Notes under the pieces: generated by a model | What the model was told of the DNA's origin: nothing | Seen by the model: the letters and a program-made list of their open reading frames with translations, nothing else | The model's database searches: none | Position numbers and translations under genes: made by a program | In this document: positions 1-64,000 of the stretch, piece after piece | Numbering within the stretch: position 1 is the first letter of the stretch | Layout of the letters: every line of letters starts with the position of its first letter | DNA from: Isoptericola luteus | GTDB taxonomy: Bacteria > Actinomycetota > Actinomycetes > Actinomycetales > Cellulomonadaceae | Direction: 5' to 3' | NCBI RefSeq assembly: GCF_020297055.1 | Contig: NZ_JAIXCQ010000001.1 | Location: 445,610 to 509,609 of the forward strand | Length of the DNA: 64,000 nucleotides

Positions 1-958
1 TCTCGACGTCGAGCCCGTCCGCGGAGCAGGCGCCCGCGTCGTCCCCGTCGCCGCGCCCGTCGTCCCCTCCGGGGCCGGGCACCACCACCTCCGTCGGCTC
101 CGTGAGGACCAGAGCGGCCCGGGTCATGTCCTCGGACCGCACGACGGCGTACGCCCGGACCTCGTACTCGCCCGGGGGGAGGTCGGTCGGGTAGGTGTCG
201 CCGCCGCCGTCGGTGTGCTCGGGCGCGCAGGCCGTGCGGGTCGAGTCGACGGCGTCCCGCTCGCGGGCCACGGTGCTCAGCGGCTCCATGCCGTCCTCGG
301 CCGTGTTGATCCCGACGTCGACCACGCGGCCGTCCTGCACCCACAGGAGCGTCGGGGCGGTGATCAGATCGCCGACGCCGTCGTCCTCGAGGGTGAGTCG
401 GGTCGGTGCGGTCCACCGCCCCACGGACTCCGTGCCGTCCGTGCTCGACTCCGTCCCGAGCGCGGGGTCGTCGAGGAGCTCCAGGGTGTTCGCCGGCAGG
501 GTGTCGGCCGGCATGCCGCAGACCAGGTCCGTGTCGTCGAGCCAGGCCGGCTGGTAGTCGTTCTCGACGAGGCCGACGGCGGCCGGGCCCTGCGCGCGCC
601 CGTCCGCGTCGGCGCCGGTCGGGTCGGTCGGGTCGGTCGCGTCGGTCGCGTCGGTCGTCTCGGAGGGCGTCGGCGTCCCGGCGGGGCCGGGCAGCGGCTG
701 CGGCGCGTGGGGCAGCAGGGTGGCGCCGCCGACGGCGAGCGCCCCCGCGACGGCGAGCGTCGTGACCCCGAGGCCGGCCTGCTTGACGGCGCGACGCCGT
801 CGGATCCGGGTCCGCACCGAGCGGAGCGGGCCGTCGAGCCGGTCCCCGAGGCCGGAGGACATGGCGCCCAGCCCGGCGAGGGCGTCGAGCTCGCGGCGCA
901 GCGTCTCGTCGGTCCGGGCGTCCGCCCAGTCGTCCCGCGCGTGGTCGTGGGTGTTCAT
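1..958 (-). CDS. Partial membrane-anchored protein coupled to a sigma factor (possible anti-sigma factor)
   Basis: The gene runs off the left edge, so only about the first 319 residues are visible. Its ATG lies inside the stop of the upstream sigma factor gene (ATGA overlap), which implies translational coupling. Residues 1-57 look cytosolic and end in an Arg-rich stretch (RTRIRRRRAVK); one membrane segment follows at about 61-82, then a Pro/Thr/Asp-rich linker and a large outside region. Cytosolic N-terminus, single membrane span and coupling to a sigma gene are the usual layout of membrane anti-sigma factors or their cofactors. I see no zinc-binding HxxxCxxC motif, so the anti-sigma role is inferred from context only. 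Confidence 0.7.
   Translation of the reverse strand, partial: MNTHDHARDDWADARTDETLRRELDALAGLGAMSSGLGDRLDGPLRSVRTRIRRRRAVKQAGLGVTTLAVAGALAVGGATLLPHAPQPLPGPAGTPTPSETTDATDATDPTDPTGADADGRAQGPAAVGLVENDYQPAWLDDTDLVCGMPADTLPANTLELLDDPALGTESSTDGTESVGRWTAPTRLTLEDDGVGDLITAPTLLWVQDGRVVDVGINTAEDGMEPLSTVARERDAVDSTRTACAPEHTDGGGDTYPTDLPPGEYEVRAYAVVRSEDMTRAALVLTEPTEVVVPGPGGDDGRGDGDDAGACSADGLDVE
622..657. repeat. 9-bp tandem repeat, 4 copies, encoding Thr-Asp linker
   Basis: Four consecutive units of ggtcggtcg or cgtcggtcg lie inside the sigma-coupled membrane protein gene. Being a multiple of three, the array adds or removes Thr-Asp-Ala/Pro triplets without shifting frame. It falls in the linker just outside the membrane segment. 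Confidence 0.7.
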
Positions 959-1548
959 CGCGCTGCCCTCCGTCCCGTGGTCGTGGTGGTCCTGCTCGCG
1001 GGCTGGACGCGGCCGGGCGTCGGGTCGCCGGACACGTGGAGCACGCCCCGCAGCGTCGTGGTGGCGTCGGCCAGGTACCGCTTGACGGTGCCCTGCGCCA
1101 GCCCCAGGGACTCCGCCACCTGCGGCACCGTGAGGTCCTCGAAGTAGCGCAGGACGACGCACGCCCGTTCGCGGGGGGTGAGCCGGCCGAGCGCGGCGGC
1201 GACGTCGGCCCGCGCGGTGGCACCGGACGCGGGCCCGCGGGCGTGCTCCTCGGCGGCAACCAGGTACTTGGTCTCGGACCAGCGCCGCCGTCGCCGGTAC
1301 TCGTCGAGGTACAGGGTGAGGATCGCGCGGCGCACGTAGGCCTCGCTCGTGCCCCCGTCCAGAGGGTGCACCCCGCGCTCCGACGACGCTCGCGTGCCGC
1401 GGCGCAGCCGCGAGAACACCTTGACGAGCGCGTCCTGCACCAGGTCCTCGGCGAGTCGTTGGTCACCGCACAGCACGTACGCGTAGCCGACGAGCGCACG
1501 CCCTCGTGCCTGCGCGAGCTCGGCGAGCTCGTCCTCCCAGCGGGCCAT
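955..1548 (-). CDS. SigE-family ECF-like RNA polymerase sigma factor
   Basis: This 197-residue protein has region 2 (AEDLVQDALVKVFSR, about residues 33-47) and region 4 with a helix-turn-helix (LTPRERACVVLRYFED then LTVPQVAESLGLAQGTVKRY). This is the SigE-family layout common in actinobacteria: short proteins without the sigma-70 N-terminal regions. The start is the ATG with a GGAGGAGG ribosome site 6 nt upstream; an in-frame start 32 codons earlier lacks that signal. It would redirect RNA polymerase to a small regulon and is coupled to the downstream membrane protein, its likely regulator. Confidence 0.9.
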   Translation of the reverse strand: MARWEDELAELAQARGRALVGYAYVLCGDQRLAEDLVQDALVKVFSRLRRGTRASSERGVHPLDGGTSEAYVRRAILTLYLDEYRRRRRWSETKYLVAAEEHARGPASGATARADVAAALGRLTPRERACVVLRYFEDLTVPQVAESLGLAQGTVKRYLADATTTLRGVLHVSGDPTPGRVQPASRTTTTTGRRAAR

Positions 1549-1612
1549 GGCTTCCTCCTCCGGCCGTCCTACCCACTGTGACGCACGGGGTCCGGGAACC
1601 GTTGGGGTGCAG

Positions 1613-2575
1613 CTACAGGTACCTGACGAGGTGCTGCAGGGCATCCTCGCCCACGAGGTCGTCGCCGAGCAGAGGCACCTCGTCGCGGGGCAGGTGGCCC
1701 AGGGTGTCGGTCAGGGTGCGCAGGTGCGCGGCCTCCTGCGTGTGGCGGGCGGCGAGCAGCCCGCCGGCGTCGGCGGGGGACCGCTTGTTCACGACCAGGC
1801 CGCCGACGGGGACGCCGAGCCCGTCGAGCTGGGCGCACAGCTCGATCGTCTCGAGCACGGGCAGCCGCTCGGCGGCGAGGACGACGACGAACGCGGTGAT
1901 GGTGGGGTCGGTGAGCACGTCGCGAAGGCGGGCGAAGCGGGTGCGGCGCTCGGTCAGGACGTGGCGGATCTCGCTGTCGCGGCGTGCCTCGGTCTCGCCC
2001 TGCCCGCCGAGCATCCGCGCCGCGGCCCCCAGGCGTTCGGAGCGTTCGCGGCGGCGCAGCAGGCCGTCGGTCCAGGCGCCCATGGTCTCCGGCAGGGTCA
2101 GCAGCCGCGCGGTGTGGCCGGAGGGTGCGGTGTCGAAGACGACGAGGTCGTGGTCCCGCAGGCCCGCCTCCACCGCGGTCGCCACCCGCTCCAGCACCGC
2201 GGCCTCGTGCGTGCCGGGGGCGTCGCGCGCGAGGTCGAGGTGGCGGTCGACCTCGCGCGACAGGTGCGGTGGGACGAGGCGGTGCAGGGTGCGGCGGACC
2301 GCCGCCAGGTGCGCGTCGGTGGTCCGCCCGGGGTCGATCTCCACGCCGTCGAGCACGCCTGTGCCGAACGGCCCGGCCAGCCGGACGACGTCGTCCCCGA
2401 CGGTGCGCTGCCACAGGTGCCCCAGGTTGTGCGCCGGGTCGGTGGAGACGACCAGCACCCGCCGCCCCGCGCGGGCCTGGGCGAGCGCCGTGGCGGAGGC
2501 GATCGACGTCTTGCCGACGCCGCCCTTGCCGCCGAGGAACAGCACGCGGCGCCGGGCGGCGAGGTCTAGCAGCAC
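1613..2575 (-). CDS. ArsA/Get3-like P-loop ATPase
   Basis: A 320-residue SIMIBI-class ATPase. It has the deviant Walker [13 protein letters not shown] near the N-terminus, a switch region [12 protein letters not shown] and a late nucleotide-contact motif [10 protein letters not shown]. That is the single-domain ArsA/Get3 architecture, a family that moves arsenite, metals or membrane-protein tails. The chosen GTG overlaps the end of the upstream Cys-Cys protein gene by 10 bp; an ATG 16 codons earlier is possible. Lying third in an operon with cstA and the small Cys-Cys protein, and with no arsenic genes nearby, it more likely serves that module than arsenic resistance. Confidence 0.85.
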
Positions 2576-2841
2576 GAGACGGAGTCCAGGGGCGAGCGCT
2601 CCATGCCCATGCGCGTGTGCCACTCGTGCACCCGCTCCGCGACCAGCGGCAGCAGCTCGACCGTGTAGTAGGACGCCGGGTTCGGCACGCCGAGCGCCTC
2701 GGCGAGCACGACGACGGTGAACAGGTCGTCCTCGTCGCGCCGGGCGCGGGAGAGCGTGCGCCGGTACGGCGCCTCGTAGAACTCCCGCAGCCCGGCGGAC
2801 AGGCTGCGCATCCCGTCGGCGACGGTGGTGCGCCTGGTCAT
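2566..2841 (-). CDS. Small protein ending in Cys-Cys (cory-CC-star-like)
   Basis: A 91-residue soluble protein whose last residues are SPLDSVSCC, two cysteines directly before the stop. The central part ([20 protein letters not shown], then [22 protein letters not shown]) matches my memory of the actinobacterial family named cory-CC-star, typically encoded beside an ArsA-like ATPase. It sits 14 bp after cstA and overlaps the ATPase gene, so the three are one operon. From memory, enterobacterial YbdD/YjiX proteins, encoded beside CstA/BtsT carriers, also end in Cys-Cys but are otherwise unlike it. The terminal thiols may bind a metal or be modified; no function is established. Confidence 0.8.
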
Positions 2842-2855
2842 GGGATCAGTTTGCG

Positions 2856-4574
2856 TCAGTCCGACGCCGCCGTGTCACCACGGCCGGCCCCGGCGAGGAC
2901 GGGGTCGTCCGTCTCCGGGTCGAACTGCCCCTTGCGGGCGGCCTGCATGGCGATCGTGGCCTCGAGGGCGACCCACAGGGACGCGACGAGGATGACGACG
3001 TCGAGCCCCAGCAGCAGCCAGTTCTGGTCGGTCCAGAACGTGCCGAGCTGTACGACCAGGGCGTAGACCGACACCACCATGACGAAGACGAGCGGGATGA
3101 GGATCAGCACCGGGTTGCGCTTCTTGCGCAGCAGCATGACGGCGATGATCGCGAGCGTGAGCGACGCCAGCAGCTGGTTCGTGGTGCCGAACAGCGGCCA
3201 GATGAGCAGGCCGCCCGAGCCGTCGGCGCCCGCGCTGAAGGTGAGGGCGACCCCGACGACCACGACGACCAGCGTCGCCGCGACGTTGGGCACCCGGACC
3301 CCGAGGATCTCCCCGGCCTCCTGTACGACGAACCGTTGCAGCCGCACGGCGGTGTCCATGGTGGTGGCGGCGAACAGCACCGCCATGGTCGCCAGGATGG
3401 TCGCGGACAGCCCCACCGGGAGGCCGAGGCCGGCGTTGACGATGGCGCCGCCGCCGTTGACGAACGCCGATACCCCGCCCTCGTTGAACGCGCTGTACAC
3501 GGCCTCCCAGTCGGCGAGCGTCTGGTAGCCGGCGGTGGCGGCGATGATGGCGCCGAGCGCGAGCAGGCCCTCGCCGACCGCACCGAAGTAGCCGACGAAC
3601 CGGCCGTCGGTCTCCTTGTCGAGCTGCTTGGCCGACGTGCCCGAGCTGACCATGCCGTGGAAGCCGGAGATGGCGCCGCAGGCGACGGTGACGAACAGCA
3701 GCGGCCAGATGCTCGGCGTGCCCTCCGGGACGGCCTGGTTGACCGCGGGCGCCACGATGGTGGGGCTCGCGAGCAGCACCGACAGGTACAGGATGCCCAG
3801 GCCGATGAAGAGCTGGACGCCGTTGATGTAGTCGCGCGGCTGCAGCAGCACCCACACGGGCAGCAGCGACGCGACGCCGGCGTAGAGGAAGAGCGTGACG
3901 ATCCAGAAGGTCGCGGGCGTCATGCCCAGGATCGACTCGGGCAGCACCACGGGGAACCGGTCGCCGACGAGGATCAGGGAGTACAGCGCCACGACGCCGA
4001 TGACGGTCGTGAGCAGCAGGTTCATCTTCCAGCGGTAGATCATCTGCCCGATGACGGCCGCCACGGCGATCGCGCCCCACACGGGGATGACCGACGTCGG
4101 CGTCGCGATGAGCAGGTTGGTGATGACGGTCGCGAAGGCGGCGACCACCATGAGCAGCAGCAGGAAGATCACGACGAGGAACAGGTTGCGACCCCGCGCG
4201 CCGATGTAGCGGCCGGACAGCATGCCCATCGACTGGCCCCGGTTGCGCACGGACGCCCACAGGGAGCCCATGTCGTGCATGCCGGCGAAGAAGACGGTGC
4301 CGATGGTGACCCACAGGAAGGCGGGCAGCCATCCCCAGATGACGGCGACGGCGGGGCCGACGATCGGCGCCGCGCCGGCGACCGAGGTGAAGTGGTGACC
4401 CCACAGGACGAACTTGTTGGTCGGGACGTAGTCCACGCCGTCCTGCAGCTCGTGCGCAGGGGTGCGGAACTCGGAGTTGAGGCGGTAGACGCGGCGGGCG
4501 AGGTACTTCGAGTACACGAAGTACCCGGCCAGCATCATCGCGATACCGATGATCGCGAGGACCAGGGAGTTCAC
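2856..4574 (-). CDS. cstA: CstA-family carbon starvation transporter
   Basis: A 572-residue polytopic membrane protein of the CstA/BtsT family (pyruvate or peptide uptake during carbon limitation). The N-terminal segment VNSLVLAIIGIAMMLAGYFV is followed by the family hallmark GHHFTSVAGAAPIVGP at about residue 63, and many membrane segments follow. It is shorter than the roughly 700-residue E. coli CstA. The GTG start has a CGGAG ribosome site; an upstream in-frame extension of 50 codons is Arg/Pro-rich and non-membrane, so I excluded it. It leads the operon with the Cys-Cys protein and the ArsA-like ATPase and diverges from hppA across a region with a CRP-like site. Confidence 0.93.
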   Translation of the reverse strand: MNSLVLAIIGIAMMLAGYFVYSKYLARRVYRLNSEFRTPAHELQDGVDYVPTNKFVLWGHHFTSVAGAAPIVGPAVAVIWGWLPAFLWVTIGTVFFAGMHDMGSLWASVRNRGQSMGMLSGRYIGARGRNLFLVVIFLLLLMVVAAFATVITNLLIATPTSVIPVWGAIAVAAVIGQMIYRWKMNLLLTTVIGVVALYSLILVGDRFPVVLPESILGMTPATFWIVTLFLYAGVASLLPVWVLLQPRDYINGVQLFIGLGILYLSVLLASPTIVAPAVNQAVPEGTPSIWPLLFVTVACGAISGFHGMVSSGTSAKQLDKETDGRFVGYFGAVGEGLLALGAIIAATAGYQTLADWEAVYSAFNEGGVSAFVNGGGAIVNAGLGLPVGLSATILATMAVLFAATTMDTAVRLQRFVVQEAGEILGVRVPNVAATLVVVVVGVALTFSAGADGSGGLLIWPLFGTTNQLLASLTLAIIAVMLLRKKRNPVLILIPLVFVMVVSVYALVVQLGTFWTDQNWLLLGLDVVILVASLWVALEATIAMQAARKGQFDPETDDPVLAGAGRGDTAASD

Positions 4575-4687
4575 GGCTGCTCCGTTCTGTCGTCGTTGAC
4601 GTCCGGGCACACTGACGTGCGGTATGTGACGAAAGTGTAGAGGTGCGCGCAAGTACCTGTGCGGACCACTGCGGCGGGGCGACGGTT

Positions 4688-4703
4688 CGTGACGCCCGTC
4701 ACA
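4688..4703. promoter_or_regulatory. CRP/GlxR-like palindrome in the cstA-hppA divergent region
   Basis: The sequence CGTGACGCCCGTCACA keeps 9 of 10 positions of the TGTGA-N6-TCACA consensus of CRP-family regulators. It lies between the divergent cstA and hppA genes, upstream of a possible -10 for hppA (TAGACT, 4710-4715). CRP control of cstA is known in enterobacteria; here it is inference from the motif. Confidence 0.5.
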
Positions 4704-4833
4704 TGTGGGTAGACTCGCGCGCATCCCGCCGTCAACGGCGCCGGCGGGACCTTCCGGACCAGGTCGGGCGGGCCCTATCGGGCACGTGCGGTCTGCCGGT
4801 CGGGTCGAGGCAGCAGCACGTCAAGGAGGACGG

Positions 4834-7122
4834 ATGCTCACGTTCGGTTCGAGCAGCATCATCATCGTCGCGGTCATCGGGGTGATCGCGCTGGCCGCGC
4901 TGGTGTGCGCCGGGGTCCTGCGCAAGCAGGTCCTGGCCGCACCCGAGGGCAGCCCGGGGATGCAGGACATCGCCAAGGCCGTGCAAGAGGGAGCGGCGGC
5001 CTACCTGAGCCGGCAGTTCCGCACCCTCGCGCTGTTCGCCGTCGTGGTCTTCGCCCTGCTCTTCCTGCTTCCCGGCGACGGCGGGATCCGGGTGGGGCGC
5101 TCGATCGCGTTCCTCTTCGGAGCCGGTTTCTCCGCGGCGATCGGTTACCTCGGCATGTGGCTCGCCGTGCGCGCGAACGTCCGGGTGGCGTCGGCCGCGA
5201 CGCGGCCCGGCGGGCGCACCGAGGGTGCGCGCATCGCCTTCCGCACCGGCGGCGTCGTCGGCATGTCGGTCGTGGGGCTCGGGCTGCTCGGTGCGGCGCT
5301 GGTGGTGCTCGTCTACCGCTCCGACGCCCCCGCCGTCCTGGAGGGCTTCGGCTTCGGCGCGGCGCTCCTGGCCATGTTCATGCGCGTCGGCGGCGGCATC
5401 TTCACCAAGGCCGCCGACGTCGGTGCGGACCTCGTGGGCAAGGTCGAGCAGGGCATTCCCGAGGACGACCCGCGCAACGCCGCGACGATCGCCGACAACG
5501 TGGGCGACAACGTGGGCGACTGCGCGGGCATGGCCGCCGACCTGTTCGAGTCGTACGCCGTGACCCTGGTCGCCGCCCTCATCCTGGGCAGGGCCGCCAT
5601 GGGCGAGCAGGGCCTGGTCTTCCCGCTGATCGTCACCGCGGTCGGCGCGTTCGTCGCGGTGCTCGGCGTGCTCGTCACCAAGGTGCGCGGCAACGAGAAC
5701 GGTCTGGCCGCGATCAACCGCGGCTTCTACATCTCCGCGGTCGTCGGTGCCCTCCTGGCGGCCGTCGCCGCGTTCGTCTACCTGCCGTCCTCCTTCTCCG
5801 AGCTGTCCGGCACCGCAGACCTCGGCGACGTCACCTCCGACCCGCGCGTCGTCGCCTCGCTCGCCGTCGTCATCGGCGTCGTCCTCGCGGGCGTCATCCT
5901 GTGGATCACCGGCTACTTCACCGGCACGACGTCGAAGCCGACGCTGCACGTGGCCGCGACGTCGCGCACCGGCGCGGCCACCGTCGTGCTGTCGGGCATC
6001 GGGGTCGGCTTCGAGTCCGCCGTCTACACGGCGGGCATCATCGCCGCCGCGATCTGCGGCGTCTTCCTGCTCGCGGGCGGCTCGCTGTGGCTCTCGCTGT
6101 TCCTGGTCGCGCTCGCGGGCTGCGGGCTGCTCACCACCGTGGGTGTCATCGTCGCCATGGACACCTTCGGCCCCGTGAGCGACAACGCGCAGGGCATCGC
6201 CGAGATGTCGGGCGAGGTGGACGAGGAGGGTGCGCAGATCCTCACCGACCTCGACGCCGTCGGCAACACGACGAAGGCCATCACCAAGGGCATCGCCATC
6301 GCGACGGCGGTCCTGGCAGCGACCGCGCTGTTCGGCTCCTACGCCGACGCCGTCGGGACCGCCCTGGCCGAGGTCACGGAGGTCGGCACCGGGCTGGTGC
6401 CCGCGATGCTGAGCTTCGAGATCATCTCGCCGGTGACGCTCGTCGGGGTGATCCTCGGCGCCGCCACCGTGTTCCTGTTCTCCGGTCTCGCGATCGACGC
6501 CGTGACGCGGGCCGCCGGGGCCATCGTCTTCGAGGTGCGCCGCCAGTTCCGCGAGCACCCCGGCATCATGACGTTCGACGAGCGGCCCGAGTACGGCAAG
6601 GTCGTCGACATCTGCACCCGCGACTCCCTGCGCGAGCTCGCGACGCCCGGTCTGCTGGCGGCGTTCGCGCCGATCGCGGTCGGGTTCGGGCTCGGCGTTG
6701 GGCCGCTGGCCGGGTTCCTCGGCGGTGCGATCGGTGCCGGCGTCCTCATGGCGGTGTTCCTCGCGAACTCGGGCGGCGCCTGGGACAACGCGAAGAAGAT
6801 CGTCGAGGACGGCGCGTTCGGCGGCAAGGGCTCCGAGGCGCACGCGGCGACCGTCATCGGCGACACGGTCGGTGACCCGTTCAAGGACACCGCCGGCCCG
6901 GCGATCAACCCGCTGCTGAAGGTGATGAACCTCGTGTCCGTGCTCATCGCCCCGGCCGTCGTCATGCTGAGCGTGCCCGCCGACGCGAACCAGGTGCTGC
7001 GCATCGGCATCGCCGTCCTGGCGGCCGCCATCGCCTTCGGTGCCGTCATCGCCTCGCGGCTGCACGCAGCCCGCGTGGACCGCGAGCAGGAGGCGGAGGT
7101 CGCCAGCATCCACGCGGGATAG
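4834..7122 (+). CDS. hppA: Membrane-bound proton-pumping pyrophosphatase, potassium-independent type
   Basis: A 762-residue H+-translocating inorganic pyrophosphatase that couples PPi hydrolysis to proton export. Signatures visible include DVGADLVGKVEQGIPEDDPR (substrate and Mg binding), NVGDNVGDCAGMAADLFES and, near the C-terminus, GDTVGDPFKDTAGPAINP. The coupling-loop motif is GNTTKAITKG; Lys after GNTT marks potassium-independent enzymes, whereas potassium-dependent ones have Ala there. The start ATG follows AAGGAGGA by 4 nt. It reads away from cstA and ends against the DinB-type gene with a shared hairpin. Confidence 0.96.
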   Translation: MLTFGSSSIIIVAVIGVIALAALVCAGVLRKQVLAAPEGSPGMQDIAKAVQEGAAAYLSRQFRTLALFAVVVFALLFLLPGDGGIRVGRSIAFLFGAGFSAAIGYLGMWLAVRANVRVASAATRPGGRTEGARIAFRTGGVVGMSVVGLGLLGAALVVLVYRSDAPAVLEGFGFGAALLAMFMRVGGGIFTKAADVGADLVGKVEQGIPEDDPRNAATIADNVGDNVGDCAGMAADLFESYAVTLVAALILGRAAMGEQGLVFPLIVTAVGAFVAVLGVLVTKVRGNENGLAAINRGFYISAVVGALLAAVAAFVYLPSSFSELSGTADLGDVTSDPRVVASLAVVIGVVLAGVILWITGYFTGTTSKPTLHVAATSRTGAATVVLSGIGVGFESAVYTAGIIAAAICGVFLLAGGSLWLSLFLVALAGCGLLTTVGVIVAMDTFGPVSDNAQGIAEMSGEVDEEGAQILTDLDAVGNTTKAITKGIAIATAVLAATALFGSYADAVGTALAEVTEVGTGLVPAMLSFEIISPVTLVGVILGAATVFLFSGLAIDAVTRAAGAIVFEVRRQFREHPGIMTFDERPEYGKVVDICTRDSLRELATPGLLAAFAPIAVGFGLGVGPLAGFLGGAIGAGVLMAVFLANSGGAWDNAKKIVEDGAFGGKGSEAHAATVIGDTVGDPFKDTAGPAINPLLKVMNLVSVLIAPAVVMLSVPADANQVLRIGIAVLAAAIAFGAVIASRLHAARVDREQEAEVASIHAG

Positions 7123-7132
7123 AGCATCCCGC
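7114..7132. terminator. Short hairpin between convergent stop codons
   Basis: GCGGGAT and ATCCCGC form a perfect 7-bp stem with loop AGAGC that spans the stop of hppA and the end of the converging DinB-type gene. There is no T tract. It could stop transcription from both sides. Confidence 0.5.
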
Positions 7133-7698
7133 TACTGTCCCGTGCGGCCGTCGATGCACTCCCGCAGCAGGTCCGCGTGCCCGGCGTGGCGGGCGTACTC
7201 CTCGACCATGTGCTCCAGCACGTCGCGCACGATCATCGGCCGGCCATGGTGGAGGACGACGGTCGCCATGTCGGCGTCGGTCTGCGTCGCCAGCCAGGCG
7301 TCCGCGGCCTCGACCTCGCGCCGCCACGCGGTCCAGGCCTCCTCGACGACGGCGGGGTCGGCGACGGCGCCGTCGAAGTCCGCGTCGGGATCTTCCGCCG
7401 TCGAGTAGAGCCGCGGGAGATCGGTCCGGCTCTGGAGCACGCGCCGGAACCACGTGTGCTCCACCTTGGCCAGGTGCCGCACCAGTCCCAGGAGCGAGAG
7501 CGTGGACGGCGGCACGGACCTGCGGGCGAGCTGCTCGGCGTCGAGGTCGACGCACTTCATCTCGATGGTGGCGCGGTACGACCGCAGGTAGGACCAGTGC
7601 GTCTCCAGCTCGCCCACCGGATCGGCCCACTGGGTGCGGGGGTCGTCCTCGGGGTCGACCCACATGTCGGGCGCGGTGCGGTTCTGAGAGTCGGTCAT
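7132..7698 (-). CDS. DinB-family (DUF664) protein
   Basis: A 188-residue four-helix DinB-superfamily protein of the mycothiol-dependent DUF664 type. Likely metal-binding histidines are in GLVRHLAKVEHTWFRR and near the end in EEYARHAGHADLLRECIDG. Such proteins are thiol-dependent transferases or detoxification enzymes in actinobacteria; the substrate is unknown. The start overlaps the upstream membrane protein gene by 4 bp (ATGA), so the two are cotranscribed. A close paralog lies at 12806-13348 and shares its last 15 residues exactly. Confidence 0.88.
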   Translation of the reverse strand: MTDSQNRTAPDMWVDPEDDPRTQWADPVGELETHWSYLRSYRATIEMKCVDLDAEQLARRSVPPSTLSLLGLVRHLAKVEHTWFRRVLQSRTDLPRLYSTAEDPDADFDGAVADPAVVEEAWTAWRREVEAADAWLATQTDADMATVVLHHGRPMIVRDVLEHMVEEYARHAGHADLLRECIDGRTGQ

Positions 7699-8684
7699 GG
7701 CTCCATTTGACCGCTCGGTGCGGCGCTCGACAAGGGGCTTCGCCGCCGCGCGGCCCAGGGCCACAGGAAGCAGACCAGGGCGACGGCCGACGCGACGGCG
7801 AACACCCACCAGATCTCTGCCCGCAGCGGCGCCGAGAAGGCCTCGACGGCCAGGGCGACCGCCGCGATGCCGGTCTCGGTCGACGCCAGGGACTCGAGGG
7901 CGCGGTCGCCCGCGACCTGCACCACGAGCTGCAGCACGAGCATCACGACGGCGATCGCCGCGCCGGCCACGGCCACGGTGCGCAGGCGGCGACCCGAGCG
8001 GGAGACCGCGGCCGCGGCGGCGACGAGGGCGACCAGCAGGAGCGGGAGCCAGGGGGTCAGCGTGTTCACCCAGCGCACGCCGTCCTGGGCGGCGGCGAGG
8101 TCCTCGGACTCGAACAGCACGATCGTGCGCCCCCGCGGCTCGATCCGTTCCGCCACGGTGAGGCCGCGGTCCACGAGGGCCTGCTTCGCGCGCTCGACGA
8201 GGGGGTCAAGCTGGACCGTCACGGCACCGTTCTCCAGCTCGACGGCGTCGCCGCCGCGCTGCTCGAGCACCCGGACGGCGGTCCCGTGGCTCACCTCGTT
8301 CGCGCTGATCCACAGCGTGGTGAACGCGGACGACCGGACGAGGCGGTCGGAGGTGCGCGCGATGAGGGAGTCGACCTGGTCCGCGAGCGCAGGGCCGAGG
8401 ACGGGGGACAGGCGCGTGATCGCGTCGGGCACCCGGTCACGCTCCGCGACGTCCGCGAGCGTCTCCTCGACGAACGCCTCGACGTCGATCTGGTCCGTGA
8501 CCTCGGCGGTGAGGGCGCGCGAGACGGCCTCCTGCACCGCGGGCTCCGTGGCAAGCGGTCCGACCATCTCCAGGTAGCGCTCGGTGTCGAGGACGTGGTT
8601 CTCGACGTACCGCGCGGGCATCATGACCGCAGCGACCAGCACGGCGAGCACGACCAGGACGGCGGCAGCGACGCTGCGGATCAT
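7695..8684 (-). CDS. Membrane protein of unknown function with a large outside domain
   Basis: 329 residues. An N-terminal membrane segment (IRSVAAAVLVVLAVLVAAVM) is followed by about 190 residues predicted outside (ARYVENHVLDTERYLEMV onward), then three hydrophobic segments (about 210-230, 240-265, 290-312) and a short basic tail. The YVENHVLDTERY section resembles conserved actinobacterial integral membrane proteins without assigned role. The start is the ATG of MIRSV; upstream in-frame codons are Arg/Pro-rich. It is translationally coupled to the downstream DinB-type gene. Confidence 0.75.
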   Translation of the reverse strand: MIRSVAAAVLVVLAVLVAAVMMPARYVENHVLDTERYLEMVGPLATEPAVQEAVSRALTAEVTDQIDVEAFVEETLADVAERDRVPDAITRLSPVLGPALADQVDSLIARTSDRLVRSSAFTTLWISANEVSHGTAVRVLEQRGGDAVELENGAVTVQLDPLVERAKQALVDRGLTVAERIEPRGRTIVLFESEDLAAAQDGVRWVNTLTPWLPLLLVALVAAAAAVSRSGRRLRTVAVAGAAIAVVMLVLQLVVQVAGDRALESLASTETGIAAVALAVEAFSAPLRAEIWWVFAVASAVALVCFLWPWAARRRSPLSSAAPSGQMEP

Positions 8685-8785
8685 GTTCTGGGACGCTACC
8701 GGCGGCGACGTCCGGTGGCGCGCCGAACGAGGGGCCGGACGGCCGAGGTGACGAAATGGGCTTCGACGGGCCGGCGTGCGGCCCC

Positions 8786-8797
8786 TAGCGTGGGCGC
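8786..8797 (+). promoter_or_regulatory. Leaderless promoter (-10 TAGCGT) of the VOC gene
   Basis: TAGCGT fits the TANNNT -10 pattern and ends exactly 6 nt before the ATG at 8798, which has no ribosome site. Transcription would start at or next to the initiation codon. Confidence 0.55.
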
Positions 8798-9172
8798 ATG
8801 GCAACGGTGAGGAAGTTTCAGGTCACGTTCGACTGTGCGGACCCGGAGCGCGTCGCCCGCTTCTGGTGCGAGGTGCTGGGGTACGTCATGCCCGACGGCG
8901 CGACGAACGTCGCGGAGGACCCCACCGGGGAGGGGCCGCGGATGTACTTCCAGCGCGTCCCCGAGGGCAAGGTCGTCAAGAACCGCGTGCACCTCGACGT
9001 CCGCGTCGGCACGGGGCTGGTGGGCGACGAGCGGCTCGCCGCGCTGCGTGCCGAGCAGGCGCGCCTCGAGCCTCTCGGCGCGACCCACCTGTGGACGCAG
9101 CTCGCCGACGGCGAGGAGGAGTCGTGCATCACCATGCAGGACGTCGAGGGCAACGAGTTCTGCGTCGACTGA
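8798..9172 (+). CDS. VOC-family (glyoxalase-like) protein
   Basis: A 124-residue vicinal-oxygen-chelate protein of the Glyoxalase_6 type. It begins FQVTFDCADPERVARFWCEV and ends with the family pattern MQDVEGNEFCVD, where E/D residues normally help bind the metal. One VOC repeat pair is present, so it would act as a dimer. Substrate unknown. It appears leaderless and converges on the CDF transporter gene. Confidence 0.88.
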   Translation: MATVRKFQVTFDCADPERVARFWCEVLGYVMPDGATNVAEDPTGEGPRMYFQRVPEGKVVKNRVHLDVRVGTGLVGDERLAALRAEQARLEPLGATHLWTQLADGEEESCITMQDVEGNEFCVD

Positions 9173-9189
9173 CGCCGGCGGCGCGGCGC

Positions 9190-9879
9190 TCACTCTGCCG
9201 GGTGTCGGGTCCCACGGTCCTCGTCGTGGTGCAGGAGCGGCCCGACGGGCGTGCAGCAGGCGTCGCCACGCCAGGCCTCGACGCCCTCCTTGACGGCGAA
9301 CCCGGCGATGGCGAGTGCGGCAAGGGGGTCCGCCCACGTCCAGCCCCACACGGAGTTGAGGACGAGGCCGACCAGGAGGACGGCGGACAGGTACGTGCAC
9401 AGCAGTGTCTGCCTGGAGTCGGCGACGGCGGAGGCGGAGCCCAGCTCGGACCCTGTGCGGTGCTCGAACCAGGACAGGGTCGGCATGACGGCCAGGCTGG
9501 CGGCCGCGAGGATGATGCCGACGGTCGAGTGGTCAGGCTCCGCCGCCCCGAACAGGGTGCGGATCGCGTCGACGGAGACGAACAGCGCCAGACCGAAGAA
9601 CGAGACGGCGATGAGGCGCATGGCGACGCGCTCACGCCGGTGCGGGTCGGGCGCGGCGAACTGCCAGGCGACGGCGGCCGCCGACAGCACCTCGACGACG
9701 GAGTCCAACCCGAACCCGACCAGCGCCGCGGACGAGGCCGTGCGCCCGGCGGTGATCGCGACGACGGCCTCGACCACGTTGTAGCTGATCGTCGCGGTGA
9801 CGATCCAGCGCACCCGTCGTTCCAGGACGTGTCGACGCTCGGCCGGCAGCGGTGCGGGGTGGCGCGAGACCGAGGTCAT
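9190..9879 (-). CDS. Cation diffusion facilitator-type metal exporter
   Basis: 229 residues with about six membrane segments. The TM2 motif VGFGLDSVVEVLSAAA and TM5 motif SAVADSRQTLLCTYLS supply the paired Asp residues of CDF transporters; the long cytoplasmic C-terminal domain of classical CDF proteins is missing, and the tail has a Cys pair (GDACCTP). The start used overlaps the stop of the upstream sensor gene (ATGA); another ATG four codons earlier is possible. Pairing with a CmtR-like sensor suggests export of a thiophilic metal such as Cd or Pb. Confidence 0.85.
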   Translation of the reverse strand: MTSVSRHPAPLPAERRHVLERRVRWIVTATISYNVVEAVVAITAGRTASSAALVGFGLDSVVEVLSAAAVAWQFAAPDPHRRERVAMRLIAVSFFGLALFVSVDAIRTLFGAAEPDHSTVGIILAAASLAVMPTLSWFEHRTGSELGSASAVADSRQTLLCTYLSAVLLVGLVLNSVWGWTWADPLAALAIAGFAVKEGVEAWRGDACCTPVGPLLHHDEDRGTRHPAE

Positions 9880-10208
9880 CGGCAGGTGCATCCTTCGGAC
9901 GAGCAGCACGTCGGGTCGACGGTCACGACCAGGCGCAGCAGGTCGTTCAGAGCCGGTGCGAGATGGGAATCGGCCAGCCGGTACCAGGTGCGGCGACCGT
10001 CGGGCACCGCCTCGACCAGCCCGCATCCGCGCAGGCACGCGAGCTGGTTGGACATGACCTGTCGTGAGACGCCGAGGGCCTCGGCCAGGTCCGACGGGTA
10101 GGCCGGGGCCTCGCGCAGCGTGAGCATGATCCGGGTGCGTGTCTCGTCCGACAGCGCGTGCCCCAGCCGCGCGAGCGCGGCGGTGTGGGTGAGGGTCACG
10201 GTCTCCAT
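9876..10208 (-). CDS. ArsR/SmtB-family metal sensor, CmtR-like
   Basis: A 110-residue winged-helix repressor (LARLGHALSDETRTRIMLTL, then the recognition region LGVSRQVMSNQL). The segment ACLRGCGLVEAVPDGRRTWY matches the mycobacterial Cd/Pb sensor CmtR, whose two metal-binding cysteines lie in the same CLRGC turn; the tail VDPTCCSSEGCTCR supplies further cysteines, as CmtR also uses a C-terminal one. It would dissociate from its operator on metal binding and derepress itself and the coupled CDF gene. Confidence 0.88.
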   Translation of the reverse strand: METVTLTHTAALARLGHALSDETRTRIMLTLREAPAYPSDLAEALGVSRQVMSNQLACLRGCGLVEAVPDGRRTWYRLADSHLAPALNDLLRLVVTVDPTCCSSEGCTCR

Positions 10209-10219
10209 GACCGTGACAG

Positions 10220-10251
10220 TACACGGACTCCTGAATCCAGAACACCGTGTA
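10220..10251. promoter_or_regulatory. Inverted repeat upstream of the CmtR-like gene
   Basis: TACACGG (10220-10226) and CCGTGTA (10245-10251) form a perfect 7-bp inverted repeat with 18 bp between arms, starting 11 bp upstream of the sensor start. It is the best candidate for the metal-responsive operator. Confidence 0.5.
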
Positions 10252-10295
10252 TCGATGCTGAACGGCGGCGCGACCTTGGCCGGGCCAGCCGCGTC

Positions 10296-10457
10296 TCAGC
10301 CGGTGGCCCGCTGCGCGCCTCCGTCGTGGCCCACCCGGTCCAGGTACCAGAGGACGACCCGTTCGATCAGCGGCATCGTCGCCGTCGGGGGAGAGGCCGG
10401 GCTTCCTGCGCGGGAAGCGTGCATCGTCGGAGAGGGCGTGGAGGTGTTCGTCGGCAT
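10296..10457 (-). CDS. Small hypothetical protein (53 residues)
   Basis: An open frame of 53 codons starting at an ATG preceded by GAAGGA at 9 nt. The protein has a low-complexity Ser/Pro/Thr N-terminal half and a second half MPLIERVVLWYLDRVGHDGG that could be a short amphipathic helix. No family is recognised. It lies in the 350-bp gap between the metal-sensor gene and hsp20, just past the hsp20 terminator. It may not be a gene. Confidence 0.3.
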   Translation of the reverse strand: MPTNTSTPSPTMHASRAGSPASPPTATMPLIERVVLWYLDRVGHDGGAQRATG

Positions 10458-10501
10458 CGTCGAGTCCTTCAAGGTCCGGGGAGGGGCTGGTCAGACGTGC
10501 G

Positions 10502-10548
10502 GAGCCGGTGACGCCCGTGGGCGGTGAGACCGCGGGCGTCACCGGCTC
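10502..10548 (-). terminator. 16-bp perfect hairpin downstream of hsp20
   Basis: GAGCCGGTGACGCCCG (10502-10517) pairs perfectly with 10533-10548 across a 15-nt loop. It lies 10 bp beyond the hsp20 stop. There is no U tract, as is common in high-GC actinobacteria. Confidence 0.7.
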
Positions 10549-10558
10549 GCGTCCGGGA

Positions 10559-10987
10559 TCAGCTCCCTGCCTCGATCGCCGTGGGCGTACCAGCGGAGTG
10601 GCTGACCTCGATGCGCCGCGGCCTGGCCTCTTCAGACACCGGGATCGTGAGGGTGAGCACGCCGTCGGCGTACGAGGCGCTGATCTGGTCGAGCGCCAGG
10701 CCTCGCCCGAGGGTGAGCTGACGCGCCACCGTGCCCGACTGGCGCTCTCGCAGCAGCCACTGACCCTCGGCGGACCGAGGCGTCCGCTCGGCACGGATCG
10801 TCAGCGTGCGGTCCTCGCACGAGACGTCGATGCTGCCGGGGTCGATGCCGGGCAGGTCGACCGCGAGGACGTAGTGGTCCCCCTCGCGAAAGAGGTCCAT
10901 CGGCATGGTCGGCGCGTTCCGGTTGTTGAGCGCCAACGATCCGAACAGCCGATCCATCTCCTGGAACGGGTCCCAGTAGGTAGCCAT
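10559..10987 (-). CDS. Hsp20/alpha-crystallin small heat-shock protein
   Basis: A 142-residue small heat-shock chaperone. The N-terminus ATYWDPFQEMDRLFGSL is typical of bacterial Hsp18/Hsp20; the alpha-crystallin domain runs from about 33 to 125 with EGDHYVLAVDLPGIDPGSID and the late strand YADGVLTLTIPV. The C-terminal IxI-type anchor is seen as RRIEVSH. It has a strong ribosome site (GAGGAGGT). A CIRCE element overlaps the promoter, so HrcA control is likely. It should form oligomers that hold unfolding proteins. Confidence 0.93.
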   Translation of the reverse strand: MATYWDPFQEMDRLFGSLALNNRNAPTMPMDLFREGDHYVLAVDLPGIDPGSIDVSCEDRTLTIRAERTPRSAEGQWLLRERQSGTVARQLTLGRGLALDQISASYADGVLTLTIPVSEEARPRRIEVSHSAGTPTAIEAGS

Positions 10988-11075
10988 CGCGCACCACCTC
11001 CTCGATGAGGGCCGCGACGTGCGGCCCTGCCCGCGATCGACGTGCCGGGCCCTCCGGCACGCTGGCTACAGAGAT

Positions 11076-11105
11076 GTTTTAGCACTCGGACCCTGGGAGT
11101 GCCAG
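11076..11105 (-). promoter_or_regulatory. CIRCE element overlapping the hsp20 promoter
   Basis: TTAGCACTC (11079-11087), a 9-bp spacer and GAGTGCCAG (11097-11105) match the HrcA operator TTAGCACTC-N9-GAGTGCTAA at 16 of 18 positions with exact spacing. On the minus strand TGGCAC (-35, 11099-11104) and TAAAAC (-10, 11076-11081) are 17 bp apart, so the operator covers both promoter elements of hsp20. Confidence 0.85.
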
Positions 11106-11189
11106 GCGACTCCGATCGCCGACAGCGAACGCCGGGGGCCGTCCCCACAAAGGGCCGATGAGTTTCCGTCCCGTCGGTCGCTCGCATAC

Positions 11190-11288
11190 GAGATCCCCGG
11201 TGCGCGCCTCCTCGTCCTCGATCGGGCCTCGACGACGATCCCCGACGCGGCCGCCGATCAGGTCGCGCTGACGATGCTGGACCTCTGA
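11190..11288 (+). pseudogene. C-terminal remnant of an alpha/beta hydrolase gene
   Basis: The last 32 codons of an open frame read EIPGARLLVLDRAST then TIPDAAADQVALTMLDL and a stop. This resembles the end of alpha/beta hydrolases, where I-P-G-A-R-L-L-V-L precedes the catalytic His loop; here the expected G-H is absent. Codons further upstream give no hydrolase-like sequence, so only the 3' end of a lost gene seems to remain. Confidence 0.45.
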
Positions 11289-11358
11289 CCAGCCCGCCGT
11301 TCCACGTCTGGCGGGCGATGCACTTCGCCCGCCGGTGGAGCGAAGTCCGCTCTGCGGC

Positions 11359-11592
11359 TCAGCTCGGGCTGACCTCACGCAGGATCCGCAGGTCCAGCTC
11401 ATGGTCGTCCGGGCACGGCCGGCGCTCCCACGGACACAGTCGCGGATCCTTCGTCGACCAGCCCGGGAGGCGGTCCTCCGCCTCGTCGGCGCACATGGTG
11501 CAGAGCACCTCAGCGGCGAGATCGATGTTCCCGGCCTCCATACCGTATATGGCGACATCCCAGGTCGGTGCCCGGCAGCACACGAGGTGCAC
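11359..11592 (-). CDS. Possible small Cys-rich protein or gene remnant
   Basis: A 77-codon frame from a GTG without a ribosome site, reading AIYGMEAGNIDLAAEVLCTM then a second part with LPGWSTKDPRLCPWERRPC and ELDLRILREV. Six cysteines and plausible codon use favour coding; the frame stays protein-like for about 25 codons upstream of the GTG but reaches a stop before another start, so it may be truncated. Function unknown. Local GC looks lower than in neighbouring genes. The rest of 11289-11780 holds nothing else I can support. Confidence 0.3.
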   Translation of the reverse strand: MHLVCCRAPTWDVAIYGMEAGNIDLAAEVLCTMCADEAEDRLPGWSTKDPRLCPWERRPCPDDHELDLRILREVSPS

Positions 11593-11780
11593 GATGTCGC
11601 CGCGGGAGTTCTGGAGCTGGCGCCGTGTGAGACGCGGTCTCCGCTGCTTCGTCCGACGTCGTCGTCGTGGTGCTCACGGCGCAGAGCCTAGCCGCGGACA
11701 CGACGACCGTGGCTCACCGGTTCCCCGAAGCCCACCGGTGGAGAATCGCGGTGGGGCTGAAGCGGCTCGACCGGCCCGCC

Positions 11781-12263
11781 TCAGCCAAGTGCTGCCGACC
11801 AGAGCCCGTGACGCGTGTAGAAGGCCTCGACCTCGTCGACGTCGGCGGTGGGCTCGGAGCCCGACGGGCTCACCGCCTCGGCGACCCACCAGTCGGCGCC
11901 CGGCAGCCCCGCTGACGCGTAGGCCCGGGCGCCGGGTTCCTGGGGGCGGTAGCCGGCGCGCGGCGCGGCGACGACCTCTCCGTGGGCGGGTTCCCACAGG
12001 TGCACCGATCCGTCGCTCTCCTCGCCGAGCACCACGGCGTCGTACCACCGCCACACCACGACCCCTCGCCCGTCGCCGCCGGTCGCCACGGCGACGAGGT
12101 GGCCGGGCGACACCCGTTCCGTGCGCGGGGAGGGGAACATCGGCGCGAACGCGACCGAGGTGACGGCGCCGTCGTGCCACACGTCGCAGGTCGTCTCGCG
12201 GACACGCAGCACGCGCCCCAGGTGAAGGTGGGGCGTGGCACCGGGCAGCTCGTCGTCGGGCAT
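11781..12263 (-). CDS. Hypothetical protein (160 residues)
   Basis: A soluble, acidic protein of unknown family. Visible features are an N-terminal stretch PHLHLGRVLRVRETTCDVWH with alternating hydrophobics, several Trp residues (VVVWRWYDAVVL, DWWVAEAV), and a C-terminal helix DEVEAFYTRHGLWSAALG. The pattern suggests a small beta-rich fold. Codon use matches the host. An ATG 14 codons upstream is possible; I chose the MPDDELPG start because the extension is low-complexity. It follows a minus-strand run of unknown and DinB-type genes. Confidence 0.55.
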   Translation of the reverse strand: MPDDELPGATPHLHLGRVLRVRETTCDVWHDGAVTSVAFAPMFPSPRTERVSPGHLVAVATGGDGRGVVVWRWYDAVVLGEESDGSVHLWEPAHGEVVAAPRAGYRPQEPGARAYASAGLPGADWWVAEAVSPSGSEPTADVDEVEAFYTRHGLWSAALG

Positions 12264-12329
12264 GTCCGGGAGTGTGGCACTGCTGCCCCGTGCGGTCGAC
12301 GTCATTGCGGCGTGCGCACCCGCGTGGAC

Positions 12330-12764
12330 CTACAGGGTCGTCCAGCAGTACAGGCCCAGGTCACGCGCGGTGGTCGTCCGCGCGAGGTCGCGCCAGGAGT
12401 GCAGGACGGGCAGCAGGTCCTCGGGCGAGGCGGTCCCGCCGAACTCGTCGGTCCGGGACCACGGCACCGCCACCTCGGCCACACGCTCGGGCGTCGCCTC
12501 GGCCAGCGCGGCGGTGAACGACGCGGGCATCGAGACCACCCAGGCCCACTCGTGGTCGGGCGGACTGACGAGCCTGGCCCAGTCGGCGTCACGGGTGGTC
12601 GCGTCGTACGCGCCGTCCGCGAGGAGCGCCATCAGCGTGCGTGCCTGCACGACCGGGTCGAACGCCATCACGACCGGCGCCAGGGTGTCCCCCGGTCCGT
12701 CGTCGACCGCGGCACCGGCGCGGGTGTCGTCCTCGGCGGCGAAGTACGTGTACGACACGCCCAT
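12330..12764 (-). CDS. Hypothetical protein (144 residues)
   Basis: A soluble protein starting MGVSYTYFAAEDDTRAG at an ATG with a GAGGAGG ribosome site. The N-terminus resembles actinobacterial proteins of the DUF1877 type that begin with a short strand and sense the residue SYTYFAA, but I am not sure of that. The rest has helices around LMALLADGAYDATTRDADW and SPEDLLPVLHSWRDLARTTT and ends LGLYCWTTL. It lies 41 bp downstream of the second DinB-type gene on the same strand. Confidence 0.65.
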   Translation of the reverse strand: MGVSYTYFAAEDDTRAGAAVDDGPGDTLAPVVMAFDPVVQARTLMALLADGAYDATTRDADWARLVSPPDHEWAWVVSMPASFTAALAEATPERVAEVAVPWSRTDEFGGTASPEDLLPVLHSWRDLARTTTARDLGLYCWTTL

Positions 12765-12805
12765 GCGAACTTCCTCCTCGCACGGCGACGGGCCGCGCTG
12801 GTCGG

Positions 12806-13348
12806 CTACTGCCCGGTTCGTCCGTCGATGCACTCGCGCAGCAGATCGGCGTGACCCATGTGCCGCGCGTACTCCTCGGTGACGTGCAGGATGACGTCGC
12901 GCACCTCGACGCTGCCGCCGTCGAACGGCACCTCGCGGCCGAGCTCCTCGCCCATCATCCAGTCGTCGGCGACCTCCACGGCATGGTGCCAGGCGGCCCA
13001 GGCCTCGTCGACGCACCCGTCGTCAGGCAGCGCGCCGTCGAAGTCGATGTCGGGGAAGCCTGCCATCTCGAACGGCCCCCGCTCGGCGCCGCCCTGCAGC
13101 ACGCGGCGGAACCAGTGGTGCTCGACGTTCGCGAGGTGCCGCACCAGCCCGAGCAGCGAGAGCGTCGACGGCGGCACGGAGCGGCGTGCGAGCTGCGACG
13201 CGTCGAGGTCCTCGCACTTGAGCACGAGCGTCATGCGATACCGGCACAGGTACTCCCAGAGCGTCTCCTTCTCACCAACCGGGTCGTATCCGGTCACGCG
13301 GGGATCGTCCTGGGGGTCCGCCCACATGCCGGGCGCAGTTCGGGTCAC
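12806..13348 (-). CDS. DinB-family (DUF664) protein, second copy
   Basis: A 180-residue paralog of the protein at 7132-7698: both begin with RTAPxMWxDPxDDPR, share SVPPSTLSLLGLVRHLA and end HADLLRECIDGRTGQ. Likely metal-binding His residues are in VRHLANVEHHWFRR and EEYARHMGHADLL. The GTG start gives an N-terminus matching the paralog; a TTG two codons upstream is possible. As a probable mycothiol-dependent DinB protein it may act in thiol metabolism or detoxification; the substrate is unknown. Confidence 0.87.
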   Translation of the reverse strand: MTRTAPGMWADPQDDPRVTGYDPVGEKETLWEYLCRYRMTLVLKCEDLDASQLARRSVPPSTLSLLGLVRHLANVEHHWFRRVLQGGAERGPFEMAGFPDIDFDGALPDDGCVDEAWAAWHHAVEVADDWMMGEELGREVPFDGGSVEVRDVILHVTEEYARHMGHADLLRECIDGRTGQ

Positions 13349-13435
13349 GCGCAAAATGTGGCGGAACTCCGGCGCTGGGTCAAGCCTCGAGGCCAGGGCA
13401 CTGGCCCTGTGCGGATGCCGGTACTGTTCACGGAC

Positions 13436-14155
13436 ATGACGGGGTCCAGGTCTCGGCGCACGGCACGCCGGCAGAACCGTCGCGGCCTGCGACGACCGCT
13501 CACGGGTGCGTGGGCCCGCCCCCCGGTGCTCGCCGCCAGCGGGGCTGTCGCACTCCTGGCGGGTCTGGGCACCGGAGTGCTGACCGGGTCGGTGGCGGGT
13601 GCGGACGCGGTCGCCGGTGTCGCGGACGGTCCGCCGGTGACGTGCGCCGAGGCGCAGCAGGCATGGGCCCAGGCGGCGTCGGCGCAGGTCACCATGTCGT
13701 CCGAGGACCCGCAGAGCCTGCGTCAGGGATTCGTCGCGGCGCGTGACGCCGTCGTCACGGTGAGCCCGCCGACGGCGATCGTCGACGAGTGGGAGGTGGT
13801 GGGCGAGTACCTCGCCACCGTGGCGCAGGCCGTCGAGGCCGCGGGCGGCGACGCCTACGTGCAGGTGGCGGTCAAAGAAGCCCTGAGCGACCTGGACACC
13901 ACCGCGATGACCCAGGCGTCCGACAAGGTCACCACGTACCTCAAGGCGGGCTGCGGGGCCTCGGAGGAGCCGTCAAGTTCACCCTCCGAGCCGGAGTCGG
14001 ACGAGTCGGCGGGCTCGGAGTCGTCCGAGAAGTCCGACGAGGCGGAGAAGGACGACGCCGGGTCCGAGTCCGAGTCCGGGTCCGATTCCGAGTCCGGTTC
14101 CGGTGCTGAGGACGACGCGTCGAGCGAAGGCTCGGACGGCAGCAGCACGGACTGA
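13436..14155 (+). CDS. Exported protein, Cys-bracketed helical domain with acidic Ser-rich tail (paralog 1)
   Basis: 239 residues. A basic N-terminus (RRTARRQNRRGLRRPL) and one hydrophobic segment (about 36-58) anchor or export it; no lipobox is present. A helical domain follows from CAEAQQAWAQAA to VTTYLKAGC, bracketed by one Cys at each end, with a central motif SPPTAIVDEWEVVGEYL. The last 60 residues are almost only Ser, Glu and Asp. Two paralogs of the domain follow at 14273 and 16588. The two cysteines probably form a disulfide outside the membrane. Function unknown. Confidence 0.75.
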   Translation: MTGSRSRRTARRQNRRGLRRPLTGAWARPPVLAASGAVALLAGLGTGVLTGSVAGADAVAGVADGPPVTCAEAQQAWAQAASAQVTMSSEDPQSLRQGFVAARDAVVTVSPPTAIVDEWEVVGEYLATVAQAVEAAGGDAYVQVAVKEALSDLDTTAMTQASDKVTTYLKAGCGASEEPSSSPSEPESDESAGSESSEKSDEAEKDDAGSESESGSDSESGSGAEDDASSEGSDGSSTD

Positions 14156-14272
14156 TCCCGGCGGTCCGCACGCCGTCCGGGGCGCTGCGCCGGCCCCCCG
14201 GCGGACGTGAGTCGCCTCACCTGCGGGCCCCTCGGCTTTTGCCGTGTCCGCGGCGTAGTTCACCATGGTGGG

Positions 14273-14857
14273 ATGCGCCGGCCCTCCACGACCCCTCGAC
14301 GACTCGCTGCACTGGCGGTGAGCGTGCTGGGTGCGAGCCTCGCCCTGAGCGGGTGCGGGGGCGGGGACGAGCCCGCGGAGCCCGTGGTCGAGCCGGCGCC
14401 CGCGATCTCCATCCCGGCCGACGCGCACATCGGCGGCGACGGTGAGCCGGGCCCGAAGGACGACGGCGAGAAGCCGTCGCCGTCGCCGAGCGCGGAGCCG
14501 TCCGAGGGTGCGGTCGACGCGGAGCGCTGCGCCGAGCTGCAGACCGCCTGGGCGGCGACCAACCGCGCGCTGGTGGACCTGAGCCCCGAGCACCCGCGAG
14601 CCCTGGTCGAGAGCTTCCGGAGCGGTCACCGGGCGGTGACGTCGGCCGAGCCGACCGAGGAGGTCGCCCCGGCGTGGACCACGATGGCGAACTACCTGCG
14701 TGACGCCGTCGTGGCCTTCGACGACGTGGACGAGGACGACGTGAACGCCGTGAGCACGGCCATGGCCGACGCGATCGGCGCGGACGACACCGCCCGTGCC
14801 ACGGCGGCCGCCAAGGACGTCACGGCCTACCTGAACACGACCTGCGGCCCCCAGTGA
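14273..14857 (+). CDS. Lipoprotein with Cys-bracketed helical domain (paralog 2)
   Basis: 194 residues. A signal peptide ends in the lipobox LALSGC, so it is a membrane-anchored lipoprotein. After a Pro/Glu linker the domain runs from RCAELQTAWAATNRAL to KDVTAYLNTTCGPQ at the C-terminus, with the central EPTEEVAPAWTTMANYLRDA aligning with the neighbouring paralogs. The stop overlaps the methyltransferase start (GTGA), so both are translated together. Function unknown; conserved cysteines suggest a disulfide-stabilised helical bundle. Confidence 0.8.
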   Translation: MRRPSTTPRRLAALAVSVLGASLALSGCGGGDEPAEPVVEPAPAISIPADAHIGGDGEPGPKDDGEKPSPSPSAEPSEGAVDAERCAELQTAWAATNRALVDLSPEHPRALVESFRSGHRAVTSAEPTEEVAPAWTTMANYLRDAVVAFDDVDEDDVNAVSTAMADAIGADDTARATAAAKDVTAYLNTTCGPQ

Positions 14858-16479
14858 CGCCGACCCCGACCGGCGTGACCCCGCCGGGGGCGGGCGAGCT
14901 GCCCGGTGCGGACGGCGCGCGCCTCGTCGCGACCCTGCGGGCCGACCTCGACGCCGCGTCCTACACCGTCGACGGCGTGGGAGACCTGCTGGGCGACCTC
15001 GCCTCGGCGGCCCTGCACCGTGACCAGGCGGTCCCCGCGCGCCGGGTCCTTGCCGGTGCAGGTGCCGACCCGCGGGCCGCGCTGGCCTCGCTCTTCCTGC
15101 TGGGCGACGGCGTCCCGCGCGCCGCGCTGGACCGCGCGCTGCCGCGTCTCGGCGCGGCCGGAGCCGAGCGTCTGGGGCTGGTCACGGCGGCGGGCCGCGG
15201 GGACGACGACACGGTGCGGGCGGCCGTGGACCTGCGCCCGTACGCGGCCGCCGACGCCGGTGGCGACGTGTCCTGGTGGCTGTCGAGCGATCTCGGGGAG
15301 CTGGTCACGGGCGGCAGGCTGGGTACCGATCACGTGCTGGGTGCCGGCGGGGCGTCGACGACGCTCGCTCAGGTGACGATGCGGTCGCCGGTGGGTCGCG
15401 TCCTCGACCTGGGCACGGGCTGCGGGATCCAGGCGCTGCACGCCTCGCGGCACGCGCGCTACGTGGTCGGCACGGACATCTCAGCCCGCGCGCTGGACTT
15501 CGCGCGCTTCAACTCCGCGCTGAACCTGGGCGACGCCGGCGCCGTGGAGCTGCGCTCCGGGTCGATGCTCGAGCCCGTCGCCGGCGAGCAGTTCGACCTG
15601 GTCGTGTCCAACCCGCCGTTCGTCATCACGCCGCACTCGGGCGCGCCGGGCAGGGCCGTCGCGGACGCTCTCGGCGACTACGAGTACCGCGACGGCGGGC
15701 GGGCGGGCGACGACCTCGTCCGTGACCTCGTCACGGGCGTCGGCGCGGTGCTCGCCCCGGGCGGGGTGGCGCAGCTCCTCGGCAACTGGGAGCACCGCCG
15801 CGGCGAGCCGTGGACGGAGCGGGTCGGCGCCTGGTTGGACGACGCGCTCGACGGCGCGGGCCTGGACGGCTGGGTGATCCAGCGCGAGCTCCTCGACGTG
15901 GCCGAGTACGCCGAGACCTGGATCCGCGACGGCGGGACGACGCCCGAGCGGGACGCGGCCGCGTGGGCCGCCGCATACGGGGCCTGGCTCGACGACTTCG
16001 CCGCGCGTGACGTCGAGGCCGTCGGCTTCGGCATCATCACGCTCCGCCGGCCGCTGGACGGTCACCGGCCGTCGCTGCGCCGGCTCGAGGAGCACGCGGG
16101 CCCGGTGCGCCAGCCGCTCGGCGCGCACCTCGCGGCGTCGCTCGCGGCCCACGACTGGCTCGAGGCGCGCGACGACGCGGCGCTCGCGGCCGCCCGCCTG
16201 GTGGTGGCCGACGACGTCACCGAGGAGCGTTACCTCACGCCGGGCGCGGCGGACCCGAACGTCATCGTCGTGCGTCAGGGCGACGGGCTCGGGCGCGGGG
16301 TCCACGCCTCGACGGCGCTGGCGGCGTTCGTCGGCGTGTGTGACGGCGAGCTGACCGTGGGCCAGATCGTGGGCGCGATCGCGGGACTGTTCGACGTCTC
16401 GGCCGTCGACCTGGGTGCCGAGCTGCTGCCCGCCGCGCGCAACCTCGTGCGGGACGGCTTCCTCCGGCCGGCTACCTGA
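14854..16479 (+). CDS. SAM-dependent methyltransferase with NPPF motif
   Basis: 541 residues. Residues about 1-165 form a helical N-terminal region; the Rossmann core has VGRVLDLGTGCGIQALHAS (SAM binding), TDISARALDFARFN, and catalytic motif IV SNPPFV, the signature of N-methyltransferases acting on amides or bases (PrmC/HemK, RsmC-like). A C-terminal extension of about 160 residues (from GPVRQPLGAHLAAS) contains a small winged-helix-like end. Actinobacterial relatives are annotated only as methyltransferases; whether the target is protein or RNA is open. The GTG start is coupled to the lipoprotein upstream. Confidence 0.87.
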   Translation: MTPTPTGVTPPGAGELPGADGARLVATLRADLDAASYTVDGVGDLLGDLASAALHRDQAVPARRVLAGAGADPRAALASLFLLGDGVPRAALDRALPRLGAAGAERLGLVTAAGRGDDDTVRAAVDLRPYAAADAGGDVSWWLSSDLGELVTGGRLGTDHVLGAGGASTTLAQVTMRSPVGRVLDLGTGCGIQALHASRHARYVVGTDISARALDFARFNSALNLGDAGAVELRSGSMLEPVAGEQFDLVVSNPPFVITPHSGAPGRAVADALGDYEYRDGGRAGDDLVRDLVTGVGAVLAPGGVAQLLGNWEHRRGEPWTERVGAWLDDALDGAGLDGWVIQRELLDVAEYAETWIRDGGTTPERDAAAWAAAYGAWLDDFAARDVEAVGFGIITLRRPLDGHRPSLRRLEEHAGPVRQPLGAHLAASLAAHDWLEARDDAALAAARLVVADDVTEERYLTPGAADPNVIVVRQGDGLGRGVHASTALAAFVGVCDGELTVGQIVGAIAGLFDVSAVDLGAELLPAARNLVRDGFLRPAT

Positions 16480-16587
16480 CCCCCTCGCAGGTGGGGCCGC
16501 CGGGCCGGCGGTGACGAGGCTCACATGGGCACTCCTGCCCGTGCTACGGGGGCGACACGCCCCGCCCACGTGGGGGACCATGGAGTC

Positions 16588-17112
16588 ATGCGCACCCACA
16601 AGACCGCCACCCGTACCGCTGCCCTGGCGACGAGCGTCGTGCTCGCCCTGGGGCTCGCTGCCTGCGGCGGGTCGGACGACGACCAGGGCGCCGAGGCTGC
16701 CACCACCGAGCAGTCGGCCCCTGCAGAAGAGACGCCCGCCGAGGAGGAGGCGCCCGCCGAGGGCACCGACGTCGCCGGTGACGACGTCTGCGGCGCGTCG
16801 CAGGTGCTCACCGAGGCCTCGAGCACGATGTCGGCCATCGACCCCAGCGAGCCCGAGGCCGCGGTGGCGCAGCTCGAGGAGCTCACCGGGACGCTCGAGG
16901 CGGTCGACAACCCGCCGGCCGAGATCGCGGACGACTGGAACACCCTCGCGACGTCGTTCCGCGCCGTCACCGACGGTCTGGGCGAGGTCGTCGAGAACCC
17001 GACCGACCCCGAGTCCATGACCAAGGTGTCCGACGCGATGGCGCTGATGAACGGCACGGAGTTCTCCGAGGCCGCCCAGGCCGTGGGCACGTACACCGGC
17101 GTCAACTGCTGA
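16588..17112 (+). CDS. Lipoprotein with Cys-bracketed helical domain (paralog 3)
   Basis: 174 residues with a signal peptide ending in lipobox LGLAAC and a Glu/Ala/Pro-rich linker with repeated PAEE. The domain runs from VCGASQVLTEASSTM to the C-terminal GTYTGVNC, with central NPPAEIADDWNTLATSF aligning to both upstream paralogs. The protein ends on the second cysteine. It lies 108 bp after the methyltransferase, and a strong hairpin follows, so this gene ends the cluster. Function unknown. Confidence 0.8.
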   Translation: MRTHKTATRTAALATSVVLALGLAACGGSDDDQGAEAATTEQSAPAEETPAEEEAPAEGTDVAGDDVCGASQVLTEASSTMSAIDPSEPEAAVAQLEELTGTLEAVDNPPAEIADDWNTLATSFRAVTDGLGEVVENPTDPESMTKVSDAMALMNGTEFSEAAQAVGTYTGVNC

Positions 17113-17132
17113 CCTTCCCCGCACCGTTCGCT

Positions 17133-17167
17133 GCTGCCCCGTCCTCGGTCCTCGAGGGCGGGGCAGC
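17133..17167 (+). terminator. Hairpin terminator after lipoprotein paralog 3
   Basis: GCTGCCCCGTCCTCG (17133-17147) pairs with 17153-17167 across the loop GTCCT, with one G-U pair in a 15-bp stem. It lies 20 bp after the stop and would end the exported-paralog cluster. Confidence 0.75.
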
Positions 17168-17170
17168 GGT

Positions 17171-17206
17171 GCGTCCGGGCCCGGTCGAGGCGCGGCGCCT
17201 CGATCC
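17171..17206. repeat. 36-bp near-copy of the tetR gene end
   Basis: This stretch matches 18590-18625 at 32 of 36 positions. The second copy encodes the last residues and stop of the TetR gene (EAPRLD), while here the stop codon position reads CGG on the minus strand. It looks like a fragment left by duplication or recombination. Confidence 0.6.
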
Positions 17207-17265
17207 TGTGATCTCGCGCTGCCTCGACGGCCTCGGCCGGGTTCCGGGGCCGTCTGAGCAAGACC

Positions 17266-17646
17266 TCAGTCGCCGCGTCGGCGGCGGACCGCACCCTGCA
17301 CGGAGCCAGCGATCTGGTCGTCGTCGTATCCCAGCGCACGGGCCCGCGCGACGAGCTCGTCGGCGAGCTGAGCGAGAGGGTCACGGGTGCCCGGCCCGCG
17401 GGCCGCGACCCGGGTCCCGGCGCCGCGTCGGGAGACGAGCTGGCCGGCCTGCTCGAGCTCGCGGTAGGCGCGTGCCACGGTGCCGACCGCCAGGCCGAGA
17501 TCGCCGGCGAGCTGGCGTACGGGTGGCAGGCGGTGGTTCTCGGCGAGCCGGCCGGCACCGATCAGGTCGCTGAGCTGGCGACGCAGCTGCTCGTACGGTG
17601 GCGTCGGGTCGTCCGGGTCGACGGTCAGTTCCACGCCCGCCCCCAT
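17266..17646 (-). CDS. GntR-family regulator, YtrA type
   Basis: A 126-residue repressor with the GntR winged helix (PPYEQLRRQLSDLIGAGRL, then LPPVRQLAGDLGLAVGTVAR and YRELEQAGQLVSRRGAGTRV) followed by only about 45 residues of helix, the short C-terminal domain of YtrA regulators. YtrA members usually control a neighbouring membrane or ABC system and themselves. The gene overlaps the end of the upstream membrane protein gene by 22 bp, so the two are one operon. Two identical-geometry palindromes over the operon promoter are likely its operators. Confidence 0.9.
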   Translation of the reverse strand: MGAGVELTVDPDDPTPPYEQLRRQLSDLIGAGRLAENHRLPPVRQLAGDLGLAVGTVARAYRELEQAGQLVSRRGAGTRVAARGPGTRDPLAQLADELVARARALGYDDDQIAGSVQGAVRRRRGD

Positions 17647-18485
17647 GAGTCGCCGAGAGCTACGCGCACCAGGCACCACGGGCCGAGGAGCAGTGCCGGG
17701 ACGGCGCTCAGCCCGATCACCCAGCCGGCGGGTGCGGCCCACCACGGCGCGCAGAGGTGGAGGCCGACGAGCGCACTGGCGGCGGTCACGGCGATCCCGA
17801 CGTGGCTGAAGCACACCGTCACGCCGGTCGCCGCCACGATGGCCGCGAGCGACCGCTTCCGGAGCTGGTCGTCGTTGTGGCCGGTCGTCGCCAGTCCTCG
17901 CGGGCGACGTACCACGCGACGGGCTGCCACCGCGGCGACGAGCAGCACCACGGCCAGGATCACCGCGAGCGGGATGCTGTAGAAGGACCCGGGGTACGGG
18001 CCCCGTGCGGCGCCGACACCCGGACCGGAGCATTCGAGCTGGCGCATCCCGCCGACGAAGTCGTCGTATCCCGCGGTCGCGGTCGTGAACGCGAGCGTCG
18101 CGGCGAGCGCTGCCAGGACGACCGCCACCGCCCAGGTCGTCCGCCTGGGTAGGTAGTCGACGACCCTGCGGTGCCGGAGGGACGCCGATCGGGGACCGGT
18201 GGGCCGCCGCGGCCGCACCACCGTCTCGCCGAGCGTGACGCACACGAGCACCACGAGGCCGAAGACGGCAGGCGCTGCCATCATGTCGATGCCGTACCCG
18301 CCGAGAATGTCCGTGTCGGCCACGTATGCCGCCAGGACCCCACCACCGAGGACGCCGACCAGCCGGGTCGCCCGGACGAGGTGGCCCTCCCTGGCCGGTT
18401 GGACGTCGTCACGACGCCCCAGCGCGGCGAGCACGCCGACCGCCCCCGCTATCGCGAGCACTCCGAGCAGCAGCACCATCGACAT
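17625..18485 (-). CDS. Polytopic membrane protein of the YtrA operon
   Basis: 286 residues with about seven hydrophobic segments: MVLLLGVLAIAGAVGVLAAL at the start, VLGGGVLAAYVAD, APAVFGLVVLVCVTL, TTWAVAVVLAALAATLAF, IPLAVILAVVLLVAAVAA, and two near the C-terminus. A loop with MRQLECSGPGVGAARGPYPG lies between segments 4 and 5. No transporter signature is recognised. The start ATG follows GGGGGAC; a longer frame enters the operator region and is rejected. As first gene in the YtrA operon it is probably the regulated function, perhaps in envelope stress. Confidence 0.75.
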   Translation of the reverse strand: MSMVLLLGVLAIAGAVGVLAALGRRDDVQPAREGHLVRATRLVGVLGGGVLAAYVADTDILGGYGIDMMAAPAVFGLVVLVCVTLGETVVRPRRPTGPRSASLRHRRVVDYLPRRTTWAVAVVLAALAATLAFTTATAGYDDFVGGMRQLECSGPGVGAARGPYPGSFYSIPLAVILAVVLLVAAVAARRVVRRPRGLATTGHNDDQLRKRSLAAIVAATGVTVCFSHVGIAVTAASALVGLHLCAPWWAAPAGWVIGLSAVPALLLGPWCLVRVALGDSWGRAWN

Positions 18486-18501
18486 CGACGTCCCCCGTTT
18501 G

Positions 18502-18562
18502 CTTGTATCAACATGGCGATACAAGTCCACGGGCCCCACTTGTGTCAAGCCATCGATACAAG
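18502..18562 (-). promoter_or_regulatory. Promoter with two 8-N8-8 palindromic operators
   Basis: CTTGTATC-N8-GATACAAG (18502-18525) and CTTGTGTC-N8-GATACAAG (18539-18562) share arm sequence and spacer length and are 37 bp apart. On the minus strand TTGACA (-35, 18543-18548) and TTGTAT (-10, 18519-18524) have an 18-bp spacer, so one operator covers each promoter element. The downstream YtrA-type regulator is the expected ligand. Confidence 0.8.
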
Positions 18563-18599
18563 TAGGCGGCTCGAGGGCCAGGCGGCGGCGCGTCCGGGC

Positions 18600-19238
18600 T
18601 CAGTCGAGGCGCGGCGCCTCGGACCCGGCGAGCGCCGCCGCGAGGATCGCCTCGATGGCGAACGCCGTCTCCGTGGCGAGGTCGACGGCGTCGGGGTCGA
18701 GGAGCCACTGCACCTGCAGACCGTCCATGACGCCGATGACGGTGCTGGCGACGCGGAGCGCACGGTCGTGGCCGATCGACACCTCACGCTCGGCGGCGAC
18801 CTCGATCAGGGCGTCGGCGATCTCGCGCCGCAGGACGGCGAACCGTTCGGTGACCCACGCCGCGGCGGGGTGGCCGTCGGTCACGGACTCGCCGGTGAGC
18901 ACGGAGTAGGCCTGCACGATGCCGCGGCGTTCCGCGTTCATGCCGGCGGTGGTGACGAGGTGCCGGAACAGGTCGAGGCCGCCGGGGATGTGTTGGCCCT
19001 CGAGATGCTCGACGTCGAGCCGGTCCCGGTACTCCAGCACTGCCCACAGGAGCTTGTCCTTGCTGCCGAAGTGGTGCAGCACGCCCGCGTGCGTGATCCC
19101 GACCTGCTCCGCCACGTCGACCAGGGAGCCGGCGTGGTAGCCCTTCGAGCCGAACACGCGCGTCGCCGCGCCGAGGATCTCCTCACGCCGCTCGGAGCGT
19201 GGGGGTCGTGCCCGCCGCGGGCGGGAGCCGTCTGCCAT
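18600..19238 (-). CDS. TetR-family regulator
   Basis: 212 residues. After a basic N-terminal arm (RPRRARPPRSERREEIL) comes the TetR helix-turn-helix (AATRVFGSKGYHAGSLVDVA, then EQVGITHAGVLHHFGSKDKL). The C-terminal ligand domain is helical, with MNAERRGIVQAYSVLTGES typical of TetR proteins next to glycosidase and sugar-transport genes in actinobacteria. It diverges from the GH3/transporter operon across a perfect palindrome and is its probable repressor, responding to an imported sugar; that ligand is inferred. Confidence 0.9.
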   Translation of the reverse strand: MADGSRPRRARPPRSERREEILGAATRVFGSKGYHAGSLVDVAEQVGITHAGVLHHFGSKDKLLWAVLEYRDRLDVEHLEGQHIPGGLDLFRHLVTTAGMNAERRGIVQAYSVLTGESVTDGHPAAAWVTERFAVLRREIADALIEVAAEREVSIGHDRALRVASTVIGVMDGLQVQWLLDPDAVDLATETAFAIEAILAAALAGSEAPRLD

Positions 19239-19268
19239 GCCGTCACCATACTGTGACCTTGCCTACTT

Positions 19269-19286
19269 ACTTACTTGTTAGTAAGT
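19269..19286. promoter_or_regulatory. TetR operator palindrome
   Basis: ACTTACT-TGTT-AGTAAGT is a perfect 7-4-7 inverted repeat, conspicuously AT-rich, in the 114-bp region between the TetR gene and the divergent GH3 gene. It fits a TetR-type operator controlling both directions. Confidence 0.7.
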
Positions 19287-19352
19287 GTGGTTCGATGACG
19301 ACGTCGCCGGCGCCGCCGACGGCGACGGCGACGGGACGAAGGAGGACGCCGG

Positions 19353-21947
19353 GTGTCGACGCAGACGACCGCACACATCGCCGCGGGGCAGCCCGAGCAG
19401 CCCGAGCAGCCCGAGCAGCCCGAGCAGCCAGAGCGGCGCGACCCGCTCGACGTGCAGCTCGACGCGCTCGTCGCCGACCTGCGGCTGGACGAGAAGGTCT
19501 CGCTCGTCGTCGGCGCCTCGATGTGGGCCACCACACCGGTCGAGCGCATCGGTCTGGACCGCGTGCTCATGACTGACGGCCCGGTCGGCGTGCGCGACCC
19601 GGAGGCCCGCGACAGCTCCGCGATGCTGCCCGCACCGTCCGCGCTGTCGGCCACCTGGGACGTCGTCCTCGCCCGCCGCGTCGGCGCGCTGTTCGCCGCC
19701 GAGGCCCGCCGCCACGACGTCGACATGGTGCTCGCCCCGCAGGTGAACCTGCAGCGCACCCCGGTGGGCGGCCGGCACTTCGAGTGCTACTCCGAGGACC
19801 CGCACCTGACCGCGGAGATCGCCGTCGCGCTCGTCGTCGCCGCGCAGCAGCGGGGCGTGGGGATGTGCGTGAAGCACTACGTGGCCAACGACTCGGAGAC
19901 GGACCGCACCCGCTACCTCGCGCGCGTCGACGAGCGCACGCTGCGCGAGGCGTACCTCGCGCCGTTCGAGCGGCTCGTGCGGGCCGGTGCCTGGAGCGTC
20001 ATGGGCGCCTACAGCGGCATCGACGGCGGCGGGGCCACGGCGCCCGCGCTGGAGCACCGCCCCCTGCTCACCGGCGTCCTCAAGGACGAGTGGGGGTTCG
20101 ACGGACTCGTCGTGAGCGACTGGGTCGCCACCGGGTCCGTGGCCGCGGCCGTCCGCGGCGGCCTCGACCTGCAGATGCCCGGGCCGGACGGGCCCTGGGG
20201 CGACGGCCTGCTCGCCGCGGTCCACGCCGACGTGGTCGCCGAGTCCGAGCTCGACGACAAGGTCCGCCGCCTGCTGCGCCTCGCGCACCGCGTCGGGCGG
20301 CTGCGCCTGCCGGACGACGGCACCACCGCCGGAACCCGCGTCGACACCCCGCGCACTGCGGAGGACTCCTCGGCGCTGCTGCGCGAGCTCGTCGCCCGCT
20401 CGACCGTGGTGCTCAAGGACGACGCCGGCCTGGTCCCGTTCGCCGCCGCCCCGCTGCGCGTCGCGCTGCTCGGCGCGCACGCCGTCGAGCCGTTCTTCCA
20501 GGGCGGCGGCTCGTCGTTCGTCGTGCCCGACCGCCTCTCGTACCCGGCCGACGCGCTCCGCGAGACGCTGCTCGCGGGCTCGGTCGTCGACGTCGTCGCG
20601 GGTTCCCGCGTGCTGCGCAACCCGCCGGAGCTCGACCTGACGCGCTGCACCGACCCCGTGACCGGTGAGCCGGGGCTGCGCGTCGAGCTGCTCGACGCCG
20701 ATGGCCGGGTGCGCCGTGCACGGACCCGCACCTCCTGGGACGGCTGGGCGCACGACGTCGGGCCCCACGACGTCACGCTGCGTCTGCGCGCCCGTGTGCG
20801 CCTCGACGAGCCGGGCACCCACGAGCTGGGGGTCGGCACCGTGGGCGTGCACCGGGTGACGGTCGACGGGCGCCTCGTCTCCGCGGGCGACGTCGTCGCC
20901 CGCGAGGACGTCATCCTCGCCTCCGGCCACAACCACCCGATCGCCGCCACCACCCTCGTGGAGGGCGCTGTGGAGGGCGCTGTCGAGGGCGTGCTGCTCG
21001 AGGCGGACCTGCAGGTGGTGCACCCGGTCGGGTACGACCGGTTCGTGCGCGGCCTGCTCGTGCACCGGCTGCCCGGGCCGTCGGCCGACGACGAGCTGGC
21101 CGTCGCCGCCGCGGCCGCGAGCGCCGCGGACGTGGCCGTCGTCGTCGTGGGCACCACGCACGAGGTGGAGTCCGAGGGATTCGACCGCACCGGCCTCGCG
21201 CTGCCCGGCAACCAGGACGAGCTGGTGCGCCGCGTGCTCGCGGCGAACCCGCGCACCGTCGTGGTCGTCAACGCCGGCGCCCCGGTGGTGCTGCCCTGGT
21301 ACGACGACGCCCCCGCCGTGCTGTGGGGCTGGCTGCCCGGGCAGGAGGCGGGCACGGCGCTCGCCGACGTGCTCACCGGCGCCACCGAGCCCTCCGGGCG
21401 GCTGCCCTGGACCCTGCCCGCCCGCGAGGCGGACGTGCCGGTGCCCCACGCGGTCCCGGCGGACGGTGTCGTGGACTACGCCGAGGGCCTCGACGTCGGG
21501 TACCGGGCGTGGGAGCGCCCGGGCGCGCCGGCCCCGGCCGCGCCCTTCGGGCACGGGCTGGGCTGGACCACCTGGGAGTACGAGGGGGCGACGCTGACGG
21601 GCGCCCCCGAGGGCGCCAGGCAGGACGTCGAGCTGCGGGTCACCGTGCGTAACACGGGCCCGCGCCCGGGGCGCGAGGTGGTGCAGGTGTACGTCGAGCC
21701 GGGCGCGGAGGTGGCCGCGGCGGACCCCGCGCGACCCGTCCGCTGGCTCGGGGGCTTCGCCGTCGCGGACGCCGCGCCGGGCGAGACGGTGACCGCGACC
21801 GTGCGCGTCCCGGCGCGTGCGCTGGAGACGTGGGACGTCGCGGCCGGCGCCTGGACCACCCCGCCGGGCGCGTACCGGCTGCGCGCGGGCCGCTCCGTGC
21901 GGGACCTGCGGCTCGACGTCGAGCTCGTGCGCCGGACCGAGATCTGA
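19353..21947 (+). CDS. Glycoside hydrolase family 3 beta-glucosidase with PA14 domain
   Basis: 864 residues, no signal peptide, so probably cytoplasmic and acting on imported oligosaccharides. The GH3 N-terminal barrel has KHYVAND around residue 176 and the nucleophile Asp256 in VVSDWVAT. The C-terminal GH3 sandwich is interrupted by a PA14-like insert (about 425-565, starting near [11 protein letters not shown]). A fibronectin-III-like domain closes the protein (about 755-860, [20 protein letters not shown]). This is the layout of KdgF/BglX-like beta-glucosidases. The N-terminus carries a QPE repeat. GTG start with AAGGAGGAC upstream; it leads the transporter operon. Confidence 0.93.
19389..19433. 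repeat. 9-bp tandem repeat encoding Gln-Pro-Glu
   Basis: Four perfect units of cagcccgag and a fifth variant (cagccagag) extend the N-terminus of the GH3 enzyme by Gln-Pro-Glu triplets. The unit is in frame, so copy number changes would only alter linker length. Confidence 0.75.
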
Positions 21948-22003
21948 ATCCAGAACACCCCAGCCCCGTCGCAGAAGTCGGGGCACGTGCAAGGAGGCAC
22001 ACC

Positions 22004-23686
22004 GTGAGAATCCGCAAGCTCAGCACGGCTGTCGCGGGCGCGGCGGTCGTCGCACTGCTGGCCACCGCCTGCGGCCCAGGCGGCAGCACCGGCGACGGCG
22101 ACCCCTCCGCCGCCGCCGGCGTCGGGACCGAGACCCTGACGGTCGGCATGCCGAACGGCGTGCAGACCGAGAACCAGTCGCCGTTCGCCACGGGCTCGTC
22201 CGCCCTGTCGCTCGGCTACGCGTTCGTCATCTACGAGCCCCTCATGATGCGCAACCAGGCCCGGCCGTCCGAGGACCCGGAGCCGTGGCTGGCCGAGAGC
22301 ATCACCTGGAACGAGGACTTCACCCAGGCCGTCATCACGCCCCGCCCGGGCGTCACCTGGTCCGACGGGGAGGAGTTCACCGCGGACGACGTCGCGTTCT
22401 CCGTGCAGCTCCGCATCGACAACGAGGGCCTCAACGCGGCCGCGCTGCCGTACGACGAGGTCACCACCGACGGCAGCACCGTGACCGTGTCGTTCACGGC
22501 CCCGCAGTTCGTCAACCAGGCCAAGCTGTACGACCTGCTCATGGTGCCCGAGCACCTGTGGTCAGGCGTCGAGGACCCGACGACGTTCACCAACACCGAG
22601 CCGGTGGGCACCGGCCCGTACACGCTCGAGTCGTGGACGCCGCAGGCCGCCACCGTCGTCGCCCGCGACGACTACTGGGGCGGCCAGCCGCAGGTCCCCG
22701 AGATCCGGTACTCGTCGTACAACGACAACAACGCGCTGACCACGGCCCTGACCACCGGCGAGGCGCAGTGGGGCTGGACGTTCATCGCCGACTACGAGAA
22801 CGTCTACATCTCCGCGGACCCGGACCACCACCACCAGTACGCCGCGGCCGGCCTCGGCATCGACGCCCTGTACGTCAACAACGAGACCAAGCCGTTCGAC
22901 GACGTCGCGTTCCGCCGGGCGCTCAACATGGTGATCGACCGCCAGGAGCTCGTCGACATCGCCACCTCGGGCGTGAACCCGCCGCTGACCAACGCCACCG
23001 GTCTGCCGCTGCCCGCGGGCCAGGAGTTCCTCTCGGCCGCCTACGCGGACGCGGAACTCGCGGTCGACGTCGCGGGGGCCAAGGCCCTCCTGACGGACGC
23101 GGGGTACACGTGGTCCGGCGAGGCCCTCGTGGACCCCGACGGCGAGAAGGTGACGTTCGAGCTCACGAACCCCGCGGGCTGGAACGACTACCTCACCGCG
23201 CTCGACCTCATCAAGAACGCGGCGAGCCGGCTCGGCGCCGAGGCCACCGTCCAGCCCGCCAACGCGGACGGCTGGTTCGCCGACATCATCCCGCCCGGGA
23301 ACTTCCAGGCGTCCCTGCACTGGACCGACGGTGGCGCGACGCCGTGGGACCTGTACGCCGACATCATGGACGGCGCGCAGTACAAGAAGCTGGGCGAGCC
23401 GGCCACGTGGAACTTCGGCCGCTTCCAGGACGACACCGCGACGACGGCGCTCGCCGACTACGCCGCCGCGACGGACGACGCCACGCGGCAGGCCGCGATG
23501 GACACGATCCAGAAGGTGTTCGTCGAGCAGGTCCCGGCGATCCCGATCTGGTCGCGTCCCGCCACGGCGCAGTACTCGTCGAAGCACTACGTCGGGTGGC
23601 CCAGCGAGGACGACCCGTACAACCAGCCGCAGCCCACCGGGGTGCAGGCCGCCCAGATCGTCATGAACCTGGAGCCCGCGTCCTGA
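22004..23686 (+). CDS. Family 5 extracellular solute-binding lipoprotein
   Basis: 560 residues. A signal peptide ends in lipobox LLATAC. The mature protein follows the peptide/oligosaccharide-binding SBP_bac_5 plan: [39 protein letters not shown], a hinge around [12 protein letters not shown], and [20 protein letters not shown]. It captures the substrate for the four transporter genes that follow. Because the operon starts with a beta-glucosidase, the likely cargo is an oligosaccharide such as cello- or xylo-oligosaccharides rather than peptide; this is inference. GTG start, AAGGAGG 6 nt upstream. Confidence 0.92.
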
Positions 23687-24798
23687 TGAGCACGTACGCC
23701 GGAACCCCCGAGGCGCCTGCGGGCGCCTCGGGGGCTCCCCCCAGCGACGGACCCGAGCCGCCCGTCCTCGAGGCGGTCGGCCTGACGAAGCACTACCCCG
23801 TGCACGGCGGCGGCGCCCGCGGCCAGCGCCGCAGCGCCGTCGTGCACGCCGTCGACGGCGTGGACCTGAGCCTGCACCGCGGCAAGGTCGTCGCCCTCGT
23901 CGGCGAGTCCGGCTCGGGCAAGTCCACCATCGCGCGGCTGCTCGCCCAGCTCCAGCCGCTGACGGCCGGGCGGCTGCTGCTGCGCGGCGACGACGCCCGC
24001 ACCCGCGGCCGGCGGGCGTTCCGGCGGTACGTCGGCAAGGTCCAGATGATCTTCCAGGACCCGTTCGGGTCGCTGAACCCGGTGCACCCGGTGCGCTACA
24101 CGCTCACCCGGGCCGTGCGGATCCACCAGGGCCGCCTGCGGGGCCAGGAGCTGGAGGACGCCCTGGCCGCGCTGCTCGAGCGGGTGCACCTCACCCCGGT
24201 CGAGCGGTACGTCGACAAGTACCCGCACGAGCTCTCGGGCGGGCAGCGGCAGCGTGTCGCCATCGCGCGGGCGCTCGCCGCGGACCCCGAGGTGCTGCTC
24301 GCGGACGAGCCGATCTCCATGCTCGACGTGTCGATCCGGCTCGGCATCCTCAACCTGCTCGCCGACCTGCGCGACCGCCTCCACCTCGCGATCCTCTACA
24401 TCACCCACGACATCGCGTCAGCCCGCTACTTCGCCGACACGACGCTCGTCATGTACGCCGGACGGGTGGTGGAGTCGGGCGACAGCGAGTCCGTGACGCA
24501 ACGGCCCCGGCACCCGTACACGCGGCTGCTCGTGTCGTCCGCGCCCGACCCCGACGCCCTCGCCGAGCGGGCGGCCGCCCCGCCGAAGGGCGAGCCGCCG
24601 AGCCTCGTCAGCCCGCCTGCGGGCTGCCGGTTCCACCCGCGCTGCCCGTTCGCCACTGACCTGTGCCGCACCGAGGTGCCGCCCCTGCTCGACGTCGGCC
24701 GCGGGCCGGGCGGCGAGCCGCTGCGGGCCGCCTGCTGGGGCTGGTCCGACCGCGACGGCGCGCCCCAGGTCCCCGCCGACGAGGGGAGGGAGGCATGA
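23686..24798 (+). CDS. Oligopeptide/oligosaccharide ABC transporter ATPase (OppF-like)
   Basis: 370 residues. Walker [13 protein letters not shown] signature [10 protein letters not shown] and Walker B VLLADEP are intact. The C-terminal Opp/Dpp extension contains the cysteine motif [15 protein letters not shown], which in related ATPases binds an iron-sulfur cluster. The start overlaps the stop of the binding-protein gene (TGATG) and the stop overlaps the next permease start (ATGA). It would pair with the second ATPase at the operon end to drive uptake. Confidence 0.93.
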
Positions 24799-25775
24799 GC
24801 TTCTTCCTGCGCCGCGCGGTGTTCTACGTGTTCACCGCCTGGGCGGCCATCACCCTGAACTTCGTCATCCCGCGCCTGCTGCCCGGCGACCCGGTCACCG
24901 CCCTCATCGGCCGGATGCAGGGCCGGATCGACTCGGGCGCCGAGCAGTCCCTGCGCGTCCTGTTCGGGCTGGACCAGGACATGTCGCTCTGGCAGCAGTA
25001 CGTGGAGTACTGGCGCCTGCTGCTGCACGGCGACCTCGGCCTGAGCTTCACGCACTTCCCGACGCCGGTGTCCGACATCGTCGCGCAGGCGCTGCCCTGG
25101 ACAGTCGGCCTGGTCGGGATCTCCACGGTCGTCGCGTTCCTGCTGGGCACGGCCGTGGGCACCGGCATCGGCTGGCGCCGCGGCACCTGGGCCGACTCGC
25201 TGCTGCCGATCACCACGTTCTTCTCGGCGGTGCCGTACTTCTGGCTCGGCCTCATCGCCATCGCCGTGTTCGCGGTCAACCTCGGCTGGTTCCCGTCCAG
25301 CGGCAGCTACGACCGCGGCATGGTGCCGACCCTGAGCTGGGAGTTCGTGGGGTCGGTCGTGTACTACGGCACCCTGCCGGCGCTGACCGTCGTGATCTCG
25401 TCGGTGTCCGGCTGGGTGCTCGGGATGCGCAACATGATGGTCACCGTCTCCAGCGAGGACTACGTCACCGTCGCGCACGCCAAGGGGCTGTCGTCCCGGG
25501 CCGTCGTCGTCGGCTACGCCGCCCGCAACGCGATCCTGCCGCAGGTCTCCAGCTTCACGCTGGCGCTCGGGTTCGTCGTCGGGGGCACGCTCGTGATGGA
25601 GATGGTCTTCAGCTATCAGGGCATCGGCTACACGCTCTTCGAGGCCGTCACGACGCACGACTACCCGCTGATGCAGGGCTGCTTCCTGGTGATCACGCTG
25701 TCCGTGCTCGTGGCCAACCTCGTCGCGGACTTCGCGTACGCGGCGCTCGACCCCCGTACCCGGCAGGAGGGCTGA
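24795..25775 (+). CDS. ABC transporter permease (OppB-like)
   Basis: 326 residues with six membrane segments. The N-terminus [20 protein letters not shown] and [16 protein letters not shown] are typical of OppB/DppB. The EAA loop that contacts the ATPase reads [20 protein letters not shown]. It overlaps the upstream ATPase gene by 4 bp and lies 1 bp before the next permease gene. It forms half of the membrane channel. Confidence 0.93.
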
Positions 25776-25776
25776 C

Positions 25777-26798
25777 ATGGCCACCGGCACCACCTCGATC
25801 GAGGTCGCGGCGCCCACAGGGGTCGACGATCCCGGACCGGGGGTCGCGCGCCCCGGACGCCGCCCGCGGCTGATGTTCCTGCGCAACCCGAAGGCGCTCG
25901 TCGGCATCGCGATCCTCGCCGTGTTCGCCGTCCTCGCGGTCCTCGGCCCGTGGATCGCCCCCTATGACCCCAACCAGGTCAGCCGCGACCTGCTCCAGGC
26001 GCCGTCCGGCGCCCACTGGCTCGGCACCGACCACACGGGCCGCGACATCCTGTCGCAGCTCATCGTCGGCACCCGGGGCGTGCTCGTGGTGGGCCTCGTC
26101 GCGGGGGTCGCCGCCACCGCGCTCGGCGTGGTCGTCGGCGTCACCGCCGGGTTCGTCGGCGGGGCCGGCGACGAGACGTTGTCCGCGGTGTCCAACGTGT
26201 TCCTCGTCATCCCGCAGCTCCCGCTGATCATCATCATCGCGGCGCAGCTGCCGAGCGCGGGCGGCATCACGGTGGCCCTCGTCATCGGCGTCACCGGCTG
26301 GGCGTGGGGCGCGCGCGTGCTGCGCGCGCAGACGCTGTCCCTGCGCCGGCGGGACTTCGTGGAGGCGGCCCGCGCCACAGGAGAGCGCACCTGGCGGATC
26401 GTGCTGGCCGAGGTGCTGCCCAACCTCACGGCGATCATCGCCGCCGGCTTCGTCGGCACCGTGATCTTCGCCGTCCTGAGCCAGGTGACGCTCGCGTTCA
26501 TCGGCATCACGCCGGTGAGCGAGTGGAACTGGGGGACCATCCTGTTCTGGGCGCAGAACAACCTGGCGCTACAGCGCGGCGCCTGGTGGTGGTTCGTGCC
26601 CGCCGGGCTCTGCATCGCGCTGCTGGGCATGGCGCTGACCCTGATCAACTTCGGCATCGACGAGCTGGTGAACCCGCGTCTGCGCAGCACCGGCATGCAC
26701 GCGCGCACCCTGCGCCGCCGCGGCATCCGCCCGCGCGTCGGGTTCACGCCGGTGGTGCGGGCCGGGCGGCCCGCCGTCGAGACCAGCGAGGAGGAGCG

Positions 26799-26802
<4 letters not shown>
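25777..26802 (+). CDS. ABC transporter permease (OppC-like)
   Basis: 341 residues. After a cytosolic N-terminus comes LFLRNPKALVGIAIL-type OppC sequence (MFLRNPKALVGIAILAVF), then the OppC hallmark LGTDHTGRDILSQLIVGTR and the EAA loop RRDFVEAARATGERTWRIVL. The stop overlaps the next ATPase start (ATGA). It pairs with the preceding permease. Confidence 0.93.
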
Positions 26803-27827
<1,025 letters not shown>

Positions 27828-27868
27828 GGTCCCCACGCTCTGCGTACGGATCCCCCACATGGAGTCGG

Positions 27869-27880
27869 TAGCGTGACCCC
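27869..27880 (+). promoter_or_regulatory. Leaderless promoter (-10 TAGCGT) of the PAP2 gene
   Basis: TAGCGT ends 6 nt before the GTG at 27881, which has no ribosome site, the same arrangement as for several other genes in this window. Confidence 0.5.
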
Positions 27881-28861
27881 GTGCTCGCCGACACCCGCCC
27901 GCTGCCGTCGTCACTCCCGGACCCGGGGGAGACGGGCGTCGGCGCGCCGATCCTGCCGGTCGGCGGCTGGCGGGACGTGGTGACGCCGCAGCCACGGACC
28001 GCGCCCCGGGTGGTGGCGGGCGTCGTCGCGGTGCTCGCCGCCGTGTCCGTGTGGCTGACCTGGCGCTTCTTCGTGGACACCGCCGCCGGTCAGTCGTTCG
28101 ACGAGCTCGCCTTCGCCGGCGCGTCGTTCGGCCAGGGCCGGCTGTGGCGCGTCGCGGAGCCGGTGCTCGACATCGTCTCGGTGGCGTTCGTCGTGGCCGG
28201 GGTGGGTGCGGCCGTGCTGTTCGCCGTCATGCGCCGCCGGTGGGTGCTCGCGCTGCAGGTCGCGGTGCTGGTGGGGGGCGCGAACGTCACCACGCAGGTG
28301 CTCAAGCACTCCGTGCTGGCGCGCCCCGACCTCATCGAGGGCTGGAACGGCCCGAACACGCTGCCGAGCGGTCACACGACGGTCGCGGCGTCGGTCTCGG
28401 TGGCGCTGCTCCTCGCGACGCCGCGCGCCTGGCGTCCGGTCGTGGCCGTGCTCGGCGTGGCCTACGCCGGAATGACGGGCGTCTCGACGCTCGTGGGGCA
28501 GTGGCACCGGCCGTCCGACGTCGTGGCGGCGCTGCTCGTGGTCCTGGCCTTCGGGGCCGCGGTCTGCGCCTTCACCCCGGCGTCGTCGCTCGACGTGCCC
28601 CGCCGCGAGGGCGCCTCCCTCTCGGCGCCGGCCTCGTACGTGACCGGCGGGCTGCTGCTGCTGGTGTCCGTCGCCGGCGGGGTGTTCTCGACGACGGCGA
28701 TGCTCGGGCTGGTCCGGGGCGCGGACGTGATCCCGTCCGCCCCCGACCTCACGGCCTACGCCGCCGGCTCGCTCGGGGTGCTGTCCGTGACGGGGGCCGT
28801 GTTCGCCGTCCTGCTCGTGCTGCGCCAGCTCACCGCGCGCCCGGCCGCCCCCGCTCGGTAG
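27881..28861 (+). CDS. PAP2-family phosphatase
   Basis: 326 residues, integral membrane. The three phosphatase motifs are KHSVLARPD, PSGHT and GQWHRPSDV, so the catalytic Lys/Arg/His set is present. Six or more membrane segments surround them, with two extra segments after the catalytic core. Such enzymes dephosphorylate undecaprenyl diphosphate or phosphatidyl lipids. The GTG start looks leaderless. It sits between the sugar-uptake operon and topA and seems independent of both. Confidence 0.9.
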   Translation: MLADTRPLPSSLPDPGETGVGAPILPVGGWRDVVTPQPRTAPRVVAGVVAVLAAVSVWLTWRFFVDTAAGQSFDELAFAGASFGQGRLWRVAEPVLDIVSVAFVVAGVGAAVLFAVMRRRWVLALQVAVLVGGANVTTQVLKHSVLARPDLIEGWNGPNTLPSGHTTVAASVSVALLLATPRAWRPVVAVLGVAYAGMTGVSTLVGQWHRPSDVVAALLVVLAFGAAVCAFTPASSLDVPRREGASLSAPASYVTGGLLLLVSVAGGVFSTTAMLGLVRGADVIPSAPDLTAYAAGSLGVLSVTGAVFAVLLVLRQLTARPAAPAR

Positions 28862-28961
28862 AGTTCCGCCGGCTGCCGGGCGCGGGTCATGTCGCGTGGC
28901 ATGTCGTACCGTGACATGACCGGTCCACCGGACGCCTCCCGCACATGGAAAGCAGGAACGG

Positions 28962-31727
28962 ATGCCCCACGCACGAAAGCTCGTGATCGTCGAGTCGCCG
29001 ACGAAGGCTCGCAAGATCCAGGGCTACCTCGGCGACGAGTACGTGGTCGAGGCGAGCGTCGGGCACATCCGCGACCTGCCGCAGCCCTCCGAGCTGCCCG
29101 TCGACATGAAGAAGGGGCCGTACGGCCGGTTCGCGGTCGACGTCGACCACGGCTTCGACCCCTACTACGAGGTCTACGCGGACAAGAAGGCCAAGGTCCG
29201 CGAGCTGAAGAAGGCGCTCAAGGAGTCCGACGAGCTCTACCTCGCCACGGACGAGGACCGCGAGGGCGAGGCCATCGCGTGGCACCTCATCCAGGAGCTC
29301 AAGCCCAAGGTCCCGGTCAAGCGGATGGTGTTCCACGAGATCACCCGCGAGGCCATCCACCGGGCGCTGGAGAACACCCGTGAGCTCGACGGCGACCTCG
29401 TTGACGCGCAGGAGACCCGCCGCATCCTCGACCGCCTCTACGGGTACGAGGTCTCGCCCGTGCTGTGGCGCAAGATCCGCCAGGGGCTCTCGGCCGGGCG
29501 GGTGCAGTCCGTCGCGACGCGGCTGGTCGTGGAGCGGGAGCGCGAGCGCATGGCGTTCGTCGCCGCCGACTACTGGGACGTGTCGGGGTCGTTCGCGCCC
29601 ACGACGGGCGACGACGCGGGCCAGGCGTTCAAGGCGCGCCTGTCCGGTCTCGGCGCGGAGCGCGTGGCCTCGGGCCGTGACTTCGACGACCTCGGCCGCC
29701 TGAAGGTGCGCACCGGCGTGGCGCACCTGGACGAGGCCGCGGCGCGCGCCGTCGTCGCCGGGCTCGCGGACGCGGACTTCGCCGTCCGCTCGCTCGAGAC
29801 CAAGCCGTACTCCCGCAAGCCCGCCGCGCCGTTCACCACCTCCACGATGCAGCAGGAGGCCGGTCGCAAGCTGCGCATGAGCTCGCGGCAGGCGATGCGC
29901 ACCGCGCAGGCGCTGTACGAGAACGGCTACATCACCTACATGCGTACCGACTCGCCGTCGCTGTCCACGGAGGCCACCGACGCCGCCCGCCGGCAGGCCG
30001 CCGAGCTGTACGGCCCCGAGTACGTGCCGGGCGCCCCGCGCCTGTACGCGTCCAAGAACAAGGGGGCGCAGGAGGCGCACGAGGCGATCCGCCCCGCGGG
30101 TGACGCGTTCCGCACCCCGGCGCAGGTGGCCCGCGAAATCTCCGGGGACCAGTTCCGCCTGTACGAGCTCATCTGGAAGCGCACGGTCGCCTCGCAGATG
30201 GCGGACGCCAAGGGGTCGACGGCGTCGGTGCGGCTCGCCGCGCGCCTGACCGACGCCGCCGGCGACCTGGCCGGGCGCGACGCCGTGTTCTCGGCGTCCG
30301 GCACGGTCATCACGTTCCGCGGCTTCCTCGCCGCGTACGAGGAGGGCACCGACGTGACGGAGGACGGCGCGAGCCCGCCGTCGTCGCCGCGGGAGACCCG
30401 CCTGCCGCGGATGGCCGAGGGCGACGCCCTGGACGGCACGGACCTGTCGGCCGAGGGGCACGCGACGACGCCGCCGGCCCGCTACACCGAGGCGTCGCTC
30501 GTCAAGGCGCTCGAGGAGCTCGGCATCGGGCGGCCCTCGACGTACGCCGCGACCATCTCGACCATCCAGGACCGCGGGTACGTGCGCACCAAGGGGCAGG
30601 CGCTGGTGCCCACGTGGCTCGCGTTCGCCGTGGTGAAGCTGCTCGAGGAGCAGTTCCGCTGGCTGGTGGACTACGACTTCACGGCCGAGATGGAGGCCGA
30701 CCTCGACCAGATCGCGGCGGGCGACCGCGACCGCGTCGCGTGGCTGACGCGGTTCTACTTCGGCGACGGCACCGGCGACGCGACCGGCTGGGGCCTGCGT
30801 GACATCGTGCAGAACCTCGGCGAGATCGACCCGGTGGCGATCAACTCGATCGAGATCGGCGAGGGCATCCGCGTGCGCGTGGGGCGCTACGGTCCGTACG
30901 TCGAGGACCTCGCGGCGGAGGTGGCTCAGGGGCAGAACCCGCCCCGCGCCTCGATCCCGGAGGACGTCGCGCCTGACGAGCTCACCGTCGCGGCCGCGCG
31001 CGAGCTGCTCGCCGCCGGCGCGGACGACGGCCGGGTGCTGGGCCGCGACCCGGAGTCCGGGAACGAGATCATCGCGAAGGCCGGCCGGTACGGCCCGTAC
31101 GTCACCGAGGTGCTCGACCTGCCGGAGATCGACCCGAGCCTGTCGGCGGCGGCGCAGAAGAAGGCGAAGGCCGCCCAGCCCAAGCCGCGCACGGGGTCGC
31201 TGCTCAAGTCGATGGCGCTGGACACGGTGACGCTCGACGACGCCCTGAAGATCCTGTCGCTGCCGCGCGTCGTCGGCACGGACCCCGAGTCGGGGGAGCC
31301 GATCACCGCGCAGAACGGCCGCTACGGCCCGTACCTCAAGAAGGGCACGGACTCGCGCACCATCGCGTCGGAGGAGCAGCTCTTCAGCATCACGCTCGAC
31401 GAGGCGCTGAAGATCTACGCCGAGCCGAAGCGCGGGCGCGGTGCGCGTGCGGCGACCCCGCCGCTGCGCGAGCTCGGCGAAGACCCCACCAGCGGCAAGC
31501 CGATCGTGGTCAAGGACGGGCGGTTCGGCGCCTACGTCACCGACGGCGAGACGAACCGGACGCTGCCGCGCGACGTGACGCCCGAGTCCATCACCGCGGA
31601 GCGCGCCGTCGAGCTGCTCGCCGAGAAGCGGGCGGCCGGGCCGGCCAAGAAGCGCCGCACGACGTCGACCGCGAAGAAGCCCGCGGCCAAGAAGCCGGCG
31701 GCGAAGAAGCCCACGACCAAGAAGTAG
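28962..31727 (+). CDS. topA: DNA topoisomerase I
   Basis: 921 residues. The Toprim domain begins KLVIVESPTKARKIQGYL and has the acidic motif ATDEDREGEAIAWH. The catalytic Tyr326 is in YITYMRTDSPSLS. Instead of zinc fingers, the C-terminal part has actinobacterial Topo_C repeats (for example GRYGPYV at several positions) and ends in a Lys/Ala/Pro tail (KKPAAKKPAAKKPTTKK) that increases DNA binding and processivity. It relaxes negative supercoils. The ATG follows GCAGGAAC. The tail length is normal for actinobacterial TopA. Confidence 0.97.
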   Translation: MPHARKLVIVESPTKARKIQGYLGDEYVVEASVGHIRDLPQPSELPVDMKKGPYGRFAVDVDHGFDPYYEVYADKKAKVRELKKALKESDELYLATDEDREGEAIAWHLIQELKPKVPVKRMVFHEITREAIHRALENTRELDGDLVDAQETRRILDRLYGYEVSPVLWRKIRQGLSAGRVQSVATRLVVERERERMAFVAADYWDVSGSFAPTTGDDAGQAFKARLSGLGAERVASGRDFDDLGRLKVRTGVAHLDEAAARAVVAGLADADFAVRSLETKPYSRKPAAPFTTSTMQQEAGRKLRMSSRQAMRTAQALYENGYITYMRTDSPSLSTEATDAARRQAAELYGPEYVPGAPRLYASKNKGAQEAHEAIRPAGDAFRTPAQVAREISGDQFRLYELIWKRTVASQMADAKGSTASVRLAARLTDAAGDLAGRDAVFSASGTVITFRGFLAAYEEGTDVTEDGASPPSSPRETRLPRMAEGDALDGTDLSAEGHATTPPARYTEASLVKALEELGIGRPSTYAATISTIQDRGYVRTKGQALVPTWLAFAVVKLLEEQFRWLVDYDFTAEMEADLDQIAAGDRDRVAWLTRFYFGDGTGDATGWGLRDIVQNLGEIDPVAINSIEIGEGIRVRVGRYGPYVEDLAAEVAQGQNPPRASIPEDVAPDELTVAAARELLAAGADDGRVLGRDPESGNEIIAKAGRYGPYVTEVLDLPEIDPSLSAAAQKKAKAAQPKPRTGSLLKSMALDTVTLDDALKILSLPRVVGTDPESGEPITAQNGRYGPYLKKGTDSRTIASEEQLFSITLDEALKIYAEPKRGRGARAATPPLRELGEDPTSGKPIVVKDGRFGAYVTDGETNRTLPRDVTPESITAERAVELLAEKRAAGPAKKRRTTSTAKKPAAKKPAAKKPTTKK

Positions 31728-31738
31728 GGCCGGGGGGG

Positions 31739-31942
31739 TCAGTCGCGGTCGACGAGGTACGTGTGCCCGTCCGACCGGGTGACGCGCTGCAGCCGCTGGT
31801 GCAGGGCGGCCTCCTTGGCGAGGTCGGCCTCGCTCGGCGGCCGCGGCGCGTCGCGCTTGATCGAGGCCGGGCCGAAGACGTGCAGCAGGCTCTCGGTGGC
31901 GCGCATGCCCCAGGTCCGGTCGTCGTCCTTGCGTCGCGCCAC
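31739..31942 (-). CDS. Small conserved hypothetical protein (67 residues)
   Basis: A basic, soluble protein: ARRKDDDRTWGMRATESLLH, then FGPASIKRDAPRPPSEAD and a C-terminal HTYLVDRD. The GTG start has a GAGGAGC ribosome site. It diverges from the MarR-type gene across a short region with a palindrome, so the regulator may control it. No function is recognised; an OhrR-like regulator would normally sit next to an ohr peroxidase, which this is not. Confidence 0.7.
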   Translation of the reverse strand: MARRKDDDRTWGMRATESLLHVFGPASIKRDAPRPPSEADLAKEAALHQRLQRVTRSDGHTYLVDRD

Positions 31943-31967
31943 GGGAGCTCCTCGGTCGGGCCGTTGC

Positions 31968-31997
31968 TTGGTGCACCAACCATAACCTGCGTACCCT
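31968..31997. promoter_or_regulatory. Palindrome and leaderless -10 at the MarR gene
   Basis: TTGGTGCACCAA (31968-31979) is a perfect 12-bp palindrome between divergent genes. TACCCT (31992-31997) is a -10 exactly 6 nt before the MarR start, so the palindrome sits about where the -35 would be and could mediate autorepression. Confidence 0.6.
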
Positions 31998-32003
31998 GGG
32001 CGG

Positions 32004-32513
32004 ATGGACCTGCTCGCCGACCCGCTGCGTCTCGAGGCGCAGGTCTGCTTCTCCCTCTCGGCGGCCGCCCGAGCGATGGTGTCGCTGTACCGCCCGGTGC
32101 TGGAGCCGCTCGGCCTGACCCACCCCCAGTACCTCGTGATGCTGGGCCTGTGGCAGGACGACAGGGCGGGGCGCGTCACGACCGTCACCGCGCTGGCCGG
32201 CGACCTGCTGCTCGACCCCGGCACACTCTCGCCCCTGCTCACGCGGCTCCAGACCCAGGGGCTCCTGGACCGCCGGCGGGCGACGGCGGACGGCCGCGTC
32301 GTCGAGCTGCACCTGACCGACGCGGGGCGCCGGCTGCGCGCCAAGGCCGAGAGGGTGCCCGCCGCCGTCGTGGCCGCGAGCGGCCTGACCCTCGAGGAGC
32401 TGGAGCGGGCCCGGCTCACCGCCGAACGCGTGATCGCGGCGGCCCACCCCCGCCCGGCCCCCACCCCCGACGCTGCTCCCGCCCCCGACGCTGCTCCCGC
32501 CCCATCGCTGTGA
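32004..32513 (+). CDS. MarR-family regulator, OhrR-like
   Basis: 169 residues. The N-terminus VCFSLSAAARAMVSLYRP matches OhrR, whose peroxide-sensing Cys lies at this place (Cys15 here). The winged helix includes LEPLGLTHPQYLVMLGLWQ, LLLDPGTLSPLLTRLQTQGL and the wing RRATADGRVVELHLT. The C-terminus has an added low-complexity APTPDAAPAPDAAPAP tail. It is probably an organic-peroxide-sensing repressor; no ohr gene is present nearby. The gene appears leaderless. Confidence 0.88.
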   Translation: MDLLADPLRLEAQVCFSLSAAARAMVSLYRPVLEPLGLTHPQYLVMLGLWQDDRAGRVTTVTALAGDLLLDPGTLSPLLTRLQTQGLLDRRRATADGRVVELHLTDAGRRLRAKAERVPAAVVAASGLTLEELERARLTAERVIAAAHPRPAPTPDAAPAPDAAPAPSL

Positions 32514-32523
32514 GCGGGCGTTT

Positions 32524-32540
32524 GGCCCCCTCGGGGGGCC
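32524..32540 (+). terminator. GC hairpin after the MarR gene
   Basis: GGCCCCC and GGGGGCC form a 7-bp stem with a 3-nt loop (TCG), 10 bp after the MarR stop. It lacks a U tract but is a plausible terminator. Confidence 0.45.
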
Positions 32541-32554
32541 GTCACCGGGCCATT

Positions 32555-32564
32555 TGAGCGCTCA
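32555..32564. promoter_or_regulatory. LacI-type palindrome upstream of the oxidoreductase gene
   Basis: TGAGCGCTCA is a perfect 10-bp palindrome within TTTGAGCGCTCACAA, close to the GAGCGCTC core of many LacI/GalR operators. It lies about 25 bp upstream of a leaderless -10 (TACGGT, 32588-32593) for the following gene. The cognate regulator is not in the window. Confidence 0.45.
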
Positions 32565-32587
32565 CAACGGACGAGGGGGGTGGCGGG

Positions 32588-32600
32588 TACGGTTGCGCGC
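32588..32600 (+). promoter_or_regulatory. Leaderless promoter (-10 TACGGT) of the oxidoreductase gene
   Basis: TACGGT ends 7 nt before the ATG at 32601, with no ribosome site between. Confidence 0.45.
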
Positions 32601-33662
32601 ATGAGCGACGCCACCCCCACCGCCTTCGCCCCCCGCCTCTCCGCCGCGGACCTCGCCGGCACCGTGCCGAGCCTCACCGACGCCCCGCCCGTGCGCTGGG
32701 GCATCCTCGGCGCCGGCTGGATCGCGGAGTCGTTCACCGACGGCATGCACGAGCACACGGCCTCGCGCGTCGTCGCGGTCGGGTCGCGCGACGTCGCCAA
32801 GGCGCAGTACTTCGCGGACGCCCACGCGCCGGGGGCGCGGGCGCACGGCTCCTACGCGGACCTGGTCGCCGACGACGAGGTCGACGTCGTCTACGTCGCG
32901 ACGCCGCACTCGCACCACCTGGAGCACGCGCTCCTCGCGATCCGGGCCGGCAAGCACGTGCTCGTGGAGAAGGCCTTCACGCGCAACGAGGCCGAGGCGC
33001 GCGAGGTGCTGGCCGCCGCCGCCGAGGCCGGCGTCTTCGTCATGGAGGCCATGTGGACGCGGTTCCTGCCGCACGTGGCGGCGCTGCGCGGCGTCATCGC
33101 CCGCGGCGAGATCGGTGAGGTCGTCAACGTCAGCGCCGACCACGGTCAGCTCTTCGCCTACGACCCCGCGCACCGGCTGTACGCGCCCGAGCTCGCGGGC
33201 GGCGCGCTGCTCGACCTCGGGGTGTACCCGCTGTCGTTCGCGTACGACCTGCTCGGCCTGCCCGAGTCGGTCACCGCGGTCGGCTCGCTGACCGAGTCCG
33301 GCGTCGACGGGCAGATCAGCATCGTCCTCGGCTACGCCGGCGGGGCCCAGGCCACGCTGTCCACCACGCTCTGGTCGCGCACCGCCACCACCGCGGTCAT
33401 CTCGGGCACGAAGGGTCGCATCGAGGTGGACGGCGCGTTCTACGGGCCCACGTCGTTCCGCGTCGTGCGCAACGACGGCGAGCGCTGGACGTACGACGGC
33501 TTCCGCGGCGAGGGCAAGCAGTACGAGGCCGCCGAGGTCGCCCGGCAGGTCGCCGCGGGCCGCACCGAGAGCCCGCGCCAGACGTGGCAGGACACGCTCG
33601 AGGTCATGGGCCTGCTCGACGAGGTGCGCCGCCAGGTGGGCGTCGCCTACCCCGGCGAGTGA
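32601..33662 (+). CDS. Gfo/Idh/MocA-family oxidoreductase
   Basis: 353 residues. NAD(P)-binding Rossmann motif GILGAGWIAESF at about 39-50, then VYVATPHSHHLEHALLAIRA and HVLVEKAFTRN, where the Lys of EKA is the family's catalytic Lys (usually EKP). The C-terminal sheet domain starts around TRFLPHVAALRG and contains GGGALLDLG-like GGALLDLGVYPLSFAYDLLG. Such enzymes oxidise sugars, inositols or their dihydrodiols. The upstream LacI-type palindrome supports a role in sugar metabolism. Confidence 0.9.
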   Translation: MSDATPTAFAPRLSAADLAGTVPSLTDAPPVRWGILGAGWIAESFTDGMHEHTASRVVAVGSRDVAKAQYFADAHAPGARAHGSYADLVADDEVDVVYVATPHSHHLEHALLAIRAGKHVLVEKAFTRNEAEAREVLAAAAEAGVFVMEAMWTRFLPHVAALRGVIARGEIGEVVNVSADHGQLFAYDPAHRLYAPELAGGALLDLGVYPLSFAYDLLGLPESVTAVGSLTESGVDGQISIVLGYAGGAQATLSTTLWSRTATTAVISGTKGRIEVDGAFYGPTSFRVVRNDGERWTYDGFRGEGKQYEAAEVARQVAAGRTESPRQTWQDTLEVMGLLDEVRRQVGVAYPGE

Positions 33663-33668
33663 CCGGCA

Positions 33669-33708
33669 GGGCGCCGGCGGCTTCGCGTCAGCGAACCAGC
33701 CGGCGCCC
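33669..33708. terminator. Bidirectional hairpin between convergent genes
   Basis: GGGCGCCGGC (33669-33678) pairs with GCCGGCGCCC (33699-33708), and inside them TTCGC and GCGAA extend the stem around loop GTCA. It follows the oxidoreductase stop and includes the end of the converging PPOX gene. Confidence 0.75.
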
Positions 33709-34110
33709 GCTGACCTCGGTCGGGGTGATCCGCACCCACCGGTTCTTGCCGTCCGCGAGGAAGCTGTGCAGGCCGGTGGCCTCTGCGGCCGCCAGGTCGG
33801 CGTCGTGCTCGAGGATCTCGGCGATGCCCTTGAGGACCACGCTGTACGCGACCTCGGCGCCCCACTGGTCGGCCTCGAACGCCACCTTCGAGTTCACCGC
33901 GAGCTCGACGAGCTTCGAGCCGGGCCGGGTGCGCAGGTAGATCTGGCGGTCCGCCACCGCGAAGCTGACGGGGAAGATCTCCGCCTCCCCGCCGGCCGCC
34001 GTCGCGAGCCGGCCGATCGGCTGGAGGTCCAGGAACTCCCAGCACTCGTCCGTGGTGAGCTCGGTGGTGGCGGGGCCGTGGTGATCTGTCGGTGCTGGCT
34101 GGTCGGACAC
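33688..34110 (-). CDS. Pyridoxamine 5'-phosphate oxidase-family flavin-binding protein
   Basis: 140 residues with the split-barrel fold: LTTDECWEFLDLQPIGRLAT at the N-terminus, EIFPVSFAVADRQIYLRTRP (flavin-binding strand) and KVAFEADQW. These match actinobacterial F420- or FMN-binding split-barrel proteins of the PPOX class. The enzyme reaction is unknown; many relatives are F420 or FMN reductases. The GTG start is preceded by TGGAGGC. It diverges from tmk across 100 bp. Confidence 0.85.
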   Translation of the reverse strand: MSDQPAPTDHHGPATTELTTDECWEFLDLQPIGRLATAAGGEAEIFPVSFAVADRQIYLRTRPGSKLVELAVNSKVAFEADQWGAEVAYSVVLKGIAEILEHDADLAAAEATGLHSFLADGKNRWVRITPTEVSGRRLVR

Positions 34111-34197
34111 GGTGCCTCCAAGGGTGCGGCGTGTCCTCCCATCGTGCCCCCGACCGGTGCGAAGCGCCTACGCCACGGGTGTGGAGGTGGTCACGGT

Positions 34198-34209
34198 TAG
34201 TGTGTCCGC
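34198..34209 (+). promoter_or_regulatory. Leaderless promoter (-10 TAGTGT) of tmk
   Basis: TAGTGT ends 6 nt before the tmk GTG at 34210 and no ribosome site is present. Confidence 0.5.
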
Positions 34210-34881
34210 GTGAGCAACGCATCCGGGTACTTCGTCTCGTTCGAGGGTGGCGACGGCGTCGGCAAGTCGACGCACGTGCGCCTGCTCGGGCGGTGGCTCG
34301 GCGAGGTCACGGGGCGCGAGGTCGTGACCACGCGCGAGCCGGGCGGCACCGCCCTCGGGGCGCAGCTGCGGCAGGCCGTGCTGCACGGGGAAGACATGGA
34401 CCCGCGCGCGGAGGCGCTGCTGTACGCCGCCGACCGCGCCCACCACGTCGCCACGGTGGTCCGCCCGGCGCTGGAGCGCGGCGCGGTCGTCGTCACGGAC
34501 CGGTACCTCGACTCGTCGGTCGCCTACCAGTCGGGGGGGCGCGAGCTCTCGGAGGACGAGGTGGAGGGCCTGTCCTTGTGGGCGACGGAGGGCCTGCTGC
34601 CGGACGTGACGGTGCTGCTCGACCTCGACCCCGAGGTCGCGGCACGGCGCCTGTCGGGGGCGCCCGACCGGCTCGAGCGCGCCGGCTCCGACTTCCACGA
34701 GCGCACCCGCGACGTGTTCCTGCGCCGCGCCGCCGCGGACCCGGGGCGCTGGCTGATCGTCGACGCGTCGCCGTCGATCGACGACATCCAGGCGCAGATC
34801 CGGGTGGACCTCGCCGCCCGGCTGGACCTGACGCCCGTGGTCGACGAGGCCGTGCGGTCCGCGGGCGAGGTGCAGGCATGA
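34210..34881 (+). CDS. tmk: Thymidylate kinase
   Basis: 223 residues; phosphorylates dTMP to dTDP. P-loop FEGGDGVGKST at residues 11-21, the DRY motif TDRYLDSSVAYQSGGREL, and EPGGT are all present. The lid region carries LSGAPDRLERAGSDFHER. The GTG start appears leaderless. Its stop overlaps the holB start (ATGA); the tmk-holB pair is a standard bacterial arrangement that ties nucleotide supply to the replicase. Confidence 0.96.
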   Translation: MSNASGYFVSFEGGDGVGKSTHVRLLGRWLGEVTGREVVTTREPGGTALGAQLRQAVLHGEDMDPRAEALLYAADRAHHVATVVRPALERGAVVVTDRYLDSSVAYQSGGRELSEDEVEGLSLWATEGLLPDVTVLLDLDPEVAARRLSGAPDRLERAGSDFHERTRDVFLRRAAADPGRWLIVDASPSIDDIQAQIRVDLAARLDLTPVVDEAVRSAGEVQA

Positions 34882-36029
34882 GCGTCTGGGACGACGTCGT
34901 CGGCCAGCCGGACGCCGTCGCGACCCTGCGCCGGGCCGCGACCGACCCGGCCGCGATGACGCACGCCTGGCTCGTCACCGGCCCGCCCGGGTCGGGGCGG
35001 TCCGTCGCCGCGCGGGCGTTCGCCGCCGCGCTGCAGTGCACCGGCTCCGGCGGCGTGACCGGCGGGTGCGGCCGGTGCCTGGCGTGCACCACGACGCTCG
35101 CCGGCACGCACCCCGACCTCACGGTCGTGGCGACGGACAAGGTGGTCATCGCGATCGAGGAGGTGCGGAGCCTCATCATGACGGCCGCGCGCACGCCGTC
35201 GACGGGCCGGTACCGCGTGATCGTCGTCGAGGACGCCGACCGCATGGCCGAGCGCACCACGAACGTGCTGCTCAAGGCGATCGAGGAGCCGCCGCCGCAC
35301 ACGGTGTGGGTGCTGTGCGCGCCGAGCGCCCAGGACGTGCTGCCCACGATCCGGTCCCGCTGCCGCGGCGTCGTGCTGCGCGTGCCGCCCGCGCCGGACG
35401 TGGCCGACCTGCTGGTGCGGCGCGACGGCATCGACGCGGACGTGGCGCTCGCCGCCGCCCGTGCGGCGCAGTCGCACGTGGGGCTGGCCCGCCGTCTCGC
35501 GCGCGACCCGGAGGCGCGCGAGCGCCGCGGCGCGGTGCTGGAGATCGCGCAGCGCATCCGCGGCGTGGGGGACGCCGTGCTCGCCGCGGGCGAGCTGGTG
35601 GAGGTGTCGAAGGCCGAGGCGACGTCCGCGACGGCCGAGCGGGACGCCGTCGAGCGGGCCGAGCTCATGCGCGGCCTCGGGGTGCAGGAGGGGGACACGC
35701 TGCCGCCCCGCCTGCGCTCGCAGGTCAAGCAGCTCGAGGACGACCAGAAGCGTCGCGCGACCCGCCGCCAGCGCGACGTGCTCGACCGTTCCATGGTCGA
35801 CCTGCTCTCGCTGTACCGCGACGTCCTCGTGGTCCAGCTCGGCGCCACCGTGGACCTGGTCAACGTCGAGCACGCGGCGGCCGTGCGTACCCTGGCCGCG
35901 GACTCGACACCCGAGCAGACCATCCGCCGGATGGACGCGATCGGCGTCGCGCGGGAGCGGCTGGAGGGCAACGTGGCGCCGCTGCTCGCCGTGGAGGCGA
36001 TGACGGTCGCGCTGCGTCCGCAGGGCTGA
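34878..36029 (+). CDS. holB: DNA polymerase III subunit delta-prime
   Basis: 383 residues; clamp-loader stator subunit. It starts VWDDVVGQPDAVATLRRAA. The P-loop is degenerate (GPPGSGRSVAA, Arg for Lys), as expected for delta-prime, which does not hydrolyse ATP. A zinc module is seen as C-x9-C-GR-C-LA-C (CTGSGGVTGG then CGRCLAC), and the SRC motif reads IRSRCRGVVLR. An additional actinobacterial C-terminal helical domain completes it. Translationally coupled to tmk. Confidence 0.94.
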   Translation: MSVWDDVVGQPDAVATLRRAATDPAAMTHAWLVTGPPGSGRSVAARAFAAALQCTGSGGVTGGCGRCLACTTTLAGTHPDLTVVATDKVVIAIEEVRSLIMTAARTPSTGRYRVIVVEDADRMAERTTNVLLKAIEEPPPHTVWVLCAPSAQDVLPTIRSRCRGVVLRVPPAPDVADLLVRRDGIDADVALAAARAAQSHVGLARRLARDPEARERRGAVLEIAQRIRGVGDAVLAAGELVEVSKAEATSATAERDAVERAELMRGLGVQEGDTLPPRLRSQVKQLEDDQKRRATRRQRDVLDRSMVDLLSLYRDVLVVQLGATVDLVNVEHAAAVRTLAADSTPEQTIRRMDAIGVARERLEGNVAPLLAVEAMTVALRPQG

Positions 36030-36130
36030 AACCGTTCGCCACGCGGGCGATAGTTGCCTGATCACCCCGCTTTGCCCTGAGATGGACCCCGGACGGTGGC
36101 CCACCGGGGCGCCAACGGACGAAATGGGGT

Positions 36131-37795
36131 GTGGACGTGCGGATCCTGCTGCTCGTCTCGGCGTTCAACGGACTGACGCAGCGCGTGTGGAGCCGATTGG
36201 GGGAGCTCGGGCACGACGTCGGGGTGGAGCTAGCGCCGACGTTCGGCTCGCCCGAGGAGCTGACGGCGGCCGTGGAGAAGATCGACCCGGACCTGATCCT
36301 CGCGCCCTTCCTCAAGCACCGCGTGCCGCGGGAGGTCTGGGACCGCTGGACGACCGTGGTCGTGCACCCGGGCCCGGTGGGGGACCGCGGGCCGTCGTCG
36401 TTGGACCACGCGATCCTGGACGGCCGGGACCGGTGGGGCGTGACCGCGCTGTCGACGGTCGAGGAGATGGACGCGGGCCCCGTGTGGGCGACGGCGACGT
36501 TCGCGATGCCGGCACCGCCGGTGGCCAAGAGCGCCCTGTACAACGGGCCGGTGGCCGACGCGGCGATGGCGTGCGTCGAGGAGGTGCTCCGCAAGGTCGA
36601 GGCCGGCGAGGAGCCCACCGCGGCGGACGACCTCCCGCGCGAGGTGCCGGGCACCGGTGAGCTGCCGCTGCTGCGTCGCACCGCGTTCGAGCTCGACTGG
36701 TCGCGCCCGGCCACGGAGCTTGCGCGGGTGGTCGCGGCCGCCGACGGTGCGCCCGGCGCGCCCGCCACCGTCGCGGGCCGGCGCTACTGCCTGTTCGACG
36801 CCGCGGTCGAGGCGGAGGACGTGCCGGGCGCGGAGCCGGGCACCGTCGTCGGGCACGACGGCGACGCCGTCGCGCTGGCGACCGGCCGGGGCACGCTCTG
36901 GGTGACGTACGCCGCGACGCTCGCGGAGCGCCGCGGCACCAAGCTGCCGGCCGCGTGGGTGCTCGACGGGCACGACGCGCCGTACCGCGAGGCGCCGGCC
37001 GAGCTCGCGGAGTCCACCTACACCCGTGACGGGGACGTCGGCTACCTCACCCTCCGGTCGTACAGCGGCGCGATGCACACGGCGCAGTGCCACCGGCTCA
37101 CGACCGCCGTCGAGAAGGCCCTCACCGAGAACACGCGGGTGCTGGTGGTGCGGGGCACGGAGCACGCGTTCTCCAACGGCATCCACCTCGGCGCGATCGA
37201 GGCGGCCGCCGACCCGGCTGCGGAGGCGTGGGCGAACATCCAGGCGATCGACGACCTGTGCGAGGCCATCGCCCGGGCCGACCAGCTCACCGTCGCGGCG
37301 TTCACCGCGAGCGCGGGTGCGGGCGGCGTCATGACGGGGCTGTGCGCCGACGTCGTGCTCGCGCGTGACGGGGTGGTGCTCAACCCGTACTACGACATGG
37401 GGATCTTCGGTTCCGAGCTGCACACCTGGACGGTCGCCGCCCGGCTGGGGGAGAAGGGGGCCGACCGCCTCCTCGACGCCAAGCTGCCCGTGTCGGCGGC
37501 GGGCGCGCTGGAGCTGGGGCTGGTCGACGCCGTGGGACCGCGCGACGCCGCCGCGTTCGACGCGTGGCTCGCCGAGCGGGCGAACCATCTGGCCTCGCCC
37601 GCCGGGTACGCCGAGGCCGCCGCGGCGGCGTCCACCAGGGTGCCGGAGCGGCCCCTGTCGTACCACCGCACGATCGAGCTCGCAGAGATGGCGCGCGACC
37701 TCTTCGACGACCGGCGCGGCTTCGCCGCCCAGCGGCGCGACTTCCTGCGCAAGGCCGCGCCGGCGGCGACCCCGGCGAACCTGAGGTTCGCGTGA
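36131..37795 (+). CDS. hypX: HypX/HoxX-type CO-forming hydrogenase maturation protein
   Basis: 554 residues fusing two domains. Residues 1 to about 170 are a formyltransferase domain with HPGPVGDRGPSSLDHAI (catalytic His79) and MDAGPVW (Asp114). Residues about 295-520 are an enoyl-CoA hydratase/crotonase domain with VLVVRGTEHAFSNGIHLG and the HypX-specific NPYYDMGIFGSELHTWTVAA. HypX converts formyl-tetrahydrofolate through formyl-CoA to CO for the Fe(CO)(CN)2 centre of NiFe hydrogenases under air. No hydrogenase or other hyp gene is in this window. The GTG start has only a weak ribosome site; a GTG two codons later is possible. Confidence 0.88.
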   Translation: MDVRILLLVSAFNGLTQRVWSRLGELGHDVGVELAPTFGSPEELTAAVEKIDPDLILAPFLKHRVPREVWDRWTTVVVHPGPVGDRGPSSLDHAILDGRDRWGVTALSTVEEMDAGPVWATATFAMPAPPVAKSALYNGPVADAAMACVEEVLRKVEAGEEPTAADDLPREVPGTGELPLLRRTAFELDWSRPATELARVVAAADGAPGAPATVAGRRYCLFDAAVEAEDVPGAEPGTVVGHDGDAVALATGRGTLWVTYAATLAERRGTKLPAAWVLDGHDAPYREAPAELAESTYTRDGDVGYLTLRSYSGAMHTAQCHRLTTAVEKALTENTRVLVVRGTEHAFSNGIHLGAIEAAADPAAEAWANIQAIDDLCEAIARADQLTVAAFTASAGAGGVMTGLCADVVLARDGVVLNPYYDMGIFGSELHTWTVAARLGEKGADRLLDAKLPVSAAGALELGLVDAVGPRDAAAFDAWLAERANHLASPAGYAEAAAAASTRVPERPLSYHRTIELAEMARDLFDDRRGFAAQRRDFLRKAAPAATPANLRFA

Positions 37796-37836
37796 CCGGG
37801 CGGCGAGCCGGGCGGGTGGTGCGTCATGATCGGGGG

Positions 37837-38412
37837 GTGAGTCGACTCCGCGCCGCCGCTCCCGCCGTCCTGCTCGCCCTGCTCGCCGCCGGGTGCGCGA
37901 CCTCCGAGCCCGGTGGGTCGGACGCGACGTCGTCCGCCGAGACGTCCGCCGCGCCGTCGCCGACCGCGGCGACGCCCAGCGCCTCGCCGAGCAGCTCGCC
38001 CAGCATCGAGGAGGACCCGCCCGTGCCGACCGACCCGGAACCTGGAGAGCCCTACCGCGGCCTGCCGGACGGCGTGGAGGGGACCATGAGCTCACCCGCC
38101 GGGGCGGGCTGGTCGGCCGAGCCCGGCCTGCTGTACGTCGTGACCTTCGGCTCCAGCTCGTGCCCGCGCGTCGCGGCGGGGGAGGCCGTGTGGGACGACG
38201 CGGGGGAGGCCGTCGTCGTGACGGTCCAGGACCCGCCCGCGGACGCCATCTGCACGATGGACTACTCGCCGACGACGAGCTTCACCGCCGTGCCCGACGA
38301 CGTCGAGGAGGGCGCCCCGGTGATGGTGCGGCTCGGCGACGACGGCGAGGTCGAGGTGCAGCCCCGGTCCCAGGACGGTGCGAACGGTCCCGTGGCCTGG
38401 CTGGGCTCGTGA
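37837..38412 (+). CDS. Putative lipoprotein
   Basis: 191 residues. A short signal peptide ends in lipobox LLAAGC, followed by about 50 residues rich in Ser, Thr, Ala and Pro. The folded part (about 75-190) includes LYVVTFGSSSCPRVAAGEAV and AICTMDYSPTTSFTAVPDDV, with two cysteines likely disulfide-bonded. It has no recognised family, although the S-C-P strand resembles small bacterial lipoproteins of unknown role. GTG start, 41 bp after hypX. Confidence 0.72.
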   Translation: MSRLRAAAPAVLLALLAAGCATSEPGGSDATSSAETSAAPSPTAATPSASPSSSPSIEEDPPVPTDPEPGEPYRGLPDGVEGTMSSPAGAGWSAEPGLLYVVTFGSSSCPRVAAGEAVWDDAGEAVVVTVQDPPADAICTMDYSPTTSFTAVPDDVEEGAPVMVRLGDDGEVEVQPRSQDGANGPVAWLGS

Positions 38413-38461
38413 CCTGGGCGTCGCCGCGCGCGACGGAGGTCGCGCACCCAGGTGGGACCGG

Positions 38462-38473
38462 TAGGTTGGGCGA
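38462..38473 (+). promoter_or_regulatory. Leaderless promoter (-10 TAGGTT) of the exported hydrolase gene
   Basis: TAGGTT ends 6 nt before the GTG at 38474; no ribosome site is present. Confidence 0.5.
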
Positions 38474-40075
38474 GTGATTCTCGACGCGCGCCGCTCGCCC
38501 GCCCGCTGCACGCCTGACCGCCGCTCCACCGCCCTCCGCACGCCCGTCGTGGTGCTCGTCGCGGGCGCCCTGCTGGTCCTGGCCGGGTGCACGACGCCCG
38601 CCAAGGAGCAGGCCCCCGTGGTGGGGTCCACCACGGGCCCGGCCGCCGAGCAGGCGCCCGAGGGCTTCGAGGCGTACTACGGGCAGACGCTCGAGTGGAC
38701 GGAGTGCGAGGACGGGCTGCAGTGCGCGACGGCGTCCGCGCCCCTGTCGTGGCAGGACGCCGAGGCGGGGACCATCGAGCTGAACCTCGTGCGGAACACC
38801 GCGAACGCCCAGGATCCGAGCGCGCGCATCGGGTCGCTGCTGGTCAACCCCGGTGGCCCGGGGGCGTCCGGGGCGGAGTTCGTGCGCAGCGACGCGGCGA
38901 GCGACGGCGCGCTGTTCGGGGAGCGGCTGCAGGACGCGTTCGACATCGTCGGCTTCGACCCGCGCGGGGTGCAGGACTCCACCGCGGTCGAGTGCCTCGA
39001 CGACAAGGGCAAGGACGAGTTCCTCACGCAGTCCTTCGGCACCACCGACGACGAGCTCGCCGCGAAGGCGGACGCCTACCGCGAGTGGGGCGAGGCGTGC
39101 GCCAAGAACACCGGCGACCTCCTGGGCCACGTGGACACGCAGAGCGCTGCGCGGGACATCGACATGCTGCGCGCCGTCCTCGGCGACGACACCCTGAACT
39201 ACCTCGGCTACTCCTACGGCACCCAGCTCGGCGCCACGTACGCCGGGCTGTTCCCCGAGCGCGCGGGCCGGCTGGTGCTCGACGGCGCGATCGACACGAC
39301 GCTCTCGGCCGACGACATCTCCAAGGGGCAGGCGGTCGGCTTCGAGAACGCCCTGCGTGCGTTCGTGGAGGACTGCCAGGCCGGGACCGAGTGCCCGCTC
39401 GTGGGGACCGTGGACGACGGCATGCGCCAGGTGCGGGCCGTCCTCGACGAGGCGTACGAGCGGCCCTACCCGACGACAGGCTCCGACCGGGAGGTCACCC
39501 AGAACCTCGCGTTCTACGGCGTGGCGCGCACCCTGTACAGCCAGGGCGACTGGTCGTTCCTCGCGCAGGCGCTCACCGAGGTGATCGACGACGGCACGGG
39601 GGACCTGCTCCTGACGGCCGCGGACAGCTACAACGACCGCAACCTCGACGGCACGTTCTCCACGAACTCGTCCGAGGCGTTCTCCTCCATCGGGTGCCTC
39701 GACGACCGCGGCACGAGCAACCTCGACCAGATGCGGGAGGAAGCCGCCGCGATCGAGGAGGCCGCCCCCACGATGGGCACCTTCTTCGCGTACGGGGGCC
39801 TCACGTGCGCCGAGTGGCCGTACCCCGAGGTCGAGCAAGAGTTCGACCTGCAGGCCAAGGGCGCGCCGCCCATCGTGGTCATCGGCACCACCAACGACCC
39901 CGCCACCCCGTACGTGTGGGCCGAGGGCCTGGCCGACACGCTCGACTCGGGCGTGCTCGTCACCTACGAGGGCGAGGGCCACACGGCGTACTCGCCGTCG
40001 CGGTCATGCGTCGCGGACGTCGTGGAGTCCTACCTGGTGGACGGCAAGGTGCCGGACGACGGCGTGACCTGCTGA
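38474..40075 (+). CDS. Exported alpha/beta hydrolase, tripeptidyl aminopeptidase-like (lipoprotein)
   Basis: 533 residues. The signal peptide ends in lipobox LVLAGC. The fold matches Streptomyces SlpD/SlpE and tripeptidyl aminopeptidases: oxyanion region LLVNPGGPGASGAEF, GFDPRGVQDST, nucleophile Ser in YLGYSYGTQLGATYAGLFPE, Asp in GTTNDPATPYVWAE and His in EGEGHTAYSPS. The terminal TAP-like domain includes paired cysteines (SCVADVV, GVTC). It likely trims peptides at the cell surface. Confidence 0.93.
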   Translation: MILDARRSPARCTPDRRSTALRTPVVVLVAGALLVLAGCTTPAKEQAPVVGSTTGPAAEQAPEGFEAYYGQTLEWTECEDGLQCATASAPLSWQDAEAGTIELNLVRNTANAQDPSARIGSLLVNPGGPGASGAEFVRSDAASDGALFGERLQDAFDIVGFDPRGVQDSTAVECLDDKGKDEFLTQSFGTTDDELAAKADAYREWGEACAKNTGDLLGHVDTQSAARDIDMLRAVLGDDTLNYLGYSYGTQLGATYAGLFPERAGRLVLDGAIDTTLSADDISKGQAVGFENALRAFVEDCQAGTECPLVGTVDDGMRQVRAVLDEAYERPYPTTGSDREVTQNLAFYGVARTLYSQGDWSFLAQALTEVIDDGTGDLLLTAADSYNDRNLDGTFSTNSSEAFSSIGCLDDRGTSNLDQMREEAAAIEEAAPTMGTFFAYGGLTCAEWPYPEVEQEFDLQAKGAPPIVVIGTTNDPATPYVWAEGLADTLDSGVLVTYEGEGHTAYSPSRSCVADVVESYLVDGKVPDDGVTC

Positions 40076-40263
40076 CCGTCCCGTCTTCACCGGCGCAGCA
40101 GGACGACGCCGAGCCACGAGATCGGGGCCAGGCCGACGACGGGGGCGCGGGCGATACCTTCATCGGGTTCCCTCCGGCAGCGGGACCGGGCAGCAGGCGC
40201 GGCCGTCACGCGCAGAAGTATGCCGACGGGCACAGTGGCTGGCGCGCGTGTGCCGGACCGATT

Positions 40264-40293
40264 TTGGAACCGGGCCCGCGTGTCAGGTACTGT
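40264..40293 (+). promoter_or_regulatory. Promoter of tRNA-Thr
   Basis: TTGGAA (40264-40269) and TACTGT (40288-40293), 18 bp apart, form a sigma-70-type promoter 50 bp upstream of the tRNA. The rest of the 267-bp gap after the hydrolase gene shows no coding signal. Confidence 0.6.
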
Positions 40294-40342
40294 AGGCGCG
40301 CTCGCAGTTCGGGGGACGTGCGCCCCTGGAATGCCCGAGCAC

Positions 40343-40418
40343 GCCGCCTTAGCTCAGTCGGTAGAGCGATTCACTCGTAATGAATAGGTCATCGGTTCGA
40401 TTCCGATAGGCGGCTCCA
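40343..40418 (+). tRNA. tRNA-Thr (anticodon CGT)
   Basis: A 76-nt cloverleaf with encoded CCA. The acceptor stem GCCGCCT pairs with AGGCGGC, the D arm is GCTC...GAGC, the anticodon stem ATTCA/TGAAT encloses loop CTCGTAA giving anticodon CGT (reads ACG, Thr), and the T arm holds GGTTCGATTCC. Accessory genes and remnants follow directly, as is common where mobile elements target tRNA genes. Confidence 0.95.
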
Positions 40419-40486
40419 GCACGGAAACCCCTGCTGACCTGGACGAACAGTCCGGAGTCGGCGGGGGCTCTCGCGTCTCTAGCCCA

Positions 40487-40552
40487 AGAATTCTGGCCGA
40501 GCACTGCGGCGTGTCGCGGATGACGATGCAGCAGGCGCTGCGCGGCCCGTGA
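40487..40552 (+). pseudogene. Remnant of a GntR-type HTH gene
   Basis: The frame reads RILAEHCGVSRMTMQQALRG and stops. This is the recognition helix region of a GntR-type winged helix (compare LAEELGVSRMTVRQAL), truncated on both sides; codons upstream do not continue the domain and no start is present. It lies 70 bp after the tRNA. Confidence 0.5.
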
Positions 40553-40612
40553 CTAGGCGACACCCTCCCGTCTCGCGGTGCGACTGTGTGATCAGCAAGT
40601 TGATGTGCGACG

Positions 40613-40804
40613 TCAGAGTGCCACCTGGTGCGCGACGGCGGGGGTCTCGCCGTCGGGCAGCTCGATCGCCAGGGTCGTCTCGGCGACGTGCACGGTCACG
40701 GTCGCCCCGGCGTGGATTCGCCCGAGGGACGCCTTCTGACCAGCAGCGACGATCACACCGGTGGCCGAGACGCGAACGGGGAACCTCAGCGCACCAGACT
40801 CCGT
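40613..40804 (-). pseudogene. C-terminal remnant of an IS481-family transposase
   Basis: The minus-strand frame reads RFPVRVSATGVIVAAGQKAS, then LGRIHAGATVTVHVAETTLA, IELPDGETPAVAHQVAL and a stop. This is the beta-rich C-terminal tail of IS481-type transposases (typically G-x-V-x-V-A-G, LGR-H-A-G-x-T-V-T-V-H-V). A TAG in frame cuts it off upstream, and no DDE core is present. So only the end of an old insertion remains. Confidence 0.7.
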
Positions 40805-40831
40805 CTACCGTCATAGACGCTCGAGTGTCTA
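40802..40831. promoter_or_regulatory. Three-half-site operator upstream of the HicAB-like pair
   Basis: CGTCTA (40802-40807), TAGACG (40814-40819) and GTCTA (40827-40831) are alternating half-sites making two overlapping inverted repeats (6-N6-6 and TAGAC-N8-GTCTA). A -10 TACGAT (40830-40835) abuts the last site, and the HicA-like ATG follows about 15 nt later. Autorepression by the HTH-bearing antitoxin is likely. Confidence 0.6.
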
Positions 40832-40850
40832 CGATAGTTGACTTGATCTC

Positions 40851-41108
40851 ATGGTCCGGGGAAGACGCTCCACCCAGCAGGTGCTGAAGGCGGTGCGCAC
40901 CAACGCGCGGCGTCTCGGGTACGCCGTCGAGAAGCTGCCCAAGGTAGGCAAGGGCTCGCACACGATCTGGGTGGTCGTGGATCCGGAGGGCAAGGAGATC
41001 GGCCGTATCGGCCTCACCGGGCACTCGGGGCAGCAGTCCCAGAAAGTGACTCGATCGAACGAAGAGGCGCTCGAAGGGGTCTTCGGGGAAGGATGGCTCG
41101 ACAAATGA
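40851..41108 (+). CDS. HicA-like toxin of a toxin-antitoxin pair
   Basis: 85 residues, basic. The pattern KAVRTNARRLGYAVEKLPKV then GKGSHTIWVVVDPEGKEIGR follows the HicA plan, in which G-S-H supplies the active His of a double-stranded-RNA-binding-like ribonuclease fold; here His is in KGSHTIW, and a second GHSGQ stands where HicA often has a basic loop. It is longer than a typical 60-residue HicA and the similarity is at motif level. It overlaps the antitoxin gene by 4 bp (ATGA). It should cleave mRNA when freed. Confidence 0.65.
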   Translation: MVRGRRSTQQVLKAVRTNARRLGYAVEKLPKVGKGSHTIWVVVDPEGKEIGRIGLTGHSGQQSQKVTRSNEEALEGVFGEGWLDK

Positions 41109-41485
41109 AGCACAAGGTGACCGTGACCCGCGAGGACAAGTCGTGGGTCGCCGAGGTCGATGGCGTGCTCGGAGGTGCGACGGAGACCCTGCGGCTGGCC
41201 GACCTCGAGGAGGAGGTGCGGGACCTGCTGGCTGGACTGCTCGACGCGGACGACGACTCGTTCGACCTGAAGTGGGACCTGTCGGCGGTCCTGGGCCCCG
41301 AGGGGCAGGCGATGTGGGAGGCCTACCTGCATGAGCGGGCAGAGCTGGACGAACGTCGACGTCAGTTCGAGGCGGACCGTCTCGCGACAGTCCGCAAGAT
41401 GGCCGACGCCGGCCTGAGCGTGCGGGACTCCGCAACACTGGTCGAACTGTCATACCAGCGGGTTGCGCAGCTCCTGGGTGCCTGA
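41105..41485 (+). CDS. HicB-like antitoxin with C-terminal HTH
   Basis: 126 residues. The N-terminus HKVTVTREDKSWVAEVDGVL and ATETLRLADLEEEVRDLLAG resembles the HicB partial RNase H fold that caps the toxin. A charged coiled-coil helix (AYLHERAELDERRRQFEADR) leads to a C-terminal helix-turn-helix, MADAGLSVRDSATLVELSYQ then RVAQLLGA, presumably the DNA-binding part. The ATG overlaps the toxin stop and has GGGAAGGA 11 nt upstream. Toxin-first order matches hicAB operons. Confidence 0.65.
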   Translation: MKHKVTVTREDKSWVAEVDGVLGGATETLRLADLEEEVRDLLAGLLDADDDSFDLKWDLSAVLGPEGQAMWEAYLHERAELDERRRQFEADRLATVRKMADAGLSVRDSATLVELSYQRVAQLLGA

Positions 41486-41615
41486 GTGAGCTGGACGATG
41501 ACGCTGTGGCCTCTGCTGCGGTAGTGCCTTCGTGCCGCGGTAGTGCCCGCCTGGATCGACCGGAGCGCGGCCGGCACGACCTCGCGGGCGGGGTCGGCCC
41601 GGGGCGAGGTGGTCG

Positions 41616-42728
41616 TCAGAAGACGATCACCTGGCGCACGGCGCGCCCGTCGGCGAGCTCGTCCATGGCGTCGTTGATCTGGTCCAGCCCGATGCGGCGG
41701 CTGATGAGCCGCTCCACGGGCAGGCGCCCGTCGCGCCACCACTGCGCGAAGCGCGGGATGTCACGGGCGGGCACGGCGGAGCCCAGGTACGAGCCGATGA
41801 CGGTGCGCGCCTGCGCCGTGAGCGTCAGGGGCGAGATCTCGGCGCGGGCGGCCGGGTCGGGCAGGCCCACGGTCACGGTGCGCCCGCCGGGCGCGGTGGC
41901 CGCGAACGCCGTCTCGAACGCACGGGGGTGCCCCGCGCACTCGAGCACGTGCGTGGCGGTGATGCCCTGCTCGGCCACCTGGGCGGGCGTGTACGCCCGG
42001 TCGGCGCCGAGCTCGAGCGCCAGGGCGAGCTTGGCGTCGAGGGTGTCGACGGCGATCACCTCGCCCGCTCCCACGGCGACGGCGGTGAGCAGCGCGGCGA
42101 CGCCCACGCCGCCGAGGCCCACGACCATCACGCTCTCGCCCGGCGCGGGGGCGACGGCGTTGAGCAGCGCGCCGCCGCCGGTGAGGACGGCGCAGCCGAG
42201 CACCGCCGCGACCTCGGGCGGGACGTCGTCGTCCACGGGGACCACGGAGGCGCGGTCCACGACGGCGTGCGTCGCGAAGCCGGAGACGCCCAGGTGGTGG
42301 TGCACGGGCTCGCCGTCGCGCACCAGGTGCCGGCTGCCGTGCAGCAGCCGGCCCTCGTTGTTCGCGGCGCTGCCCGGCTCGCACGGGAGGCGACCGTCGG
42401 TGGCGCAGCCGGCGCACTCGCCGCAGCGCGGCAGGAACGCCATCACCACGCGCTGCCCGACGGCGAGGTCGGTGACGCCGTCGCCCACGGCCTCGACGCG
42501 GCCGGCGGCCTCGTGGCCGAGCAGCATCGGCACGGGCCGCACGCGGTGGCCGTCCACGACCGACAGGTCGGAGTGGCACACCCCCGCGGCCTCGATGCGC
42601 ACCAGGACCTCCGTGGGCCCCGGCCCGCCGAGCTCGAGCTCCGTGACGCTGATCGGCGTCGTGCTCGCGTAGGGGCGCGGACGCCCGATCTCTTCCAGGA
42701 CTGCCCCGGTGATGCGCACCGTCGCCAC
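41616..42728 (-). CDS. Zinc-dependent alcohol dehydrogenase
   Basis: 370 residues of the medium-chain dehydrogenase family. Catalytic zinc ligands are Cys in AAGVCHSDLSVV and the His/Glu of LLGHEAAGRVEAV; the structural zinc loop is CGECAGCATDGRLPC. Cofactor motif GLGGVGVAALLTAVAVGAGE is followed by VIAVD, where Asp favours NAD. It resembles class III-type actinobacterial alcohol dehydrogenases acting with mycothiol or free alcohols. GTG start. It diverges from the GAF/PucR regulator, which with the next aldehyde dehydrogenase suggests alcohol oxidation to acid. Confidence 0.92.
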   Translation of the reverse strand: MATVRITGAVLEEIGRPRPYASTTPISVTELELGGPGPTEVLVRIEAAGVCHSDLSVVDGHRVRPVPMLLGHEAAGRVEAVGDGVTDLAVGQRVVMAFLPRCGECAGCATDGRLPCEPGSAANNEGRLLHGSRHLVRDGEPVHHHLGVSGFATHAVVDRASVVPVDDDVPPEVAAVLGCAVLTGGGALLNAVAPAPGESVMVVGLGGVGVAALLTAVAVGAGEVIAVDTLDAKLALALELGADRAYTPAQVAEQGITATHVLECAGHPRAFETAFAATAPGGRTVTVGLPDPAARAEISPLTLTAQARTVIGSYLGSAVPARDIPRFAQWWRDGRLPVERLISRRIGLDQINDAMDELADGRAVRQVIVF

Positions 42729-42814
42729 CTCTCGTCGTCGGGTCCGTGGGGACCTGGCTCACGCTAGGTACGGGCCCCGGTGGATACCTACGTCCTGGGG
42801 ACCACCTGTCGGCC

Positions 42815-42826
42815 TACCCTGTGTGC
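42815..42826 (+). promoter_or_regulatory. Leaderless promoter (-10 TACCCT) of the GAF/PucR regulator gene
   Basis: TACCCT ends 6 nt before the GTG at 42827. This spacing is what favours that GTG over another one two codons earlier. Confidence 0.5.
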
Positions 42827-44494
42827 GTGGAGCACACAGCGGGCGAGTCGGGCCGGCCACGCGAGGAGCTGCTGCGCGTGCTGCTCGACACGGCGACCGA
42901 CCTCACGGCGCTGCGCGACGTCGAGGCCCTGCTCCAGGCGATCGTGCGGCGCACCCGCGCCATCGTCGGCGCCGACATGGCATACATCAGCCTCAACGAC
43001 CCGGCGCGGGGCGACACCTACATCCGCCGCTCGGACGGTGTCGCCACGGCCGCCTACCGCACGCTGCGGATGCCGCTCGGCGCAGGGGTGCTGGGCCAGG
43101 TCGCGACGGGGCTCGCGCCGTACCAGACCTCGGAGTACCAGGCCGACCGCACCATCGCGCACGACCCGGAGGTGGACGAGATCGTCCGCGCGGAGGGCGT
43201 GCACGCCATCATGGGTGCGCCGCTCACCGTGGCGGGCCGCGTCATCGGCGCGCTGATCGTCGCGGACCGCCGACCGCGCCGGTACGGCCCGGAGGAGGTC
43301 GGCGTCGTCGAGTCGATCGCCGCGCAGGCCGCCGTGGCGATCGACAACTCGCTGCGGTTCGAGGAGATCGCGCGGCACGCCGAGCGCCTCGACCGCGAGC
43401 AGCGCCGCAGCGCCGCCGAGCTCACGCTCGCCACGCGCGTGCTCGAGCTCGACCGCCGCCTCATGGACGCCGTCATGGTGGCGCCCGACGTTCGCCGGGT
43501 GCTCACCCTCGGCGCCGGCGTGCTCGACTGCGACCTGTGGCTGCTCGACCCCGCGGGCGTCGTGCTGGCGGCCTCGGCCGACGCGCGGGCCGACGACCCG
43601 CCCCAGCGGCCGGGCACGGCGCTCGCGGTCACGGCCGCCACCGAGCACCTGGGCACGCTCGCCGCTGCGCCGGCGCTCGCGGAGCCGGAGCGGGCGCTGC
43701 TGGAGCGGGTCACCGTGCACGCGGCGCTCGCCCTGCTGTTCGCCCGCGCGGAGGAGGACGCCGACCTGCGGGGACAGCACGAGCTGCACGACGACCTGCT
43801 CGGCGACACCGGCAGCGTGCCCCGCGAGCGCCTGGAGCGGCGCATGCGTCGATGGGGCCTGCACCCGGACGACGAGCTGTGGTGCGTGGCCGTGGCCACG
43901 CCGCCGGCGGACCTGCGTGCCCGGCTCCAGGTGCTGCGTGCGGCGGGTGCGCGGGCGGTGCTGACGGCGCACGAGCAGCACGTGTGCGTCGTGACGGCGG
44001 ACCCGGCGTGGGAGCAGACGCTGCGCCGCACGGCGGACCGGCACGGCTGGCGGCTGCGCGCCGGGTCGGGCGGGCCGGCCACGCTCGCGGGCCTGGGCGA
44101 CGCCCACCGCCGGGCCGCGCTCGCGCTCGGCTCCCTCGTCACCCTCGACCGGGACGGGGTCCTCGACGGCGGCGAGCTGGGGATGCTCGGCGCGCTGCTG
44201 GGGCTGGCCCGCAGCGGGGAGCTGCCGCCGTCGCTCACGGCGGGCATCGACCCGCTCGTCGCCTACGACGCCGAGCGCTCGGCCGACCTGACCCGCACGG
44301 CCTTCTACTACCTGGAGTCCGACGGCAACGTGGCGCGCGTGGCGGAGCTGCTGCACCTGCACCGCAACACGGTCCGCCAGCGGCTGGAGCGCATCGGCGC
44401 CCTGCTCGGCCCGGGCTGGGACGTCTCGCCCCGGCGGCTCGACACCCACCTGGCCCTGCGGGTCCGCGACGCGCAGGTGGGTCTGGGGGGCTGA
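42827..44494 (+). CDS. GAF-domain regulator with PucR-type C-terminal HTH
   Basis: 555 residues. A GAF domain spans about 20-180 (VEALLQAIVRRTRAIVGADM, GVHAIMGAPLTVAGRVIGAL, AAQAAVAIDNSL). A helical middle follows, and the end is the PucR helix-turn-helix: TRTAFYYLESDGNVARVAEL then LHLHRNTVRQRLERI. Such proteins sense a small molecule through GAF and activate catabolic genes. It lies between a divergent alcohol dehydrogenase and a downstream aldehyde dehydrogenase and likely controls both. The start is uncertain by two codons. Confidence 0.88.
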   Translation: MEHTAGESGRPREELLRVLLDTATDLTALRDVEALLQAIVRRTRAIVGADMAYISLNDPARGDTYIRRSDGVATAAYRTLRMPLGAGVLGQVATGLAPYQTSEYQADRTIAHDPEVDEIVRAEGVHAIMGAPLTVAGRVIGALIVADRRPRRYGPEEVGVVESIAAQAAVAIDNSLRFEEIARHAERLDREQRRSAAELTLATRVLELDRRLMDAVMVAPDVRRVLTLGAGVLDCDLWLLDPAGVVLAASADARADDPPQRPGTALAVTAATEHLGTLAAAPALAEPERALLERVTVHAALALLFARAEEDADLRGQHELHDDLLGDTGSVPRERLERRMRRWGLHPDDELWCVAVATPPADLRARLQVLRAAGARAVLTAHEQHVCVVTADPAWEQTLRRTADRHGWRLRAGSGGPATLAGLGDAHRRAALALGSLVTLDRDGVLDGGELGMLGALLGLARSGELPPSLTAGIDPLVAYDAERSADLTRTAFYYLESDGNVARVAELLHLHRNTVRQRLERIGALLGPGWDVSPRRLDTHLALRVRDAQVGLGG

Positions 44495-44593
44495 GCCCTC
44501 CCCATCGGGCAGTGTGCGGGTGCACACTCCCACGGAGCCGCGGTGGGCGCCGTGACATCGGCCTCAGGCTGCCGGCAGTGGCAGGCTGGGATC

Positions 44594-46066
44594 ATGACCG
44601 TCGTTGCTCATGACCGCGTTGCCCAGATCCTGTCCTCCGTCCCCACCGGGCTGCTGATCGACGGCGCGTGGCGCGCGGCGTCCGACGGCGGCACGTTCGC
44701 CGTCGAGAACCCGGCCACCGGCGAGGTGCTGGCCCACGTGGCGTCGGGCACCGCCGACGACGCGCGGGCCGCGATGGACGCCGCGGCCGCCGCCCAGGAC
44801 TCCTGGGCCGCCACCCCGGCGCGCGAGCGCGCCGAGATCCTGCGCCGCGGCTTCGCCCTGGTGCAGGAGCGGCGCGAGGACCTCGCCCTGCTGATGACCC
44901 TCGAGATGGGCAAGCCGCTCGCGGAGGCGCGCGGCGAGGTGACGTACGGCGGCGAGTTCCTGCGCTGGTTCGCCGAGCAGGCCACCCACGACGAGGGCCG
45001 CTACGCGCACACCCCGGAGGGCACGCTGCGGATGCTGGTCCAGCGCCGGCCCGTGGGCCCGTGCCTGCTCATCACGCCGTGGAACTTCCCGCTGGCGATG
45101 GCGACGCGCAAGATCGCGCCCGCGGTCGCGGCGGGCTGCACCATGATCCTCAAGCCGGCGCGCCTCACGCCGCTCACGTCGCTGCTGTTCGCGGAGCTCA
45201 TGGTGTCGGCGGGGCTGCCGGCCGGCGTGCTCAACGTGGTGCCCTCGGGCTCGGCGTCCGCCGTGAGCGACCCGATCCTCGCGGACCCGCGCCTGCGCAA
45301 GCTCTCCTTCACCGGCTCGACGCCGGTGGGCCAGGCGCTCCTGCGGTCGGCCACCGAGAACGTGCTGCGCACCTCGATGGAGCTCGGGGGCAACGCGCCG
45401 CTCGTCGTCTTCGAGGACGCCGACCTGGACGCCGCCGTCGACGGCGCCATGGCCGCCAAGCTGCGCAACGGCGGCGAGGCCTGCACGGCCGCCAACCGGT
45501 TCTACGTGCACGAGGACGTCGCGGACGAGTTCGTGGCGCGCCTCGCCGAGCGGATGCGCGCCGTGGTGCCCGGCAACGGGCTGGACGACGGCGTCACCCT
45601 GGGCCCGCTCGTCGAGGCCAAGGCCGTGGACTCGGTCGCGGAGCTCGTGGCTGACGCCGTCGAGCGCGGCGCGAAGGTCGTCGTCGGGGGCGAGCGCCCG
45701 GACGGGCCCGGCCACTTCTACCCGGCCACCCTGCTGCGCGACGTCCCCGCGGACGCCCGCTGCATGCGCGAGGAGATCTTCGGACCCGTCGCCCCCGTGG
45801 CGACGTTCCGCACCGAGGACGAGGTCGCCGACCTGGCGAACTCCACCGAGTACGGGCTCGCGTCCTACGTGTTCACGCGCGACGTGCGCCGGGGCCTGCG
45901 GTTCGCGGAGCGGCTCGAGTTCGGGCTCCTGGGCCTCAACGTCGGCGTCATCTCCAACGCCGCCGCGCCGTTCGGCGGGATGAAGCAGTCCGGCACCGGC
46001 CGCGAGGGCGGGTTCGAGGGCATCGCGGAGTACCAGGAGACGCAGTATGTCGGCATGCCGCTGTAG
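44594..46066 (+). CDS. NAD(P)-dependent aldehyde dehydrogenase, succinate-semialdehyde dehydrogenase type
   Basis: 490 residues. Catalytic Cys297 in NGGEACTAANRFYVHEDV and general base Glu263 in SMELGGNAPLVVFEDAD; cofactor region TPWNFPLAMATRKIAPAVAA and FTGSTPVGQALL. The GEACTAANRF context is that of GabD-type succinate-semialdehyde dehydrogenases, but related enzymes accept other aldehydes. Location next to an alcohol dehydrogenase and a GAF/PucR regulator suggests it completes alcohol oxidation. ATG start. Confidence 0.92.
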   Translation: MTVVAHDRVAQILSSVPTGLLIDGAWRAASDGGTFAVENPATGEVLAHVASGTADDARAAMDAAAAAQDSWAATPARERAEILRRGFALVQERREDLALLMTLEMGKPLAEARGEVTYGGEFLRWFAEQATHDEGRYAHTPEGTLRMLVQRRPVGPCLLITPWNFPLAMATRKIAPAVAAGCTMILKPARLTPLTSLLFAELMVSAGLPAGVLNVVPSGSASAVSDPILADPRLRKLSFTGSTPVGQALLRSATENVLRTSMELGGNAPLVVFEDADLDAAVDGAMAAKLRNGGEACTAANRFYVHEDVADEFVARLAERMRAVVPGNGLDDGVTLGPLVEAKAVDSVAELVADAVERGAKVVVGGERPDGPGHFYPATLLRDVPADARCMREEIFGPVAPVATFRTEDEVADLANSTEYGLASYVFTRDVRRGLRFAERLEFGLLGLNVGVISNAAAPFGGMKQSGTGREGGFEGIAEYQETQYVGMPL

Positions 46067-46160
46067 GCCGCGCGGCACGCTGCAGCAGGCAGGGGTGCCG
46101 GGCGGTCGGGCGGACCTGCCCCCTGGCGCGGACGCCCCCGCGTGGGACAGGGTGGCTGGC

Positions 46161-46469
46161 ATGGCGAGCAACGAGGTCAAGTTCAAGATCGACGTCCCCA
46201 CCGACATGGAGGCGGGCGTCCCGGCGGACTTCGCGTCCCTGTGGCACACGTCGACGTCGTTCGTCATCGACTTCGTGGCCGCCACCAAGCCGCCGCAGCC
46301 GGTCACGGACCCCAGCACGGGCGCCGTGACCGGACGCGTCGTGCCCGGGCGGGTCGTCTCGCGGGTGCGCATCCCCCCGCAGCAGGTCTTCGAGCTCGCC
46401 CGGGCGCTCACCCAGCAGCTCGACGCCTGGGAGCGCGAGACCGGCAAGAAGAGCGACGGGAACGACTGA
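46161..46469 (+). CDS. DUF3467-family protein
   Basis: 102 residues. VKFKIDVPTDMEAGVPADFA, LWHTSTSFVIDFVAATKPPQ and VSRVRIPPQQVFELARALTQ match the widespread small DUF3467 family (D-F-x-R/T, P-x-x-x-K). Its role is unknown; it is a compact beta-rich protein. It stops 3 bp before the end of the converging ABC permease gene. Confidence 0.85.
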   Translation: MASNEVKFKIDVPTDMEAGVPADFASLWHTSTSFVIDFVAATKPPQPVTDPSTGAVTGRVVPGRVVSRVRIPPQQVFELARALTQQLDAWERETGKKSDGND

Positions 46470-46472
46470 GCT

Positions 46473-47879
46473 TCAGAGCACCCGCTCCGGTCGGGCCAGG
46501 ATGCCCGGCACCAGCCGGGAGCTGAGCGCCGCCGCACCGCGCACCAGTGCGAACCCGGCGGCGAACACCGCCAGCGCCGTCACGACGGCGATCGGCTGCA
46601 CGAAGATCGCCATGCCCACGAGCGGGAGCAGCAGCACGACCGCGCACACGGCCGACCCGGCGGACACGATCCACAGCGTCGACATGACGGCGCGCCGCGA
46701 CGCCTCGCTGAGCACCGCGCGCGGCACCCCGAGCCGGTCGAGGGAGACGTGCACCACGGCGCGGTCCAGCGTCGCCGCGGCCTGGTTGATGCCCACGGAG
46801 CACGCCACCATGAGGAACGACCCGGCCACCGTCACCAGGACGCCGGTGGAGACGTCGTGCAGCAGCCACGCCTCCTCGGGGTTCGAGGCGCTGTCGGAGT
46901 AGGACGCCATCGCCAGCCCGACCGCGCCGAAGACGCCGACGAAGCTCGTCATCGCGACACCGCTCACCTGGCGCCACGCGGCCTTCGGGTCCTCCAGCAC
47001 CATCCGCGCGGCCAGCAGCCGCGGCACGGTCTGCGCCTTGCGCGCCTGCCGCCGCGCGCGGAGGCGCACCACCCAGGGCCCGATCGCGTCCAGCGCCAGC
47101 AGCACCGCCGCGAAGACGCCGGCGAGCACGGCGATGACCGCGATGATCCCGCCCAGCTCGCCGAACAGGTTCAGCCCCTGGATGAGTCCGATGCCCACCG
47201 TGAGCACGCCGACGGCGACGAGCGCGCGCACCCAGTGCGCCGTCCCCGGCCGCTGCCGGGTCCGCACCCCGAGCGGGGTGACGACGACGGCGCGCAGCCC
47301 GGCCACGGCGCTCGCGGCCGCGAGCAGCGTCACGACGACGACGGCGAGCGGCAGCCACCACCAGGGCACCCAGACCTGCGCGCCGAGCGCCTCGCCGCGG
47401 AACCGCAGCAGGCCGAGCAGGGGAGCGGTGAGCGTGTAGAGCACGGTGCCCACGAGCGCCCCGACGAGCGCGGTGGCCGCGGCCTCGATGACGGTGAGCG
47501 CGCGGACGGTGCCCGCCGTCGCGCCCAGCAGCCGCAGCGAGGCGAGGCGCTCGTCGCGACGGCGTGCCGCCAGCCGGGCCGCCGACGCGCCGACCGTGCC
47601 CAGGGGCACGAGCAGCAGGACGAGCGCGATGACCGCCAGCGCCTGATAGGTGCTCGCGAGCTCGTCGTCCCAGCGGAAGAACGCCTGCGCACCTCCCGAG
47701 ACGAGCTCGAGCAGTGCCGTGACGACGGCGAACGCGGCCACGGGCAGCAGCGCTGACATCCGGTCGCCGTCGCGCCGCCGGGTGAACAGCGGCGCCAGGC
47801 GGAACGCGGTGGCGACGCCGCCGAGAGGACGGCCGCCGGCCGGCGGGGCGACCGGCGGAGCCGTCGCGGGGGCGCTCAT
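46473..47879 (-). CDS. FtsX/MacB-type ABC transporter permease
   Basis: 468 residues with about ten membrane segments and no large periplasmic domain. Two FtsX-like units are visible: RLAARRRDERLASLRLLGAT in the first coupling region and a second with LDRLGVPRAVLSEASRRAVM. This is the pattern of single-gene antimicrobial-peptide exporter permeases. The start overlaps the ATPase stop (ATGA), so the two form one operon. Substrate unknown; candidates are peptides or lipids. Confidence 0.88.
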   Translation of the reverse strand: MSAPATAPPVAPPAGGRPLGGVATAFRLAPLFTRRRDGDRMSALLPVAAFAVVTALLELVSGGAQAFFRWDDELASTYQALAVIALVLLLVPLGTVGASAARLAARRRDERLASLRLLGATAGTVRALTVIEAAATALVGALVGTVLYTLTAPLLGLLRFRGEALGAQVWVPWWWLPLAVVVVTLLAAASAVAGLRAVVVTPLGVRTRQRPGTAHWVRALVAVGVLTVGIGLIQGLNLFGELGGIIAVIAVLAGVFAAVLLALDAIGPWVVRLRARRQARKAQTVPRLLAARMVLEDPKAAWRQVSGVAMTSFVGVFGAVGLAMASYSDSASNPEEAWLLHDVSTGVLVTVAGSFLMVACSVGINQAAATLDRAVVHVSLDRLGVPRAVLSEASRRAVMSTLWIVSAGSAVCAVVLLLPLVGMAIFVQPIAVVTALAVFAAGFALVRGAAALSSRLVPGILARPERVL

Positions 47880-48604
47880 CGGGCGGCCTGCCCGGTCCCG
47901 CTCGCCGACGCCGAGGCGGCGGCCGTGTCGGACACGATGCGGCCGTCGCGCAGCACGACGGTCCGCTCGCACCGGCGCGCCACGTCCGCCTCGTGCGTGA
48001 CGACGACGAGGGTGCGCCCGGCGGCGACCGCGGCGAGGAGCAGGTCGAGCACCTCGTCCGACGTCGCCGAGTCGAGGGCGCCCGTGGGCTCGTCGGCGAA
48101 GATCAGGCGGGCGCCGGTGATCTGCGCGCGGGCGATCGCGACCCGCTGCGCCTGACCGCCGGAGAGCTCGCCGAGGCGCCGGTGCTCCAGCCCGGCCAGC
48201 CCCAGGTGGATCAGCCACTGGGCGGCCTCCGCCTCCGCCTGCGGGCGCGGCACCCCCGCCAGCATGCGCGCCACCGCCACGTTCTCCAGCGCGGTGAGCT
48301 CGTTGAGAAGCAGCCCCTGCTGGAACACGAACCCCAGCTCGTCGCGCCGCAGGCGGGCCCGCGCGTCGTCGTCGAGCGCGGCCACGTCCACCGTGCCGGC
48401 GGCACCGGTGAACGCCACCGTGCCCGCGGTGGGGCGCAGGATCCCGGCCAGGCAGTGCAGCAGCGTCGTCTTGCCCGACCCGGACGCCCCCATGACGGCC
48501 AGGGACGTGCCAGGCGCGATGTCGAGGTCGACGGCGTCCAGGGCGGGCCGAGGGCTGCCGGGGTAGTGCATCGACAGGCCGCGGGCGGACAGCAGAGGGG
48601 TCAT
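47876..48604 (-). CDS. LolD/MacB-type ABC transporter ATPase
   Basis: 242 residues: Walker A GASGSGKTTLLHCLAGI, Q-loop FVFQQGLLLNELTALENVA, signature [19 protein letters not shown], Walker B LIFADEPTGALDS and the H-loop VVVTHEADVARR. The Q-Q-G-L and E-N-V-A features are typical of the MacB/LolD export group. It overlaps the downstream permease gene and its own start overlaps the end of the udgX remnant frame. Confidence 0.92.
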   Translation of the reverse strand: MTPLLSARGLSMHYPGSPRPALDAVDLDIAPGTSLAVMGASGSGKTTLLHCLAGILRPTAGTVAFTGAAGTVDVAALDDDARARLRRDELGFVFQQGLLLNELTALENVAVARMLAGVPRPQAEAEAAQWLIHLGLAGLEHRRLGELSGGQAQRVAIARAQITGARLIFADEPTGALDSATSDEVLDLLLAAVAAGRTLVVVTHEADVARRCERTVVLRDGRIVSDTAAASASASGTGQAAR

Positions 48605-49132
48605 GGCGTCCACGATGCCCGCCGTGGGGGCTTCCTGCGTCGGTCCACGAGCGGATCTTGCGTGCCGACGGCATCCGACCAGGGGATGACGGGGGGATGA
48701 CGGGGCTCCGGGAGGACCCTGGGCGGGACGGCGCTCGCCGCCGTCCCGCCGAGCGCGACGACCACCTGCGGGCGCACGGCGGACGTCTCGGCCCGGATCC
48801 ACGGCAGGCAGGCGCGCACGTGCGCGACGGCGGGCGTCCTGTGCAGCCGGCGCTTGCCGCGCTCGGGCACCTCGACGTGCCGGAAGTGCTTGACGGCGTT
48901 CGTGAGATGCACCATGCCGGGGTCCAGCCCGGCGTCGTGGAGGGTGAGGGCGTCGGCGAGCACGCGGCCCGCGGGCGTCCACGTCGGACCGCTCGGCGCC
49001 GTCCGGCACCCAGCGTCCGGCACCCAGCGTCCGGCACCCAGCGTCCGGCACCCAGCGTCCGGCACCCAGCGTCCGGCACCCAGCGTCCGGCACCCAGCGT
49101 CCGGCACCGGGGCGGTCGGGGGTGCGGGCCAC
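48601..49132 (-). pseudogene. Broken UdgX-type uracil-DNA glycosylase gene
   Basis: About 80 residues in the middle (roughly 48735-48976) are plainly UdgX: PAGRVLADALTLHDAGLDPG, then VHLTNAVKHFRHVEVPERGK with KRRLH, the loop whose His covalently traps uracil, and VRPQVVVALGGTAASAV. The N-terminal part with GEQPGD, which forms the uracil pocket and an Fe-S ligand, is missing and replaced by the 14-bp tandem array; the C-terminal H-P-S motif is also lost, the frame continuing as unrelated sequence. The ribosome-site-preceded GTG (49132, after GAGGAGG) is not in the UdgX frame with the current repeat number. It is most likely a decayed gene. Confidence 0.75.
49001..49108. repeat. 14-bp perfect tandem repeat, 7.7 copies
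   Basis: Seven identical copies of gtccggcacccagc and a partial eighth (10 bp) run without a mismatch. The unit is not a multiple of three, so the frames through it cycle every 42 bp (14 residues) and each gain or loss of a unit shifts the frame. It occupies the 5' part of the udgX remnant. Confidence 0.97.
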
Positions 49133-49212
49133 GGTGCCTCCTCGGGGCGGACGGGCGGGGCTCCGGTCATGATGGCGTGCCGGTCGGTTGCTCGCCCGCA
49201 TACGGTGATTCC

Positions 49213-50364
49213 ATGACGATCGACTCCCACACCGAGGCCACCGAACCCGTCGACCTGCGCGCACAGCTCGACGCGCGGCGGGCGACCTGTCCCGTCGACC
49301 ACGACGGCCTCGGCACCTGGACGCTGCTGCGGCACGCCGACGTGGTCGCCGCCGCGACGGACCCGGAGACCTTCTCCAGCGCTGCCGGCTCCCACCGGGC
49401 GATCCCCAACTCCCTCGACGGCGCCGAGCACGCCGCGTACCGGGCCGTCGTCGACCGCTACCTCACCGACGAGGCCGTCGCGGCGCAGGAGGAGCAGTGC
49501 CGCGCCCACGCGGCCGCGATCGTGGACGCGCTGCCGCGGGGGCGCACCATCAGCGCGATCACCGAGATCGGCACCCCGTTCGCGGTCCGCACCCAGGCCA
49601 CGTGGCTCGGCTGGCCGGCGGAGCTCGAGGACGCCCTGGTCGCGTGGATGGCGGACAACCACGCCGCGACCCGGTCCGGCGACCGGGCCCGCACGGCCGC
49701 CGTCGCCGCCCGGTTCGACGACCTGGTGGGCTCGCAGGTGCGGGCCCGACGCGAGGCGGGCGCCGACGCCCCCGACGACGTCACGACCCGGCTGATGCGC
49801 GAGACGGTGTACGGGCGCCCCCTGACCGACGCCGAGGTGGTCTCGATCCTGCGCAACTGGACGGCGGGCGACCTGGGGTCGCTCGCGGCGTCCCTCGGCA
49901 TCGTGATCCACCGGCTGGCGAACAACCCCGACCGGCAGGACGTGACCCGGGAGCGGGTCGCCCGCGGGGAGCACGCGGCCATCGAGGCCGCGATCGAGGA
50001 GGTGCTGCGCATCGACGACCCGTTCGTCGCGAACCGGCGCCGCACCACGCGCGCCGTGCAGGTCGGCGGCCGCACCATCCCGGCGGGGGAGCGCGTCGTC
50101 CTGAGCTGGACGTCGGCCAACCGGGACCCGGAGGTCTTCGGGGACCCGGACGCGTTCCGGCCGGAGGAGAACGCCGCCGCGAACCTCGTGTTCGGCGCCG
50201 GCCCGCACGTCTGCCCCGGGCGTGCGCTGACGCTCATGGAGCTGCGCGTGGCGGTGGGCGAGCTGCTCGCCCGCACCGAGCGGCTGCTGCCGGCGGACGA
50301 GCCGTCGGTGCGCGAGGCCCCGCCTGCCGGGGGCTGGGCGCAGGTGCCCGTCGTGCTGGCCTGA
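49213..50364 (+). CDS. Cytochrome P450
   Basis: 383 residues. Heme-binding loop FGAGPHVCPGRAL with Cys334, ExxR as EEVLRID, I-helix AGDLGSLAASLGIVIHRLA and the usual PRRTTRAVQVGGRTIPAGERV. The protein has no membrane anchor and is short for a P450, as is common in actinobacterial class I enzymes. No ferredoxin or redox partner gene is nearby, nor other secondary metabolite genes, so the substrate is unknown. The ATG has no clear ribosome site. Confidence 0.93.
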   Translation: MTIDSHTEATEPVDLRAQLDARRATCPVDHDGLGTWTLLRHADVVAAATDPETFSSAAGSHRAIPNSLDGAEHAAYRAVVDRYLTDEAVAAQEEQCRAHAAAIVDALPRGRTISAITEIGTPFAVRTQATWLGWPAELEDALVAWMADNHAATRSGDRARTAAVAARFDDLVGSQVRARREAGADAPDDVTTRLMRETVYGRPLTDAEVVSILRNWTAGDLGSLAASLGIVIHRLANNPDRQDVTRERVARGEHAAIEAAIEEVLRIDDPFVANRRRTTRAVQVGGRTIPAGERVVLSWTSANRDPEVFGDPDAFRPEENAAANLVFGAGPHVCPGRALTLMELRVAVGELLARTERLLPADEPSVREAPPAGGWAQVPVVLA

Positions 50365-50422
50365 GCGGCGCCGGGCGGCGTCGGGCGGCGTCGGGCGGCG
50401 GCTCGGTGCGGGACGCCGCCGG

Positions 50423-50435
50423 TAGGCTCGGCGGC
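50423..50435 (+). promoter_or_regulatory. Leaderless promoter (-10 TAGGCT) of def
   Basis: TAGGCT ends 7 nt before the ATG at 50436 without a ribosome site. A run of GGCGTCGGGC repeats lies just upstream (50375-50400). Confidence 0.45.
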
Positions 50436-51122
50436 ATGGCATGGAGCTTCGGGCGTCGTCGACCCACCACGTACCTGCTGGGCGAGGCGGTCGACCCGTA
50501 CCCCGCGCAGGCGCCCGAGGCACGCCGCGGCAAGGTCCGCCGGATCACCGAGATCGGTGAGCCCGTGCTGCACACCCCCGCGGCCGCCGTGGAGCAGTTC
50601 TCCACCCCGGAGCTCGCCCGCCTGGTCGACGACATGTTCGCCACGATGGAGAACGCGGAGGGCGTGGGCCTCGCCGCCCCGCAGGTCGGCGTCGGGCTGC
50701 GGGTGTTCGTGTACGACCTCACGGACGAGCGCGGGGACCGGCACCTCGGGCACGTCGTGAACCCCCTGCTGGAGATCGACGAGGAGATCGGGAGCGAGTC
50801 CGACGACGAGGGCTGCCTCTCCGTGCCCGGCGCCTACGTGCCGCTGGAGCGGGCGCTCGGCGCGAGCGTCCGCGGCGTGGACCAGCACGGCGCCCCCGTG
50901 CAGCTCTCCGGCGTCGGGTTCCTGGCCCGCTGCTTCATCCACGAGGCGCAGCACCTCGACGGCACGCTCTACTGGGACCACCTGAGCGACGAGGGCAAGG
51001 CGGACGCGCTGCGGCAGCGCGACGAGGAGCGCGCGCACATCCTGGCTGGCCGGCGCGAGCTCGCGATCGAGCTGGACAAGGTGCCCGCCCAGTACCCGGA
51101 CGCGCCTGCCGGCGGTCGCTGA
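50436..51122 (+). CDS. def: Peptide deformylase
   Basis: 228 residues; removes the N-formyl group from new proteins. Motif I GVGLAAPQVG, motif II EGCLSVPG (metal ligand Cys127) and motif III HEAQHLDG (His169, Glu170, His173) are intact. The N-terminal 40 residues (GRRRPTTYLLGEAVDPYPAQ) and the C-terminal extension rich in charged residues are longer than in E. coli Def. The gene looks leaderless. The next gene converges. Confidence 0.94.
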   Translation: MAWSFGRRRPTTYLLGEAVDPYPAQAPEARRGKVRRITEIGEPVLHTPAAAVEQFSTPELARLVDDMFATMENAEGVGLAAPQVGVGLRVFVYDLTDERGDRHLGHVVNPLLEIDEEIGSESDDEGCLSVPGAYVPLERALGASVRGVDQHGAPVQLSGVGFLARCFIHEAQHLDGTLYWDHLSDEGKADALRQRDEERAHILAGRRELAIELDKVPAQYPDAPAGGR

Positions 51123-51192
51123 CGCGGCGAGCGCACGGGGCCGTGCCGAGCGCTCGGGGCACGTCGAGCGCACCGGCCGGCTCCGTGGCCGT

Positions 51193-51210
51193 GGCCGCCG
51201 CGAGGCGGCC
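51193..51210 (-). terminator. Hairpin between convergent def and the surface-protein gene
   Basis: GGCCGCC and GGCGGCC form a perfect 7-bp stem with tetraloop GCGA, 7 bp beyond the surface-protein stop. It may end transcription of that gene. Confidence 0.45.
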
Positions 51211-51216
51211 GAGACG

Positions 51217-52044
51217 TCAGGGGCGGTCGCCGCGCTGCGCCCGCCAGGCGCCGATGCCTCCGGCGGTGATCGCGCCTACCGCCACCAGCATCCCGACGGC
51301 GGACCAGCCCGGCCCGGTGCCGTCCGACGGCGACGGCGCGGCGACGGCCTCGCCGTCCTCGGCGTCGTCGGGGGAGAAGGAGTCGCGCAGCTGCTCGCTC
51401 TGGAGCGCGGCCTGCGAGCTGGCCGGGTCCGGGACGGTCGGCGACGGGCTGGGGGACAGGCTCGCGGACGGTGACGCCGACGCGCTGGGCGACGCACTCG
51501 GGGAGGCGCTGGGCGACGGGCTGGGCGACGGCGTCGTCGAGGGGGTGGCGGACGGCGACGCCGACGGCTTCGACGTGGCCGTGTCCTCGGGCGTGGGGCT
51601 CGGCGTCGCGGCCTTGGTCGGGGTCGGCGTCGGCGTGGGGCTCGGGGAGTCCGAAGGCGCGCCGCCCCCCAAGGGGTGCTCGTCGCACGCGCGGCGCCAT
51701 CGTCCCTCGGACCACGAGCCGACGCCCGGGACCTTGACCCAGGCCACGCAGTAGCCGTCCGGCATCGCGCTCGCGGCACCGGAGAACGGGACCCAGCCCG
51801 CGCCGTCGGGCACCGGCTCGGAGAGCGTGGCCTCGCCCCCGTCGCGGAGGCTGCGCAGCCCGTAGCGGACGTCCCCCTCGGACTCGCCCGCCGGGAACGC
51901 CACGCCCCCGGCGCTGACCCACACGGGGGCATAGCGGTCGGTGCTCAGCGGGGGTGCCGCGGCGGCAGCCGGCAGCACGAGGAGCGTGGCGAGTGCGGCG
52001 ACGACCGCCGCGAGCGCGCTGATGAAGTAACGGGCGGCGGGCAC
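51217..52044 (-). CDS. Cell-surface protein with Pro/Ser/Thr-rich stalk
   Basis: 275 residues. A signal peptide (ISALAAVVAALATLLVLPAA) precedes a folded domain of about 100 residues (PLSTDRYAPVWVSAGGVAFP, DGYCVAWVKVPGVGSWSE, WRRACDE with two cysteines). Then a stalk of about 85 residues almost all Ser, Pro, Thr and Ala, with repeated SPSASPSA, and a C-terminal hydrophobic segment (VGMLVAVGAITAGGIGAW) with a basic tail. This is the layout of a wall-spanning protein anchored at the C-terminus. Function unknown. GTG start. Confidence 0.75.
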   Translation of the reverse strand: MPAARYFISALAAVVAALATLLVLPAAAAAPPLSTDRYAPVWVSAGGVAFPAGESEGDVRYGLRSLRDGGEATLSEPVPDGAGWVPFSGAASAMPDGYCVAWVKVPGVGSWSEGRWRRACDEHPLGGGAPSDSPSPTPTPTPTKAATPSPTPEDTATSKPSASPSATPSTTPSPSPSPSASPSASPSASASPSASLSPSPSPTVPDPASSQAALQSEQLRDSFSPDDAEDGEAVAAPSPSDGTGPGWSAVGMLVAVGAITAGGIGAWRAQRGDRP

Positions 52045-52139
52045 GGTGACCTGGCGAGACCTCTCCGCGTCAGGGCCGGCGACGCCGGCAGGCGCGACAC
52101 ATCGTAGGGCAACCGGAACCGCTGCGGGTGCGGCTTGTC

Positions 52140-52748
52140 TCAGGGCGACGGGTGACTTTGCGGCGAACCCCGCACCCAGGCCGCCACCGCGGCGGCGACG
52201 TCGGCGTCGCGGCCCTTGACGTCGTGCGCGCCGGGCAGCGTCACCCGGGTCACCGGGCCGGGGATCGCCGCGGTGTGGGCGGCCAGCTCCTCCGGGGTGC
52301 CGAAGGGGTCGCGGTCGCCCGAGACGAACAGCACCGGGAGGTCGAGGCTTCCCAGGTGCTCGACGCGCAGCCGGTCGGGCCGGCCCGGCGGGTGCAGCGG
52401 ATAGCTGAGCAGCACGAGCCCGGCGGCCGGCAGCCCTTCGGCGACGGCCATCGAGCACATCCGGCCGCCGTACGACCGGCCGCCCAGCAGCAGCCTGTCG
52501 GTGGTGGTGCCGAGCTCGGCGGCGAACCGGCGCGCGGCGTCGCGCAGGTGCGCGATCGCCACCGGCGGCCGGTCGGGCACCCTCTTGCCCGCGAGCCGGT
52601 AGGGGAAGTCGACGCGCGCGACCGGCACCGGCTCCGGCAGCTCGCCCAGCGCCCGCTCGACGGCGAGCAGGCCGTGGTGGTCGCGGCCCGCTCCCGCGCC
52701 GGGGGTGAGCAGCAGGCCGGCGGGGTCCTGCGGGTACGGCGACGTCAT
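52140..52748 (-). CDS. Alpha/beta hydrolase (KANL3/Tex30 type)
   Basis: 202 residues. LLLTPGAGAGRDHHGLLAVE at the start, nucleophile Ser in LGGRSYGGRMCSM, acid in VSGDRDPFGTPEEL and His in PGAHDVKGRDADV. The size and the TPGAGAGRDH start match bacterial KANL3/Tex30-like hydrolases of unknown substrate, cytosolic. It diverges from the pentapeptide-repeat gene with about 60 bp between. Confidence 0.88.
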   Translation of the reverse strand: MTSPYPQDPAGLLLTPGAGAGRDHHGLLAVERALGELPEPVPVARVDFPYRLAGKRVPDRPPVAIAHLRDAARRFAAELGTTTDRLLLGGRSYGGRMCSMAVAEGLPAAGLVLLSYPLHPPGRPDRLRVEHLGSLDLPVLFVSGDRDPFGTPEELAAHTAAIPGPVTRVTLPGAHDVKGRDADVAAAVAAWVRGSPQSHPSP

Positions 52749-52794
52749 GCCCCCAGTGTGCCGGGCCCGCCGCGGGCGTGTCGCACGCCGCCGG

Positions 52795-52806
52795 TACCGT
52801 CCGCAC
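52795..52806 (+). promoter_or_regulatory. Leaderless promoter (-10 TACCGT) of the pentapeptide-repeat gene
   Basis: TACCGT ends 6 nt before the ATG at 52807; no ribosome site. Confidence 0.5.
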
Positions 52807-53439
52807 ATGAGCCACGTCGAGCCCGGCAGCGCCGCGGGCGGCCCCCCGGACATCACCCCCGGCAGCATCGTCCGGGACGAGGACTGGTACGGCCGCGACC
52901 TGTCGGGCCGCACGTTGGAGCGGGTCGAGCTCGTCGACGTGGACCTCACCGAGGCGCACGCCGTGGGGGCGACGTTCGAGGGCTGCACGTTTCGCGGGGT
53001 GCGGTTCAACGCCTCGGTGTGGACGGAGTGCGCGTTCACCGCGTGCCGGTTCGGCCGTGCGAACTTCTTCGACGCGCGCCTCGAGCGGTGCAAGCTCGTG
53101 GGGTCGACGTTCGACGACTGCACGTTCGACCTGCTCCACGTGGAGCGGGGCGACTGGTCGTTCGTCACCCTGCGCCGCGCCGACCTGTCGGGCGCGACCG
53201 TCGAGGGGGCGCGGATGCGCGAGGTGGACCTCGAGCAGGCGCGGCTGGAGGGCGCGACCGTCGTCGGGGTCGACCTCTCGGGCGCGGTGCTGGACGGCGC
53301 GGACCTGCGCCGCGCGACGCTTCGCGGCACCGACCTGAGCGCCCTCGACCCGCGGTCCGTGCGGCTGGAGGGCGCGGTGCTGGACGCCGCGCAGGCGGTC
53401 ACCCTGGTGGAGAACCTGGGAGCGGTCGTCACGGGCTGA
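52807..53439 (+). CDS. Pentapeptide-repeat protein
   Basis: 210 residues built from A(D/N)LxX-like repeats: RTLERVELVDVDLTEAHAVG, CTFRGVRFNASVWTECAF and ADLSGATVEGARMREVDLEQ. About 30 coils would form a right-handed quadrilateral beta-helix, as in MfpA and Qnr, which mimic DNA and protect gyrase. Whether it binds gyrase is unknown; the surface is acidic (many Glu/Asp), consistent with a DNA mimic. Confidence 0.9.
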   Translation: MSHVEPGSAAGGPPDITPGSIVRDEDWYGRDLSGRTLERVELVDVDLTEAHAVGATFEGCTFRGVRFNASVWTECAFTACRFGRANFFDARLERCKLVGSTFDDCTFDLLHVERGDWSFVTLRRADLSGATVEGARMREVDLEQARLEGATVVGVDLSGAVLDGADLRRATLRGTDLSALDPRSVRLEGAVLDAAQAVTLVENLGAVVTG

Positions 53440-53533
53440 CGCCGCCCCGCGTCCCGTCCGTGGCGCCGGTGCACGCGTCCCGGTCGGGCCCGGCGATCGA
53501 GGAGCGCGCGAGACGGACGCGGCCGTCCATCTT

Positions 53534-53548
53534 GTTTACATCGTTTAC
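53534..53548 (+). promoter_or_regulatory. GTTTAC direct repeat upstream of the GH43 gene
   Basis: GTTTAC occurs at 53534-53539 and 53543-53548, in an AT-rich stretch unusual here, about 65 bp before the GH43 start. It may be a -35/operator region; no single palindrome is formed. Confidence 0.35.
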
Positions 53549-53610
53549 CCTCGGGGTGGGCGTCGACGTGCGACGCCCGCCGGCCCCGTGCAGGAACCCG
53601 GAGGAGAACG

Positions 53611-54624
53611 ATGACGACCCAGGACGACACAGACGTGGACGCGATCAACCCGATCGTGCTGCAGCGTGCAGACCCGTGCGTGCTCAGGCACGACGGCGCG
53701 TACTACTTCACCGGCTCGCACCCGGCCTACGACCGGATCGTGCTGCGCCGGGCGGAGCGCCTCGAGGACCTGCAGGCCGCGGACGAGGTGACGATCTGGC
53801 GTCGGCACGACGACGGGCCGCAGTCCCACCTGATCTGGGCCCCCGAGCTCCACCGCCTGGACGACGCCTGGTACGTCTACTACGCCGCCGCCCCCGACGA
53901 GGCCGTCACGGCCCCCGGACCCGGGGCCGACGACACGTTCGACCACCGGGTCTACGTCATCGAGAACACCGCGGACGACCCGTTCACGGGCCAGTGGGTC
54001 GAGCGTGGCCAGGTGGACACCGGCTGGGAGTCGTTCGCCCTCGACGCGACGAGCTTCGTGGCAGGGGGCGAGCAGTACCTCGTCTGGGCGCAGCAGCACG
54101 CGGACGTCAAGGGGCACTCCAACCTCTACATCGCGCGGATGGCGAACCCGTGGACGCTCGCCACGGCGGCCGTCGAGCTCTCCCGGCCGGAATTCGACTG
54201 GGAGACGAAGGGCTTCTGGGTCAACGAGGGGCCGGCGGTGCTGGTACGCGGTGGGCGCGTCTTCCTCACGTACTCCGGCGCGGCCACCGGCATCGACTAC
54301 GCCATGGGGCTGCTCACCGCCGACGCCGGCGCCGACCTGCTGGACCCGGCGTCGTGGACCAAGAGCGCCGAGCCGGTGTTCGTGAGCGATCCGGCCGCCG
54401 GCCAGTACGGCCCGGGCCACAACTCGTTCACCCAGACCCCGGACGGCGACGTCGTCCTCGTCTACCACGCCCGCACCACCACCGAGATCTCCGGCGACCC
54501 GCTGTGGGACCCGAACCGGCACGCGCGGGCACAGCTGCTGCCCTTCGACGCCGACGGCGAGCCCGTGTGGGGCACGCCCGTGCCCGATACGCGGCCCACG
54601 CCGACGTCGGTCGACGTCCTCTAG
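53611..54624 (+). CDS. Glycoside hydrolase family 43 enzyme
   Basis: 337 residues, five-bladed beta-propeller, no signal peptide. The catalytic base Asp21 is in QRADPCVLRHDGAYYF, the pKa-modulating Asp in SFALDATSFVAGGEQY, and the acid Glu in FWVNEGPAVLVRGGRVFLTY. Family members cleave arabinose or xylose side chains of hemicellulose; cytoplasmic placement implies it acts on imported oligosaccharides. It follows an AT-rich promoter region, and a long hairpin ends the transcript. Confidence 0.9.
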   Translation: MTTQDDTDVDAINPIVLQRADPCVLRHDGAYYFTGSHPAYDRIVLRRAERLEDLQAADEVTIWRRHDDGPQSHLIWAPELHRLDDAWYVYYAAAPDEAVTAPGPGADDTFDHRVYVIENTADDPFTGQWVERGQVDTGWESFALDATSFVAGGEQYLVWAQQHADVKGHSNLYIARMANPWTLATAAVELSRPEFDWETKGFWVNEGPAVLVRGGRVFLTYSGAATGIDYAMGLLTADAGADLLDPASWTKSAEPVFVSDPAAGQYGPGHNSFTQTPDGDVVLVYHARTTTEISGDPLWDPNRHARAQLLPFDADGEPVWGTPVPDTRPTPTSVDVL

Positions 54625-54626
54625 CG

Positions 54627-54691
54627 ACCGGTGACGTCGTGATCTCTTCGCGTCCGGGGCCGAGAAGGGAAGAGATCACGACGTCACCGGT
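54627..54691 (+). terminator. 22-bp perfect inverted repeat after the GH43 gene
   Basis: 54627-54648 (starting ACCGGTGACGTCGTGATC) pairs without mismatch with 54670-54691 across a 21-nt loop. It starts 2 bp after the GH43 stop. The stem is unusually long for a terminator and could be a bidirectional terminator or a repeated hairpin element. Confidence 0.8.
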
Positions 54692-54731
54692 TCCGGTGGA
54701 GACCGCGCAGGCCCGGTGCGATGGTGGGCGC

Positions 54732-55208
54732 ATGACCGCACCGCTGCCCGTCCGCGCGCTCGCACTGGGCCTGGCCGCGGGCGCGCGCGCCACCCTCGGC
54801 CCCGCCGCGCCGATCCTCGGCCCGGTGCCGCGGTGCGCGCCCGGCCGGTCCGCCGCGGCCGCCCACCGTCCCTCCGCCGCCGTGCGGGCCGTCGCGGTCC
54901 TGGCCGTCGTCGGCGAGCTCGTGGGCGACACGCTGCCCACCACCCCCAGCCGGCTGGAGCACCACGGCCCCGAGGGGCGCGCCGTCAGCGGCGCCGTGGG
55001 CGGCGTGCTCCTCGCCCGGCGCCGGGGGGCCCCGGTGCCCGACACCCTGGTCGCCGCGGCCGCCGGGGCGCTCGCCGGACTGGCCGGCACCGGCCTGGGA
55101 GCGGCGTGGCGGTCCGCCGTCGCGAGACGCGGGTGGCCGGACCTGCCCGCGGCACTGGCAGAGGACGCCGTCGCCCTCGCTCTCGCGGCGTGGGCCACGC
55201 GCGCCTGA
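54732..55208 (+). CDS. Small membrane protein (DUF4126-like)
   Basis: 158 residues, very Ala-rich. VRALALGLAAGARATLGPAA at the N-terminus resembles DUF4126 membrane proteins (G-x-x-x-G-x-R-S/A-T-x-G-P). Hydrophobic segments are near AVRAVAVLAVVGELVGDTLP, AGALAGLAGTGLGAAW and EDAVALALAAWATR. A weak leaderless -10 (GATGGT) lies 6 nt before the ATG. Its role is unknown. Confidence 0.6.
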   Translation: MTAPLPVRALALGLAAGARATLGPAAPILGPVPRCAPGRSAAAAHRPSAAVRAVAVLAVVGELVGDTLPTTPSRLEHHGPEGRAVSGAVGGVLLARRRGAPVPDTLVAAAAGALAGLAGTGLGAAWRSAVARRGWPDLPAALAEDAVALALAAWATRA

Positions 55209-55323
55209 GCACGCGAACCGCCGCGGGCGCCTCTGGACCCGCCCGCGCCTCGAGGCGGCGCGGCATCCCGTGCCGGAGCCCGGGGGAGCACCACGAGACC
55301 GGCGTTGAGGGCATGATCAGGGC

Positions 55324-56733
55324 ATGAGATACGCAGAGCACATCTCCGAGCTCGTCGGGAACACCCCCCTCGTCAAGCTGTCCCGTGTCACCGAAGGCCT
55401 GAGCGCGACCATCCTCGCCAAGGTCGAGTACGTGAACCCCGGCGGCTCCGTCAAGGACCGCATCGCCCTCAAGCTGATCGAGGCCGCCGAGGAGTCGGGC
55501 GAGCTGCGGCCCGGCGGCACCATCGTCGAGCCGACGTCCGGCAACACGGGCGTGGGCCTCGCGCTCGTCGCGCAGCGCAAGGGCTACGAGTGCGTGTTCG
55601 TGTGCCCCGACAAGGTGAGCGAGGACAAGCGGGACGTGCTGCGCGCGTACGGAGCACGCGTCGTCGTGACGCCCACCGCCGTCGCCCCGGACGACCCCGA
55701 CTCCTACTACTCCGTCTCCGACCGGCTCGTCACCGAGATCCCCGGCGCCTGGAAGCCGAACCAGTACGCCAACCAGAACGGCCCGCTGTCGCACTACGAG
55801 TCGACGGGCCCCGAGGTGTGGGAGGACACCGACGGACGGGTGACGCACTTCGTCGCCGGCGTCGGCACGGGCGGCACGATCACGGGGACGGGCCGGTATC
55901 TCAAGGAGGTCTCGGCGGACCGTGACGCCACCGTCGGCGGTCGCGTGCGCGTCGTGGGCGCCGACCCGGCCGGGTCCGTCTACTCCGGCGGCGACGGCCG
56001 CCCGTACCTCGTCGAGGGCGTCGGGGAGGACTTCTGGCCCGGCGCCTACGACCCGACGGTGCCGGACGAGGTCATCCCCGTCACCGACACCGACTCGTTC
56101 GCGATGACGCGCCGCCTCGCCCGCGAGGAGGGCCTGCTGGTGGGCGGCTCCTGCGGCATGGCCGTCGAGGCCGCGCTGCGGCTCGCCCGCCGGCTCGAGG
56201 AGGAGGACCCCGCCGCGGCGGCGCGCGCGGTGATCGTCGTCCTGCTGCCCGACGGCGGCCGGGGTTACCTGTCGAAGATCTTCTCCGACTCCTGGATGCG
56301 GTCATACGGGTTCCTGCCCGACGAGGAGGGCGTCACCGCCGGCGACGTCCTGCGCGCCAAGGACGGGCACCTGCCCGACCTCGTGCACACCCACCCGGCC
56401 GAGACCGTCCGCGACGCGATCGAGATCCTGCGCGAGTACGGCGTCTCGCAGATGCCGGTCGTCGGGGCCGAGCCGCCCGTGAAGATCGGGGAGGTGGCCG
56501 GCTCCGTCACCGAGCGGGCGCTGCTCGACGCCGTGTTCTCCGGCCGCGCCTCCCTCGCCGACCGCGTGGACGCGCACATGGGTGCCAAGCTCCCGCTGAT
56601 CGGGTCCGGCGAGGGCGTCGAGGCGGTGCGCGCCGCGCTGCACGACGCCGACGCGCTGCTCGTCGTCGAGGGCGGCGACCCCGTCGGCGTCCTCACCCGC
56701 CATGACCTGCTGGGGTTCGTGGCGGCCCGCTGA
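55324..56733 (+). CDS. cbs: Cystathionine beta-synthase
   Basis: 469 residues. PLP Lys44 in NPGGSVKDRIALKLIE, the PLP phosphate cup SGNTGVGLA and GVGTGGTITGTGRYL. After the catalytic domain, two CBS domains (about 335-465; QMPVVGAEPPVKIGEVAGSV) likely bind an adenosyl ligand such as SAM, as in human CBS. It condenses serine and homocysteine into cystathionine for reverse transsulfuration. The gene for the next enzyme lies 32 bp downstream, so both form one pathway unit. Confidence 0.93.
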   Translation: MRYAEHISELVGNTPLVKLSRVTEGLSATILAKVEYVNPGGSVKDRIALKLIEAAEESGELRPGGTIVEPTSGNTGVGLALVAQRKGYECVFVCPDKVSEDKRDVLRAYGARVVVTPTAVAPDDPDSYYSVSDRLVTEIPGAWKPNQYANQNGPLSHYESTGPEVWEDTDGRVTHFVAGVGTGGTITGTGRYLKEVSADRDATVGGRVRVVGADPAGSVYSGGDGRPYLVEGVGEDFWPGAYDPTVPDEVIPVTDTDSFAMTRRLAREEGLLVGGSCGMAVEAALRLARRLEEEDPAAAARAVIVVLLPDGGRGYLSKIFSDSWMRSYGFLPDEEGVTAGDVLRAKDGHLPDLVHTHPAETVRDAIEILREYGVSQMPVVGAEPPVKIGEVAGSVTERALLDAVFSGRASLADRVDAHMGAKLPLIGSGEGVEAVRAALHDADALLVVEGGDPVGVLTRHDLLGFVAAR

Positions 56734-56752
56734 CGTCCCCGCGGGGCGCACG

Positions 56753-56764
56753 TACGCTGGAGCC
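56753..56764 (+). promoter_or_regulatory. Leaderless promoter (-10 TACGCT) before metB
   Basis: TACGCT ends 6 nt before the GTG at 56765. The gene could thus be transcribed separately from cbs, although cotranscription is possible. Confidence 0.45.
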
Positions 56765-58009
56765 GTGAGCACCCCGAGCAGCGAGCACCCCGACTGGACC
56801 ACCACCGGCTTCTCCACCCGCGCCATCCATGCGGGGCAGGACCCGGACGCGACGACGGGCGCCGTCGTCCCGCCGATCTACCAGGTCTCCACGTACAAGC
56901 AGGACGGCGTGGGAGGCCTGCGCGGCGGGTACGAGTACTCGCGCTCGGCCAACCCGACGCGGACCGCGCTCGAGGAGGCGCTCGCCGCCGCGGAGTCGGG
57001 CGGGCTCGCCGCCACCGGCGACGGCGGGCCCGCCGCGCGCGGGTACGCGTTCTCCTCCGGGCTCGCCGCGGAGGACACGCTCCTGCGCGCGGTGCTGCGC
57101 CCGGGCGACCACGTGATCGTGCCCGACGACGCGTACGGCGGCACGTACCGCCTCGTCGCCCGGGTGTTCGGCCCCTGGGGGATCGAGCACACGCCCGTCG
57201 ACCTCGCCGACGTCGACGCCGTCCGCGCGGCCGTGCGGCCCGAGACGAAGGTGGTGTGGGTCGAGACCCCGACCAACCCGCTGCTCGGGATCAGCGACAT
57301 CACCGCGCTCGCCGGCGTCGCGCACGACGCCGGCGCGCTGCTCGTCGTGGACAACACGTTCGCGACGCCGTACCTGCAGCAGCCGCTCGCGCTGGGGGCC
57401 GACGTCGTCGTGCACTCCACCACCAAGTACATCGGCGGGCACAGCGACGTCGTCGGCGGCGCCCTCGTCGTCGCGACCGCTGCCCAGCTCCCCGGCGGGC
57501 TCGCCTCGCCCGCGGGCGGCACGGACGTCGCGGGCGCGGTGGGCTTCCACCAGAACTCGTCGGGCGCCGTCGCCGGGCCGTTCGACGCGTGGCTCACGCT
57601 GCGCGGGCTCAAGACCCTCGCCGTGCGCATGGACCGGCACCAGGCCAACGCCGCCGCCGTCGCGGAGTTCCTCGTCGCGCACCCCGCGGTGACCGAGGTG
57701 ATCTACCCCGGCCTGACGTCCCACCCGGGCCACGAGCTCGCCGCGCGCCAGATGAGCGGGTTCGGCGGCATGGTGTCCTTCCGGACGGGCAGCGAGGCGA
57801 CCGCGCTCGACGTGGTCGCGCGGACCCAGGTCTTCACGCTCGCGGAGTCGCTGGGCGGGGTCGAGTCGCTCATCGAGCACCCCGGCCGCATGACGCACGG
57901 CTCGGTCGCGGGGACGTCGCTCGAGGTGCCCGAGGACCTCGTCCGCGTCTCGGTCGGCATCGAGGACGCCGAGGACCTCGTCGCGGACCTCGCGCGCGCC
58001 CTCGCCTAG
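56765..58009 (+). CDS. metB: Cystathionine gamma-synthase/gamma-lyase
   Basis: 414 residues of the Cys/Met metabolism PLP family. PLP Lys221 in HSTTKYIGGHSDVVGG; other family residues are YEYSRSANPTRTALE and DDAYGGTYRLVARVFGP. Sequence alone does not separate gamma-synthase from gamma-lyase; adjacency to cystathionine beta-synthase favours gamma-lyase (cystathionine to cysteine). It contains a short insert, GGPAARGYAFSSGLAAEDTL, absent from many relatives. GTG start, leaderless appearance. A convergent hairpin follows. Confidence 0.9.
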   Translation: MSTPSSEHPDWTTTGFSTRAIHAGQDPDATTGAVVPPIYQVSTYKQDGVGGLRGGYEYSRSANPTRTALEEALAAAESGGLAATGDGGPAARGYAFSSGLAAEDTLLRAVLRPGDHVIVPDDAYGGTYRLVARVFGPWGIEHTPVDLADVDAVRAAVRPETKVVWVETPTNPLLGISDITALAGVAHDAGALLVVDNTFATPYLQQPLALGADVVVHSTTKYIGGHSDVVGGALVVATAAQLPGGLASPAGGTDVAGAVGFHQNSSGAVAGPFDAWLTLRGLKTLAVRMDRHQANAAAVAEFLVAHPAVTEVIYPGLTSHPGHELAARQMSGFGGMVSFRTGSEATALDVVARTQVFTLAESLGGVESLIEHPGRMTHGSVAGTSLEVPEDLVRVSVGIEDAEDLVADLARALA

Positions 58010-58052
58010 TCGAACCGGCCCCGCTGCACTGGCCCAGCCGTGCCGGCCGCCG

Positions 58053-58085
58053 CCGTCGTGCGGGGGGATCAGCCCCGCACGACGG
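58053..58085. terminator. Bidirectional hairpin between metB and the USP gene
   Basis: CCGTCGTGCGGGG (58053-58065) pairs with CCCCGCACGACGG (58073-58085) across loop GGATCAG, a perfect 13-bp stem. Its right arm lies inside the last codons of the converging universal stress protein gene. Confidence 0.75.
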
Positions 58086-58947
58086 TGACCGGGCAGGGGG
58101 AGTAGTCGAGCACCTGGCGGCTCACCGAGCCCAGCAGCAGGCGGTCGAACCCGCCCAGGCCCCGGGCGCCCACCACGAGCCGGTCGGCCGCCCCGGCGGA
58201 GGCCACGAGCACCTTGGCCGCCTGGCCGTGCGCGACCGTGCGCACCAGCCGGTCGACCGGGAACGTCACGCCGGCCTTGCGGACGGCCGCGTCCAGCGCC
58301 TCGCGGGCGAACCGCTCGTAGTCGTCGATGGGCGGCGCCCAGCCCCACGACCCCGGGAGCGGCGCGAGCGTGGTGATCTGCCAGGCGAAGACGGCCTCGA
58401 GCTCGGCGTCGCGCCGGACGGCGACCTCCGCGGCGTGCCGCAGCGCGGCGATGCTGGGCTCGGAGGTGTCCACGCCGACGACGACGCGCTTCGGTCGCTC
58501 GGCGGGGCGCGGCGCGTCGTCGCGGGTGATCGTCCCGTCCTCCGGGTCCGCGGGGTCGCCGTGCCGCACCACCGTCACCGGCATGCGCGCGTGCTCGGCG
58601 ACGGTCGTGGAGACCGAGCCCAGCACCCGGCGACCGAGCCGCCCCCGCCGCCGACGGCCCAGCACGAGCATGTCGGCGTCGTCCGCCGCCGCCAGGAGGG
58701 CGTCCGCCGCAGGGCCCGAGGCGAGGTGGACGGTGGCCTCGGCCGCGCTGCCGGTCCGTGCGCGCGACCGGTCGAGCATGTCGGTCACGAGGTCGTGGTC
58801 GCCCTGGGCCTCGTCGCTCGCCGCGCCGTCCCGGGTGACGTACACCGCGGTGAGCGGGACCTGGCGGCTGGCCGCCTCCGGCATCGCCCAGTCGAGCGCC
58901 TCGTCGGACTCGACCGAACCGTTGACCCCGACCACGATGCCGCGCAT
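58069..58947 (-). CDS. Universal stress protein with two USP domains
   Basis: 292 residues, tandem UspA domains. Each has the ATP-binding pattern G-2x-G-9x-G-S: first LVLGRRRRGRLGRRVLGSVS, then VVGARGLGGFDRLLLGSVSR. The N-terminus MRGIVVGVNGSVESDEALDW and the second start KRVVVGVDTSEPSIAALRHA are typical of actinobacterial tandem USPs (as in mycobacterial dormancy proteins). Likely cytosolic, stress-induced ATP binding. Starts at an ATG and reads toward metB. Confidence 0.92.
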   Translation of the reverse strand: MRGIVVGVNGSVESDEALDWAMPEAASRQVPLTAVYVTRDGAASDEAQGDHDLVTDMLDRSRARTGSAAEATVHLASGPAADALLAAADDADMLVLGRRRRGRLGRRVLGSVSTTVAEHARMPVTVVRHGDPADPEDGTITRDDAPRPAERPKRVVVGVDTSEPSIAALRHAAEVAVRRDAELEAVFAWQITTLAPLPGSWGWAPPIDDYERFAREALDAAVRKAGVTFPVDRLVRTVAHGQAAKVLVASAGAADRLVVGARGLGGFDRLLLGSVSRQVLDYSPCPVTVVRG

Positions 58948-59089
58948 GCCGCCTGCCTCTCGTCATGAGGTCGGCCACGGGCCACCCGCCCCGCCGACCT
59001 CGTCCTCGTCCTCGCTGCAGGATATGCCGGGGCCGACCCTCCGGGCTCACCGGCTCGAGGTCACCGGGCCGGCGGCCGTCGGGAGCGGC

Positions 59090-59830
59090 TCAGCGCCCGC
59101 CGGGGAACGGAGGCACCGGCGGGCCGGGCGGCTCCGGGTCGGTGCCCCGGCCGTCGCGCCGGTCCTGCCCCCCGATCAGGTCGGCCACGGGCCGGGTGAC
59201 GACGTCGACCTGCCCCAGGAGGTCCGCGGGGCCGGTGACGACGAGGGCGCGGTCGGCCGCGACGACGTACACGGCACGGGTGCCGCGGGCGGTCACCTCC
59301 ACGCTCGGCACGGGCTCGCCGTCGACGTCGAACGTCGCGGTGCGCAGCGGTGCCTCGTCGACCTCGGCGACCAGGGCGCGCATCGCGCTGCGATAGTCCT
59401 CGTAGGAGTCGGCGAAGTCCGGCACGGCGGCGTCGGCCGCCCCTGGCCGCCGGGGCGGGGCGTCCGGCTCGACGGGGGCGGCGATGTCCGCGTGCAGCGG
59501 CGCCGCCAGCGCACCGGAGCACGCGGCCCGCACCACGTCCTCGACGTCCTCGTCCTGCGCGGCCGCGCGGAGGGTCTCGACCTCGAGCGCCTCGCCGGTG
59601 AAGCACCGGTAGGCGCGCACGAAGCGCTCGCACGTCGGGTCGTCCTCGTCGCCCGGCCCGGTCAGGGACTCGTCCTCGAGGTCCAACCCCCAGGTGAGCG
59701 GGTCGGTGACCTCACCGACGACGCCGGAGAACCGGGCGATGCGGTCGTCGTCGCCCGCCCACGAGAGCCGGCCGGGGGGAGCGGTCCCGTCCCCCGGAGC
59801 TCCGCCGTCCTGCCGATCGATGCCGTCCAT
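59090..59830 (-). CDS. Hypothetical protein (246 residues)
   Basis: An acidic soluble protein with no family I recognise. Segments with folded character are RIARFSGVVGEVTDPLTWGL, CERFVRAYRCFTGEALEVET and YEDYRSAMRALVAEVDEAPL, the last followed by ATFDVDGEPVPSVEVTARGT and YVVAADRALVVTGPADLLGQ. The C-terminus is Pro/Gly-rich. The GVP-upstream ATG was chosen because upstream codons are basic and unlike the rest. Codon use matches the host. The 229-bp region to clpC has no other gene. Confidence 0.6.
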   Translation of the reverse strand: MDGIDRQDGGAPGDGTAPPGRLSWAGDDDRIARFSGVVGEVTDPLTWGLDLEDESLTGPGDEDDPTCERFVRAYRCFTGEALEVETLRAAAQDEDVEDVVRAACSGALAAPLHADIAAPVEPDAPPRRPGAADAAVPDFADSYEDYRSAMRALVAEVDEAPLRTATFDVDGEPVPSVEVTARGTRAVYVVAADRALVVTGPADLLGQVDVVTRPVADLIGGQDRRDGRGTDPEPPGPPVPPFPGGR

Positions 59831-60059
59831 GGGGACCCCCTGTGTCGCGAAGCCGTGTGGCGCGGTGCGAGCCGACCTCCTGCTCCCGAGCCTGGACGCC
59901 GTGCGCGCGGGTGGCAACGTGCCGCGCCGTCACGCCCCTGGCGAACATGGGCTTACCAGGGGCTCCTGGCGGGTTGCGAACGCATAGAGTCGTAGCGGTC
60001 AGGCTGTAGCCGTCAATCCGACGGGGTGCAGGGAAACGCCGCTCGTGAGGGAGCAGCAC

Positions 60060-62627
<2,568 letters not shown>

Positions 62628-62649
62628 CGCTCTGAGCCGCTAGGCAGGC

Positions 62650-62689
62650 CGAAGGCCCCGGACCCTCCTCACAGGGTCCGGGGCCTTCG
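62650..62689 (+). terminator. 17-bp perfect hairpin terminator after clpC
   Basis: CGAAGGCCCCGGACCCT (62650-62666) pairs exactly with 62673-62689 across a 6-nt loop, 22 bp after the clpC stop. A short T-containing tail follows. Confidence 0.9.
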
Positions 62690-62702
62690 TCGTGCCTGGA
62701 AC

Positions 62703-62758
62703 CGCGAGCTGTCAGGGCCACGTGCACCCATACGTGCACGAGAGCCTGACAGCTCGCG
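62703..62758. terminator. Nested hairpin between clpC and the sialidase gene
   Basis: CGCGAGCTGTCAGG (62703-62716) pairs perfectly with 62745-62758. Inside are two copies of ACGTGCAC, each containing palindrome GTGCAC, so an inner helix can also form. It sits 10 bp beyond the sialidase stop. Confidence 0.7.
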
Positions 62759-62767
62759 CATGGTCCG

Positions 62768-64000
62768 TCAGCCCGCGCTGGGCAGGGCCACGGCGGGCCC
62801 GGAGCGCTCCAGCGTGGTCACCCGGTCCCCGGACGTCGAGGTCCACGTCGTGGTGGGCGTGAACGACCCGGCGGCGAGGTCCGCGGCCGTCACCACGTGG
62901 TGCGCGAAGGTGCACGTGTACGTGCCGCCGGCCGGGAGGTTGCGCCAGCGGCAGTTGCGGGCGCTGGTGGCCGGGTCGAGGTTCGCCAGGTTGCCGGTCG
63001 GCACCACGGTGGTCGTCGCGTCCGACAGGTTGCGCACCGCGAAGGAGAACCGCAGGACGTCGCCGACGGCGTAGGCCTCCTGGGGGGCGGTCAGGGTCGC
63101 GTCGCCCACCTGGAGGGTGCCCGGCGCGACCGTGCCGGCGAGGATCCAGTCCAGGTCCACCTTGGCGAACCGGATGCCGCCGTTGCCGCCGCCGGGCTCG
63201 AACAGGATGCCGACGTCGCCGTCGGGCAGCGTCGCGAGGGTGGAGTAGGCCATGCCGGCCGAGCGGAAGACGCGGGACGCGGCCCACGTCTCGCCGTCGT
63301 CGAAGCTGACCCGCACGGTGCCGTTGACGCGTGCGCTCTGCGACGCGGCGTTGGAGAACAGCAGCACCTTGGCCTCGGCGGAGCCCTGCGGGGCGTTGGG
63401 GTAGGCGCGCACGATCGCCCCGTTGTTCGTGGGGTCGGGCAGCTCGCGGTCGAGGGTGACGGCGCCGTAGGTGACGCCGCCGTCGGTGGAGTACGCGACC
63501 TTGCGGTACTTCGACCCGGCGGAGTCGCGCGAGTTCAGCATGACGCGCCCGTCGGAGAGCTCGACGGTCTTGTTCTCGTCCATGCCCGTGCCCACGGGGG
63601 TGCCGACCTTCCAGGTGGCGCCGTGGTCGTCGGAGTAGACCGACACCGCCTGGACGGTGCCCGCGGCGTTGATGATCGTGTACTGCTGGAGCAGGCGGCC
63701 CGCGTGCTCGCCGTACTTGAGCTGGATGCCCTGGCCCGACGCCGCGAAGCGTGAACGCGCGCCGGTCGACCCCGTCACGTCGGCGGTGATGGTCCGCGGC
63801 GTCCACGTCCGCCCGTCGTCGGTGGAGACGGAGACGTTCGCCTGGATGACGTTGCGGTCGTCCGGGTCGGTGCCGGCCCTGGAGCCCCAGAAGCCCTGGT
63901 CGTAGGACTTCACGTGGAAGTTGAAGATCGTGCCGGTCTCGCGGTCGACGACGTAGCTCGGGTCCGAGTAGCCCTCGACGGGCGCGGCGGTCCGCCCGGC
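62768..64000 (-). CDS. Sialidase (GH33), partial
   Basis: The gene enters from the right edge; the visible 410 residues are the middle and C-terminal end. Asp boxes (S-x-D-x-G-x-T-W) are at VSTDDGRTWTP, YSDDHGATWKV, YSTDGGVTY and VSFDDGETWAA, four blades of the sialidase propeller; FNFHVKSYDQGFWGSR near the edge and RDSAGSKYRKVA fit the active face. The last 120 residues form a beta-sandwich (AYAVGDVLRFSFAVRNLSDA, PTTTWTS) of the type found in CARDB or NPCBM-associated modules. It probably is secreted and removes sialic acids from host or environmental glycans. Confidence 0.88.
   Translation of the reverse strand, partial: AGRTAAPVEGYSDPSYVVDRETGTIFNFHVKSYDQGFWGSRAGTDPDDRNVIQANVSVSTDDGRTWTPRTITADVTGSTGARSRFAASGQGIQLKYGEHAGRLLQQYTIINAAGTVQAVSVYSDDHGATWKVGTPVGTGMDENKTVELSDGRVMLNSRDSAGSKYRKVAYSTDGGVTYGAVTLDRELPDPTNNGAIVRAYPNAPQGSAEAKVLLFSNAASQSARVNGTVRVSFDDGETWAASRVFRSAGMAYSTLATLPDGDVGILFEPGGGNGGIRFAKVDLDWILAGTVAPGTLQVGDATLTAPQEAYAVGDVLRFSFAVRNLSDATTTVVPTGNLANLDPATSARNCRWRNLPAGGTYTCTFAHHVVTAADLAAGSFTPTTTWTSTSGDRVTTLERSGPAVALPSAG

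What the first reader, a model, noticed from the sequence alone, without database searches (positions are those of the whole stretch)
2566..4574. CstA transporter, Cys-Cys-ending small protein and ArsA-like ATPase as one operon
Seen: cstA, a 91-residue protein ending SVSCC and an ArsA/Get3-like ATPase are contiguous, with gaps of 14 bp and a 10-bp overlap. From memory, the enterobacterial BtsT/CstA carriers are encoded with YjiX/YbdD, small proteins also ending in Cys-Cys, and with the G3E NTPase YjiA. YjiA and ArsA are both SIMIBI-class NTPases. The same three-part logic (carrier, terminal-CC peptide, SIMIBI NTPase) with unrelated small proteins suggests an undescribed maturation, metal-loading or activation system for CstA-type carriers.
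Basis: partly seen in the sequence, partly recalled or inferred. Interest (0 to 1): 0.72.

Follow-up and report, generated by a model that had tools for sequence, protein, structure and literature searches.

The report
CstA carrier operon with Cys-Cys partner
This is a member of an operon type in print since 2010, in which a nutrient carrier is made together with a tiny protein ending in two cysteines and an ATPase; comparing many genomes suggests that the cysteine pair is a recurring, possibly redox-active attachment of this carrier family.

Summary
The operon is not undescribed: Castillo and Saier (2010) reported CstA-CstX-ArsA operons and co-evolution, and NCBIfam names the small protein 'cory-CC-star'. 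New here, as far as my searches go: (1) in 16 proteobacterial loci the small protein/ATPase pair does not adjoin cstA, yet all 16 genomes keep a CstA; (2) CstA clades sort by partner (short CstA with CC-star plus ATPase, long CstA with YbdD); (3) in one long-CstA lineage without YbdD the carrier itself ends in ..RCC (10 of 10). Because YbdD relatives ending Cys-Sec are published, I favour a redox or thiol role of the terminal pair at the carrier, with the ATPase handling the partner; that mechanism is inferred. Against: divergent CC-star relatives without terminal cysteine, variant YbdD ends (RCP, RCPC), many CstAs with no partner found, and a G3E GTPase beside YbdD in only 5 of 27 and 0 of 20 loci, so the SIMIBI parallel is weak.

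The parts
2856..4574 (-). cstA, short-type CstA carrier (572 aa, GTG start)
   Evidence: PF02554 E 7.6e-134; groups with CC-star-associated CstAs in the tree
2566..2841 (-). cory-CC-star (probably CstX) small protein, 91 aa
   Evidence: NF041419, 128.3 bits, cut-off 80; 22 invariant columns in an alignment of 50 sequences (window and 49 of the 80 relatives), including both final Cys
2569..2574 (-). codons of the terminal Cys90-Cys91, directly before the TAG stop (2566-2568)
   Evidence: translation; Cys-Cys end in the frames of all 80 relatives printed (L022 has a third Cys)
1613..2575 (-). single-domain ArsA/Get3-fold ATPase, 320 aa, GTG start overlapping the small protein by 10 bp
   Evidence: TIGR00345 203.3 bits, cut-off 135; nearest solved chains 5zme (ATPase ARSA1), 9nbl and 1f48 (ArsA), then GET3 chains
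4689..4702 (.). GTGA-N6-TCAC palindrome, CRP-like site, its far end 128 bp upstream of the cstA start
   Evidence: same motif within 300 bp upstream of cstA in 17 of 64 regions; single-base shuffles mean 0.13, random stretches of the same loci mean 0.59, maximum 3; that this is a CRP-type consensus is recalled

Best explanation
It is a CstA-CstX-ArsA operon (identity about 0.95). Most likely mechanism: the short-type CstA carrier takes up a carbon source under carbon limitation and needs the small helical cytosolic protein, whose C-terminal Cys-Cys is a redox-active or thiol-reactive tail that engages the cytoplasmic side of the carrier. The ArsA/Get3-type ATPase uses ATP to place, recycle or release that partner. 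Shown: operon, co-occurrence also when not adjacent, partner-by-clade sorting, Cys-Cys end in all 80 close relatives, the cis-RCC tail in a YbdD-less CstA lineage. From the literature: YbdD is needed for CstA pyruvate uptake in E. coli, some YbdD relatives end Cys-Sec, E. coli CstA is driven by the proton gradient. Inferred: redox role, contact with the carrier, the ATPase acting on the partner, the substrate, and the transfer of the YbdD evidence to the unrelated CC-star.
For: CstA in 18 of 18 Actinomycetota genomes with a CC-star match (14 of them over the cut-off), against 49 of 198 overall (hypergeometric 7.5e-13, not corrected for kinship). 16 of 16 genomes whose CC-star/ATPase pair does not adjoin CstA hold a CstA elsewhere. 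One genome (G191) has two CstAs, each beside its own partner type. Tree of 122 CstAs: one group of 52 holds all 50 rows labelled CC-star plus 2 without; 6 partner states need 9 changes, shuffled mean 67. Cis tail: of 150 Pseudomonadota genomes 34 have a full-length long CstA; 25 have YbdD and none of these CstAs ends CC; 9 lack YbdD and 9 of 9 end ..RCC; a tenth. Background: 2 of 1464 unrelated frames of 300 aa or more end CC, and both are frames that hold a YbdD. Literature: YbdD required (PMC5847655); terminal Sec in DUF466/YbdD with a redox suggestion (PMC4607533); RefSeq calls YbdD-type neighbours of CstA 'CstA-like transporter-associated (seleno)protein'.
Against: Divergent CC-star relatives beside CstA and ArsA-like ATPases in G054, G199 and G057 carry no terminal Cys. 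7 of 47 distinct YbdD frames end RCP or RCPC, not CC. The cis tail is one evolutionary event (one clade), and those carriers also gained other clade-specific Cys, so they may have changed function. Two CstAs inside the CC-star clade have no CC-star found (L106, L208), 15 of 49 actinobacterial CstA genomes have neither partner, and 42 of 44 Pseudomonadota genomes with non-long CstA have no CC-star match. Long CstAs of G116 and G170 have neither YbdD match nor CC end. No Sec version of CC-star was seen in the 80 loci. The E. coli cstA and btsT loci hold no ArsA-like ATPase.
Confidence: 0.45

Rival explanations
1. ATP-energised transport: the ArsA-like ATPase drives CstA as a primary pump, as ArsA drives ArsB, and the small protein couples the two (the proposal of Castillo and Saier 2010).
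For: Conserved operon and co-evolution of the three proteins (PMC2963123); P-loop and switch motifs conserved in the aligned ATPases.
Against: E. coli CstA is driven by the proton gradient (PMC7730263); no ArsA-like match lay beside the 20 actinobacterial and 27 Pseudomonadota long-CstA or YbdD stretches; the three ArsA activity cysteines are not conserved in single-domain homologues (PMC2963123) and no Cys column is conserved here.
Confidence: 0.2
2. Metal or cofactor delivery: the terminal Cys-Cys binds a metal and the NTPase loads it into CstA, a metallochaperone-like system.
For: Vicinal Cys can bind soft metals (general knowledge); YjiA, a G3E GTPase by recall, lies beside yjiX in E. coli; one CC-star operon has a YjiA-like gene as convergent neighbour (L116).
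Against: No CxxC and no conserved Cys in the ATPase; G3E association is a minority (5 of 27, 0 of 20); Sec at the equivalent YbdD position was read by its finders as a sign of redox activity (PMC4607533); relatives without Cys exist.
Confidence: 0.15
3. Get3-like biogenesis: the ATPase is a chaperone that helps insert or assemble CstA, the small protein is its adaptor, and the Cys pair is only a docking element.
For: Nearest solved sequences are ArsA and Get3 proteins; the small protein is predicted mostly helical (mean pLDDT 72).
Against: CstA homologues of YbdD type were not found with this ATPase; no CxxC as in Get3 (motif recalled); no model of a complex could be made.
Confidence: 0.2

Closest known systems
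CstA-CstX-ArsA operons (Castillo and Saier 2010, PMC2963123)
   Same: CstA, a ~90-aa protein and a ~330-aa single-domain ArsA homologue in one operon; ArsA table includes Brevibacterium linens and gammaproteobacteria
   Different: That paper does not mention YbdD (0 occurrences); the passages and sections I saw do not mention a terminal Cys-Cys. That CstX equals CC-star is my inference from size, order and taxa: their CstX sequences were not seen
NCBIfam NF041419 cory-CC-star protein
   Same: the window protein scores 128.3 bits, cut-off 80; three RefSeq plasmid records opened of six matched name it in one run with carbon starvation protein A and ArsA family ATPase
   Different: nothing seen; it is a member
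E. coli CstA-YbdD and BtsT-YjiX-YjiA
   Same: CstA-family carrier followed by a small protein ending Cys-Cys
   Different: long-type carrier clade, small protein without detectable kinship, YjiA or nothing instead of an ArsA-like ATPase
KCU-star/DUF466 selenoproteins (NF033934; PMC4607533)
   Same: terminal Cys-Sec in place of Cys-Cys in the YbdD family, which neighbours CstA
   Different: YbdD family and CC-star are not kin by profile comparison; no Sec seen in CC-star. PMC4607533 does not mention CstA (0 occurrences)

Membership tests
NF041419 cory-CC-star | score over the curated cut-off (80 bits) | tested here: met
   128.3 bits, profile 2-80 of 80
NF041419 cory-CC-star | terminal Cys-Cys | tested here: met
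   ends SVSCC
CstA family PF02554 | score over gathering cut-off | tested here: met
   447.9 bits, cut-off 27
CstA family PF02554 | pyruvate or peptide transport | not testable with these tools
   needs an uptake assay; the NF011590 pyruvate symporter model is far under its cut-off (205.5 of 1188 bits)
TRC40/GET3/ArsA family TIGR00345 | score over cut-off and P-loop GGKGGVGKT | tested here: met
   203.3 bits, cut-off 135; motif
Arsenical pump ATPase ArsA (TIGR04291) | two-domain protein over cut-off 650 with conserved activity Cys | tested here: not met
   124.1 bits, one domain (profile 5-286 of 565); one Cys, not conserved
Get3 tail-anchor chaperone | CxxC zinc motif of the fungal/animal type (motif recalled) | tested here: not met
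   0 of 90 aligned sequences with CxxC; 5 further hits were left out of the alignment because my pattern missed their SGKGG P-loop
YbdD/Sel_put PF04328 | profile match | tested here: not met
   no Pfam match at E 1; profile-profile probability 0.7%
CstX of Castillo and Saier 2010 | membership in their CstX tree | not tested

The most novel reading that the evidence does not exclude
CstA-family carriers of two large clades depend on a C-terminal vicinal Cys-Cys (or Cys-Sec) tail that evolution has supplied by three unrelated routes: a YbdD peptide, a CC-star/CstX peptide handled by an ArsA-like ATPase, or the carrier's own C-terminus. The tail would be a redox switch or catalytic thiol pair at the cytoplasmic gate, which would make these carriers thiol-gated.
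Probability: 0.35. Interest if true: 0.75.

Novelty: new member of a known kind. Interest (0 to 1): 0.42.

Why it matters
CstA/BtsT carriers are widespread, and why they travel with tiny Cys-ending proteins is open; the ATPase beside them belongs to a family known from arsenic resistance. The cis-RCC lineage makes the role of the terminal pair testable with a single gene, without partner or ATPase, and the E. coli cstA-ybdD pair gives a ready assay.

Tried and rejected
Homology of CC-star and YbdD: no support, hhalign aligned only the final SCC/RCC with probability 0.7% (the YbdD side was 20 sequences, 18 of them picked by me from the 47 frames). Fold of CC-star: AlphaFold2 model of modest confidence (mean pLDDT 72.3, pTM 0.51); Foldseek on PDB gave one hit, at E 9.1, so no fold kin is claimed. 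Solved structures by sequence: nothing significant for CC-star, CstA or YbdD (best E 0.88, 0.12, 0.75). G3E GTPase as a general partner: rejected as general. Arsenic efflux: rejected, no conserved Cys, single domain. CstA-YbdD fusion in Novosphingobium: two separate features that overlap by 4 bp, not fused. Halo-CC-star, HcsL and HcsS (names recalled): the 20 papers listed of 642 have 0 occurrences of halo-CC-star and are on other subjects. Small ORF behind CstA in L106 and the extra ORF in L224: no family found.

Full report
What is there. On the minus strand of the window lie cstA (4574-2856), a 91-aa protein ending SVSCC (2841-2566) and an ArsA/Get3-like ATPase (2575-1613), with a 14-bp gap and a 10-bp overlap. 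Families: PF02554; NF041419 cory-CC-star (128.3 bits, cut-off 80); TIGR00345 (203.3 bits, cut-off 135). The same 10-bp overlap is annotated in a Paracoccus and a Pseudochrobactrum plasmid. The closest small-protein relative is from Isoptericola (93%).

Conservation. Of 214 relatives of the small protein found in genome contigs the best 80 were kept. The ATPase follows within 200 nt in 79 of 80 and CstA precedes within 400 nt in 64 of 80. The other 16 come from assemblies named as gammaproteobacterial, Pseudomonadales, Proteobacteria or Aquisalimonas. By reading of the frames, 15 of these 16 (not L080) lie behind RatA- and/or RatB-like frames, most with an SNF-type symporter before them; a TonB-receptor-like gene follows in L042, L044, L049, L050, L053 and L057-L060 (in pieces in L035) but not in L038, L040 or L065. 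Only L057 was checked against Pfam (SNF, polyketide_cyc, TonB receptor). All 16 genomes hold a CstA elsewhere, as do the 4 linked genomes searched with them (20 of 20; one of the four, G018, holds two), and the short stretches around those 16 CstAs show no CC-star. The assemblies are in contigs, so true distances are unknown; the 16 are mostly kin, and CstA is common anyway (80 of 150 Pseudomonadota), so this is support, not proof, of a working partnership.

Genome surveys. In 198 Actinomycetota genomes: CstA in 49, CC-star match in 18 (14 over the cut-off), YbdD in 17; all 18 and all 17 are among the 49, one genome has both, and 15 of the 49 have neither. In 150 Pseudomonadota genomes: CstA in 80, YbdD in 26 (25 with CstA; G342 is the exception), CC-star in 2. 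Of the 80, 34 have a full-length long-type CstA and two more only pieces of one (G331, G314); of the other 44, 42 have no CC-star. In 17 such stretches inspected (of 20 fetched; the other three were one CC-star locus and two cis-tail loci) no CC-star, YbdD, YjiA or ArsA-like neighbour was matched.

Carrier tree. A quick maximum-likelihood tree of 122 CstAs splits long (YbdD) from short types. Within short types one group of 52 (SH-aLRT 99) holds all 50 rows labelled CC-star and two without it (L106, L208); the three rows with Cys-less CC-star relatives fall outside it. The six partner states need 9 changes against a shuffled mean of 67. The tree is quick, with long-branch warnings for the deepest rows, and two labels rest on separate contigs.

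The cis tail. Of the 34 Pseudomonadota genomes with a full-length long-type CstA, 25 have YbdD and none of those CstAs ends CC; 9 have no YbdD match, and all 9 carriers end ..RCC. A tenth was found among 48 genomes of the same order (G375). The nine form one clade (support 100) nested in YbdD-type carriers, so this is one event, not nine. Background: 2 of 1464 unrelated frames of 300 aa or more end CC, and those two hold YbdD (stop-to-stop frames, not all genes). The clade also has Cys at six core positions where YbdD-type carriers have 0 to 9% Cys, so a change of function cannot be excluded. G331, whose CstA is split over contigs, has a short CC-ending frame behind it that reads like a divergent YbdD. 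Exceptions: actinobacterial G116 and G170 have long CstA, no YbdD match and no CC end.

Is the pair essential? All 80 CC-star relatives end Cys-Cys. Of 47 distinct YbdD frames (one gene counted twice, L165/L173), 40 end CC, five RCP and two RCPC. In G054, G199 and G057 two CC-star relatives without terminal Cys lie in tandem beside CstA with ArsA-like ATPases (two in L104 and L105; L103 ends within the first); tandem ArsA and CstX copies were also reported in 2010. So the Cys pair is usual, not universal.

ATPase. 90 aligned sequences keep GKGG-GK, the S-T-D-P-A-H and DTAP-GHT motifs at 94% or more in each position printed; CxxC 0 of 90; no conserved Cys. Five more hits were left out because my pattern missed their SGKGG P-loop. 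By these tests it is neither an arsenic ArsA nor a zinc-motif Get3.

Regulation. GTGA-N6-TCAC occurs within 300 bp upstream of cstA in 17 of 64 regions including the window (4689-4702); single-base shuffles mean 0.13; random stretches mean 0.59, maximum 3. Many of the 17 are close relatives. A carbon-status regulator is plausible (inference).

Literature. PMC2963123 (abstract, passages, sections 3.2 and 3.12 seen): 26 CstA-ArsA associations, 24 with CstX; proposal that ArsA energises CstA and CstX links them. PMC5847655 (passages): YbdD needed for CstA pyruvate uptake, uptake 13% and 20% of wild type in the cstA and ybdD deletions. PMC7730263 (passages): E. coli CstA is driven by the proton gradient; YbdD is not mentioned there. 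PMC4607533 (passages): DUF466 family with C-terminal Sec after Cys, redox suggested, CstA not mentioned. PMC9312934 and PMC13188914 (table passages): KCU-star/DUF466, motif CU in the latter. PMC13356812 (passages): adjacent cstA and ybdD-type genes of Nitrosomonas rise together late in phage infection. RefSeq already names some YbdD-type proteins 'CstA-like transporter-associated (seleno)protein', so the selenoprotein-CstA link is not mine. Searches: no paper names cory-CC-star; only the 2010 paper holds CstX with CstA; searches list no paper whose title or abstract start concerns a cis Cys-Cys tail of CstA, but I opened only seven papers, and most subscription papers are not held.

Judgement. 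The finding is correct and sits in a published kind of operon. What is new is the comparative case that the terminal Cys pair belongs functionally to the carrier. The mechanism stays a proposal.

Noticed in passing
L196, L197, L198, L200, L201, L227-L230, L252: Long-type CstA without YbdD ending ..RCC on the carrier itself; in nine of them (L252 was not in that alignment) Cys is also fixed at core positions equal to window CstA 245, 265, 302, 344, 413 and 472.
   Followed up: partly
L103, L104, L105: Tandem CC-star relatives without terminal Cys, with ArsA-like ATPases (two where the contig is long enough), beside CstA.
   Followed up: partly
L035, L038-L040, L042, L044, L048-L050, L053, L057-L060, L065: CC-star/ATPase pair behind RatA/RatB-like frames, mostly with an SNF-type symporter before them and in about nine with a TonB-receptor-like gene after, away from CstA (read by eye; Pfam on L057 only).
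   Followed up: partly
L071 4234-9112: Natronospirillum: cstA, CC-star, ATPase, then a second cstA downstream.
   Followed up: no
L231 7293-7532 (G342): YbdD ending RCC in a genome where no CstA was found; weak match (36.9 bits, cut-off 85) to the KCU-star selenoprotein model.
   Followed up: partly
L116 3176-4183: A YjiA-like GTPase gene is the convergent neighbour of a CC-star operon's ATPase.
   Followed up: no
L208 602-1771: ArsP_1 permease near a short CstA that has no CC-star match in its genome.
   Followed up: no
window 4689-4702: CRP-like palindrome between cstA and a divergent gene that reads like a membrane pyrophosphatase (from 4834; by reading only, no family search succeeded on it).
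   Followed up: partly
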